Source: Saprospiraceae bacterium (GTDB lineage: Bacteria > Bacteroidota > Bacteroidia > Chitinophagales > Saprospiraceae). Taken from it: 36,533 bases of DNA. How positions within the stretch are numbered: the stretch's first letter is position 1; each line of letters opens with the position of its first letter. Positions 1 through 36,533 of the stretch are shown in pieces. Under the pieces are notes generated by a model. That model had not been told where the DNA came from. It made no database searches and worked only from the letters and a program-made list of their open reading frames with translations. Both the position numbers and the translations under genes were made by a program. Where the stretch lies: contig JAIYAP010000046.1 of assembly GCA_027488935.1 (NCBI GenBank), forward strand, positions 1 through 36,533, in the 5' to 3' direction.

Positions 1-94
1 GAAAGATGCGGAACACAAACGGTCCAAACCAGCTGTTGCACTTGCACCTTCATTGATCTGTGGAGCAGCCGTTACAACTGCGCCTGCACGGTCA
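1..94. repeat. Copy 1 of a 94-bp in-frame direct repeat inside the PhoX-like gene
   Basis: Bases 1-94 match 289-382 at 86 of 94 positions, offset exactly 288 nt (96 codons). Most differences are synonymous in the minus-strand reading frame. Similarity stops abruptly after the shared CGGTCA. The left end is cut by the window edge, so the full repeat length is unknown. Confidence 0.85.
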
Positions 95-753
95 TCACCA
101 GCCAAAATGGCTACTTTGCTCGGGTTACCGGCATCCAACATGGTTACATTTTCCCAAGCCGCGCGGCCCAACCAAGGCAGGCAGTGCAGCGTGTTGGTGG
201 TTACATCCAAGGCAAATTCTTGTCCGTCAGCACCTTCTTCGCCTGTGAAGAAAATATCATCTGTCAAATTATATGTACCGCCCTTGAAGAACGAAGCGGA
301 ACACAAACGGTCCAAACCAGCCGTTGCGCTGGCACCTTCATTGATCTGAGGAGCAGCCGTTACAACTGCGCCAGCGCGGTCAATGATGCTTGTGTACGCC
401 AAACCAGCATTGCTAACTTTACGGGTAGCGATATCGACATCGAAATACGATACGCGTGCACCGGTCAAAGAAGTGCCATTCGAGAGTTGGTAAGCATAGC
501 CTGCGGTTGGTCCAAGTTCGCTGTTGATGTACAGGCGAATGGTAGTCGCATCGCGTTTTACAGCACCAATACCATCCGGAATACCGGTTGGGGTGTAGCC
601 ATTGGATGATTCGCCAATCGTAAATACTGGCGTAACATTCCATGCCCCGATACCTTTCAATTGCGCTTTTTCAGCAGTCTGCGCCAAGAGGCCAGCCATT
701 TGAAGCCCAATACCCAGGATCAGGGTTAAGAGAAGAGTTCTCTGTTTTAGCAT
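1..753 (-). CDS. PhoX-like (DUF839) phosphatase, N-terminal part, runs off left edge
   Basis: Reading leftward from the ATG at 753 there is an open frame of 251 codons that continues past base 1, so the C-terminal part is missing. It starts with a signal peptide (MLKQRTLLLTLILGIG, hydrophobic, then LLAQ as cleavage site), so the product is exported. Blocks such as NSELGPTAGY, LTGARVSYFDVD, FFTGEEGADG and LGRAAWENVTMLD match the N-terminal propeller part of PhoX-like calcium-dependent phosphatases/phytases of cyanobacteria and Bacteroidota (recognised from memory). Residues of about 126-156 (RAGAVVTAAPQINEG...) recur at about 222-251, at the point where homologues normally continue with a different strand (APLLLYVG type). 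This in-frame duplication is unusual. Probable role: hydrolysis of phosphomonoesters outside the cytoplasm. Family confidence is fair; substrate unknown. Confidence 0.75.
   Translation of the reverse strand, partial: MLKQRTLLLTLILGIGLQMAGLLAQTAEKAQLKGIGAWNVTPVFTIGESSNGYTPTGIPDGIGAVKRDATTIRLYINSELGPTAGYAYQLSNGTSLTGARVSYFDVDIATRKVSNAGLAYTSIIDRAGAVVTAAPQINEGASATAGLDRLCSASFFKGGTYNLTDDIFFTGEEGADGQEFALDVTTNTLHCLPWLGRAAWENVTMLDAGNPSKVAILAGDDRAGAVVTAAPQINEGASATAGLDRLCSASF
289..382. repeat. Copy 2 of the 94-bp in-frame direct repeat
   Basis: Partner of 1-94 (86/94 identical). It encodes the same RAGAVVTAAPQINEGASATA segment. This copy stands in the place expected from the family order, so the copy at 1-94 is the extra one. 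Confidence 0.85.
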
Positions 754-1061
754 AATTTTATACAATTAGGTTGAAGGATGATATGAACGCTAAAATTAGA
801 CCCATCTAAATGATTGGGTGGTGTTTCCAATTTTAAGGAATTGTGAACAAAAGGTGTTTATAATGTAAAGTCTCATTCGCTTTTCCTGAGCACCTCATTA
901 TCAAGGAGATAAGCATCAAATTACGTCGTGCATTGACTAAGCAATAGGAATCTTTCCAATTATTTTGTATTCATATTTACCTTCATGCTTCGAATAAGCG
1001 GCAAAACCCTGTTATATTCGTCTTTGAAAAACAAATCCATCATTGCCTTTACGACTTGATT
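754..1061. other. 308-nt divergent intergenic region
   Basis: Upstream region of both the PhoX-like gene and the metalloprotease gene. AT-rich with a small inverted repeat ACCCA-N10-TGGGT (811-830 approx.). No convincing -7 box matching TAnnTTTG, no gene and no RNA gene seen. Confidence 0.5.
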
Positions 1062-3251
1062 ATGCAAAAATCACTACCTGTATTTTTTTTGCTGCTTGCT
1101 TTTTGGGGCAGTATGCAAGCCCAGAAAATGACCCACATCCCCTATTATTTGCAGGATACCAATACGGTAGATGGCAAACAATTTAGCTGGGATAAAACCC
1201 GTCAATCGGAGAATTTTATCCTGATTTGGGGCAATACCGTTGGCACCGATCCTTCCGTATACGCGGATCCGGAGTTGCGCTTTGATCCTGCCGCCATTTT
1301 GGATACGATGGAGTATATTTATACCCGTTTTAAGGAATTAGGCTTCCTGGATGATACGCCCGGAACCAAAATGAGCCAATACAAGGTGGTTATCGTAATA
1401 TATGGCACCTGGGGTCCCGATGGCGCGCAAGGATTTGCCAACGGCGGCGATGCGGATGGCATTATCGGCGCGTTTTGGGTGCATCCGAACGGCATTCGAG
1501 ATGGCGGGGTGGCTGCGCATGAATTTGCCCACAGCATGCAGGCGCAGAACACGATTGATTATCGTTTGTCGAATGGGCTGGGCGGTTCCTGGTACAATGC
1601 CGGGATCTTTTGGGAAACCCACGCCAATTATATGCGCAACCTCATTTATCCTCAGGCAGTTGGCGCATGGGGCATGGATGTGTACCACCTGGAAACCTGG
1701 GGCGACTGGAAAAACACCTACGAAAACTACGCCTTGCTGATGGCTCTGGCTATTTCGGAAGGCCCTGAAATGGTTTCGCGGTTGTGGCGCGAATCGGACA
1801 GTTTTGAGTATCCGCTGCAAACGTACAAACGCATCAATGGGTATACCCAAGCGCAATTTAACGACAGTTTGTACCAATATGCCCGGCGTATGGCAACCTA
1901 CGATTTTGATCTATATAAATTAGGTGTCAATTTCCGCAATGCACGCCGGAACGACCTGATGTATTCGCTGCAATCCATTCATGCTACCTATAGTATATTG
2001 CGGAAAGTTCCTGGTTCGAGTGAGCGGTACGAAATGCCCATCGAACAAGCGCCGGAAGAATTTGCCTACAATGTAATTCCGCTGCATCCGAACCCGGATA
2101 GTTGCGCAGTAATTGTCAAATTTAAAGGCCACACCGAAGCCAATGCCCACGCTGGCTGGCGTTATGGTTTTGTGGCGGCTAAAGCCGATGGCACGTTGAG
2201 TCGTTATAGTCCGACCTATGCTGAAAACGAAGCAGAAATCAATTTTAGCCTTGAAAATGATGAAACGGCCTTGTATTTAGTCGTAATGGGCGCTCCTTAC
2301 GATCAAATTACCACCACCGATAGCAACAATACCTGGGCCGGATACCCGAAACATTTCCGTTTTCCGTACGAATTGTCGATCAATGGGGCGGTTCCCGAAG
2401 GGTTTCAAACGCCAGCTTTGTTCCGGGCGCAACTCAAAAACGACGGTCAATTACATGCTAATGGCGGCGGTTGGGTACAAAATTCGGCCAATGTAGCGGC
2501 CAGTGTGTATGTGGGTCCGCACGCGATCGTGTTGGGCAATGCCCAAATCAGCGGCAATGTGCGCATTGAACAGACGGCCATTGTGCGCGACGCAAACTTG
2601 AGTGGAAACGTGCAAGTGCTGGATAATGCGGTGATTACAGGCGGAACTTATTCCGAAAATGCCGTGATCAAAGGCCACGCATACGTTGAAAATGTGACCA
2701 TGGCGGGCAGTGCGCTGATCGGTATGCGACCGGTGGTGATCAATTATAAACTGTCGGGCACTGTGGAAGTGGGCGGCGATGTGATTGTGTACAACGATCA
2801 GGGCGACTGCGATAACAGCGTGCATTACCGGTTGACAAATTATTACGACAATAAATTTCTGGAATGCGATGGCCGTACAGCGCAGCATCCGGACAATAGG
2901 GACGTGAACAATACGTATAGCCTGTTTACGGATGCGGAAATGGCTCGGAAATGCAATTGTGCGAATTTGCCGGATTGTGAGGCGATTTCGGCAACACAAA
3001 CACCATTGACAATCAATCAATTAAACATTTACCCTAATCCTGCGGTTGAATCGGTTCAATTGGTTTTGCCTGAAAATGCAGGAATTGCCTTCCCGGCGCG
3101 GGTGCAGCTGGCCGATTTGAGCGGACGGATCGTGCGCACGCAGGTGCTTGCGCAGGCACAGGAAGCCCTCGATTTGAGCAAGCTGGAAGAAGGTGTTCAT
3201 ACGGTTCGTTTGGGAGCATACTACGGCAGAATTGTCAAAATAAAAAATTAG
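1062..3251 (+). CDS. Secreted HEFAH metalloprotease-like protein with beta-helix region and T9SS sorting domain
   Basis: 729 residues from the ATG at 1062; an upstream TTG at 1056 is less likely because the signal peptide (MQKSLPVFFLLLAFWGSMQAQ) starts cleanly at 1062. Residues 153-157 are HEFAH, a zinc-binding HExxH motif, and E185 in the WETHANY segment is a plausible third ligand, as in gluzincin-type peptidases; the layout resembles the DUF6055 group. About residues 470-570 form short imperfect hexad repeats (VAASVYVG, AIVLGNAQISG, VRIEQTAIVRDANLSG), typical of a left-handed beta-helix. The last 80 residues (INQLNIYPNP..., DLSGRIVRTQ, ...GRIVKIKN) are a type A T9SS C-terminal domain, so the protein is carried across the outer membrane and attached or released. 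Likely an extracellular peptidase; substrate unknown. It stands alone and ends in a strong terminator. Confidence 0.85.
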   Translation: MQKSLPVFFLLLAFWGSMQAQKMTHIPYYLQDTNTVDGKQFSWDKTRQSENFILIWGNTVGTDPSVYADPELRFDPAAILDTMEYIYTRFKELGFLDDTPGTKMSQYKVVIVIYGTWGPDGAQGFANGGDADGIIGAFWVHPNGIRDGGVAAHEFAHSMQAQNTIDYRLSNGLGGSWYNAGIFWETHANYMRNLIYPQAVGAWGMDVYHLETWGDWKNTYENYALLMALAISEGPEMVSRLWRESDSFEYPLQTYKRINGYTQAQFNDSLYQYARRMATYDFDLYKLGVNFRNARRNDLMYSLQSIHATYSILRKVPGSSERYEMPIEQAPEEFAYNVIPLHPNPDSCAVIVKFKGHTEANAHAGWRYGFVAAKADGTLSRYSPTYAENEAEINFSLENDETALYLVVMGAPYDQITTTDSNNTWAGYPKHFRFPYELSINGAVPEGFQTPALFRAQLKNDGQLHANGGGWVQNSANVAASVYVGPHAIVLGNAQISGNVRIEQTAIVRDANLSGNVQVLDNAVITGGTYSENAVIKGHAYVENVTMAGSALIGMRPVVINYKLSGTVEVGGDVIVYNDQGDCDNSVHYRLTNYYDNKFLECDGRTAQHPDNRDVNNTYSLFTDAEMARKCNCANLPDCEAISATQTPLTINQLNIYPNPAVESVQLVLPENAGIAFPARVQLADLSGRIVRTQVLAQAQEALDLSKLEEGVHTVRLGAYYGRIVKIKN

Positions 3252-3261
3252 ACTTGTTGTG

Positions 3262-3313
3262 GTGGGTAGGTGATTTGTATCGTTTTTTAACACAATCACC
3301 TGCCCACTTTTTT
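3262..3313 (+). terminator. Intrinsic terminator after the metalloprotease gene
   Basis: GTGGGTAGGTGATT (3262-3275) pairs with AATCACCTGCCCAC (3294-3307) over 14 bp with one G-T wobble. The loop is 18 nt and the 3' arm runs straight into TTTTTT (3308-3313). It begins 10 nt after the stop codon of the metalloprotease gene. Confidence 0.9.
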
Positions 3314-3621
3314 ATAGATGCCTTGGAAGACACTGTTGTACTTCAAATATCCAAACAAAATTTGGATATTTTGTACGATAAAGTACCCAAATCTGAAAGG
3401 TTTTTCCGGAAAATTATTCAAAATGCCTTTATCGCCCAACAAAACCGCATCAATCAGAACTTGTCGTAAACTGCCGAACAACGCTATCTTCATTTTATTC
3501 ATAGATATCCGCAAATAGAACAGCGGATTCCGCAAAAACAGTTGGCGGCCTACCTGGCATTACCCCGGTATTTTTGAGCATGCTGAGAAAAAAACGCGCC
3601 AAGGGTAATTTATTAAATTAG
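3309..3621 (+). pseudogene. Decayed Crp/Fnr-family transcription regulator (C-terminal half)
   Basis: Conceptual translation gives FIDALEDTVVLQISKQNL, then KVPKSERFFRKIIQNAF, then a stop (TAA 3467-3469), then TAEQRYLHFIHRYPQIEQRI and PQKQLAAYLA. This is the end of a cyclic-nucleotide-binding domain, the dimer helix and the helix-turn-helix of a Bacteroidota Crp/Fnr protein. At about 3556 one G is missing (CTGGCATT where CTGGGCATT would read LGI). Shifting frame there restores TPVFLSMLRKKRAKGNLLN and a stop at 3621. The first half of the gene is absent; a terminator sits where it should be. The gene is therefore 5'-truncated, has one in-frame stop and one frameshift. It probably once controlled the flavodoxin gene just downstream, an inference from adjacency. 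An intact family member is at 24126-24761. Confidence 0.85.
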
Positions 3622-3682
3622 TTGAATTTTATCCGTTTTCAAAGTGTGTTGCTTTGCCCTGTCTAACAAAAACTTGGCAACA

Positions 3683-4249
3683 ATGCAGATCATCATCGTT
3701 TATCACAGCGGATATGGGCATACGAAAATCGTAGCCGAACATATTCAAAAAGGAGCCCTCCAAGTCACGCCCGATGTCGGATTGCTGTCTGTCAAAGAAG
3801 CATCTGCGCAATTTGAGTTCCTCCATCAAGCCGACACCCTGGTTTTTGGTTGCCCGACCTACATGGGGACCGTTTCGGCCGAATTCAAGCAGTTTATGGA
3901 GGCGACGGGCAAGTTTTGGTACGCCCAGAAATGGAAAAACAAATTTGCCGCCGGATTTACCAACTCCTCGACCCTCAACGGCGACAAATTGAACACCCTC
4001 CAGCAACTTTCTATTTTTGCCGCACAACATTCCATGCTTTGGATTTCAACGGGCATTTTGCCCAAATTCGAAAACGACCAACAATTAGAAGCGCCCAACG
4101 GACTCGCCTCTTACCTCGGGCTCATGACTTTATCCGACAATGCCACCGGGGCGCTGAACCCGCCCAAAGGCCTTGAAACTGCCGAATTATTTGGGCAGCG
4201 AATTGCGCATATTACCCAACAATTCAAAGCATTAAACATTCAAATTTAA
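3683..4249 (+). CDS. Flavodoxin-fold NAD(P)H:quinone oxidoreductase-like protein (WrbA/FMN reductase family)
   Basis: 188 residues from the ATG at 3683; a GTG at 3644 would add 13 residues without family resemblance. The N-terminus IIIVYHSGYGHTKIVAEHI is the flavodoxin beta1-loop-alpha1, with the SGYGHT phosphate-binding loop for FMN. FGCPTYMGTVSAEFKQFME (about residues 56-75) matches the second FMN loop (PTYxG) of WrbA-like proteins, and the KFAAGFTNSST region follows as in the family. Expected to be a cytoplasmic FMN-dependent two-electron reductase of quinones or related electrophiles. It lies 61 nt after the Crp/Fnr relic on the same strand, which suggests the regulator-reductase pair was once functional. 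No operon partner follows. Confidence 0.85.
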   Translation: MQIIIVYHSGYGHTKIVAEHIQKGALQVTPDVGLLSVKEASAQFEFLHQADTLVFGCPTYMGTVSAEFKQFMEATGKFWYAQKWKNKFAAGFTNSSTLNGDKLNTLQQLSIFAAQHSMLWISTGILPKFENDQQLEAPNGLASYLGLMTLSDNATGALNPPKGLETAELFGQRIAHITQQFKALNIQI

Positions 4250-4307
4250 TGAAAAATCTCATTTTTTGGCCTATTTTCATTTGTCCAAATCCAAAACCTA
4301 CCTAAAA

Positions 4308-4322
4308 CTAACGTTAGCTAAC
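4308..4322. promoter_or_regulatory. Two overlapping 10-bp palindromes upstream of the hybrid sensor gene
   Basis: CTAACGTTAG (4308-4317) and GTTAGCTAAC (4313-4322) are each perfect palindromes sharing five bases. They lie about 20 nt upstream of a near-consensus Bacteroidota -7 box (GATATTTG, 4343-4350), where an activator or autoregulator could bind. Function is inferred from position only. Confidence 0.4.
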
Positions 4323-4374
4323 AATTGTTCTCCAGTTTTTTTTGATATTTGAGCGGTTAATCAAATGCATACTC

Positions 4375-7300
4375 TTGAAAAGGGACATACGAACAAGGTG
4401 GTTATTTCTGGGTGCTTTAAGCATGATGGTGATGTTGTCTGAAGCAGAAAATGCACGTGCACAGCAGAATCATTTTATTGAAAAATACAACACGCTTAAT
4501 GGTTTGTGGAACGACCATTGGGTGATGAGTACCCAAATGGATCAAAAAGGGCTGATATGGCTTGGATTAAACAAAGGCGGTTTGGCCTGTTTCGACGGCC
4601 TTAACTTCACGCATTATCCTATTCCGGAAGACATCAGCAAGGAACTGAAAAATGAAGGTTTGCGTTGGTTCATCATCGACAAAAAAGGAAAGTTTTGGCT
4701 GGCCTTTTTGCCCAAAATAGTGTTTTTCAATCCCGTCGAAGGCACTTACAGCATGCCGGATACCCTTGGAGGAGGAAGGAATGAAAGCAGCATCTTCCTG
4801 AGCATGACCAATTTCGGCAATATCATATTTTGGCGGAATGACTCCCTTTTCATGGCTAATTCGGGCGGAATGCCCCGGTATGTAGCCAATATCGACTGGA
4901 ACGGCCTGCCGATCGACACCGTTTATGCCATTACCGAGCAAGCGGGTGGGCGGCTATGGATGCGCTGCAACAATGGATTTTATGAACATATGCCGGGTCG
5001 ACCGGATTTTGTCAAATGGGGCAACCAATGGAGGCCGGAATTCCCTTTTCCTGCCGGATCGAGCCGCATATTGATGCCTGCGGCACCACCTTCGGTTCGG
5101 TTTTGGAAAATGGATGGAGACCAGTTGACCATGATCGATGAAGGGGGCCGGGAATTGGAATCGTACCGGGAGAAGGGATTTTCAAGAACATACCATGTTT
5201 TTGAAACAGAGGGCATCCGTTGGATGTCTACTTTCGATGGACTAGTCAAAATCACGCGACGGGACAGCCTGTTTCAAACCTGGCTGAATGAGCCATTTGA
5301 CTTGGTTTCCGGTCCGACGACCGGTATCAGCTTATATGGTTTGGTCGAGTTGCCGAACGGGAACCTGCTGGTATCCGACGGGAGTCACAACGTATATGAA
5401 ATATTTGCGAAACAACCGGGGCGGTACCGAAAGCTCAAAATCAAGGGTTTTCAATTTAACACGGGCGCCATGCTGGATAAAAATCAAAAGGTTTGGTTCT
5501 CCCGCTTTTTTTCTGTCTTAAACCCTGGAAACGACCATCTTACAGTATTCAAGCATGATGGATCCAAAGGAATGATATCTTGTTTTATGCAGGAACAAGG
5601 TTCGGGTGACATTTGGGGTGGGACCGTTTCCGGTCTGGTCATTTTTAATCAAACGAACCAAACGTTCTCCTACCCGGAAAACCCGGATAACGACATCATT
5701 AACCATTTATACCAGTCTGCTGACGGCCTTGTATGGGTGGCTACCAACAACGGATTGCTAAAACTGGAACCCCTGCCAGGCGGGCACATCAAAGTGCTTG
5801 CCCGCTACAATTCAGCCAACACACCAGGGCTTTTAACAAATACCATTTTATCCATTACGGAACACGACGGTTATTTTTGGTGTGGTTCGAAAAACGGTTT
5901 GGTTCGTTTTGACAAACAGACGGGCCAGGCTTGCACTTTCACCAGCGAGAAAAACGGTTTGCCAAACAATACGGTATATGGCGCCGTCTCGGCCGAGGGG
6001 TTTCTGTGGCTGCCCACCAACAACGGCCTGGCCAGAGTAGCCATCGAATCTGCCAAAAAAGGCAACGAAGGGTTGCTGGATGTAGCCATTTTTGGCACGA
6101 ATGATGGGCTACCACACTTCGAATTCAACACGCATAGTTTCTTAAAGGCTAAAAACGGCAGAATCTGGATGGGTGGATTAAATGGCCTGGTGTCTTTTGA
6201 TCCCAAAGCATTGATCCCTGACCGCTCTATATCCAAACCGGTTTTGATTACTGAATTCAGCAAATACGATTCGCAAAAGGATAGTCTTTTAACCCTGCGC
6301 CTGTTTACCGAACAACCGAAAGAACCACTTTTGCTCAGACCTGAAGAGCGTTTTTTTTCCATACGGTTTGCATTGCTGGATTACAGAAACCCAAAAGGCA
6401 ATAAATACCGTTATTGGCTGGAAGGCTATGAACCGGGGTGGGTGTTTATCGGCAACCAAAACACCCTTCGTTTTGACAACCTGCCTCCCGGGCGATACAC
6501 CCTCCATATTCAGGGTGCAGATACCAATAACAACTGGAGTGACCAAAAAGCGATTGCGGTTATTGTGGTACAGCAAGCCTGGTATAAAACCGTTTGGGCC
6601 AGGATTGGTTACGTGTTGTTGTTCGTTGCACTGGGCTATTGGGCATGGCGCGCGCGCTTGAGACGAATCCAACTCGGATTCCAGTTACAGGTAGAGCAAT
6701 CGCGCACAGAAAACCTCAAAGCAATGGAAGCATTCAGGGGACAATTTTTCACCAACATCACCCACGAATTCAGAACGCCGCTGACTGTTATTATGGGCCT
6801 GAGCGAGGATTGGGCGCATGTACATGACTTAACAGCAAGCGGGCGCCGAACCTTGGGACTGATTCATCGCAATGCCAAAAATTTGTTGCGCCTGATCAAC
6901 CAAATACTGGATTTGGCAAAAATAGAGACCAGTTCATTGAAAATGAACTATGTGCAAGGGGAAGTGATGGCATACGTACGCTACGTTGCCGAAAGCCTGC
7001 ACCCGCTGGCCGAAGTTCGGCAGGTATCGCTCGTAGTGGAAACCGGCGATGCGGAGATCGTTATGGACTTCGACCCGGACTGCCTACAGCAGGTCGTGTA
7101 TAATTTGCTTTCCAATGCTATCAAATTTACCCCGGCCGGGGGGCAGGTGTTGTTGCGCTTGTTCGTGGAATCGGATGCGGATGCAGCAACCCGTTGCTTG
7201 AACATTACCGTTTCGGATACCGGCGTGGGCATTCCGGAGGAAGATCTGCCCTTTATTTTCGATCGTTTCTTTCAATCGAACAGCTCCAAAGCCCGGTCCC

Positions 7301-8301
7301 AAACAGGCGGGTCCGGCATAGGCCTGGCACTTACTCAGGAGTTGGTGAAAGCGATTGGCGGCGACATCGCAGTGCAAAGCAAGGTGGGTCTGGGAACAAC
7401 CTTTACCCTAAGGCTGCCTGTCACCAATGAGGGGGAACACCAGTCATTGACCGCATTGGTGCCAATAAAAGCATCAGATAATGCTGATTTTGAACAAGGC
7501 ATGGCCATCGAATCCGCCCAAGTGGAGGCCAACGGTCCGCTGATTTTACTGGTGGAAGATAACCCGGATGTGATGGCTTTTCTGTCTGCGTGCCTGAGCA
7601 CCCGTTACCAGGTGGCCAAGGCGTTTGACGGCAAAGAAGGCATAAAAATGGCTACGGCGTTAATTCCGGACATGGTGATATCTGATATCATGATGGACGC
7701 CCTGAACGGTTTGGAACTGTGCGAAATGTTGAAAAATGATGAGCGCACCAGCCACATTCCTGTTATATTGCTCACGGCCAAAGCAGATGTAGAAAGTAAA
7801 ATTGCCGGTTTGAAAAAAGGAGCCGACGCCTACATTACCAAGCCTTTTTACCAATCGGAACTCAGCGCTACCATCGAGGGACTGCTTGAAGTGCGCGGCA
7901 GATTGCAGGCAAGGTATAACCGATTGCTGGAAATGAACAGGCCGGATACCCCGCTTGAAACACCCGAAGAAGACAATGTGGAGGATGCTTTTTTGCAAAA
8001 ATTGAAGGCGCACCTGGAGGAACACCTGGGTAACCCGGATTTTAATGGATTTGCGCTGGCTAAACTGATGAATCTGGGCGAGGTGCAACTATACCGTAAG
8101 ATCAAAGCCCTGACAGACAAGTCCACCGCGATCTATATGCGTAGCTTCCGTTTACAAAAGGCCAGGGCGATGTTGCGTAACACCAGCCTCAACGTCTCCG
8201 AAATAGCCTACTATGTGGGGTTTGCCGATCCCAATTATTTTTCCCGGACTTATGTGCAGGAATTTGGCATTGCCCCAAGCGATGACCGAAAACAGGTATA
8301 A
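4375..8301 (+). CDS. Hybrid two-component system protein: beta-propeller sensor, histidine kinase, receiver, AraC-type HTH
   Basis: About 1308 residues. Start is uncertain: the TTG at 4375 gives a good signal peptide (MKRDIRTRWLFLGALSMMVM...ARAQQ); the frame opens at TTG 4342, but that overlaps the likely -7 box, and the first ATG is 4423. Order: periplasmic two-component propeller repeats (about 30-650, with recurring LWxxTNNGL / IWMGGLNGL), Y_Y_Y domain (about 653-735), transmembrane helix (about 740-760), HisKA with phospho-acceptor H797 in NITHEFRTPLT, HATPase (NLLSNAIKFTP, DTGVGIP, GSGIGLAL), receiver with D1104 (VISDIMMD) and K1156 (YITKPF), and an AraC-type HTH (1205-1305). This is the complete HTCS layout of Bacteroidota, which usually senses an oligosaccharide and drives a SusC/SusD locus. 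No SusC/SusD or glycosidase is present here. The decarboxylase and ATP-grasp genes follow 125 nt downstream on the same strand, so they are its likely targets (inference). Confidence 0.92.
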   Translation: MKRDIRTRWLFLGALSMMVMLSEAENARAQQNHFIEKYNTLNGLWNDHWVMSTQMDQKGLIWLGLNKGGLACFDGLNFTHYPIPEDISKELKNEGLRWFIIDKKGKFWLAFLPKIVFFNPVEGTYSMPDTLGGGRNESSIFLSMTNFGNIIFWRNDSLFMANSGGMPRYVANIDWNGLPIDTVYAITEQAGGRLWMRCNNGFYEHMPGRPDFVKWGNQWRPEFPFPAGSSRILMPAAPPSVRFWKMDGDQLTMIDEGGRELESYREKGFSRTYHVFETEGIRWMSTFDGLVKITRRDSLFQTWLNEPFDLVSGPTTGISLYGLVELPNGNLLVSDGSHNVYEIFAKQPGRYRKLKIKGFQFNTGAMLDKNQKVWFSRFFSVLNPGNDHLTVFKHDGSKGMISCFMQEQGSGDIWGGTVSGLVIFNQTNQTFSYPENPDNDIINHLYQSADGLVWVATNNGLLKLEPLPGGHIKVLARYNSANTPGLLTNTILSITEHDGYFWCGSKNGLVRFDKQTGQACTFTSEKNGLPNNTVYGAVSAEGFLWLPTNNGLARVAIESAKKGNEGLLDVAIFGTNDGLPHFEFNTHSFLKAKNGRIWMGGLNGLVSFDPKALIPDRSISKPVLITEFSKYDSQKDSLLTLRLFTEQPKEPLLLRPEERFFSIRFALLDYRNPKGNKYRYWLEGYEPGWVFIGNQNTLRFDNLPPGRYTLHIQGADTNNNWSDQKAIAVIVVQQAWYKTVWARIGYVLLFVALGYWAWRARLRRIQLGFQLQVEQSRTENLKAMEAFRGQFFTNITHEFRTPLTVIMGLSEDWAHVHDLTASGRRTLGLIHRNAKNLLRLINQILDLAKIETSSLKMNYVQGEVMAYVRYVAESLHPLAEVRQVSLVVETGDAEIVMDFDPDCLQQVVYNLLSNAIKFTPAGGQVLLRLFVESDADAATRCLNITVSDTGVGIPEEDLPFIFDRFFQSNSSKARSQTGGSGIGLALTQELVKAIGGDIAVQSKVGLGTTFTLRLPVTNEGEHQSLTALVPIKASDNADFEQGMAIESAQVEANGPLILLVEDNPDVMAFLSACLSTRYQVAKAFDGKEGIKMATALIPDMVISDIMMDALNGLELCEMLKNDERTSHIPVILLTAKADVESKIAGLKKGADAYITKPFYQSELSATIEGLLEVRGRLQARYNRLLEMNRPDTPLETPEEDNVEDAFLQKLKAHLEEHLGNPDFNGFALAKLMNLGEVQLYRKIKALTDKSTAIYMRSFRLQKARAMLRNTSLNVSEIAYYVGFADPNYFSRTYVQEFGIAPSDDRKQV

Positions 8302-8426
8302 ACGCATAGAAAAGATTACTTTTTGCTATTATGAAAGATTAGTCCAGAACTATGTAATAATGGTGCAGGTGGTTGCGGGAGGGAACCGGAATATTTGTGT
8401 CCTCATCTGAAATATCTGCACCAAGT

Positions 8427-10766
8427 ATGCCGGAAAAAAATTCAAATTGCCAGGTTGGAGCAAACGCGCCCAAGTCCACCGAAAGACAACCCATTATCGA
8501 TGTTTTATGGATTTCGGATGGTACAACGGATGCGCCGTATGACCAGTTCGAAAGCTGGAATCAGGCTTTACCCATGCCGTTTGCATGCCGGGCCGTGGTT
8601 TGTTCATGGAGCGAAAGCATATTGGAAGGGCTAATGAGGCGCCCCAACGTACAGGCGGTGGTCATTTCGACGAATCATGTACAAAGGGCATTGGACTGTG
8701 CTGCCCAGGTCAATCATTTTCGGCCCGAGGTGGCGCTGTATTTGTTGAGCGGCGGCGCGCTCGATGAAATTTCGGACGAGGTATATCTGCGGTTTAACCG
8801 GATATTCTTTCAAGGCGCTCATTCAAGGGAATTGTATTTGGCAATTCAGCAAGGTGTAACTGCGCGCTTTGAGACGCCTTTTTTCAGCGCCTTGACCCGG
8901 TACAGCCGAAAACCTGTTGGGGTTTTCCACGCCATGCCCATTTCAAGGGGGAATTCCGTACAGCGCTCCGAATGGATGCAGGATTTTGAAGACTTTTATG
9001 GAGAAAACATATTAATGGCAGAATCTTCCGCCACGACAGGCGGACTGGATTCTCTGATGCAACCCAAAGGCGCCCTGAAAAAAGCCCAGGAGTTGGCGGC
9101 CGATGCCTATGGCGCCGAACAGACTTTTTTTGTGACCAACGGCACCTCCACCGCAAACAAAATTGTGTTGCAAGGCTTGTTGAAGCCCGGTGACCTGGTA
9201 TTGGTAAACCGCGATTGCCACAAGTCGCATCATTACGGAATCACGCATTGTGGCGTTTTGCCGGTGTACCTTGACGCCTGGCCTTTAGCCGAGCATGGAA
9301 TGTTTGGTGCAGTTCCGCTGGAGACCATTGTTGACAAGCTGCTGGAAATCAAAGCCGCCGGGATGTTGGACAGGGTCAAAATGCTGGTGCTGACAAACTG
9401 TACATTCGACGGGTTGGTGTACAACACAGCGCAAATCATGGAAGCGGTATTGGCCATCAAGCCGGATATTGTTTTCCTGTGGGATGAGGCATGGTTTGCA
9501 TTTGCACGGTTTAGCCCAATGCTACGGCACTGCACCGCCATGTGGTCTGCCGAAATGTTGGCCGAAAAATATACCAGCGAAGCATACGCCGCGCAATACC
9601 GCGCGCACATCAGCGTTTTGGGGCCAGAAGAAATGCCCGCTCTACCCGACCCACAGTTGGTACAAATCAGGGTTTACGCTACACAAAGTACCCACAAAAC
9701 CATGACGAGTTTTCGTCAGGGCTCGATGATCCATATCCGCGACGCGCAATTCCGGGGCCAGGTGTCTGCCATTTTTCAGGAAGCATACATGACGCATACC
9801 TCGACTTCGCCGAATTACCAGATTCTGGCGGCTTTGGATGCCGGCCGCCGCCAGGCCCACCTTGAAGGCTTTGCCCTGGTGCAGCAGGCCATAGAATTGG
9901 CGCAGGTGTTGCGCAACGGAATCCAAGCAAATCCTTTGTTGAGGCAGTATTTTGACGTGCTGGACGCTTCGGATTTGATTCCGGAGGAGCTTTGCTCCAA
10001 ACATCCCGGCGCACCAACGGAATCCGCTGCGGGATTTCGGTTGGATCCGACCAAAGTAACGCTTTCAGTAGGCAGGACTGGCATGGATGGCGACACGTTC
10101 AAAAACCTGTTGATGAATCGATTCCAGATTCAGGTAAACAAAACGTCCCGTAATTCGGTATTGCTCATGCTGCACATCGGCTCTACGCTGGATGCAATTG
10201 CCCAACTGATGCAGGCTTTGACGCAAATTGCGATTGAGCAAAACGCGTCTTTTCACAAAATGCCGCCAGAGGAGCGCCTACATTTTAATGCAAAAGTGGA
10301 TTCGCTGACCCGAAAATCAGCGCCTTTGCCGCTCTTCAGCAGGTTTCATCCTTTTTTTGTACCAGTCCCCAAACTTTCGGCTGGCGATTTGCGCAAAGCT
10401 TATTATTTTGCGTATGATGACGAAAACTGCCGCCACATTTCGCTAAAAGACGGTTTGAAAGAAATTTCCAGTGGTTGTGAATTAGTGTCTGCATCTTTCG
10501 TAACGCCTTATCCGCCGGGTTTTCCGGTACTGATGCCCGGACAAATTATCACCACAGCCATTTTGGAGTACCTTTTGACGCTTGATGTGCGAGAAATTCA
10601 TGGTTTCGAACCTGAACTCGGATTGAAAGTATTCCGAACGGACAAGTTAAATCCTTTGGCGTTGGAAGGCGGTCCGCAGCCATCTATTGGCTCGGTTGAC
10701 GCAATCAATAACCCTGTTTCCCTTGCAACCCACCCTGTTTTTGAACATACATACTCTTTATCATAA
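8427..10766 (+). CDS. PLP-dependent Orn/Lys/Arg decarboxylase-family enzyme
   Basis: 779 residues from the ATG at 8427; the frame extends to TTG 8373 but those codons look non-coding. About residues 1-150 form a receiver-like wing domain (IIDVLWISDGT, AVVISTNH, ALYLLSGG), as in the large inducible basic amino acid decarboxylases. The fold-type I PLP domain follows: FFVTNGTSTANKIVLQGLL, LVNRDCHKSHHYG (His stacking on PLP), FLWDEAW with D353 contacting the pyridine nitrogen, and the Schiff-base lysine K424 in TQSTHKTMTSFRQGSM. The C-terminal part carries the family signature TPYPPGFPVLMPGQ. Expected reaction: decarboxylation of arginine, lysine, ornithine or a related amino acid to an amine; the substrate cannot be read from sequence. 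It is 9 nt upstream of the ATP-grasp gene, almost certainly one operon. Confidence 0.88.
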   Translation: MPEKNSNCQVGANAPKSTERQPIIDVLWISDGTTDAPYDQFESWNQALPMPFACRAVVCSWSESILEGLMRRPNVQAVVISTNHVQRALDCAAQVNHFRPEVALYLLSGGALDEISDEVYLRFNRIFFQGAHSRELYLAIQQGVTARFETPFFSALTRYSRKPVGVFHAMPISRGNSVQRSEWMQDFEDFYGENILMAESSATTGGLDSLMQPKGALKKAQELAADAYGAEQTFFVTNGTSTANKIVLQGLLKPGDLVLVNRDCHKSHHYGITHCGVLPVYLDAWPLAEHGMFGAVPLETIVDKLLEIKAAGMLDRVKMLVLTNCTFDGLVYNTAQIMEAVLAIKPDIVFLWDEAWFAFARFSPMLRHCTAMWSAEMLAEKYTSEAYAAQYRAHISVLGPEEMPALPDPQLVQIRVYATQSTHKTMTSFRQGSMIHIRDAQFRGQVSAIFQEAYMTHTSTSPNYQILAALDAGRRQAHLEGFALVQQAIELAQVLRNGIQANPLLRQYFDVLDASDLIPEELCSKHPGAPTESAAGFRLDPTKVTLSVGRTGMDGDTFKNLLMNRFQIQVNKTSRNSVLLMLHIGSTLDAIAQLMQALTQIAIEQNASFHKMPPEERLHFNAKVDSLTRKSAPLPLFSRFHPFFVPVPKLSAGDLRKAYYFAYDDENCRHISLKDGLKEISSGCELVSASFVTPYPPGFPVLMPGQIITTAILEYLLTLDVREIHGFEPELGLKVFRTDKLNPLALEGGPQPSIGSVDAINNPVSLATHPVFEHTYSLS

Positions 10767-10775
10767 ACATCAGTT

Positions 10776-12200
10776 ATGGCTTCAGCAATGCCTTTGCGTC
10801 TTATCACCGACATCCGTCGTTTTTTCGAGGAAAATGAAACCCCGATATTTTTTATAAACAGCAGCGATTACAACATGATGGGCGCGCAGGCATGGATCGG
10901 GCAATTTTCATTCATTACAGTGATTGATTTCTACGAGGGGAACTTGCCCCAACTGTTTTGCCTGGCTCCGCACATGCCGGGGGGGTACTCCGCTATGACT
11001 TTAGAGGAAATGAATACCCGTTTGTTGAGCCATGACGAAGTGCGCAGGCACATCTTAAGCAAGGCAAGAGCAGGTAAAAAAAGCAAAGCAATGTTCCTGA
11101 TGTACGACGACACCAACGAACAACTGGCGCGCGCGTTGAATTTGGACATTTGCCATCCTGCCAACAAACTGAAAGCGTTTTTTGATGATAAAATCAATAC
11201 GGTTCGCTTGGCTGAACAGGCAAGCGTGCCCTCTGTACCCAACGTGTTGTCGGTCGTACATGATTACGCACATTTGCGCGCGGTTGCCGGCCACCTTGGC
11301 GAGCATTTGGTGATACAAAAGGCTTTTGGAGACTCGGGACGCACTACTTTTTTCATCTCAAATGAGTCGGATTTTGATGCTTGTTCCGAATTGCGCTCCA
11401 CAGATGGAGCGGAACTCAAAATCATGAAACAAATCAATTGCCATGCCGCCGCCATGGAGGGTTGCGCTACGGCAAGCGGCACCATAGTAGGCCCTTTGAT
11501 GAGTGAGGTGATTGGTTTTCGGGAGCTTACACCCCTGCGCGGAGCATGGTGTGGCAACGAACTGGGCCCCGGCATTTTTGATGTTTCTACGCTAGAAAAG
11601 GCGCGGCAGTACACCGAACGCATTGGTGATATGATGTATAAAATGGGGTACAAAGGTTACTTTGAGCTGGATTTTCTTATTGACCAATCTGATAGCACCC
11701 TTTACCTTGGAGAGATCAACCCCCGCCTCTCCGGTGCCAGCCCCCTGACCAATCAAAGCAGTTTTGCTCAAGCAAACGCGCCTTTGTATTTGTACCATCT
11801 ACTGGAATGGATGGACGTAGATTTTGAACTGGATGTGGCTGATTTGAACAAACGCTGGTTCGAGCACCTGGAAACGGAAACGTGGAGTCAAATGCTTGTC
11901 AAACACCTTGGTAAAAATGGCGCTGTAGTAGAATCGGTCCCCCGATCCGGCATTTGGAAGATGCAAGAAAACGGCACAATCGAATATGCCCGGCCTGCGG
12001 TACTCCGGAGTGAAATACGCAGTGATGAGGAAGCGCTCCTGCTGTGTGTACCAAAGGTTGGCGACTCGCTAAAGCAAGGACATGAACTGACCCGTATGCT
12101 GTTGCGCGGCAGGGTAATGGATGAATCATTTGAATTGACCACGCGGTCCAAAACCTGGATTGAAGCTGTTCGACAAACATTCACTACAAAAGAGGCGTAA
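10776..12200 (+). CDS. ATP-grasp ligase of carboxylate-amine type, partner of the decarboxylase
   Basis: 474 residues, ATG at 10776, nine nt after the decarboxylase stop codon. The ATP-grasp core is visible: LVIQKAFGDSGRTTF with K182 for ATP, and GYFELDFLID followed by TLYLGEINPRLSGASPLTN (E313, N315 as Mg-ATP ligands). Similar proteins are often labelled biotin carboxylase, but no carboxylase partner or biotin carrier is present. ATP-grasp enzymes activate a carboxylate as acyl phosphate and join it to an amine or thiol. With a decarboxylase next to it, a simple model is ligation of an amino acid or other acid to the amine made by the upstream enzyme. That pathway is inference. The N-terminal 100 residues (FFINSSDYNMMGAQAW) were not recognised. 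Confidence 0.8.
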   Translation: MASAMPLRLITDIRRFFEENETPIFFINSSDYNMMGAQAWIGQFSFITVIDFYEGNLPQLFCLAPHMPGGYSAMTLEEMNTRLLSHDEVRRHILSKARAGKKSKAMFLMYDDTNEQLARALNLDICHPANKLKAFFDDKINTVRLAEQASVPSVPNVLSVVHDYAHLRAVAGHLGEHLVIQKAFGDSGRTTFFISNESDFDACSELRSTDGAELKIMKQINCHAAAMEGCATASGTIVGPLMSEVIGFRELTPLRGAWCGNELGPGIFDVSTLEKARQYTERIGDMMYKMGYKGYFELDFLIDQSDSTLYLGEINPRLSGASPLTNQSSFAQANAPLYLYHLLEWMDVDFELDVADLNKRWFEHLETETWSQMLVKHLGKNGAVVESVPRSGIWKMQENGTIEYARPAVLRSEIRSDEEALLLCVPKVGDSLKQGHELTRMLLRGRVMDESFELTTRSKTWIEAVRQTFTTKEA

Positions 12201-12266
12201 CGATTTTTCACTATAATAAAAAACGAATATGGTTGTTTTTCAAGCAGGCTTTATTTGTTTGTATTC

Positions 12267-12746
12267 TTAAAAAAAACCCTTCATAATAGCCCAAATTGCC
12301 AAAAGTGGTAATGCGATCACCAAAAATTTGATTGTCAACGCCTGGGTCCGTTTATAATTCATTTCCATGGCTTCAATGCGATCGAGTTCGTGATAATCAA
12401 ACGTAAGGGTGTCGTTTATTGGAAGGCGTTTTACCAGGGCCGGTTTGGCATAAAAGAGCACCTTATTTCGTGCATCGGCGGCATTTTGATGCTTCTCAAA
12501 TGTCGTAACTCGAATTGCAGCGGGCAGCGGTTGTTTTTTCAATAAACAAAAAATTTGATGGTCGGAAAATTTTGCCTGGGCCATATGCCAAACCTCCGAG
12601 GAGTCCTGGTTATTCACCAGGTAAAGGCGGGCGGTTTGGGGGTTTCCTTCTTTTACCCCGACATAAGAGAGTTGGTAACGTTTGTAAGAAGTACACGCGC
12701 TTAGTTCGACCAAGATCAAGATGCTGATCAAATATTTGAATTTCAT
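12267..12746 (-). CDS. Hypothetical lipoprotein with C-terminal membrane segment
   Basis: 159 residues from the ATG at 12746. The N-terminus MKFKYLISILILVELSACTSY is a lipoprotein signal with lipobox LSAC (Cys 18). A hydrophobic helix (IKFLVIALPLLAIWAIM) lies at the C-terminus just before GFF. The middle is a small soluble domain with no motif I recognise. A lipid anchor plus a C-terminal membrane helix is uncommon. The gene lies 17 nt downstream of 12764-13486 and is probably its operon partner; it converges on the ATP-grasp gene. Function unknown. Confidence 0.75.
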   Translation of the reverse strand: MKFKYLISILILVELSACTSYKRYQLSYVGVKEGNPQTARLYLVNNQDSSEVWHMAQAKFSDHQIFCLLKKQPLPAAIRVTTFEKHQNAADARNKVLFYAKPALVKRLPINDTLTFDYHELDRIEAMEMNYKRTQALTIKFLVIALPLLAIWAIMKGFF

Positions 12747-12763
12747 AATCAGTTTATTTTCAA

Positions 12764-13486
12764 TTAAATAATAAAACCAAATTTAATTCCAGGAATCAAC
12801 ACAAATTTATTAATTGGATGTGGTGCATAGGTATGCAATAAATAATATCCGGCTGAATTACGGGTTCCAGGTGTTTCAGTTTCTAATCCAAACGGGCATG
12901 AAAATTCAAAAACAAAGGCTTTTGCAGTATACCGCAACCCAAGATTGATCATCATTTTAAAGGTTTGATGTGTTACGGGAATTTCCACAGATTTGTAAAA
13001 TGGAATAACAGGAGAATCGGTATACAAATCCGTGGTAATCAGATGAAAAGCCCCTTTCCTTACATCCAGTCCAATAAAATATCGGCTGTGCCGATCACTA
13101 AAACGGGCGTGAAAAAAATATTTACAATTTATGCCTACTTCAAAACCTCGTTTAAAGTAGGCATATTTGGTATTATAGCGATTATCTGGAAAATCGTACA
13201 GATTATCCGACTTGTAAGTAGGATCCTCTGAAATGATTAAATGATCGTATTGCAGGCCCGCAAAAAAGAAACGAGTCACCGCGTATTCCGCTGCAAAAAA
13301 GGAGGAAGGCAACCCATGATTTAAAGAGGTATTGTAGTTCAAGCAAATACCACTCATTACCACGGCATGCGGTTTTTTGGCGCGCGGCTGATCTAAAATC
13401 GGGTTATTTTGCGCAAATAAAGAAACGCCTATTCCTAAAAGCAGGCAACAAAACAGAATGGGTTTTAAAGTTGGTTTTACGTGCAT
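12764..13486 (-). CDS. Predicted outer-membrane beta-barrel protein, function unknown
   Basis: 240 residues from the ATG at 13486. The signal peptide is MHVKPTLKPILFCCLLLGIG...LFAQ. The open frame extends further upstream, to 13639, but that part is hydrophilic and unlikely to be translated. The mature part alternates hydrophobic and aromatic residues (YAVTRFFFAGLQYDHLII, YFKRGFEVGINCKYFFHARF, FKMMINLGLRYTAKAFVFEF, KFVLIPGIKFGFII) and ends in an aromatic-hydrophobic strand. That is the pattern of small outer-membrane barrels. It is the first gene of a two-gene minus-strand unit with the lipoprotein at 12267-12746, which suggests a joint envelope role. No specific family recognised. Confidence 0.7.
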   Translation of the reverse strand: MHVKPTLKPILFCCLLLGIGVSLFAQNNPILDQPRAKKPHAVVMSGICLNYNTSLNHGLPSSFFAAEYAVTRFFFAGLQYDHLIISEDPTYKSDNLYDFPDNRYNTKYAYFKRGFEVGINCKYFFHARFSDRHSRYFIGLDVRKGAFHLITTDLYTDSPVIPFYKSVEIPVTHQTFKMMINLGLRYTAKAFVFEFSCPFGLETETPGTRNSAGYYLLHTYAPHPINKFVLIPGIKFGFII

Positions 13487-13712
13487 GGCGAAAATTGTAA
13501 TTCTATGATTTCTACTTATTTTCATCAACGATTTGTACGCCAGTTTTGTCGATTGACCAAACGCGGGATTTTTGCTAATTTTGGTCAAATGCATTTGCAT
13601 TGTCCCCCCGTACCTCCAATAAAGCCCAAAAACCCACATAACGACTTGATCAATGTGTGATTCGTGTAATACATTTGATTCTTTATGTAAGGTGTGCGGT
13701 ATTTTAAACCCG

Positions 13713-13720
13713 CATCTTTG
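13713..13720 (+). promoter_or_regulatory. Probable -7 box for the lipocalin gene
   Basis: CATCTTTG matches the Bacteroidota -7 consensus TAnnTTTG except at the first base. It lies 63 nt upstream of the lipocalin start. No convincing -33 TTG was seen. Confidence 0.35.
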
Positions 13721-13782
13721 AGCCGTTTAAATGATTTTTTACATTTCAAAATTACTTCACTTCGATCTTATTTCTCCATAGC

Positions 13783-14301
13783 ATGACAATTTCCTCTTTC
13801 ATCTTAACCTTGACATTTTCTATGCTCACTGTAGCCGCCGTTTCACAAACGCTTCAAACCGTGCCTTTTGTCGATTTGAATAAATATGCAGGCAAATGGT
13901 ATGAAATCGCCTCTTTTCCACAACGCTTCCAAAAAGGATGCAACTGTACCACTGCAACCTATACCCTAAGCGACAAAGGCTTTGTGGTTGTTGAAAACAG
14001 ATGCAACAAGGACAGCGTGACCGGCAAAGTTTCCTATATCAAAGGAAAAGCATTTGTGGTTAAAAACAGTGGCAATGCGAAATTGAAAGTGCAGTTTTTC
14101 TGGCCCTTCCGCGCAAAATACTGGATCATTGATTTGGCAGATGATTATGGCTACGCGGTCGTTAGTCATCCGAATAAAAAGTACTTATGGATACTTTCAA
14201 GAACTGCAACGCTTGATCCAACCATTTACAATGGCATTTTAAACAGATTGAAAGAAAAGGGATTTGATTTAAGTTTATTAAAAGCAACGAAACAAATTTA
14301 A
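13783..14301 (+). CDS. blc: Bacterial lipocalin (Blc-like)
   Basis: 172 residues from the ATG at 13783. A signal peptide (MTISSFILTLTFSMLTVAAV) has no lipobox, so the mature protein is periplasmic or surface-exposed rather than lipid-anchored, unlike E. coli Blc. The lipocalin signature is clear: LNKYAGKWYEIASFPQRFQ (GxW motif on strand A), NCTTATYTL, and YGYAVVSHPNKKYLWILSRT (the second conserved block), then a C-terminal helix. Length is normal for the family. Expected to bind fatty acids, lysophospholipids or other hydrophobic ligands in the envelope. Monocistronic; divergent from the outer-membrane protein gene. Confidence 0.9.
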   Translation: MTISSFILTLTFSMLTVAAVSQTLQTVPFVDLNKYAGKWYEIASFPQRFQKGCNCTTATYTLSDKGFVVVENRCNKDSVTGKVSYIKGKAFVVKNSGNAKLKVQFFWPFRAKYWIIDLADDYGYAVVSHPNKKYLWILSRTATLDPTIYNGILNRLKEKGFDLSLLKATKQI

Positions 14302-14319
14302 AAAATTTGGATCCAGGTA

Positions 14320-14436
14320 GAAACCATTTTTGTGCAAAGTGTGGGCTGGTTACAAACGTTTTATATGCTGTATGCAATTCCGCTTATTTTTGTGGCGTTG
14401 TTGCCTGGGGTGCGGGATTTTTATCGGAAGGGGTGA
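14320..14436 (+). pseudogene. Relic 1: last 38 codons of a membrane protein gene
   Basis: The plus-strand frame reads ETIFVQSVGWLQ, then TFYMLYAIPLIFVALLPGV, then RDFYRKG and TGA. This is a hydrophobic helix with a basic tail, as at the end of a multi-helix permease. No start or upstream body of the gene is present; the lipocalin ends 18 nt before. A copy of the same length and orientation is at 19069-19185 (29 of 38 residues identical). It lies just beyond the 3' end of the SMP-30 gene (14503). Possibly the tail of an MFS-type transporter, but the family is not certain. Confidence 0.7.
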
Positions 14437-14502
14437 TTAATCTATGACGCTTAGGGAGTCGGAGCCCACTTGGAAAACCCCGGCCCCCTTCAACGCTGAT
14501 TT

Positions 14503-16164
14503 TTATTTTTGCGCAGCGGTTTTTCCGCCATGCAATGTCCTGATTTTGTAAAGCCCTGTATGCGCGGTAAGGTAGAGTGTTTTGCCATCGGCATCTCCCC
14601 AGGCCATATTTGCGGGGCGCTCTGGACCTACAATTTTACCGAGGTATTTTCCTTCTGAAGAAAGGACCCATACGCCCCCGGGAGCAGAAACGAAAAGGTT
14701 GCCCATTCGATCCACTTTGATACCATCGAGCGCCTCATCGCCGTCTGTAAAGCTGAAATCAAAGAATACCTTCCCGTTGAACAATTTGCCATCGCTGTCC
14801 ACCTCAAAGCGCCACAATGTTTTGGTGTGGTGGATATCCCGGATGTCCCAGTTAGAAACATAAAGATAACGCTCATCCGGGCTGAAAGCGATGCCATTCG
14901 GGCCGCCCAAATCGGTGCTAAGCAATTCCGTCTTTCCGTTTTTCACGCGGTAAACACCCTGATTTGGCGTTTCTTTTTTCGAATCGTTGTAGTTCTTGGG
15001 TAAGCCATAAGGTGGATCCGTAAAATATACGGTACCATCTGATTTTAACACCAGGTCATTGGGGCTGTTTAACTTTTGGCCTTGAATATTGTCGGAAAGC
15101 ACGGTAATCGGGCCTTTGGTTTCATGGCGAATTACCCTGCGATTGCCATGTTGACAAACAATCAGCCGACCCGCTGCATCGATGGCCAAGCCGTTGGAAC
15201 CTGGTTGATGGTACTCACCAATGTCAAAACCAGTATAGCCACTTTTCGTCATATACACAGAAACGTTTTGCGTAAAAGGCTCATAACGATAGATCACATT
15301 CGTGTTTGGATCGCTAAACAAAAGAAAACCATCTGGATGCCAAACCGGCCCTTCGGTAAACTGGAATCCGGTGGCTAATTTTTCCAGTTTTGCATCGGGG
15401 GCTATGACCTGGTCAAATGACTTTTCAATTTGCTCCAGATGCCCCAGGTTTTGAGCATCCGGATATGCGGAGGGCATTGATTTGTAAAAGTCAATTGTAG
15501 CAGATCGCAACCAAATATAATTCTCCGGCAAATCGGCAAAAGGCGCGTTTGCGCACAAAATTGCGATTTGAAATTGTTGTCCTGGTTTAGCATCCTGGGT
15601 TAGGAGTACCCGGTTGCGCGTGTTCCAACCAGAGATGGCTCCCCCGCCTGTTTGGCCTAAGGCCTTGGATAATTTGCCGTTGACAAAAACTTCGGAATAA
15701 TCATCTGCAACGATTTCAAGCATGGCCGTAGTACCAGGTGTTTGAAAACTTCCCAACTTCTCGGGTATGGTAATATTTATTCGAAACCATACGAAAGACA
15801 ATAATCCAGTTCCGCGTCGGGTTTCCAGGGTCGTTGGGTCGAGTATTTCCCAGGCCTTGTCATCAAAATTAGCCGCACTTGCCTTTGGCGACAATGCATG
15901 GGTATTGCTTGTAGCGCCCGTTGGATACAAAAGCAAAGGATCCTGCTGACTTGGACCAGGGCGCTTGAACGGCATTTCTACGATCTTGGCTTCCTGGAAT
16001 TTCCATTGGGCATTCAAAGCATTGACACCTAAACTTGTGCGAAGATCAGCAATAGCGGCCGCCTGCCCGATGGCCAAATCGCGGTGTTCCTGGGCGGAGG
16101 TTTTTGTCAAAAAGGGGGCGCTCAAAAGGAAGAGCAGTATTGGAATCTGTCTTAAATGTCTCAT
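14503..16164 (-). CDS. Exported SMP-30/gluconolactonase family protein with N-terminal jelly-roll domain
   Basis: 553 residues from the ATG at 16164. Signal peptide MRHLRQIPILLFLLSAPF...SAQ. About residues 50-230 are a beta-rich domain with galactose-binding-like features (FVWFRINITIPEKL, EIVADDYSEVFVNGKL). Residues of about 255-545 are the six-bladed SMP-30/LRE propeller: FTEGPVWHPDGFLLFSD (metal-ligand Glu), GSNGLAIDAAGRL, LNSPNDLVLKSDGTVYFTDPPYG (metal-ligand Asn), LGGPNGIAFSPDERYLYVSN, and DGDEALDGIKVDRMGN (catalytic Asp region). The family hydrolyses lactones with a divalent cation; this one would act in the periplasm or outside. It is the last gene of a four-gene minus-strand set, 44 nt after the GlcG-like gene. 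Confidence 0.87.
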   Translation of the reverse strand: MRHLRQIPILLFLLSAPFLTKTSAQEHRDLAIGQAAAIADLRTSLGVNALNAQWKFQEAKIVEMPFKRPGPSQQDPLLLYPTGATSNTHALSPKASAANFDDKAWEILDPTTLETRRGTGLLSFVWFRINITIPEKLGSFQTPGTTAMLEIVADDYSEVFVNGKLSKALGQTGGGAISGWNTRNRVLLTQDAKPGQQFQIAILCANAPFADLPENYIWLRSATIDFYKSMPSAYPDAQNLGHLEQIEKSFDQVIAPDAKLEKLATGFQFTEGPVWHPDGFLLFSDPNTNVIYRYEPFTQNVSVYMTKSGYTGFDIGEYHQPGSNGLAIDAAGRLIVCQHGNRRVIRHETKGPITVLSDNIQGQKLNSPNDLVLKSDGTVYFTDPPYGLPKNYNDSKKETPNQGVYRVKNGKTELLSTDLGGPNGIAFSPDERYLYVSNWDIRDIHHTKTLWRFEVDSDGKLFNGKVFFDFSFTDGDEALDGIKVDRMGNLFVSAPGGVWVLSSEGKYLGKIVGPERPANMAWGDADGKTLYLTAHTGLYKIRTLHGGKTAAQK

Positions 16165-16208
16165 GATTTAGATGTAAGGTGTTTGGAAGCGTTTGTTCTT
16201 GAAAAGGA

Positions 16209-16676
16209 TTATTTCAGCAAAGCGTCCGCTCCCGCAGTGGCAATTTCCCGATCCTGATCGGCCGATTTTGCGCCACTTACACCGATGGCTCCGACAATTT
16301 GGCCGTTGTAAAGAATCGGAACGCCTCCTTGTAGGAAGGTGTAACCAACCGTAATAAGCGCCTCACGACCGCCATTGATGGCGTCTTCAAGTTTTTTACT
16401 TTCAGCACGAAACAGAGCGGCAGTACGGGCTTTTTCGATCGAAACCGTAGCAGAAGCAGGGAAAGAACCGTCAAGCCGTTCAAACATAAGCAAGTGGCCG
16501 CCTGCATCTACCACGGCGATTGAGCCACCGGGCGATTGGTTTGCTTTGGCATAAGTGATGGCTGCATCTATCACTTTTTGAGCGCCATCGAGGGTAAGGT
16601 TTGTGGTTTGTACAACTTGTGCTTTGGCCTGAAAAGCAAGCATTAGCCCGGCAAGGAGCAAGAATATTGGTTTCAT
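16209..16676 (-). CDS. Exported GlcG/HbpS-family (DUF336) protein
   Basis: 155 residues from the ATG at 16676, which begins a signal peptide (MKPIFLLLAGLMLAFQAKAQ). An in-frame upstream extension to 16736 would cross an inverted repeat and add a hydrophilic tail, so it is rejected. Family signature: LDGAQKVIDAAITYAK, GGSIAVVDAGGHLLMFERLD, SIEKARTAALF, GGVPILYNGQIVGAIGVSG and a C-terminal DREIATAGADAL. HbpS of Streptomyces binds haem and senses redox stress; GlcG is found with glycolate oxidase genes. Here it is exported and sits between the YHS and lactonase genes. Haem or small-organic-ligand binding is inference. Confidence 0.88.
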   Translation of the reverse strand: MKPIFLLLAGLMLAFQAKAQVVQTTNLTLDGAQKVIDAAITYAKANQSPGGSIAVVDAGGHLLMFERLDGSFPASATVSIEKARTAALFRAESKKLEDAINGGREALITVGYTFLQGGVPILYNGQIVGAIGVSGAKSADQDREIATAGADALLK

Positions 16677-16701
16677 GTTTTTTTGTGAATTGGCGCAAAA
16701 C

Positions 16702-16741
16702 ATGTCTTGCTTATCCATTTTATGGAGTTTCAGCAAGACAT
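16702..16741. promoter_or_regulatory. Strong inverted repeat between the YHS and GlcG-like genes
   Basis: ATGTCTTGCT (16702-16711) and AGCAAGACAT (16732-16741) are perfect complements. Inside them TCCAT (16714-16718) pairs with ATGGA (16722-16726) around a TTT loop. On the minus strand it lies 25 nt upstream of the GlcG-like start codon. It could be an operator or an mRNA hairpin in the leader; there is no U-run, so a terminator is unlikely. Confidence 0.6.
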
Positions 16742-16773
16742 ATTCAGGCCTCTGTGAACGTTAGATTTTGAGT

Positions 16774-17685
16774 TTATTTTTGGGTCGCAGGTGCATCGTC
16801 GTAACCACTTTTCCCTTGAGGATATTTAGCGAGGAGGATGGACCAGTTTTGATCGGCTTTGGCTTTATTGCCAGGAATGTCTTTGCTAAAACTTGCTTTG
16901 GCGGATGGGGCACCATGCAACAAAAGATAACCATCTACGATTTGAAAACTCGAGGGGTCAATCGGGCGAAGCAAACCAAGACTCATTGCATAAGCACAGT
17001 AGCCTCCGTAAAGCGGTGCGAATTTGGTCGGATCAGCACTGAACATTTGCTTGTTTTCATTGCTGGTAAAGAAGTACAGACCGCCATTGTAAGGTTTTAC
17101 ATTTTTCTCATCTCCTTTAACTGCCTTTTGTTCAACCATATAGGAAACTACATCATAGCCTTCCGCCACGGCATCGACAGCATTCCGGTTTACCAGATTT
17201 TTCTTTTCATCCGCAGGAATAAAGGGTTTTCCACTACGCGAAAGCAGTTCTGGCCAGTATTTATCTGCTTTTTGGAGACTCATTGAATCGCCGTTCCAGC
17301 CGTCCAATGCGCGTTGGTTGTTTTGAAGAATGAGCCGTCCGTCCAAAAGCGCGAAAAACTCGACATGGATGGGAGCAAGGTGGCCCTGCGATACTGCATA
17401 CCCACAATAGCCGCCGTATTGCGGAGCATATTTTTCGGGATTTGCTGCAAACATCTTTTGGTGCTCAGCATTCGCAAACCAGTACACAGCGTCATGATAA
17501 GTGAACGTAAAACTGGCGCTACCTTTAACAGGCTTTTGGTCGGTAAAAAATGCAACCGGATCGTAGCCGTCCAGGATAATGCCCTTATCGTCAATGTTTA
17601 CAAGGTAAGTTTTGCCTTTCGGATCGGCATCACAAGCCGAATGGGACAGGGTAGCAAGCAAGGATAGGAGAAGGAGATACTTCAT
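16774..17685 (-). CDS. Exported protein with two tandem YHS domains
   Basis: 303 residues from the ATG at 17685, start of the signal peptide MKYLLLLSLLATLSHSACDA; SHSAC resembles a lipobox, so a lipid anchor is possible. Two YHS-like units follow. The first has LDGYDPVAFF, VYWFANAEHQKMFAANPEKY and APQYGGYCGYAVSQG. The second has AEGYDVVSYM, LYFFTSNENKQMFSADPTKF and APLYGGYCAYAMSLG. Each ends with a WxxLLxKYP-like tail (KYWPELLSRSG, NWSILLAKYP). YHS domains are small and often metal-linked, seen in copper or mercury handling and in monooxygenase-associated proteins. Each repeat here has a conserved Cys in GGYC. The gene has its own promoter-operator module, shared with the VOC gene upstream. 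Confidence 0.87.
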   Translation of the reverse strand: MKYLLLLSLLATLSHSACDADPKGKTYLVNIDDKGIILDGYDPVAFFTDQKPVKGSASFTFTYHDAVYWFANAEHQKMFAANPEKYAPQYGGYCGYAVSQGHLAPIHVEFFALLDGRLILQNNQRALDGWNGDSMSLQKADKYWPELLSRSGKPFIPADEKKNLVNRNAVDAVAEGYDVVSYMVEQKAVKGDEKNVKPYNGGLYFFTSNENKQMFSADPTKFAPLYGGYCAYAMSLGLLRPIDPSSFQIVDGYLLLHGAPSAKASFSKDIPGNKAKADQNWSILLAKYPQGKSGYDDAPATQK

Positions 17686-17732
17686 GTTTTTTTGTGTTGT
17701 TGTGCTTGAAAAATGATTTGAACTTATTGGCA

Positions 17733-17777
17733 CAAAGGTCTGGGAACGCTTTGGGGTGGTACGTTACCCACGTTACA
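17733..17777 (-). promoter_or_regulatory. Promoter and GTAAC tandem operator of the YHS gene
   Basis: On the minus strand the motif TGTAACGTGGGTAACGT (17761-17777) is a direct repeat of GTAACGT at 9-nt period. Exactly 21 nt on is the -7 box GACCTTTG (17733-17740), about 48 nt upstream of the YHS start. The VOC promoter at 18982-19026 has the same motif at the same distance. Confidence 0.65.
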
Positions 17778-17855
17778 TTAAAGAAAAAAGTAAAAAAACG
17801 AGGACAGATAAATTTTTCCTCCAAGGCGGAAAAGACATCCTTTCTGGAACAATGC

Positions 17856-18884
17856 TCAATTTTTGCTGCTACTCTTAGCACCTTTTAAAAGCAATGCATG
17901 TCCGTCGGGATCCCGGAGCATTATGCAATCGACCGAATCCAAAGGAACCACCGTGGCAGAACCTTTGGAATACCCTTGTTTTTCCATTTTTTGAAGTACG
18001 GCAGGCAAATCATCCACCCATAATTCGGTATGATAGTGCCATAAGTCGGTCGTACGGCTATCCGTTGGGATGATTCTGCCCCCTGGAGGGGCAATATATC
18101 GCAGAAATTCTACGCCAAAACCTGTCGCTGCATGCAATTCATTAATGTCGAGCCGCGCGCCAAATACCTGGTTCAGGTGTTCCTGTTCCGGGCCATAATT
18201 TTCTGAATGCCCGCCCCAGTCCAATCCCAAAGCATCGCGGTAAAAAGCCATGCTCTGTTTGGTGTCAGAAATAGCAATCGCGGTATGGTCAATCCCTAAA
18301 AACACCCCTGCTTGCCCGTCCTTGTTTTGCGTCTGCCATTTTACATTGCCTTTACCAGGCGGAAACCAGATTAGTTCGAGGTTGTGTCCTTCTGGATCGC
18401 GAAAATAAAAAGCCCGAATACCGGCTGCATTCGGTAAATAATCCGGCAGCGTTTCCGGAAAAGTAGAAACGTGCTGCACCTGATTGCGCAACAGTTTTTG
18501 ATAAGCCGAATCCATATCCGCTACTACAATTGCAAGATGCTGAAACCACAAATCGTTGCTACGCGTATCGGCAGGAACGGGCCTTCCTTCGCTTGCTCCG
18601 TCAAAGTCCATCAACTGAATCTGTTCTTTACCAAGTTGTAGGGTAGCAATCCGAACAGTGGCCGTTTTTTCAGTCAATCCAAACAGTTTTGCCACCGCTG
18701 CGCCTTTTTTTGTTTCTACTTTAATTTTTTTAAAATCAAGGATTTGTACAAAAAAATCAACTTCACGATCGAGGTCGCCAACGGTAATGCTCACCGCAGA
18801 GACGTCCGTGACTTTTTGGGAATAGCCGATGGTGGAATGGTAAAAAAGCAGCAATAGTGTTGCTGAAAGCGCTAATGGTTTCAT
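17856..18884 (-). CDS. Exported protein with two VOC (glyoxalase/dioxygenase-fold) domains
   Basis: 342 residues from the ATG at 18884, where the signal peptide MKPLALSATLLLLFYHSTIG starts. The frame stays open upstream to 19076, but that stretch contains the promoter and is not translated. Domain 1 (about 25-170): VSAVSITVGDLDREVDFFVQ, FQHLAIVVADMDSAYQKL, FYFRDPEGHNLELIWFP. Domain 2 (about 190-335): LGIDHTAIAISDTKQSMAFY, LWHYHTELWVDDLPAVLQKM, CIMLRDPDGHALLL. The HxA...E pattern of VOC metal sites is present. VOC enzymes include glyoxalases, extradiol dioxygenases and epimerases; export is unusual. It is the first gene of the four-gene set and has its own promoter. Confidence 0.87.
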   Translation of the reverse strand: MKPLALSATLLLLFYHSTIGYSQKVTDVSAVSITVGDLDREVDFFVQILDFKKIKVETKKGAAVAKLFGLTEKTATVRIATLQLGKEQIQLMDFDGASEGRPVPADTRSNDLWFQHLAIVVADMDSAYQKLLRNQVQHVSTFPETLPDYLPNAAGIRAFYFRDPEGHNLELIWFPPGKGNVKWQTQNKDGQAGVFLGIDHTAIAISDTKQSMAFYRDALGLDWGGHSENYGPEQEHLNQVFGARLDINELHAATGFGVEFLRYIAPPGGRIIPTDSRTTDLWHYHTELWVDDLPAVLQKMEKQGYSKGSATVVPLDSVDCIMLRDPDGHALLLKGAKSSSKN

Positions 18885-18981
18885 CCAGTTAAAGTGTAAA
18901 TTCAGGTTAAAGAATGATCCGGTGTGGACCTTGAAATACTTAGACTTATGCAGGGTTTTTCCTCCTTGTAATAAGCTGGGA

Positions 18982-19026
18982 CAAAAGTATGGGCAGGAAT
19001 TTGCGCTGGATGTTACCGAGGTTACA
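18982..19026 (-). promoter_or_regulatory. Promoter and GTAAC tandem operator of the VOC gene
   Basis: On the minus strand TGTAACCTCGGTAACAT (19010-19026) repeats GTAAC at 9-nt period, and 21 nt on is a perfect Bacteroidota -7 box TACTTTTG (18982-18989). The leader to the VOC start is about 98 nt. It corresponds base for base in spacing to 17733-17777. Confidence 0.7.
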
Positions 19027-19068
19027 GTTGGGAAAAAAGGAGTTTGTTGTGCATATTTGAAAACCGAA

Positions 19069-19185
19069 GAGACCATTTATGAGCAAAGCACTGGCGGGTT
19101 ACAAACCTTTTACGTATTTTATGCAATTCCGCTTATTTTTGTAGCGTTGTTGCCTGGGGTGCGGATGGGATATCGAAAAGTTTAG
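19069..19185 (+). pseudogene. Relic 2: last 38 codons of the same membrane protein gene
   Basis: Reads ETIYEQSTGGLQ, then TFYVFYAIPLIFVALLPGV, then RMGYRKV and TAG. Same length (117 nt) and orientation as relic 1 at 14320-14436, 4749 nt away. An open frame continues back to 18922, but that part overlaps the VOC promoter and has no counterpart beside relic 1, so it is probably chance. The relic ends 32 nt before the next gene. Confidence 0.7.
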
Positions 19186-19217
19186 CGCCCACCTATTTCA
19201 TCACCTAAAACAGCAAC

Positions 19218-20519
19218 ATGAAATACCTAAGCACAACCCTTCTCCTGATATTTTACCTAACATGTGCACTTGCGCAAAGCAACAACCGCTTTATTATCAC
19301 ATCCGACATTGACCATTTTTGGGAAGCCTACGATAAAATACAAACCACTAACGATACAATCTTGCAACTGGAATATCTTAATTCCCTTTTCTTTGAAAAA
19401 GGATCGGAAGGATTGCCCTTAATCATGCAGGCACGTAGATATACCCCCCATGAATATCTGACCGCAATTCATAAGTATCCATTATTTTGGTCGTCCATCC
19501 GGAAGAATACGCTGAAGTCAAAAGACTTTGCAACAGCCATTGAGCAAGGCGTTGAAAAACTAAAAGTGATTTATCCGGACCTAAAACCGACCAATATTTA
19601 TTTTACGATTGGGGCTTTGAGAACCCCGGGTACGGCCATGAATAAACAATTATTGATTGGTAGTGAACTTGCTACGGCGGATTCGTATACGAATACCAGT
19701 GAGTTTACGGTAGATTTTAGTCACTTAAAACCTTATTTCGAAAGCAACCCAATCAATAGCATTGTTTTTCTTAACATACATGAATACATTCATATTCAAC
19801 AGAATACGGAAGGTGGTTATGACTTGCTGTCCCAAAGTTTGTTTGAAGGCATCGCAGAGTTTGTGCCTACACTTGCCTTGGGAAAACCGTCCCCTACACC
19901 TGCCATAAATTTTGGCAAAAACAACACACACCGGGTTCGGGAAGCATTTGAGCAGGAAATGTTCTCACCCTGGGCGTATAACTGGATTTGGAATGATTTT
20001 GAAAATGAATTTAAGGTGCGTGATTTGGGATATTATGTTGGCTATGCCATTGCCGAACAATATTATACCAAAGCCCAGGATAAAACCCTGGCAATCAAAG
20101 CATTAATAGAACTGGATTTCAATCAACCGTTGCAAGTGGAAGCATTGGTGGATCAGTCTGGATATTGCTCAAAACCGATAAAAGTGCTAAAAAAGCGGTT
20201 TGAAAAATCGCGCCCTTTTGTAACGGGTATTAAAGAGTTTAAAAATGGCAGTAAAAAAGTAAGCGCTGATACCCAACAAATTACGATCGCGTTTTCTGAA
20301 GCCATGGATACGCGGTTTCGGTCAACAGACTATGGAAAATTGGGAAAAGATTATTTCCCAGACATCCTTTCCGCAAAATTCGCGGAGGACGGTAAATCGG
20401 TTACATATGAGGTTCAGTTGAAGCCGAATCAAACCTATCAATTTGTGATAGAGCAAAGTTTCAGGAACAGCAAAGCAATTCCATTAAAGCCCTATATTGT
20501 GGAGTTTTCAACTCAATAA
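19218..20519 (+). CDS. Exported putative zinc protease (DUF2268-like) with C-terminal Ig-like domain
   Basis: 433 residues from the ATG at 19218. Signal peptide MKYLSTTLLLIFYLTCALAQ. H188-E-Y-I-H192 (in LNIHEYIHIQQNTEG) is an HExxH zinc motif, and E210/E214 in FEGIAEFVP supply a likely third ligand. Together with IYFTIGALRTPGTAM this resembles the DUF2268 predicted Zn-dependent protease group. Residues from about 335 on (VTGIKEFKNGSKKVSADTQQ, TIAFSEAMD, QLKPNQTYQFVI) look like an SbsA-type Ig-like domain. It is a secreted or periplasmic enzyme with no T9SS signal. Substrate unknown. Not obviously operonic with the oxidoreductase 29 nt downstream, but the short gap makes co-transcription possible. 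Confidence 0.78.
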   Translation: MKYLSTTLLLIFYLTCALAQSNNRFIITSDIDHFWEAYDKIQTTNDTILQLEYLNSLFFEKGSEGLPLIMQARRYTPHEYLTAIHKYPLFWSSIRKNTLKSKDFATAIEQGVEKLKVIYPDLKPTNIYFTIGALRTPGTAMNKQLLIGSELATADSYTNTSEFTVDFSHLKPYFESNPINSIVFLNIHEYIHIQQNTEGGYDLLSQSLFEGIAEFVPTLALGKPSPTPAINFGKNNTHRVREAFEQEMFSPWAYNWIWNDFENEFKVRDLGYYVGYAIAEQYYTKAQDKTLAIKALIELDFNQPLQVEALVDQSGYCSKPIKVLKKRFEKSRPFVTGIKEFKNGSKKVSADTQQITIAFSEAMDTRFRSTDYGKLGKDYFPDILSAKFAEDGKSVTYEVQLKPNQTYQFVIEQSFRNSKAIPLKPYIVEFSTQ

Positions 20520-20548
20520 TTGTACTTTAACCACAATCAGCACCACCC

Positions 20549-21568
20549 ATGGAAATCGGGATAGACAGTTTTGCCGCCAATTTTGATGCCACCACGACCC
20601 ATTTAAACAGCCAGGACGCACTGGCCTTGCTGCTCGAACGAATAGAATTTGCCGATAAAATGGGGCTGGATGTATTCGGCATCGGCGAACACCACCGCAA
20701 AGAGTTTCTGGATTCATCGCCAACCATGATCCTGGCGGCTGCGGCTGCGCGTACCCAACGGATTCGGCTCACCAGCGCGGTTACGGTGCTGAGTGCCGAC
20801 GATCCGGTGCGGGTTTTTCAAAATTTTGCTACCTTGGATTTATTATCCAAAGGCCGGGCTGAAATCGTGGCGGGCCGGGGTTCTTTTGTGGAGGCTTATC
20901 CTTTGTTTGGCTTGAATTTGCACGATTATGATGCGCTTTTTTCTGAAAAACTGAAATTACTATTAAAAATTCGTGACAATGAATCGGTAACCTGGAGCGG
21001 AAAATTCCGACCTGCGCTGCACGATCAGGCCATTTACCCCCGGCCAGCACAACAAAAACTGCCCATTTGGCTGGGTGTGGGTGGCACGCCCGAATCGTTT
21101 ATCCGCGCTGGCGTGATGGGACTTCCTTTGATGGTGGCCATCATCGGCGGCGAAACACACCGCTTCCGGCCTTTGGTGGATCTTTATCGCGAGGCGGGCG
21201 CAAGAGCCGGTCATGCACCTGAAAGTTTAATGGTAGGCATGCATGCGTTCGGTTATGTGGCCGAAACGACGCAACAGGCGAAGGATGAGATGTATGAAGG
21301 GTATAAAATCTCTATGTCGGGTGCCATTGCGCAAGAGCGCGGGTTTCCCCCTGTCACCCGCCCCCGTTTTGACGCGCAGGCAGGTGAGTTGGGTGCATTT
21401 ATGGTAGGCAGCCCGCAAGAAGTGGCCGAAAAAATTATCCGGCACAGCGAGGCGCTGGGTGGACTAGCGCGGGTTTCGTTTCAAATGGATACCGCGAGTA
21501 CAAAACATGACCAGTTGATGAAATCGATTGAATTGATTGGGTCCAAGGTGATTCCGTTGTTGCGGTAG
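20549..21568 (+). CDS. LLM class flavin-dependent oxidoreductase (luciferase-like monooxygenase)
   Basis: 339 residues from the ATG at 20549. The luciferase-like TIM barrel is recognisable: RIEFADKMGLDVFGIGEHHR, SSPTMILAAAAARTQRIRLT, SAVTVLSADDPVRVFQNFAT, LDLLSKGRAEIVAGRGSF, KLPIWLGVGGTPESFIRAG and a C-terminal VGSPQEVAEKIIRHSEALGG. It belongs to the branch often annotated as Atu2307/SP_0267 family. Such enzymes use reduced FMN or F420; the natural substrate is unknown. The stop codon TAG (21566-21568) lies inside a palindromic repeat element (see 21563-21593), so the present C-terminus (IPLLR) was probably set by repeat insertion. Confidence 0.9.
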   Translation: MEIGIDSFAANFDATTTHLNSQDALALLLERIEFADKMGLDVFGIGEHHRKEFLDSSPTMILAAAAARTQRIRLTSAVTVLSADDPVRVFQNFATLDLLSKGRAEIVAGRGSFVEAYPLFGLNLHDYDALFSEKLKLLLKIRDNESVTWSGKFRPALHDQAIYPRPAQQKLPIWLGVGGTPESFIRAGVMGLPLMVAIIGGETHRFRPLVDLYREAGARAGHAPESLMVGMHAFGYVAETTQQAKDEMYEGYKISMSGAIAQERGFPPVTRPRFDAQAGELGAFMVGSPQEVAEKIIRHSEALGGLARVSFQMDTASTKHDQLMKSIELIGSKVIPLLR

Positions 21569-21593
21569 GGACCGGTCGCGACCGGTCCGTACG
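21563..21593. repeat. GGTCGCGACC-type palindromic repeat, single copy
   Basis: Core GGACCGGTCGCGACCGGTCC (21569-21588) is a perfect 20-bp palindrome. It is preceded by CGGTAG and followed by GTACG. It sits between the convergent oxidoreductase and TonB-receptor genes and contains the oxidoreductase stop codon. Same core at 24981, 25057, 30033 and 30093. Confidence 0.9.
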
Positions 21594-21608
21594 TGCAACA
21601 ACGAACAA

Positions 21609-24047
21609 TCAAAAATACACCCGATACATCAAATTTGGAAAAAAGCCAAATTGCGTCATGTATCCGATCTTATCTGGCTTGGTTTCGTCATAAAACTCCG
21701 TGATTTTCCCTTTGTGATGGGTGATATTGTCCAAATTTAGGAACAGTTCGTGGGTAGTTCGCGGTTTATTCCATTTATAACTCATCGAAATCTGGATTTG
21801 GTACGGATCATCAAGACTTGTTTTAAACGCTTTTGAATAGTCCCAAACCTTGTTTTTGTCTAAATCAACAGCGAGTTTGCCGGCAGCATCACGCAGCAGT
21901 GGGATAATTTTTCGCCCCCCACCAAAAAACATTCTTGCATTCAAAGAGAACAATTGATTTTTTCGTTTGCCTAACCCTGGAAATTCTTTTCCAAAAAGAA
22001 AATTCACTAAATATTTGCCCGCAAAAGGCGTGTTTCGTTCCACGCCATCAAGCGGTGTATAAACAGATTCGTACCGTGAAGCATTCAACAGGAAATAATA
22101 ATGGTGGCTGAAAAATTTTTCGAGCGTAACTTCAATACCATAGTTTCGTCCTTTCCCCGCGTTTGTTAAATCAACATATCGGAAATCCAACCCTTCTACA
22201 ATTGTTGAAAAATAACTTGTGTCCAGGCGCTCAACCGGCAAGTCAAAAAGATTTTGATAATATAGCTCCACCTTTGCGCGCATCTTTTTACCCAGACGCT
22301 TTTCAAAGCCAAATACAAAATGGTCTGCCTTCAGTAAATCCAGATCCCGATTTGGCTCAATTACGGTACCATCAGATTGTTTAATTTTAGCAAAATAATG
22401 GTGTATACTTTCCATACTTGAATGTCTGCCATAGCCCAATTGCATTTTTGAGGTCGGGGTTGTTTGCCATTCGATGGCGAATCGAGGCTCGAGGGTATGC
22501 TTTTTGTTGAGCAATACATTCATGTTGTGCAGCCCTGATACAATGGTCAGATTTTTACTGGCCCTGAATCGCCAACTGACGAAATTGCGGATTGTACTAA
22601 CATTTTCATGAAAATCGAGTAGTGTAAGGGCCTGGCTCTGATCGCCCGAAAACTGGTTTTGTTCAACTTTATAATCAAACAGGGCATATTTAAACCCGAT
22701 TTGAATTTTATGTCGCGCATTAAATTTGTGATGGTACGTAATTGAACTCCTGTAAGTTGGTTTTCGAAAGTTACTTTGAAAGATCTGATTTTTTGCCAAA
22801 ATAGAATCGCGTAAATGCATGCCAGAATCGTCGTAAAGCCGAATACGGTCCAGCGCGTAAATATCGTCTTCGATGCCTTCGTTCGAGTAGGTAATGCTGG
22901 TATTAAGCAAGCCCTTTTGGCCAAGTTGCAAACTGTGTTTAATGCCGCCATTTAAAAGGTGGGCTTTTTTATCATAGTCCTTCCGGGTTTCATTTTGGCT
23001 GGCATTATCGCCAGGCGTCACCCAAATGGCAGGTGTTACATTTTCAAAATGAAATTTGCTCATTCCCCCTAACCCGTAAAGCGAAAAAATGCCCGCTTTG
23101 GAAGTGGGTAATACAATTTTAAAAGTTGCATCCTGAAAATTTAATCCTCCACTAACGATGTCCACCAATCCGAGATCAGACACCAAACCCACCGTGGAGT
23201 ACCGATAATTCACCAAAAAAGAACCGCCATATCCTTTCTTGAATGGCCCCTCAAATGTCAACTCCGTGCCCAGTAAGCCGAAACCAAATACGGATTCAAA
23301 CTTTTCGTTATTGCCCGCCCGCAGGCGCACATCATAAACGCCAGAGAGTGCGTCGCCAAACTCCGGTGCAAATGCCCCCGTATGAAAATCGGACGTAGCA
23401 AGCAAGTTATTATTCAAGGTGCTCACCGAACCTCCAACGGCACTTTGATCACCAAAATGATTGGGATTGGTAATTTGCTCACCTTCCAGTCTCCATTGAA
23501 CATATTTGGGTGCATTTCCGCGTACGATAATGTCGTTTGATCCATCCTGCGTATTCGTAATTCCGGCAAAATTTGCCAAGATCCGGGAGGGGTCATTGAA
23601 TCCACCTGCATAGCGATTCGTTTCTTCTGGAGCAATACTCCGGGCCGATAGCAGGGTCATTTCATTGACTGTATTCCCTTTTTCTTGGGTTGCAGCAACC
23701 GTTACTTCCCTTAACTTAGCAGCCAATTCGCGCATTTCGAGCTCTATAACAACCTCTTTACCAGAATTTACGACAAGGTTTGGCACGAACAGGTTTTCAT
23801 AACCCAGGTAAGATAACTGCAGCAAAATCCGGCCAATTGGAACCGCTTCGATTCTGAATTTGCCCTCCGCATCGGTTATGGCCCCCTTTTGCGGTTCATT
23901 TGCAACGACAACTTGAACCCCAGCGAGGGGATGTTTACTATCAACATCAAAAACATGCCCCCTGATTGTTTGTGTGAGCGCTTGGCTCAAACATTGGGCA
24001 GTGAAAATGGCAACAAACAACAAGGTCAAACTGATTTTTTGCTTCAT
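21609..24047 (-). CDS. TonB-dependent receptor with N-terminal carboxypeptidase-regulatory domain
   Basis: 812 residues from the ATG at 24047. Signal peptide MKQKISLTLLFVAIFTAQCL. About residues 27-110: carboxypeptidase-regulatory-like domain (IRGHVFDVDSKHPLAGVQVV, GAITDAEGKFRIEAVPIGR, LQLSYLGYE). About 115-240: plug (FNDPSRILANFAGI, DIIVRGNAPKYVQWRLEG, SVSTLNNNLLATSDFHTGAF, GDALSGVYDV). The rest is beta-barrel (HKIQIGFKYALFDYKV, KMQLGYGRHSSMESIHHYF, KNYGIEVTLEKFF-like strands). No SusD partner is adjacent, so this is not a SusC polysaccharide receptor; iron chelate, vitamin or peptide uptake is more likely. A Crp/Fnr regulator lies 78 nt upstream on the same strand and may control it. Confidence 0.92.
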   Translation of the reverse strand: MKQKISLTLLFVAIFTAQCLSQALTQTIRGHVFDVDSKHPLAGVQVVVANEPQKGAITDAEGKFRIEAVPIGRILLQLSYLGYENLFVPNLVVNSGKEVVIELEMRELAAKLREVTVAATQEKGNTVNEMTLLSARSIAPEETNRYAGGFNDPSRILANFAGITNTQDGSNDIIVRGNAPKYVQWRLEGEQITNPNHFGDQSAVGGSVSTLNNNLLATSDFHTGAFAPEFGDALSGVYDVRLRAGNNEKFESVFGFGLLGTELTFEGPFKKGYGGSFLVNYRYSTVGLVSDLGLVDIVSGGLNFQDATFKIVLPTSKAGIFSLYGLGGMSKFHFENVTPAIWVTPGDNASQNETRKDYDKKAHLLNGGIKHSLQLGQKGLLNTSITYSNEGIEDDIYALDRIRLYDDSGMHLRDSILAKNQIFQSNFRKPTYRSSITYHHKFNARHKIQIGFKYALFDYKVEQNQFSGDQSQALTLLDFHENVSTIRNFVSWRFRASKNLTIVSGLHNMNVLLNKKHTLEPRFAIEWQTTPTSKMQLGYGRHSSMESIHHYFAKIKQSDGTVIEPNRDLDLLKADHFVFGFEKRLGKKMRAKVELYYQNLFDLPVERLDTSYFSTIVEGLDFRYVDLTNAGKGRNYGIEVTLEKFFSHHYYFLLNASRYESVYTPLDGVERNTPFAGKYLVNFLFGKEFPGLGKRKNQLFSLNARMFFGGGRKIIPLLRDAAGKLAVDLDKNKVWDYSKAFKTSLDDPYQIQISMSYKWNKPRTTHELFLNLDNITHHKGKITEFYDETKPDKIGYMTQFGFFPNLMYRVYF

Positions 24048-24125
24048 AATTTTTTGTTTAAAAATTTAAAGCAAAGATCAGGGCGGCCAGTACCAGCGTT
24101 CATTGACTTTCGGTAAGAAGTGCAC

Positions 24126-24761
24126 TCACTTCTTTATAATCCGTTTTCGAATCCTGCTCAAAGATTCAGGCGTTATTCCAAGGTAGCTCGCTAATTGATA
24201 TTGCGGCACGCGATCAAGCAGATCCGGGCGATTGTTTAGCAAATTCAGGTAGCGTTCTTCGGGGCCGAGCATGATAAATTGGGCAAACGCTTCCTGATTT
24301 TTTTGAAGTTCCATCTCCACCCCCATTCGATTGAGCGTCTCCATCCTGGGCATTTGCTCAAAAAACAAGTGTTCCTCCGCTTGATTCCCCTCCACTAAAA
24401 TGCTATCCTCACTACACACCAAAAAAAACATAGAACCTTTGTTATCAAAAACAAAAGTGGACGTGATCGGCATACCTTCTGTGAAAAAATTAGTGGTTTT
24501 TTCCACACCATCCATTAAATAATACTGTCGAATACAGCCTTGTAATACGAAGTAACAAGTGTGTCCAGTTTGACCTTCACGGAGCAACACTTTGTTTTTT
24601 TTATACGAGCGTATTTTAATCATTTCAAAAATCTGCTCAATCTCTGCTTCGCTCAGCGGCGCTATTGTCGATATATAATCGACGAGCACTTGCTCGGCTG
24701 CCGTCCGGCTTTTGCCTAGCGGCACATCAACATTGGCCTTCCTTGTTAATGACGCGTTCAT
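24126..24761 (-). CDS. Crp/Fnr-family transcriptional regulator
   Basis: 211 residues from the ATG at 24761. About residues 30-140 form a cyclic-nucleotide-binding-fold domain (LSEAEIEQIFEMIKIRSYKK, VLLREGQTGHTCYFVLQG), followed by a dimer helix and a short C-terminal HTH (GPEERYLNLLNNRPDLLDRV, PQYQLASYLGITPESLSRIR). The Arg/Ser pair that binds cAMP in E. coli CRP is not evident, and there are no clustered Cys for an Fe-S cluster, so the ligand is unknown. This is the group typical of Bacteroidota, with the HTH almost at the C-terminus. It is the intact relative of the pseudogene at 3309-3621. Transcribed toward the TonB receptor, its probable target. Confidence 0.9.
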   Translation of the reverse strand: MNASLTRKANVDVPLGKSRTAAEQVLVDYISTIAPLSEAEIEQIFEMIKIRSYKKNKVLLREGQTGHTCYFVLQGCIRQYYLMDGVEKTTNFFTEGMPITSTFVFDNKGSMFFLVCSEDSILVEGNQAEEHLFFEQMPRMETLNRMGVEMELQKNQEAFAQFIMLGPEERYLNLLNNRPDLLDRVPQYQLASYLGITPESLSRIRKRIIKK

Positions 24762-24975
24762 CTGGTTTTAGTTTTTAATGTACATTAGACTTGCTGCTAA
24801 ATTACTTTTACCATTCGAGGAGCATTAAATATTTCGACTAAGTTTTGAACTGTATTGACGGAGGGATATTAGACTTGTTTACTTCGCAGTGCGTCGTTTA
24901 TGCATAGCCTTTCGCTTAAATCATGGATAATCAGCGTTCGGCATGCGTATACATGCTGCCTTATGGGATGAAATT

Positions 24976-25005
24976 GGTAGGGACCGGTCGCGACCGGTCC
25001 GTACG
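24976..25005. repeat. GGTCGCGACC-type palindromic repeat, first of a pair
   Basis: Core GGACCGGTCGCGACCGGTCC at 24981-25000, preceded by GGTAG and followed by GTACG exactly as at 21569. Here the element is intergenic, showing that GGTAG belongs to the repeat and not to the genes it abuts. Confidence 0.9.
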
Positions 25006-25055
25006 GTGCGTGATGCCGGGATTCGTCGCCACCCGTCCGGATCATTCCGCGATAT

Positions 25056-25077
25056 GGGACCGGTCGCGACCGGTCCC
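25056..25077. repeat. GGTCGCGACC-type palindromic repeat, second of a pair
   Basis: The palindrome extends to 22 bp here (core 25057-25076 plus G and C). The 56-nt spacer from the first copy contains GATGCCGGG and CCGGATCATT, words also found in the spacers at 30053-30145. It lies 55 nt beyond the 3' end of the LytTR regulator gene. Confidence 0.9.
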
Positions 25078-25131
25078 AACATACGTGAAAAAATAGCCAC
25101 AAAGTGATTTTATGCGACAATTAAGCGCCGT

Positions 25132-25854
25132 TTACCGTTTCACCACCTTTCCTTGCACATATTGCGCCCAAAATTCTTCCCGATAACTGGTGCCCAAGGG
25201 AATTTCTTCCTGCCCAATGTACACAAAATCCGTGTCGAAAGAGGCGATATGCAGGGCATTAATGAGGTAGGATTTGCTTACCCGCATAAACATTGCGGCT
25301 GGTAATTGATTGCCAATAGTGCGAATATTCATGGCAGTAATCAATTTTTTATCAGCGGTATGTACGATCACGTAGTCTTTGAGGCCTTTGATAAATAGGA
25401 TGTCTTTGAAATAAATCTTGTAAAACCGCTTATCCGAGCGGACGAAAATAAAATCCGATTCGATGCTTTCAATAAAATTGTCGGCAGGTCCTTGTTGCAA
25501 CATTTTTTGATACTGGGTTGCTTTTTGGATGGCCTTTTCGAAGCGCTCAAAGGATAAGGGTTTCAATAAATAGTCGACGGCATCCAACTCATAACTATCT
25601 ACTGCAAACTCGGAATAAGCCGTAATGAAAATGATTAATGGCTTGCTGAGTAAAGATTTAGCAAAATCAAGGCCACTGAGTTCGGGCATATTGATATCGA
25701 GCAAAATCAAATCGACGCTGTGATCGGCCAGAAAATTCTGGGCAGCCATCGCGTTGTTGAAAGCGCCCAACAACACCAAATTTGGTATTTTTTCAACATT
25801 GAGCGCCATACCGGCTCTTGCCAGGGGCTCATCGTCTACAATAATGCAGGTCAT
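25132..25854 (-). CDS. LytTR-family response regulator
   Basis: 240 residues from the ATG at 25854. Receiver domain 1-120: acidic pocket DDE (7-9), phospho-acceptor D53 in LILLDINMPELSG, conserved T in FITAYSEFA, and K in YLLKPLSF. LytTR DNA-binding domain from about 140: FIFVRSDKRFYKIYFKDILF, IKGLKDYVIVHTADKKLI, FMRVSKSYLINALHIASFD. Its start codon overlaps the stop codon of the sensor gene by 4 nt (25851-25854), so the two are translationally coupled. LytTR proteins bind direct repeats near promoters; target genes are not evident. Confidence 0.95.
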   Translation of the reverse strand: MTCIIVDDEPLARAGMALNVEKIPNLVLLGAFNNAMAAQNFLADHSVDLILLDINMPELSGLDFAKSLLSKPLIIFITAYSEFAVDSYELDAVDYLLKPLSFERFEKAIQKATQYQKMLQQGPADNFIESIESDFIFVRSDKRFYKIYFKDILFIKGLKDYVIVHTADKKLITAMNIRTIGNQLPAAMFMRVSKSYLINALHIASFDTDFVYIGQEEIPLGTSYREEFWAQYVQGKVVKR

Positions 25855-26951
25855 ATCGGAATGGTCATTTTAATGGTGTAGGTTTCTTCTGTTTCGAGAA
25901 TGTCTATTTCGTGTTGATTCGGGAACAGCAATTCCAGCCTGCGCCGGATATTGTACAAGCCAAGGCCGCCTACATCCCTTTTTTCGATCAAGATGGGTCG
26001 GGTGTTCCAGCATTGAAAATGCAACCAATCGCCTTCGATGACAAATTTCAGGTCTATCATCGCTTTTTCATGCGCTGAAGTGCTGTATTTCACCGCATTT
26101 TCTACAAAAGGCGTGAATAAAAAGGGTGGTACATTTTTGCCAATCACCTGACCTTCAATTTCAACGGTATATTCAAAATGGTCGCGGCGTAGTTTTTCAA
26201 GCATCAAGATTTGGCGGATATTGGCGATATCACGCGTGAGCAGCACTTTATCCTTATTGCTCTCATACAACTGGTAGCGCAAAATATCGGATAAACTCAA
26301 CAGCACCTGCGAGGCTTTTTCGGGATCAATGCGGGTGAGCACATGCAGGTTATTGAGCGTATTGAATAAAAAATGAGGATTTACCTGACTTTTTAATTGT
26401 TTCAACTCCTCTTGCAGGTTTTGTTTCTCGAGTTCTACCATCCGAATGGTGTCGCTGATCCATTTTTTCAACACCTGAATACCCGTGGTAGAAGCCAAAA
26501 AAATGGAAGGCAGGATGAGGGTATCCACAAAATTTCCAAAGCGAAAAGGTTCGGGTGGCAGCGGATTGGGTAGTATCAAACGGACGACCAATTGCAATCC
26601 AAACAGGATAGCGCAGGTATAAAAGACTGCAAATGCCCCCGTAAATAGCAAATAACGGGTCAAATTTCCCTTGAAAAGCATACGTGGCACCAAATAATAG
26701 ATGTTTCCATAAATAAGCCCCAGACTTAAACCATACACCAAAAAATTCAGCACAAATCGCAGCAGCGCAGCGCTTGCATCATCCACCGGGTGCCCATCCA
26801 GGTATTGGAAAAAGAAAATAAAAACCAGCAGCACATTCAACAGCAGATGCCGCGCCACACGGTAACTGCGTTGGGGACTCACCAATAATTTCACCACCGG
26901 ATGGTTGAATTGATGGGTAAATGGGCCGTTTTCGTGTGTTAATGGTTGCAT
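25851..26951 (-). CDS. LytS-type sensor histidine kinase (His_kinase family)
   Basis: 366 residues from the ATG at 26951. The N-terminal half has four probable membrane helices (LLLNVLLVFIFFFQYL, FVLNFLVYGLSLGLIYGNIY, YLLFTGAFAVFYTCAILFGL, DTLILPSIFLASTTGI). A coiled linker leads to the phospho-acceptor H193 in KSQVNPHFLFNTLNNLH. The ATPase part shows FVENAVKYS (N box) and GGLGLYNIRRRLELLF (G box). There is no extracytoplasmic sensor domain, so the signal is probably sensed in or at the membrane. It forms a coupled pair with the LytTR regulator. Confidence 0.94.
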   Translation of the reverse strand: MQPLTHENGPFTHQFNHPVVKLLVSPQRSYRVARHLLLNVLLVFIFFFQYLDGHPVDDASAALLRFVLNFLVYGLSLGLIYGNIYYLVPRMLFKGNLTRYLLFTGAFAVFYTCAILFGLQLVVRLILPNPLPPEPFRFGNFVDTLILPSIFLASTTGIQVLKKWISDTIRMVELEKQNLQEELKQLKSQVNPHFLFNTLNNLHVLTRIDPEKASQVLLSLSDILRYQLYESNKDKVLLTRDIANIRQILMLEKLRRDHFEYTVEIEGQVIGKNVPPFLFTPFVENAVKYSTSAHEKAMIDLKFVIEGDWLHFQCWNTRPILIEKRDVGGLGLYNIRRRLELLFPNQHEIDILETEETYTIKMTIPI

Positions 26952-26990
26952 ATTTTAAGGATATAGCGCGCTCGAATGCGTGTAAAATTA

Positions 26991-27064
26991 ATCATCACAA
27001 AGGCACAGTTTGGGAAATCTCTTCTGTTTAAATAAAAAACATACCCAATCTGTGCCTTGATGAT
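26991..27064 (-). terminator. Long hairpin at the 3' end of the serine-hydrolase lipoprotein gene
   Basis: CCCAATCTGTGCCTTGATGA (first 20 nt of the 27044-27064 arm) pairs with the arm at 26991-27014 along about 20 bp, with one T/A mismatch and a 3-nt bulge. The loop is 29 nt and AT-rich. It starts 2 nt beyond the hydrolase stop codon (27067-27069). The sequence leaving the hairpin on the minus strand is TAATTTTA, a weak U-rich tract. Confidence 0.65.
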
Positions 27065-27066
27065 AG

Positions 27067-28215
27067 CTATTTATAATCAAGTGTTACTTTGTGAAGTGCG
27101 CCCAAAATAGGAGCAAAGTCCAGAATATTATCCTGATTGGTCAAAATGGTGATACAAACGCCTGAAATCGGGTCATAAGCATTGTCGTTGATACTGCCCG
27201 GCACATACCCATTGTGCGAATAAATGGTGCGGCCATTGAACCGGTTTTTTGATTCCTGCAAGCAAAGTCCATATCTGAAATTCGGTAGTCCAGTTTCCAC
27301 GAACGTTTTCATTTGTGACAACGAATTTTGGTTGATGATTTTACCGGTCATCAGCTTATCCCAAAATTGTGCATTTTCAACGGCTGTGCTGGCCATACCA
27401 CCCGCAGCATTGTCGGCGCTGCAAAATGCGATGCGGTTGTAGCCAAAACTTGCATCCAGATCAATCAAAGTGCCGTCGGGGCTATAATCGGCCGACCAGG
27501 AATGCGGAAAAGTGAGTGGTGATGTTTCGAAAGGGTAATACACGGTGTAAGGCAGCTTAGCAGGCTCCAGGATATATTCGCGCATGGATTTTTCTACCCT
27601 TTTGCCCGTTACGGCTTCAATAATGAGACCAGCCAGCAACAAATTTTGATCAGAATAGGCATAAGCGCTGCCCGGCAGGGTAAAATACGGCTCCTGGAAA
27701 AACTGGAACATTTCTTCCGGGTACCAAACTCGGTTAAAATCGCTCTTAATTGCCTCGATATAGGCCGGATTATAGGTAAAATCGCCGAACCCACTGGTTT
27801 GGTTCAACAATTGGCGGATCGTTACCTGTCCATTGGTAAAAGGTTTGTCTTTGATCCATTTGCCGATGGTGTCGTTCATGCTGAGTTTACCCTGCTCCTG
27901 CAATTTCAGCATGAGCGTGGAAATGTAGGTTTTGGTATTGCTGCCAATGGTAAAAGTCATATCTGTTTTAATGGGTACACCACTGTGCGATTCACCAAAA
28001 GCCTGGTTCCAGGTTCCTTTATTGGGAATTATAAGTGCGGCGGAGGCCCCTTTGAGGTTCATGACCTTGCACATACTGTCGAACACCACATTCAGCCGCT
28101 GTGCATAGGTGTCGGGTAAGGGACCATTTTGATCGGGGGTGGAATCATCTTTTTTGCAGGCCACACACAAAGCGACCAATAGGGCAAACATGGAAACAAA
28201 CTGAAAAATTTTCAT
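27067..28215 (-). CDS. Serine hydrolase of the class C beta-lactamase/DD-peptidase family, lipoprotein
   Basis: 382 residues from the ATG at 28215. The signal MKIFQFVSMFALLVALCVAC ends in a lipobox (CVAC, then KKDD), so it is lipid-anchored. The catalytic motifs are present: S-x-x-K as SNTK in FTIGSNTKTYISTLMLKL, the tyrosine motif as YSD in YAYSDQNLLLAGLI (YSN or YAN in most relatives), and HNG in YSHNGYVPG as the third box. The region around RQLLNQTSGF is typical. Such proteins act as D-alanyl-D-alanine or D-amino-acid peptidases, esterases or amidases; true beta-lactamase activity is unlikely to be the main role. Divergent from a second hydrolase of the same family at 28548. Confidence 0.9.
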   Translation of the reverse strand: MKIFQFVSMFALLVALCVACKKDDSTPDQNGPLPDTYAQRLNVVFDSMCKVMNLKGASAALIIPNKGTWNQAFGESHSGVPIKTDMTFTIGSNTKTYISTLMLKLQEQGKLSMNDTIGKWIKDKPFTNGQVTIRQLLNQTSGFGDFTYNPAYIEAIKSDFNRVWYPEEMFQFFQEPYFTLPGSAYAYSDQNLLLAGLIIEAVTGKRVEKSMREYILEPAKLPYTVYYPFETSPLTFPHSWSADYSPDGTLIDLDASFGYNRIAFCSADNAAGGMASTAVENAQFWDKLMTGKIINQNSLSQMKTFVETGLPNFRYGLCLQESKNRFNGRTIYSHNGYVPGSINDNAYDPISGVCITILTNQDNILDFAPILGALHKVTLDYK

Positions 28216-28246
28216 AGCAAATACTACTTTTTTGTGAAGAATGGCT

Positions 28247-28254
28247 CAAAAGTA
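28247..28254 (-). promoter_or_regulatory. -7 box for the lipoprotein hydrolase
   Basis: On the minus strand TACTTTTG is a perfect TAnnTTTG match, 31 nt upstream of the start codon. Confidence 0.55.
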
Positions 28255-28286
28255 GGGTAGTATGCAAACGCCTTTTGGGCAATTGA

Positions 28287-28303
28287 TACCAAGTGGCTTG
28301 GTA
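28287..28303. promoter_or_regulatory. 17-bp palindromic operator candidate TACCAAG-TGG-CTTGGTA
   Basis: TACCAAGTGGCTTGGTA has perfect 7-bp arms around a 3-nt centre. It lies 32 nt upstream of the -7 box of the lipoprotein hydrolase gene. A degenerate second copy, AACTAAGAGGCTTGGCG (28345-28361), lies 58 nt further on. The symmetric form fits a dimeric regulator; which one is unknown. Confidence 0.55.
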
Positions 28304-28427
28304 ATTATAGCAAACCGCCGATTTTACATACATCCTTAATTTAAGTAACTAAGAGGCTTGGCGCGCCCCGATTTTCAAGGCTTTTTCGGTAAAAACACTT
28401 GCTATTAAACTATAAGTATACAAAAAC

Positions 28428-28453
28428 CCGGCATTGCTATGTGCAATCGCCGG
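28428..28453. other. GC-rich hairpin upstream of the T9SS hydrolase
   Basis: CCGGCATTGC (28428-28437) pairs with GCAATCGCCGG (28443-28453) with a one-base bulge and a 5-nt loop. On the minus strand the hairpin is followed by GTTTTTG, so it could terminate leftward transcription or insulate the two divergent promoters. Confidence 0.45.
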
Positions 28454-28492
28454 CCTTGTATCAATTTTTCCCTGCGCCTACCCCCCGCCCCT

Positions 28493-28500
28493 ACTTTTGT
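28493..28500 (+). promoter_or_regulatory. -7 box for the T9SS hydrolase
   Basis: TACTTTTG is a perfect match to TAnnTTTG, 47 nt upstream of the ATG at 28548. Confidence 0.55.
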
Positions 28501-28547
28501 GTCATCACAAACAAAAACAAGTTCTTTTTGACAATTTTAAACAAGTT

Positions 28548-30032
28548 ATGAAACAAGTCATTCTTTTCCCACTTGCACTTTTAATCAACAGTTTCCTGGC
28601 CTTTGCACAAGTAATCGTGCCTTCTGTCTTTTCTGCTAGCCCACCTATTCCGTTGATCGAAACGCCCAAACAAATCGTTGCCTCCTCCCGAGCCATCAGC
28701 ATTCAGGAGGTACTGGATGCTACGTTCGATAATGTTCAATCGGTTTCGCCCATTAAAGGCTTTAGTGCAGCGCTGTTGTTGCCGGATGGTACGGTATGGA
28801 AACGCGCAGGCGGCTTGGCCACTGGTTCACCCACCGAAACCATGCTGACCACCGAACACATTATCCCGATGGCCAGCATTTCAAAATCTTTTATTGCACT
28901 TACGGTGCTGTTGTTGGTGGAAGACGGGTTGCTAAGCTTAGACGATACCCTTGGTAAGTTTTTCGCCCCATACCCAAATGTGCCAAGCAATGTTAGTGTC
29001 CGTCAATTGTTGAGCCATCGCTCTGGTATCAATGATTACATTAATGAAAACGCCGCTTCCGGGCAGGCCTGGTTGAGCTATCCTGATAGTATTTGGATAA
29101 GCGATACTTTATTGAACAACTTTGTTTTGGCACCTAATTTTCCGGTCGGTACGTCCTGGTCGTACTCCAACACCAATTTTTTATTGGCCACCCGAATCAT
29201 TGATGTCGTAAGCGGACAACCCTGGCAGGAAGTGGTTCGGGCGCGGGTGCTCAATCCGCTTGGATTGACAAATACCTTCATAACCCCTTGGGAATCTTAT
29301 GGTACTGCACCTTTTGCGCATGTCTGGGCGGATGTAGATGGCGACGGAACGCAAGAGGATTTTCAGGGTACGGGCATCCCCATAGAAGGACTGTTAAGTT
29401 TGGCAGGCGGTGGCGGTTGCTTTTCAACTACCCCGGAAGATTTGGCGCGTTTTTCCGAGCGATTGCACGGTGGTCACATTTTAAAACCTGCCACGCTGGC
29501 GGAAATGCATACCGATTATATGCTCAACCCGGGCAGTGGCAATCAATACGGTTTGGGCACCCAGTTGTTTCCATTTCCCAATAATATTGAAAACTGGGGA
29601 CATGATGGGTCCCTGATTTACAATTCAATTGCCTCCTATTTCCCATCAGAAAATATTGCGTTGGCTGTGCAACAAAACGATGCACGCACTTACGATCTTA
29701 CAGATCCAAACAGCCCACCAGATTTGTTTGGCATGGCGGGCGCTTTATTAGCAGCCTATCTTGAATTTAAAGCGATGACGGCGGTGGAGGAGGCACCGAA
29801 TGCACCGCGCTTGACCGTTTATCCAAATCCAGCAACAACCACCGTTCATTTGAATTTACCGAGCGATGTTACTTTGCAATTTCCGGCTACGGTGATTATC
29901 AATGACTTAAGCGGTCGTGTAGTAAGCAAACAACGTATGAATAGTGCACAGGATGCGGTTGATTTAGGGGATTTGGCCGGTGGGGTGTATCGGTTGTGCG
30001 TAGGGCCGTATGTGGGTATGGTGGTCCGGTAG
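28548..30032 (+). CDS. T9SS-exported serine hydrolase of the class C beta-lactamase family
   Basis: 494 residues from the ATG at 28548, start of the signal peptide MKQVILFPLALLINSFLAFA. Catalytic boxes: SxxK as SISK in IPMASISKSFIALTVL, YSN in SWSYSNTNFLLATRI, and HDG in NWGHDGSLIY. LRQLLSHRSGINDY-like text and GGGGCFSTTPEDLARFSERL fit the family. The last 75 residues (LTVYPNPATTTVHLNL, IINDLSGRVVSKQ, GVYRLCVGPYVGMVVR) form a type A T9SS C-terminal domain, so the enzyme is placed on the cell surface or released, unlike the lipoprotein paralogue. The stop codon TAG (30030-30032) lies inside a palindromic repeat, so the extreme C-terminus may have been altered by repeat insertion. Confidence 0.9.
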   Translation: MKQVILFPLALLINSFLAFAQVIVPSVFSASPPIPLIETPKQIVASSRAISIQEVLDATFDNVQSVSPIKGFSAALLLPDGTVWKRAGGLATGSPTETMLTTEHIIPMASISKSFIALTVLLLVEDGLLSLDDTLGKFFAPYPNVPSNVSVRQLLSHRSGINDYINENAASGQAWLSYPDSIWISDTLLNNFVLAPNFPVGTSWSYSNTNFLLATRIIDVVSGQPWQEVVRARVLNPLGLTNTFITPWESYGTAPFAHVWADVDGDGTQEDFQGTGIPIEGLLSLAGGGGCFSTTPEDLARFSERLHGGHILKPATLAEMHTDYMLNPGSGNQYGLGTQLFPFPNNIENWGHDGSLIYNSIASYFPSENIALAVQQNDARTYDLTDPNSPPDLFGMAGALLAAYLEFKAMTAVEEAPNAPRLTVYPNPATTTVHLNLPSDVTLQFPATVIINDLSGRVVSKQRMNSAQDAVDLGDLAGGVYRLCVGPYVGMVVR

Positions 30033-30052
30033 GGACCGGTCGCGACCGGTCC
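30027..30052. repeat. GGTCGCGACC-type palindromic repeat containing a stop codon
   Basis: Core GGACCGGTCGCGACCGGTCC at 30033-30052, preceded by CGGTAG as at 21563. That TAG is the stop codon of the T9SS hydrolase. Confidence 0.9.
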
Positions 30053-30091
30053 AAACGCCGCGGGATGCCCGGCCAGATCATTGCGCAATGT

Positions 30092-30117
30092 GGGACCGGT
30101 CGCGACCGGTCCGTACG
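30092..30117. repeat. GGTCGCGACC-type palindromic repeat, second of a pair
   Basis: Core at 30093-30112, followed by GTACG. The 40-nt spacer from the first copy includes GATGCCCGG and AGATCATTGCGCAATG, related to the spacer at 25001-25056. Confidence 0.9.
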
Positions 30118-30145
30118 CGCGCGATCCCCAGCCGGATCATTGCAT

Positions 30146-30193
30146 CGCGGAATGCCAGGCCCCTGGTGTGAACCGGGGCCCTGGCATTCCGCG
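30146..30193. repeat. Long inverted repeat next to the palindrome pair
   Basis: Arms CGCGGAATGCCAGGCCCC (30146-30163) and GGGGCCCTGGCATTCCGCG (30175-30193) are complementary except for one extra G; the loop is 11 nt. It lies between the convergent hydrolase and DoxX genes and could act as a bidirectional terminator or be part of the repeat cluster. Confidence 0.85.
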
Positions 30194-30200
30194 TTGCCTG

Positions 30201-30223
30201 GGCAGGTCGCGACCTGCCGCTAC
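30201..30223. repeat. Variant GGCAGG-type palindromic repeat containing the DoxX stop codon
   Basis: GGCAGGTCGCGACCTGCC (30201-30218) is a perfect palindrome with the same GGTCGCGACC centre. On the minus strand it is preceded by GGTAGC, whose TAG is the stop codon of the DoxX-like gene, in the same layout as the GGACCGG copies. Confidence 0.85.
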
Positions 30224-30585
30224 CTGCGATACAACCGATGATACGTAACATACGAAACCCCCAAAATCACCGCAGCCACCAGCGGCGCAAACGACATCGG
30301 CTGAAATCCATCCACCGAAACATGGGAATACGTTGCAGCAATGATATTAAAGGTAAATCCCGCATAAGCCCATTCTTTAAGACGGGCGGGTACCATTGGA
30401 ATAAGCAGGGCCAAACTGCCACAGACCTTAAAAATGGTCAACATCGTCCGGAAATAATCGGGATACCCCAGATGGCGAATGCCTTCAACGGCCATTTCGG
30501 TGTTGGAAGTAAGCGCGGGCATGACGCCTTCCAGGAGGAAAAACAGGCCGGTAGCCACCCAGTAAGCGATTTTTGTTGATTGCAT
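30220..30585 (-). CDS. DoxX-like small membrane protein
   Basis: 121 residues from the ATG at 30585. Four probable membrane helices: KIAYWVATGLFFLLEGVMPA, FRTMLTIFKVCGSLALLIPM, LKEWAYAGFTFNIIAATYSH and SFAPLVAAVILGVSYVTYHR. This is the size and helix order of the DoxX_2 family, with the conserved GLFFLLEG and FNIIAATYSH segments. The family is linked to redox or respiratory-chain accessory functions, but the biochemistry of this group is not settled. The gene is divergent from a GlxA-type AraC regulator, a common pairing in Bacteroidota, which suggests regulation by it. Its stop codon is provided by a palindromic repeat. Confidence 0.88.
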   Translation of the reverse strand: MQSTKIAYWVATGLFFLLEGVMPALTSNTEMAVEGIRHLGYPDYFRTMLTIFKVCGSLALLIPMVPARLKEWAYAGFTFNIIAATYSHVSVDGFQPMSFAPLVAAVILGVSYVTYHRLYRR

Positions 30586-30682
30586 GACAGGATATTTTAG
30601 GTGTATGAAATGAATTGTGTTATAAATGCTATGTTTTTAATGCCATAAAGGTAAAATCATCTTTTTTAGTATAGCACGGTAT

Positions 30683-30715
30683 TTGCGACAAAATAAATGG
30701 CCTATTACGACAAAA
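30683..30715. promoter_or_regulatory. Two direct repeats TT(G/A)CGACAAAA between the DoxX and GlxA genes
   Basis: TTGCGACAAAA (30683-30693) and TTACGACAAAA (30705-30715) differ at one base and start 22 nt apart, two helical turns. Tandem sites in this spacing suit an AraC-family dimer. They lie in the 151-nt divergent region, close to the regulator start (30737), so autoregulation and DoxX control are plausible. Confidence 0.6.
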
Positions 30716-30736
30716 CTTTTTGTTTATCTTTACAGC

Positions 30737-31711
30737 ATGAAAAAGGTAGCAATTCTCGTACCCGAAACAGCGATCGTAGCAGCCATTGCCGATCCGCGTT
30801 ACATGTTCAGCGCTGTTAACCAGTTTTTAAGCAGCCGCGGTGAACGCCCTTTGTTTGATATTCAATTGGTTGGACTGCGCGCTACGGTGCCACTGAACGA
30901 TGGCTTGTTTTCCATCCATCCCGATTTGCTACTGGATTCGGCTGAAAAATTCGACCTGATTTTTATTCCGGCTTTGAGTGGCGATATGAAAACCGCCCTC
31001 GAACTAAATCGGCCTTTTGTGCCCTGGATAATCCAGCAGCATGCCGAAGGTGCCGAATTGGCCTCCCTTTGTGTGGGCGCTTTTTTACTGGCCGAAACGG
31101 GATTGTTAAATGGGAAACAATGTTCTACCCATTGGTTGTTTGCGCATGAATTTCGGCAAATGTTTCCGGAAGTAAATTTGCAGGATGGCACCATTATTAC
31201 CGAGGAGCAGGGGATTTATTCGAGTGGCGGCGCGAGCTCGTACTGGAATTTGCTGCTGTATTTGGTGGAGAAATACACCAATCGGGAAATGGCCATTTTA
31301 GCCTCCAAGTATTTCGCTTTGGATATCGACCGTAGCAGCCAATCGGCATTCATCCTGTTTCAGGGCCAAAAAGACCACGATGATGCGGCGATTAAAACCG
31401 CCCAGGATTATATTGAGCAGCAATTTCAGGACAAAATTTCGGTAGAACAATTGGCGGATTTGGTCGCAGTAGGGCGCCGGAGTTTTGAACGAAGATTTAA
31501 AAAAGCCACCAATAACACCGTGGTAGCCTACATTCAAAGGGTAAAAATGGAAGCCGCCAAACGCAGCTTAGAAAACACCCGCAAACAAGTGAATGATGTG
31601 ATGTTTGAGGTGGGTTATACCGATTCCAAGGCTTTTCGGGAGGTTTTTAAAAAAGTGACGGGTATTACGCCTTTGGAATATCGGAATAAGTTTAATCGTG
31701 TGTTGGTATAA
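30737..31711 (+). CDS. GlxA-family AraC transcriptional regulator (DJ-1/PfpI domain plus HTH)
   Basis: 324 residues from the ATG at 30737; upstream in-frame codons overlap the operator repeats. About residues 1-195 are a DJ-1/PfpI-like domain: KKVAILVPETAIVAAIADPR, FDLIFIPALSG, and the nucleophile-elbow segment SLCVGAFLLAETGLLNGKQC with C112. The AraC-type double HTH covers about 220-320: DYIEQQFQDKISVEQLADLV, AVGRRSFERRFKKATNNTVV, YIQRVKMEAAKRSLENTR, DVMFEVGYTDSKAFREVFKK, ending in the usual TGITPLEYRNKF. Such regulators respond to small molecules through the catalytically modified DJ-1 fold. Divergent DoxX gene is the likely target. Confidence 0.93.
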   Translation: MKKVAILVPETAIVAAIADPRYMFSAVNQFLSSRGERPLFDIQLVGLRATVPLNDGLFSIHPDLLLDSAEKFDLIFIPALSGDMKTALELNRPFVPWIIQQHAEGAELASLCVGAFLLAETGLLNGKQCSTHWLFAHEFRQMFPEVNLQDGTIITEEQGIYSSGGASSYWNLLLYLVEKYTNREMAILASKYFALDIDRSSQSAFILFQGQKDHDDAAIKTAQDYIEQQFQDKISVEQLADLVAVGRRSFERRFKKATNNTVVAYIQRVKMEAAKRSLENTRKQVNDVMFEVGYTDSKAFREVFKKVTGITPLEYRNKFNRVLV

Positions 31712-31717
31712 AGTAAA

Positions 31718-31860
31718 GGGGTTCCACGGAGTTACGCGGAGGAACGGAGATACACGGAGAAAAAAAACTCTGTGCAACGCCGTACCACTGTGATTCTGTG
31801 GAACCTTTTTTTCTCTGTGCAACTCCGTTCCTCCGCGTACCTCTGTGGAATTCTCTGAGG
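31718..31860. repeat. Nested hairpin repeat of the TTCCACGGAG family, copy A
   Basis: The left arm (31722-31762) and right arm (31810-31850) are complementary at about 36 of 41 positions. Between them lies a second, shorter right arm ending CTGTGGAACC. The words TTCCACGGAG, ACGCGGAG, ACTCTGTG and CTGTGGAA also make up copies B and C at 33657-33845. It immediately follows the GlxA gene and precedes the 3' end of the TIR-SUMF1 gene. Confidence 0.85.
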
Positions 31861-31891
31861 CCTCAACGAAGCGCACAGATAACAAACAATC

Positions 31892-33598
31892 TCACTGCGA
31901 GGAAACGGAGACGAGGCGGAAGCCAAGAAACTCGTCGCGAAAAGTATCTCCGATGTAGACGCGGGTGGCAGAACGACTGTTTTTGGCATTATGCCCCCAA
32001 CTACCGCCGCGGATCACGCGAGATTGACCATTCTCTACTATACCTTTACAGTTTGGGTAAGCATTGTAATAATTACTACACCACTCATATACATTTCCAC
32101 TCATATCATATAAACCAAGTTCATTAGGCGCCTTTTTGCCCACCGGGTGGGTTTTAGTGTCTGCATTGTCACGATACCAGGCAACACCTGACAGGCTATT
32201 GCTCCCAGCATAAATATAGGATTGGCTGTTATTGCCGCCCCGTGCAGCGAATTCCCATTCTGTTTCAGTGGGTAGGCGGTAGGTTTTACCCGTTTTTTCG
32301 TTGAGTTTTTTAATAAAATTCTGGACATCATTCCAACTTACATTTTCAACCGGGCAATCATCGCAGCCTTTGAAGTTAGATGGATTTTTACCCATGACTG
32401 CTTTCCATTGTGCCTGGGTTACTTCGTATTTACCCATGTAAAAGGAACTTACGGCAACAGGATGTTGGCATTCATCGCCATATCGGTCTTTTTCACTTGC
32501 CGGGCTGCCCATTTGGTAGGTACCACCTTGCACACGCTCCATGGGATAATTAAAGGGAAAACTTGGGTCAGGTTTCACTTCGACCGGGTTTCCAGATAAA
32601 GACTGCTTTAATGCTTGCTTTTCTTCAGGAATGGCAACTCCGGGCCTTGCAGTGTCCGGAATAGTCCAGTTATTCGTTTTTATAGCATTTCCATCTATAT
32701 TTCCAGCATTAAAACGCGATCCGATTTGCCAAATAATTATAAACAAAAACAATACGCCCCCACCATACGCTGCATATCTACCCCAGGGCACGGGCACAGC
32801 ATGTTGCTTTTTCAGCATTTTTATCCGGTTATTCGCCTCAGGGGTCATTGCACCTTGCGGGAACCGGGTTAAATAGGTCTGGTAGGCAGTAATTTCATTC
32901 TGTTTGCTGGCATTTTCCCAGGCTTCAAGGTCGGCACGGCGGTAATTATCTTCCTGTGTTTTGTGTTGTTGGGCTTGTTCCGTTTGATAGGCCCTTTCCT
33001 TTGCTTCCTGCGCAGCGCGCGCTTGCGCATCGGCTTCGGCTTGTTTTGCGATGCGCTCCTGCTCCTGTTTACGCGCCGCTTCCAATTTGTTTTGCTGTTC
33101 GGCAGCGATCAGGGCTTGTTCGGCCCGTTTTTCCGCATCTTGCATCAAGTACAGGGTGCGTTTTACCCCGGCGATTACATCCAACCAGGCAACATCGCGC
33201 TCGGGCCAGGAGCGGCGGTCGGTAACGGGCTTTCCATCGGTGGGCAGTACTTGCAAGCGGCTAATATCGGGGTCATCGCCAAAAGAACAAGGGCGCACAA
33301 TAATCGGCAATACCCGGGCTTCCCCTTTGTCGTGCCGTGCCAAGGCATATTTGATCTCTTTTTCGTGGATGTACACCGAATTGTAGTACGGAGCACTCAC
33401 CAAAATCAGGATGATATCTGCGGTATCTAAATATTGTATAATTTATTTTTCCCAGTCCACACCCGGGTTTATTTCCCGGTCGCTCCATACTTTAATACGT
33501 CCAGCCTTTTCGAGCGGACGCAACTGCCCCCGCAGTTCTTCTAAATACTGGGCATCTTCCCGGGCATATATGGTAAAAACCTTGTAAGGTAATGGCAT
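31892..33598 (-). pseudogene. TIR - coiled coil - TM - SUMF1 (formylglycine-generating-enzyme-like) protein, interrupted by a stop codon
   Basis: From the ATG at 33598 the frame reads MPLPYKVFTIYAREDAQYLE, later VWSDREINPGVDWEK, then TAA (33443-33445, codon 52), then continues without a shift as IIQYLDTADIILILVSAPYY to a stop at 31892. Without the stop it would be 568 residues. Domains: TIR (about 1-145) with E81 in YIHEKEIKYAL as the likely NADase glutamate; A/E/Q/K-rich coiled coil (150-215); a short YxxYLxxFPQG repeat unit; one membrane helix (about 275-295); SUMF1/FGE domain (350-568) with RLPTETEWEFAARGG, NVYEWCSN, IRGGSW and GFRLV. TIR-SUMF1 fusions occur in conflict or signalling systems. 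The rest of the frame is intact, so the change is recent, a sequencing error, or a recoded stop. A shorter product could begin at an alternative start near 33403 but would lack half the TIR. Confidence 0.85.
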
Positions 33599-33656
33599 TT
33601 GCTATGTGATAAATTAATTATGGGATAAAAGTACTATGCATTGTTTACAAATAAAA

Positions 33657-33746
33657 GGGTTCCACAGAGAAGCTTGGAGGTACGGAGGTACGCGGAGAAA
33701 AACTCTGTGTAACTCCGTCCCTCTGCGAATCTCTGTGGAATTCCTT
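33657..33746. repeat. Hairpin repeat of the TTCCACGGAG family, copy B
   Basis: The left arm begins GGGTTCCACAGAGAAGCTTG (33657-33676) and pairs with the right arm ending TCTCTGTGGAA (33730-33740). About 38-nt arms surround a short A-rich loop. Copy C repeats it 97 nt further on. Confidence 0.85.
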
Positions 33747-33753
33747 AAAAAAA

Positions 33754-33845
33754 GGGTTCCACGGAGAAGCTTGGAGGTATGGAGTTTCGCGGAGAAAAAC
33801 TCCGTGTAACTCCGTCCCTCTGAGCTTCTCCGTGGAACCCCTTAA
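33754..33845. repeat. Hairpin repeat of the TTCCACGGAG family, copy C
   Basis: GGGTTCCACGGAGAAGCTTG (33754-33773) pairs with CTTCTCCGTGGAACCC (33825-33840). It has the same layout as copy B at a 97-nt period. The arms of copy C match each other better than those of B. Confidence 0.85.
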
Positions 33846-33939
33846 AAAGCCGCATCCCGGAGGGACAAGTAGTTCTTCCCTCAAAACTTGCTAAACTCCC
33901 ATTTTCTCCCCACTTTTGCCCTCAAATTCAGGCATCACC

Positions 33940-34515
33940 ATGCGCACGACCATGAAATTCCCATCCTTTCTTTTTGTCCTTTTCCTTGCCCTCTCCAACT
34001 GGCAATGCGGCAGCGATCCAGCTCCTAGCAAACAACCAACCAGTACCACGGCACCAGTTCCGAAATCCGCCCCCGTGGAGCAAGCCGAACCGCAGTTTAT
34101 GCAGGAAGGCATCCTCGAATTTTATGCGCCCGATGGCAAACGCAAATTACAACGCTTTGATATTGAGATCGCACACGATGAAGATCAGCGCCAACAAGGC
34201 CTGATGTTCCGCAAAAGCATGGCCGATACGCAGGGGATGCTGTTTGTATTTGATCAAGAAGAAGAACAATCGTTCTGGATGCACAATACCTACATCCCAC
34301 TCGATATTGTGTACATCGACGAAGATGGCGTGGTGGTTTCGATCCAAAAGAATTGTAAAATCCTGAATGATACCCCCCTGCCTTCTGGCAAACCGGCGCA
34401 GTATGTCGTAGAAATTAACGGCGGTTTGTCGGACAAAATTGGCCTTGCACCGGGCTCCAAAACCCAATGGCGGGATTTTGTGACCAACAAAAACAAAGGG
34501 GATATCGCGTTTTAA
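33940..34515 (+). CDS. DUF192-domain exported protein (probable lipoprotein)
   Basis: 191 residues from the ATG at 33940; a second ATG at 33952 also gives a good signal sequence and a TTG at 33916 is unlikely. The signal segment FPSFLFVLFLALSNWQC ends in Cys, with NWQ before it, a loose lipobox of the kind seen in Bacteroidota. A Pro/Thr/Ala-rich linker follows, then the DUF192 domain from about residue 60: FDIEIAHDEDQRQQGLMFRK, GMLFVFDQEEEQSFWMHNTY, IPLDIVYIDEDGVVVSI and the C-terminal YVVEINGGLSDKIGLAPGSK. The family is a small conserved beta fold of unknown function, often exported. It converges on the PBP1A gene with a 3-nt gap. Confidence 0.88.
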   Translation: MRTTMKFPSFLFVLFLALSNWQCGSDPAPSKQPTSTTAPVPKSAPVEQAEPQFMQEGILEFYAPDGKRKLQRFDIEIAHDEDQRQQGLMFRKSMADTQGMLFVFDQEEEQSFWMHNTYIPLDIVYIDEDGVVVSIQKNCKILNDTPLPSGKPAQYVVEINGGLSDKIGLAPGSKTQWRDFVTNKNKGDIAF

Positions 34516-34518
34516 AAC

Positions 34519-36533
34519 CTATTGATTCTGGTCCCCAAACGTATCATCCGGCTTCTTTCCGGGTGTTTTCGGATTGGCAGGATCCTGTATTTCATCGTTG
34601 TAAATATCCGGGGCAAAATCTTCCTCATCGCCTGTGGGTGGTAATCCATCCTGATAGGCAGCGCAATTGATTTCGATGCCCAAATCGCCGGCAGGACGCA
34701 CAAAACGGGCGTTCATATCGTATCCGGAGTCTTTATCCTTTTCTAATCTGCCCAAAAATCCGGCAAAAATTGGTCGGGCCATACGCGCGCCCTGACCATC
34801 ACCAATACTCAAAAAACGAATCCAACGGTCTTCTCCGCCCACCCAGGTACCTACCACCAAGCGCGGCGTGATGCCCATAAACCAGCCATCGGTATAGTCG
34901 TTGGTCGTACCTGTTTTACCCCCAACCTCACTTTTTAAGGTATTGATACCCGGCGCACCAGACACGTTGTATTTCAACATATCCACAATCACATAATTAA
35001 CATTGGGGGCCACAGCTACTTTTTCGTCGGGCAAGGAGCGCCAAAGCACTTTGCCGTTTTTATCCTCAATTTTTTTGATCACATACGGCCGGCCGTACAT
35101 GCCTTTGTTGGCAAACGTGGAATAGGCACCGGTCATTTCCATCACGGTAAGATCGGCAGCACCCAAACAAATCGAAACCTCCTTGGGCACCCGGTAGCCC
35201 CCATCGGTACGTCGGGCTGCAGAGTCGATGCCCATGTTATTGACCAATCCACGCACGGGTTCGGTACTGCCCATCAGGCGCATCAGGTAGGCGCTCACAG
35301 AGTTCACCGAATTTTTCAGGGCCTCTTTCAAGGTCAATTTAGCGCCCGAATAAATGCCGGTGGAGTTGCGCGGCGTCCAGTCTTGCGTATGGGTGAAGTT
35401 CATGTAGCGCGCAGCAATGGTCACCTCTTGGTCGTACACGGGAAAACATGGACTGATGCTTTGCTGGGCTATGGCGGTACTGTACACAAACGGCTTGAAG
35501 GTAGAGCCCACTTGCCGGTCGGTACGAATATGGTCGTATTGAAAATGCTTAAAATTGATGCCGCCCACCCAGGCTTTGATTTCGCTGGTGGTAGGATCTA
35601 CGGCCAGCATGCCCGTTTGCAGGAACATGCGGTGGTATTTCAGGCTATCCATGGGCGACATGGTGGTATCCTTTTCGAACTTTGGATTGTTCCAGGTAAA
35701 TACTTTCATCCGCTGTTTGGTGTCATATTGTTTTTGCACCACCGCGCGCAGGGTCTGGTATTGGGTTTTGGCCTCTTTCCATTCGTTGCCCGATAAAATT
35801 TTGCGGTACGCTGCTGCCTGCTCCAGGGTTACGAAATTGGCGGCCAGCATTTTAGGAATATACCCCGCATTGGCTTCTTCAGAAAGCATGCGCTCCATAT
35901 CGGTATCGGTGAGGGCATGGTCGTACCGTTTTTCAATACGTGCACTAATGGCATCCATGTATTTGGGCCAAAGCGCCTGAAAACGATCGCCTTCCCGCAC
36001 CATGCGCCACAAGGATTCTTTGCGGCCTTTAATCTCCTCATCGGTTGTTTTTCTGGTGCGGTAGGTCCAGGGGTCGCGGCCTTTCCACACTTCAAAAAAG
36101 CGCTTTTGCATTTTTTTCATTTGCTCCACCATCGCCTCCTCGGCGTGTTTTTGGTACACCGGATCAATGGTGGTATAAATTTTCAATCCGTCTTTATAAA
36201 TATTGTACACCGACCCATTTGACTTGCGGCATTCGGGCGCCTGGAGCAACACTTTAATATCGCGCTCCAACACATCACACATATAGGGGGCTTTATCGTC
36301 GGTGAAGTTTACCTTTTTAAATTTACTCATATCCAACTTGCTCACTTCCAGGGCGTCAAACTGGGTTTCGCTCAAAAAGCCTGCCTTGCGCATTTGGGAA
36401 AGCACGACCCAGCGCCGCCGAATGCAACGCTCGGGATATTTGTTGGGGTTGTACAACGACGGGTTTTGCAACATCCCGATCAGGGTCGCCGATTCCTGGA
36501 TGTTCAGGTCTGCCTGGTCTTTACCAAAATACA
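34519..36533 (-). CDS. Class A penicillin-binding protein (PBP1A-type), N-terminus beyond the right edge
   Basis: The frame enters from base 36533 (YFGKDQADLNIQESATLIGM and LQNPSLYNPNKYPER: the end of the glycosyltransferase domain) and ends at 34519, giving about 671 codons in view. A linker region with KIYTTIDPVYQKHAEEAM follows. The transpeptidase domain has SxxK as STFK in RQVGSTFKPFVYSTAI (Ser codon at 35503-35505), SxN in KNSVNSVSAYL, and KTG in GGKTGTTNDYTDGWFMG. The tail is acidic and Pro-rich (GDEEDFAPDIYNDE, PGKKPDDTFGDQNQ). The enzyme polymerises and cross-links peptidoglycan from lipid II at the inner-membrane outer face. An insertion of about 130 residues (FEVWKGRDPWTYRT...) between the two domains is long and charged, as in Bacteroidota PBP1A proteins. 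Confidence 0.95.
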   Translation of the reverse strand, partial: YFGKDQADLNIQESATLIGMLQNPSLYNPNKYPERCIRRRWVVLSQMRKAGFLSETQFDALEVSKLDMSKFKKVNFTDDKAPYMCDVLERDIKVLLQAPECRKSNGSVYNIYKDGLKIYTTIDPVYQKHAEEAMVEQMKKMQKRFFEVWKGRDPWTYRTRKTTDEEIKGRKESLWRMVREGDRFQALWPKYMDAISARIEKRYDHALTDTDMERMLSEEANAGYIPKMLAANFVTLEQAAAYRKILSGNEWKEAKTQYQTLRAVVQKQYDTKQRMKVFTWNNPKFEKDTTMSPMDSLKYHRMFLQTGMLAVDPTTSEIKAWVGGINFKHFQYDHIRTDRQVGSTFKPFVYSTAIAQQSISPCFPVYDQEVTIAARYMNFTHTQDWTPRNSTGIYSGAKLTLKEALKNSVNSVSAYLMRLMGSTEPVRGLVNNMGIDSAARRTDGGYRVPKEVSICLGAADLTVMEMTGAYSTFANKGMYGRPYVIKKIEDKNGKVLWRSLPDEKVAVAPNVNYVIVDMLKYNVSGAPGINTLKSEVGGKTGTTNDYTDGWFMGITPRLVVGTWVGGEDRWIRFLSIGDGQGARMARPIFAGFLGRLEKDKDSGYDMNARFVRPAGDLGIEINCAAYQDGLPPTGDEEDFAPDIYNDEIQDPANPKTPGKKPDDTFGDQNQ

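Follow-up and report, generated by a model that had tools for sequence, protein, structure and literature searches.

Four adjacent genes in the window, the whole stretch of 36,533 nucleotides analysed, may be the exported arm of a wider gene cluster for carbohydrate oxidation and process oxidised sugars outside the cytoplasm, a reading that we hold tentatively. The genes lie in a row on the minus strand (14503-18884), code in this order for a VOC protein, a tandem YHS protein, a GlcG/HbpS-like protein and an SMP-30 protein, and stand between two copies of a direct repeat:

17856..18884, minus strand: first gene of the module, for an exported VOC protein of 342 aa with two domains; begins MKPLALSATLLLLFYHSTIGYSQ
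16774..17685, minus strand: exported tandem YHS protein, 303 aa, with two YHS_seleno-type domains, a possible lipoprotein; Cys94 and Cys230 in YGGYC
16209..16676, minus strand: exported GlcG/HbpS-like protein, 155 aa (PF03928)
14503..16164, minus strand: exported SMP-30/gluconolactonase-like protein, 553 aa (PF08450), carrying a further, beta-rich domain of ~200 aa at its N-terminus
14319..14415, plus strand: 97-nt direct repeat, left copy (copies 85% identical), remnant of the 3' end of a gene for a small membrane protein
19068..19164, plus strand: right copy of the 97-nt direct repeat (copies 85% identical), upstream of the module

Gene content and boundaries of the module

The strand, families and order of the four genes, as given in an initial annotation of this DNA, are borne out, with profile scores above the cut-offs. 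The VOC protein contains two glyoxalase domains (PF00903, 73.2 bits, cut-off 20.6; PF13669, 52.3 bits, cut-off 27), and the YHS protein is matched over two stretches by both NF041384 (235.8 bits, cut-off 70) and PF04945 (41.5 bits, cut-off 30.3). The GlcG protein scores 114.7 bits with the HbpS-like profile PF03928 (cut-off 25) and the SMP-30 protein 144.3 bits with the SGL profile PF08450 (cut-off 26.3). Each of the four also starts with an export-type segment, as had been proposed, the best 12-residue Kyte-Doolittle means ranging from 2.07 to 2.85; export is called here from this hydrophobic N-terminal stretch. The row of four exported-type genes in this order is thus confirmed. In addition, the YHS protein may be a lipoprotein, judging by eye from the motif LATLSHSAC.

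The left end of the annotated span (14503..19026) stands and its right end is corrected. The VOC open frame extends to 19076, and the ATG at 18884 is the start that yields a signal peptide; the module therefore covers 14503-18884. Scans for sigma-70-type promoters (5 against 8.1 in shuffles, sd 3.3) and for terminators (10 against 7.1, sd 3.4) gave no clear excess, and the two sites that fit a Bacteroidota-type promoter consensus both fall within the SMP-30 gene. These scans being uninformative, the operon structure is based on spacing and conservation.

Recurrence of the gene set

Orthologues of the VOC gene were collected at 24 loci, and in 13 of them a GlcG gene is adjacent to a full-length SMP-30 gene, that is, one with the extra N-terminal domain. 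These 13 loci belong to Bacteroidota and Acidobacteriota records, and in 12 of them a YHS gene immediately precedes GlcG; at one locus (L057) YHS and GlcG are fused. The clustering in distant genera that the initial annotation had suggested looking for therefore recurs, mostly with export-type N-termini, but the compact four-gene order is seen in only 7 of the 24 VOC loci. A hydrophobic N-terminus is present in 22 of the 24 VOC proteins (21 by score, that of L077 by reading the sequence), and those of L078 and L085 have no export signal; L092 and L093 were left out of this check of N-termini.

A survey of 396 genomes of the order, scoring the best three SMP-30 and the best five VOC candidates of each, identified the VOC protein in 11 genomes and the full-length SMP-30 in seven, all seven being among the 11 (hypergeometric P ~1e-12, a value that ignores the kinship of the genomes). 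The other four (G678, G322, G702 and G793) have the VOC protein with no full-length SMP-30 match, and GlcG and SMP-30 are absent from 11 of the 24 VOC loci within the region covered. The exported arm is therefore dispensable.

The four genes may perhaps have no single shared history, because the form of YHS and the degrees of identity are unequal with respect to the nearest relatives (L056 and L086): these carry a single YHS, 41-45% identical to the tandem YHS of the window, and identities are 67-72% for VOC, 76% for SMP-30 and 78-80% for GMC.

A carbohydrate-type cluster and probable relocation

In 22 of the 24 loci a GMC flavin dehydrogenase gene is found no more than ~2.2 kb from VOC, often together with genes for glucosidases, debranching enzymes, aquaporins and dehydrogenases. 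The cluster of the relatives comprises GMC, joined in varying sets by a glucose-1-dehydrogenase-like SDR, a GH63/MGH1-like hydrolase, a glycogen-debranching enzyme, an aquaporin-type channel and a ferric-reductase/Rieske membrane protein. With GMC near almost every VOC in a carbohydrate-type setting, the four genes are not self-standing. The earlier proposal of a joint extracytoplasmic pathway had missed this cluster; it fits the invariant metal-site residues of SMP-30 (see below), and overall the initial interpretation is partly supported.

In the genome of the window the GMC cluster lies on another contig (C83), with a GMC 78% identical to that of L056. An SDR gene follows GMC after ~30 bases, and the four genes are absent from this GMC-SDR junction, which is where L056, L058, L059, L080 and L086 carry them. 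They have therefore probably moved as one block from the junction to the repeat-flanked site. The flanking repeats themselves were considered as a recent target-site duplication and rejected, since they measure 97 nt, share no more than 85% identity and look like the last part of a gene for a small membrane protein, longer relatives of which are found in L088 and L089 (37-38% identical).

No hydrophobic signal was found in any of 22 GMC N-termini, their starts being set by alignment to the GMC of the window's genome. In periplasmic FAD-glucose-dehydrogenases the GMC subunit is exported by its own signal or together with a partner subunit, and no partner subunit was identified among the part of the neighbours scanned. 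On this evidence, GMC seems to occupy a different compartment from the exported enzymes.

Predicted activities of the four proteins

In an alignment of VOC proteins from 12 of the 24 loci (L067 excluded for its broken frame; L075 and L077-L086 joined the set of loci later), residues H116, E170, H200 and E259 are invariant. They would be compatible with a glyoxalase-I-like site to which both domains contribute, as judged from the sequence and from the His/Glu/His/Glu metal site that two-domain glyoxalase I builds from its two VOC domains. Alignments to ChaP cover H116, E170 and H200, E259 lying outside. The initial annotation had offered oxidation or rearrangement of a cyclic compound by this protein. 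Type I extradiol dioxygenases hold a His-His-Glu site within the C-terminal VOC domain; H200 and H283 are invariant in all 12 proteins, and Leu332 of the window stands at the expected Glu position, where only L066 has Glu. An extradiol dioxygenase is thus not supported, the third ligand being absent in 11 of the 12, the window included, and with the glyoxalase-I-like residues invariant, rearrangement would be likelier than oxidation.

The SMP-30 protein has gluconolactonases as nearest solved structures (3e5z, target TM 0.87; 3dr2, 0.85). The metal-site Glu, Asn, Asn and Asp, at the positions of regucalcin, are kept in the window (E271, N369, N423 and D480) and are invariant in the five SMP-30 proteins aligned out of 13; a lactone step by this protein would therefore fit a joint extracytoplasmic pathway. 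No Pfam model matched the additional N-terminal domain, even with E values as high as 1 admitted.

For GlcG (five of 13 aligned), the best solved match of the profile is 2a2l, listed as unknown, and the solved relatives include a haem-binding protein, EfgA and NahX. Of 20 YHS frames, 10 were aligned; in L079 the region covered does not include the start of YHS. The best solved relatives of the YHS profile are stretches within two very long chains, named cilia protein 276 and adenylate kinase 9, and say little. Selenocysteine occurs in some NF041384 members only; the window YHS has no in-frame TGA and no internal stop, and carries Cys94 and Cys230 instead.

Proposed role and alternatives

In the exported-arm reading, glucosides or glucans would be cleaved to sugars, which dehydrogenases would then presumably convert to lactones or keto-sugars. 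Outside the cytoplasm, the VOC metalloenzyme may rearrange or disarm a reactive carbonyl sugar and the SMP-30 propeller may hydrolyse a sugar lactone to the acid. YHS and GlcG would act as a pair that binds metal, haem or a small ligand and serves or senses this carbonyl-lactone chemistry. Although GMC shows no signal, its product would have to reach the exported enzymes by some route. Several observations weigh against this reading: GMC and the exported enzymes apparently lie in separate compartments, the arm is dispensable, two VOC proteins show no export signal, and the four genes may differ in history. A more specific version, which we regard as doubtful, is that Bacteroidota and Acidobacteriota share an undescribed extracytoplasmic sugar-oxidation route with an exported VOC metalloisomerase, a domain-extended lactonase and a YHS-GlcG redox or ligand pair able to fuse, the arm being mobile as one block. 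A literature search aimed at the four-gene set found no description, as judged by title.

It is possible, if unlikely, that the genes serve instead in periplasmic damage control, clearing by-product carbonyls and lactones of metabolism with no catabolic feeding: VOC would act as a glyoxalase-like enzyme, GlcG would bind aldehydes as EfgA does, and SMP-30 would open lactones. The VOC model is indeed closest to plant glyoxalase I and human GLOD4, and in L057 and L086 the VOC and YHS genes have a CMD/AhpD-like gene between them. The GlcG profile also matches EfgA (1.7e-15), a formaldehyde sensor (PMC8153426); however, other GlcG matches are about as strong as EfgA, 2a2l being the best, and the recurrent link with GMC and glucan-type enzymes suggests a dedicated sugar chemistry.

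Less probable still, YHS and GlcG could be a haem- or metal-handling core whose task is the maturation or supply of an extracytoplasmic redox enzyme, with VOC and SMP-30 as clients and no sequential pathway. The fusion in L057, the haem-binding protein among the GlcG relatives and the ferric-reductase/Rieske gene in 10 of the 24 VOC regions are consistent with this, whereas the solved GlcG relatives also go under other names (EfgA, NahX) and the YHS profile has no informative solved relative. That members of four common exported families stand side by side by chance and share no function is highly improbable, and this reading was rejected: scattered homologues, which the initial annotation had named as contrary evidence, are seen for the broad families (29 YHS, 17 SMP-30 and nine further SMP-30 loci without the other three in flanks of <=1.5 kb) but not for these orthologues, and the same gene order in distant records, the fusion and the seven-of-seven co-occurrence among 396 genomes contradict it.

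Few YHS and GlcG/HbpS proteins have an established role. The gene set gives both families a concrete and testable extracytoplasmic setting: it links them, in one case as a fused protein, with a lactonase, with a glyoxalase-like enzyme and, in the exported-arm reading, with a sugar-oxidation cluster.

Comparison with known systems

The VOC protein shares its two-domain fold with the glyoxalase I of Zea mays (6bnz) and human GLOD4, and its four invariant residues would fit one His/Glu/His/Glu site; it differs in being exported and is only ~15% identical to them. The SMP-30 protein has the propeller of XC5397 of Xanthomonas campestris (3dr2, an exported gluconolactonase) and of the putative 3e5z, its best fold matches, and retains the metal-site residues, whereas the ~200-aa N-terminal domain and the recurring gene-set setting set it apart. 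The GlcG protein belongs to the same family as HbpS, EfgA and NahX (PF03928), and differs in its partnership, once by fusion, with YHS. The YHS protein, far above the curated cut-off of the YHS (seleno)protein family NF041384, is distinguished by its tandem form (seen in 7 of 24 loci) and by Cys at the conserved YGGYC position. Finally, the nearest solved relatives of the cluster GMC are FAD-dependent glucose dehydrogenase and the large subunit of fructose dehydrogenase (6a2u, 7w2j), in contrast to which no signal was seen in the cluster GMC, whose gene in this genome lies on contig C83, outside the window.

Organization of the four-gene module

The initial annotation proposed a module of four exported products at 14503..19026. 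Four consecutive minus-strand genes are present and each of their products starts with a hydrophobic N-terminal segment, but the 19026 end overshoots the likely VOC start at 18884:

17856-18884, minus strand: VOC, first gene of the row
16774-17685, minus strand: tandem YHS, second gene
16209-16676, minus strand: GlcG/HbpS-like, third gene
14503-16164, minus strand: SMP-30, fourth gene

The intergenic gaps, calculated from the chosen starts, are 170, 97 and 44 bases. Elsewhere in the window, 8373-12200 holds an Orn/Lys/Arg decarboxylase-like gene and, after it in the same orientation, a gene of 474 aa, ATP-grasp-like by eye. At 33653-33848 a 97-bp unit occurs as a tandem pair, the two copies 88% alike.

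Distribution and gene order

Scanning named genomes with the VOC protein retrieved 12 relatives, from a Saprospiraceae MAG, a Cytophagales MAG, Fibrella aquatilis, two Bacteroidetes MAGs, a Thermoanaerobaculia MAG and six MAGs of other Acidobacteriota. Judged by its closest relatives, the window would belong to Saprospiraceae or a neighbouring group. The orthologue is sporadic in VOC-alignment searches at E <= 1e-30: among 395 genomes of the class two carry it (G390 and that of the window), as does one of 42 in G390's order (again G390) and, in the window's order, 11 of 396, ten of them besides the window genome.

Gene content was compared across 24 VOC loci (the window and, in other genomes, L056-L067, L075 and L077-L086). 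GlcG and full-length SMP-30, which carries an extra N-terminal domain (about 200 aa in the window protein), occur in 13 of them (window, L056, L057, L058, L059, L064, L075/L093, L079, L080, L081, L082, L083/L092 and L086; SMP-30 runs off the end of the contig or locus in L057 and L075 and is complete in L093). Neither is ever found without the other among the 24 loci, and GlcG lies directly before SMP-30. YHS directly precedes GlcG in 12 of the 13; in the thirteenth, L064, YHS adjoins VOC and the sequence before GlcG falls outside the region examined. YHS genes of any kind are present in 17/24 loci and tandem forms in seven (window, L075, L079 in part, L080, L081, L082 and L092). In L057, YHS and GlcG are fused as one protein, and this fusion together with the constant adjacency shows that the two are partners, not what activity they have.

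The order VOC-YHS-GlcG-SMP-30, on one strand and within a few kilobases, is found in 7/24 loci (window, L056, L057, L058, L059, L080 and L086), with one or two additional genes after VOC in L056, L057 and L086. In L064 and L075, 6-8 kb separate VOC from a GlcG-SMP-30 pair of the same orientation; the pair is on the opposite strand in L079, L081 and L082, about 6-7 kb away, and in the L083 genome, about 13 kb away. Both genes are absent from the region examined in 11/24 loci, among which L060, L062, L065 and L067 are on contigs that end early on one side or both; a whole-genome search gave no full-length SMP-30 match in four VOC genomes (G678, G322, G702 and G793). L057 (11216-11755) and L086 (11061-11594), both by Pfam match, and L077 (14198-14731, from its similar start of sequence) have a carboxymuconolactone-decarboxylase-like gene separating VOC from YHS, which is absent at that place in the window. 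Two VOC orthologues have no export signal (L078:9913-10932 and L085:9539-10471), and YHS, GlcG and SMP-30 are also absent from the regions examined there.

L057 is a contig of the Thermoanaerobaculia MAG (coverage 3.4). Because its gene order closely tracks that of L056 and of C83, another contig of the window genome, and its GMC shares 78% identity with the GMC of the window genome, it is possibly misbinned, in which case the Acidobacteriota example of the full set would rest on L064.

Specificity of the association

In the window's order, 19/396 genomes match the SMP-30 alignment at E <= 1e-80 (best three candidates per genome), but only seven along its full length, and all seven are among the 11 VOC genomes (P about 1e-12, a statistic that ignores kinship). 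In a phylum-wide draw of 316 genomes, 57 match at E <= 1e-60, the sole full-length one being the window's own. Within short flanks of 1.5 kb or less, the other three families were not found beside 29 YHS loci or beside two sets of SMP-30 loci, 17 with the propeller alone and 9 more. Two YHS paralogues elsewhere each contain one in-frame TGA, which may be either selenocysteine or a true stop (L033, G158:C9:401706-402185; L020, G125:C46:39089-39493).

A larger cluster and a possible relocation

In 22/24 loci VOC has a GMC oxidoreductase gene nearby, no more than about 2.2 kb off, the exceptions being the window and L067, whose contig starts at VOC. The 24 regions examined, many of them partial, also match a GH63/MGH1-like hydrolase (16), an aquaporin-type channel (15), a debranching enzyme (13), a glucose-1-dehydrogenase-like SDR (11) and a ferric-reductase/Rieske protein (10); L062, L063, L064 and L075 carry a zinc glucose-dehydrogenase-like gene. 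The nearest PDB relative of the GMC protein is an FAD glucose dehydrogenase (6a2u, 5.2e-30), and none of 22 GMC N-termini, with starts picked by alignment, showed a hydrophobic signal.

In the window genome this cluster lies on C83. The GMC there shares 78% identity with its L056 counterpart and is followed about 30 bases later by SDR, whereas L056, L058, L059, L080 and L086, the last from the window's genus, carry the four genes between GMC and SDR. We infer that the four genes left this junction and were reinserted elsewhere in the window genome. L077, also of the window's genus, retains VOC and YHS between GMC and SDR, without GlcG and SMP-30 there. The window-genome proteins share with their L056 and L086 counterparts an identity of 76% for SMP-30, 85-89% for GlcG, 78-80% for GMC, 89-90% for SDR and 67-72% for VOC (L086 compared over one half), but only 41-45% for YHS. 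As the window YHS is also tandem and closest to L075 and L081 (46-47%), this gene at least has a separate history, and the four may not simply have moved as one intact block. The module is flanked on both sides by direct repeats:

14319-14415 and 19068-19164: 97-nt direct repeats, 85% identical

They read as what is left of a small membrane-protein gene at its 3' end; L088 and L089 have longer relatives.

Predicted activities and relation to known families

The SMP-30 propeller (mean pLDDT 76, pTM 0.66) matches gluconolactonases in fold and retains E271, N369, N423 and D480. Lactone hydrolysis is the best-founded predicted step, for which we infer the substrate. The VOC model (mean pLDDT 81, pTM 0.83) has plant glyoxalase I and GLOD4 as its closest structures, and dioxygenases match as well. 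The glyoxalase I metal site is assembled from two half-sites; since two residues in each domain (H116 and E170 in the first, H200 and E259 in the second) do not vary across 12 aligned VOC proteins, a single His/Glu/His/Glu site is expected between the domains. Of the 12, only L066 has all residues of the alternative His-His-Glu site in the second domain. In the interdomain linker, the VOC gene of L086 has a 15-bp repeat (NHKPS) that recurs in frame about 43 times (L086:9825-10465), and L057 a short NQKPS repeat in the same place. Solved relatives of GlcG include 2a2l (the best, listed as unknown), HbpS, NahX, EfgA and others, EfgA being reported as a formaldehyde sensor (PMC8153426). The recurring gene set appears not to be described in the literature searched, which excluded most subscription papers, while the VOC, YHS, GlcG and SMP-30 families that compose it are already known.
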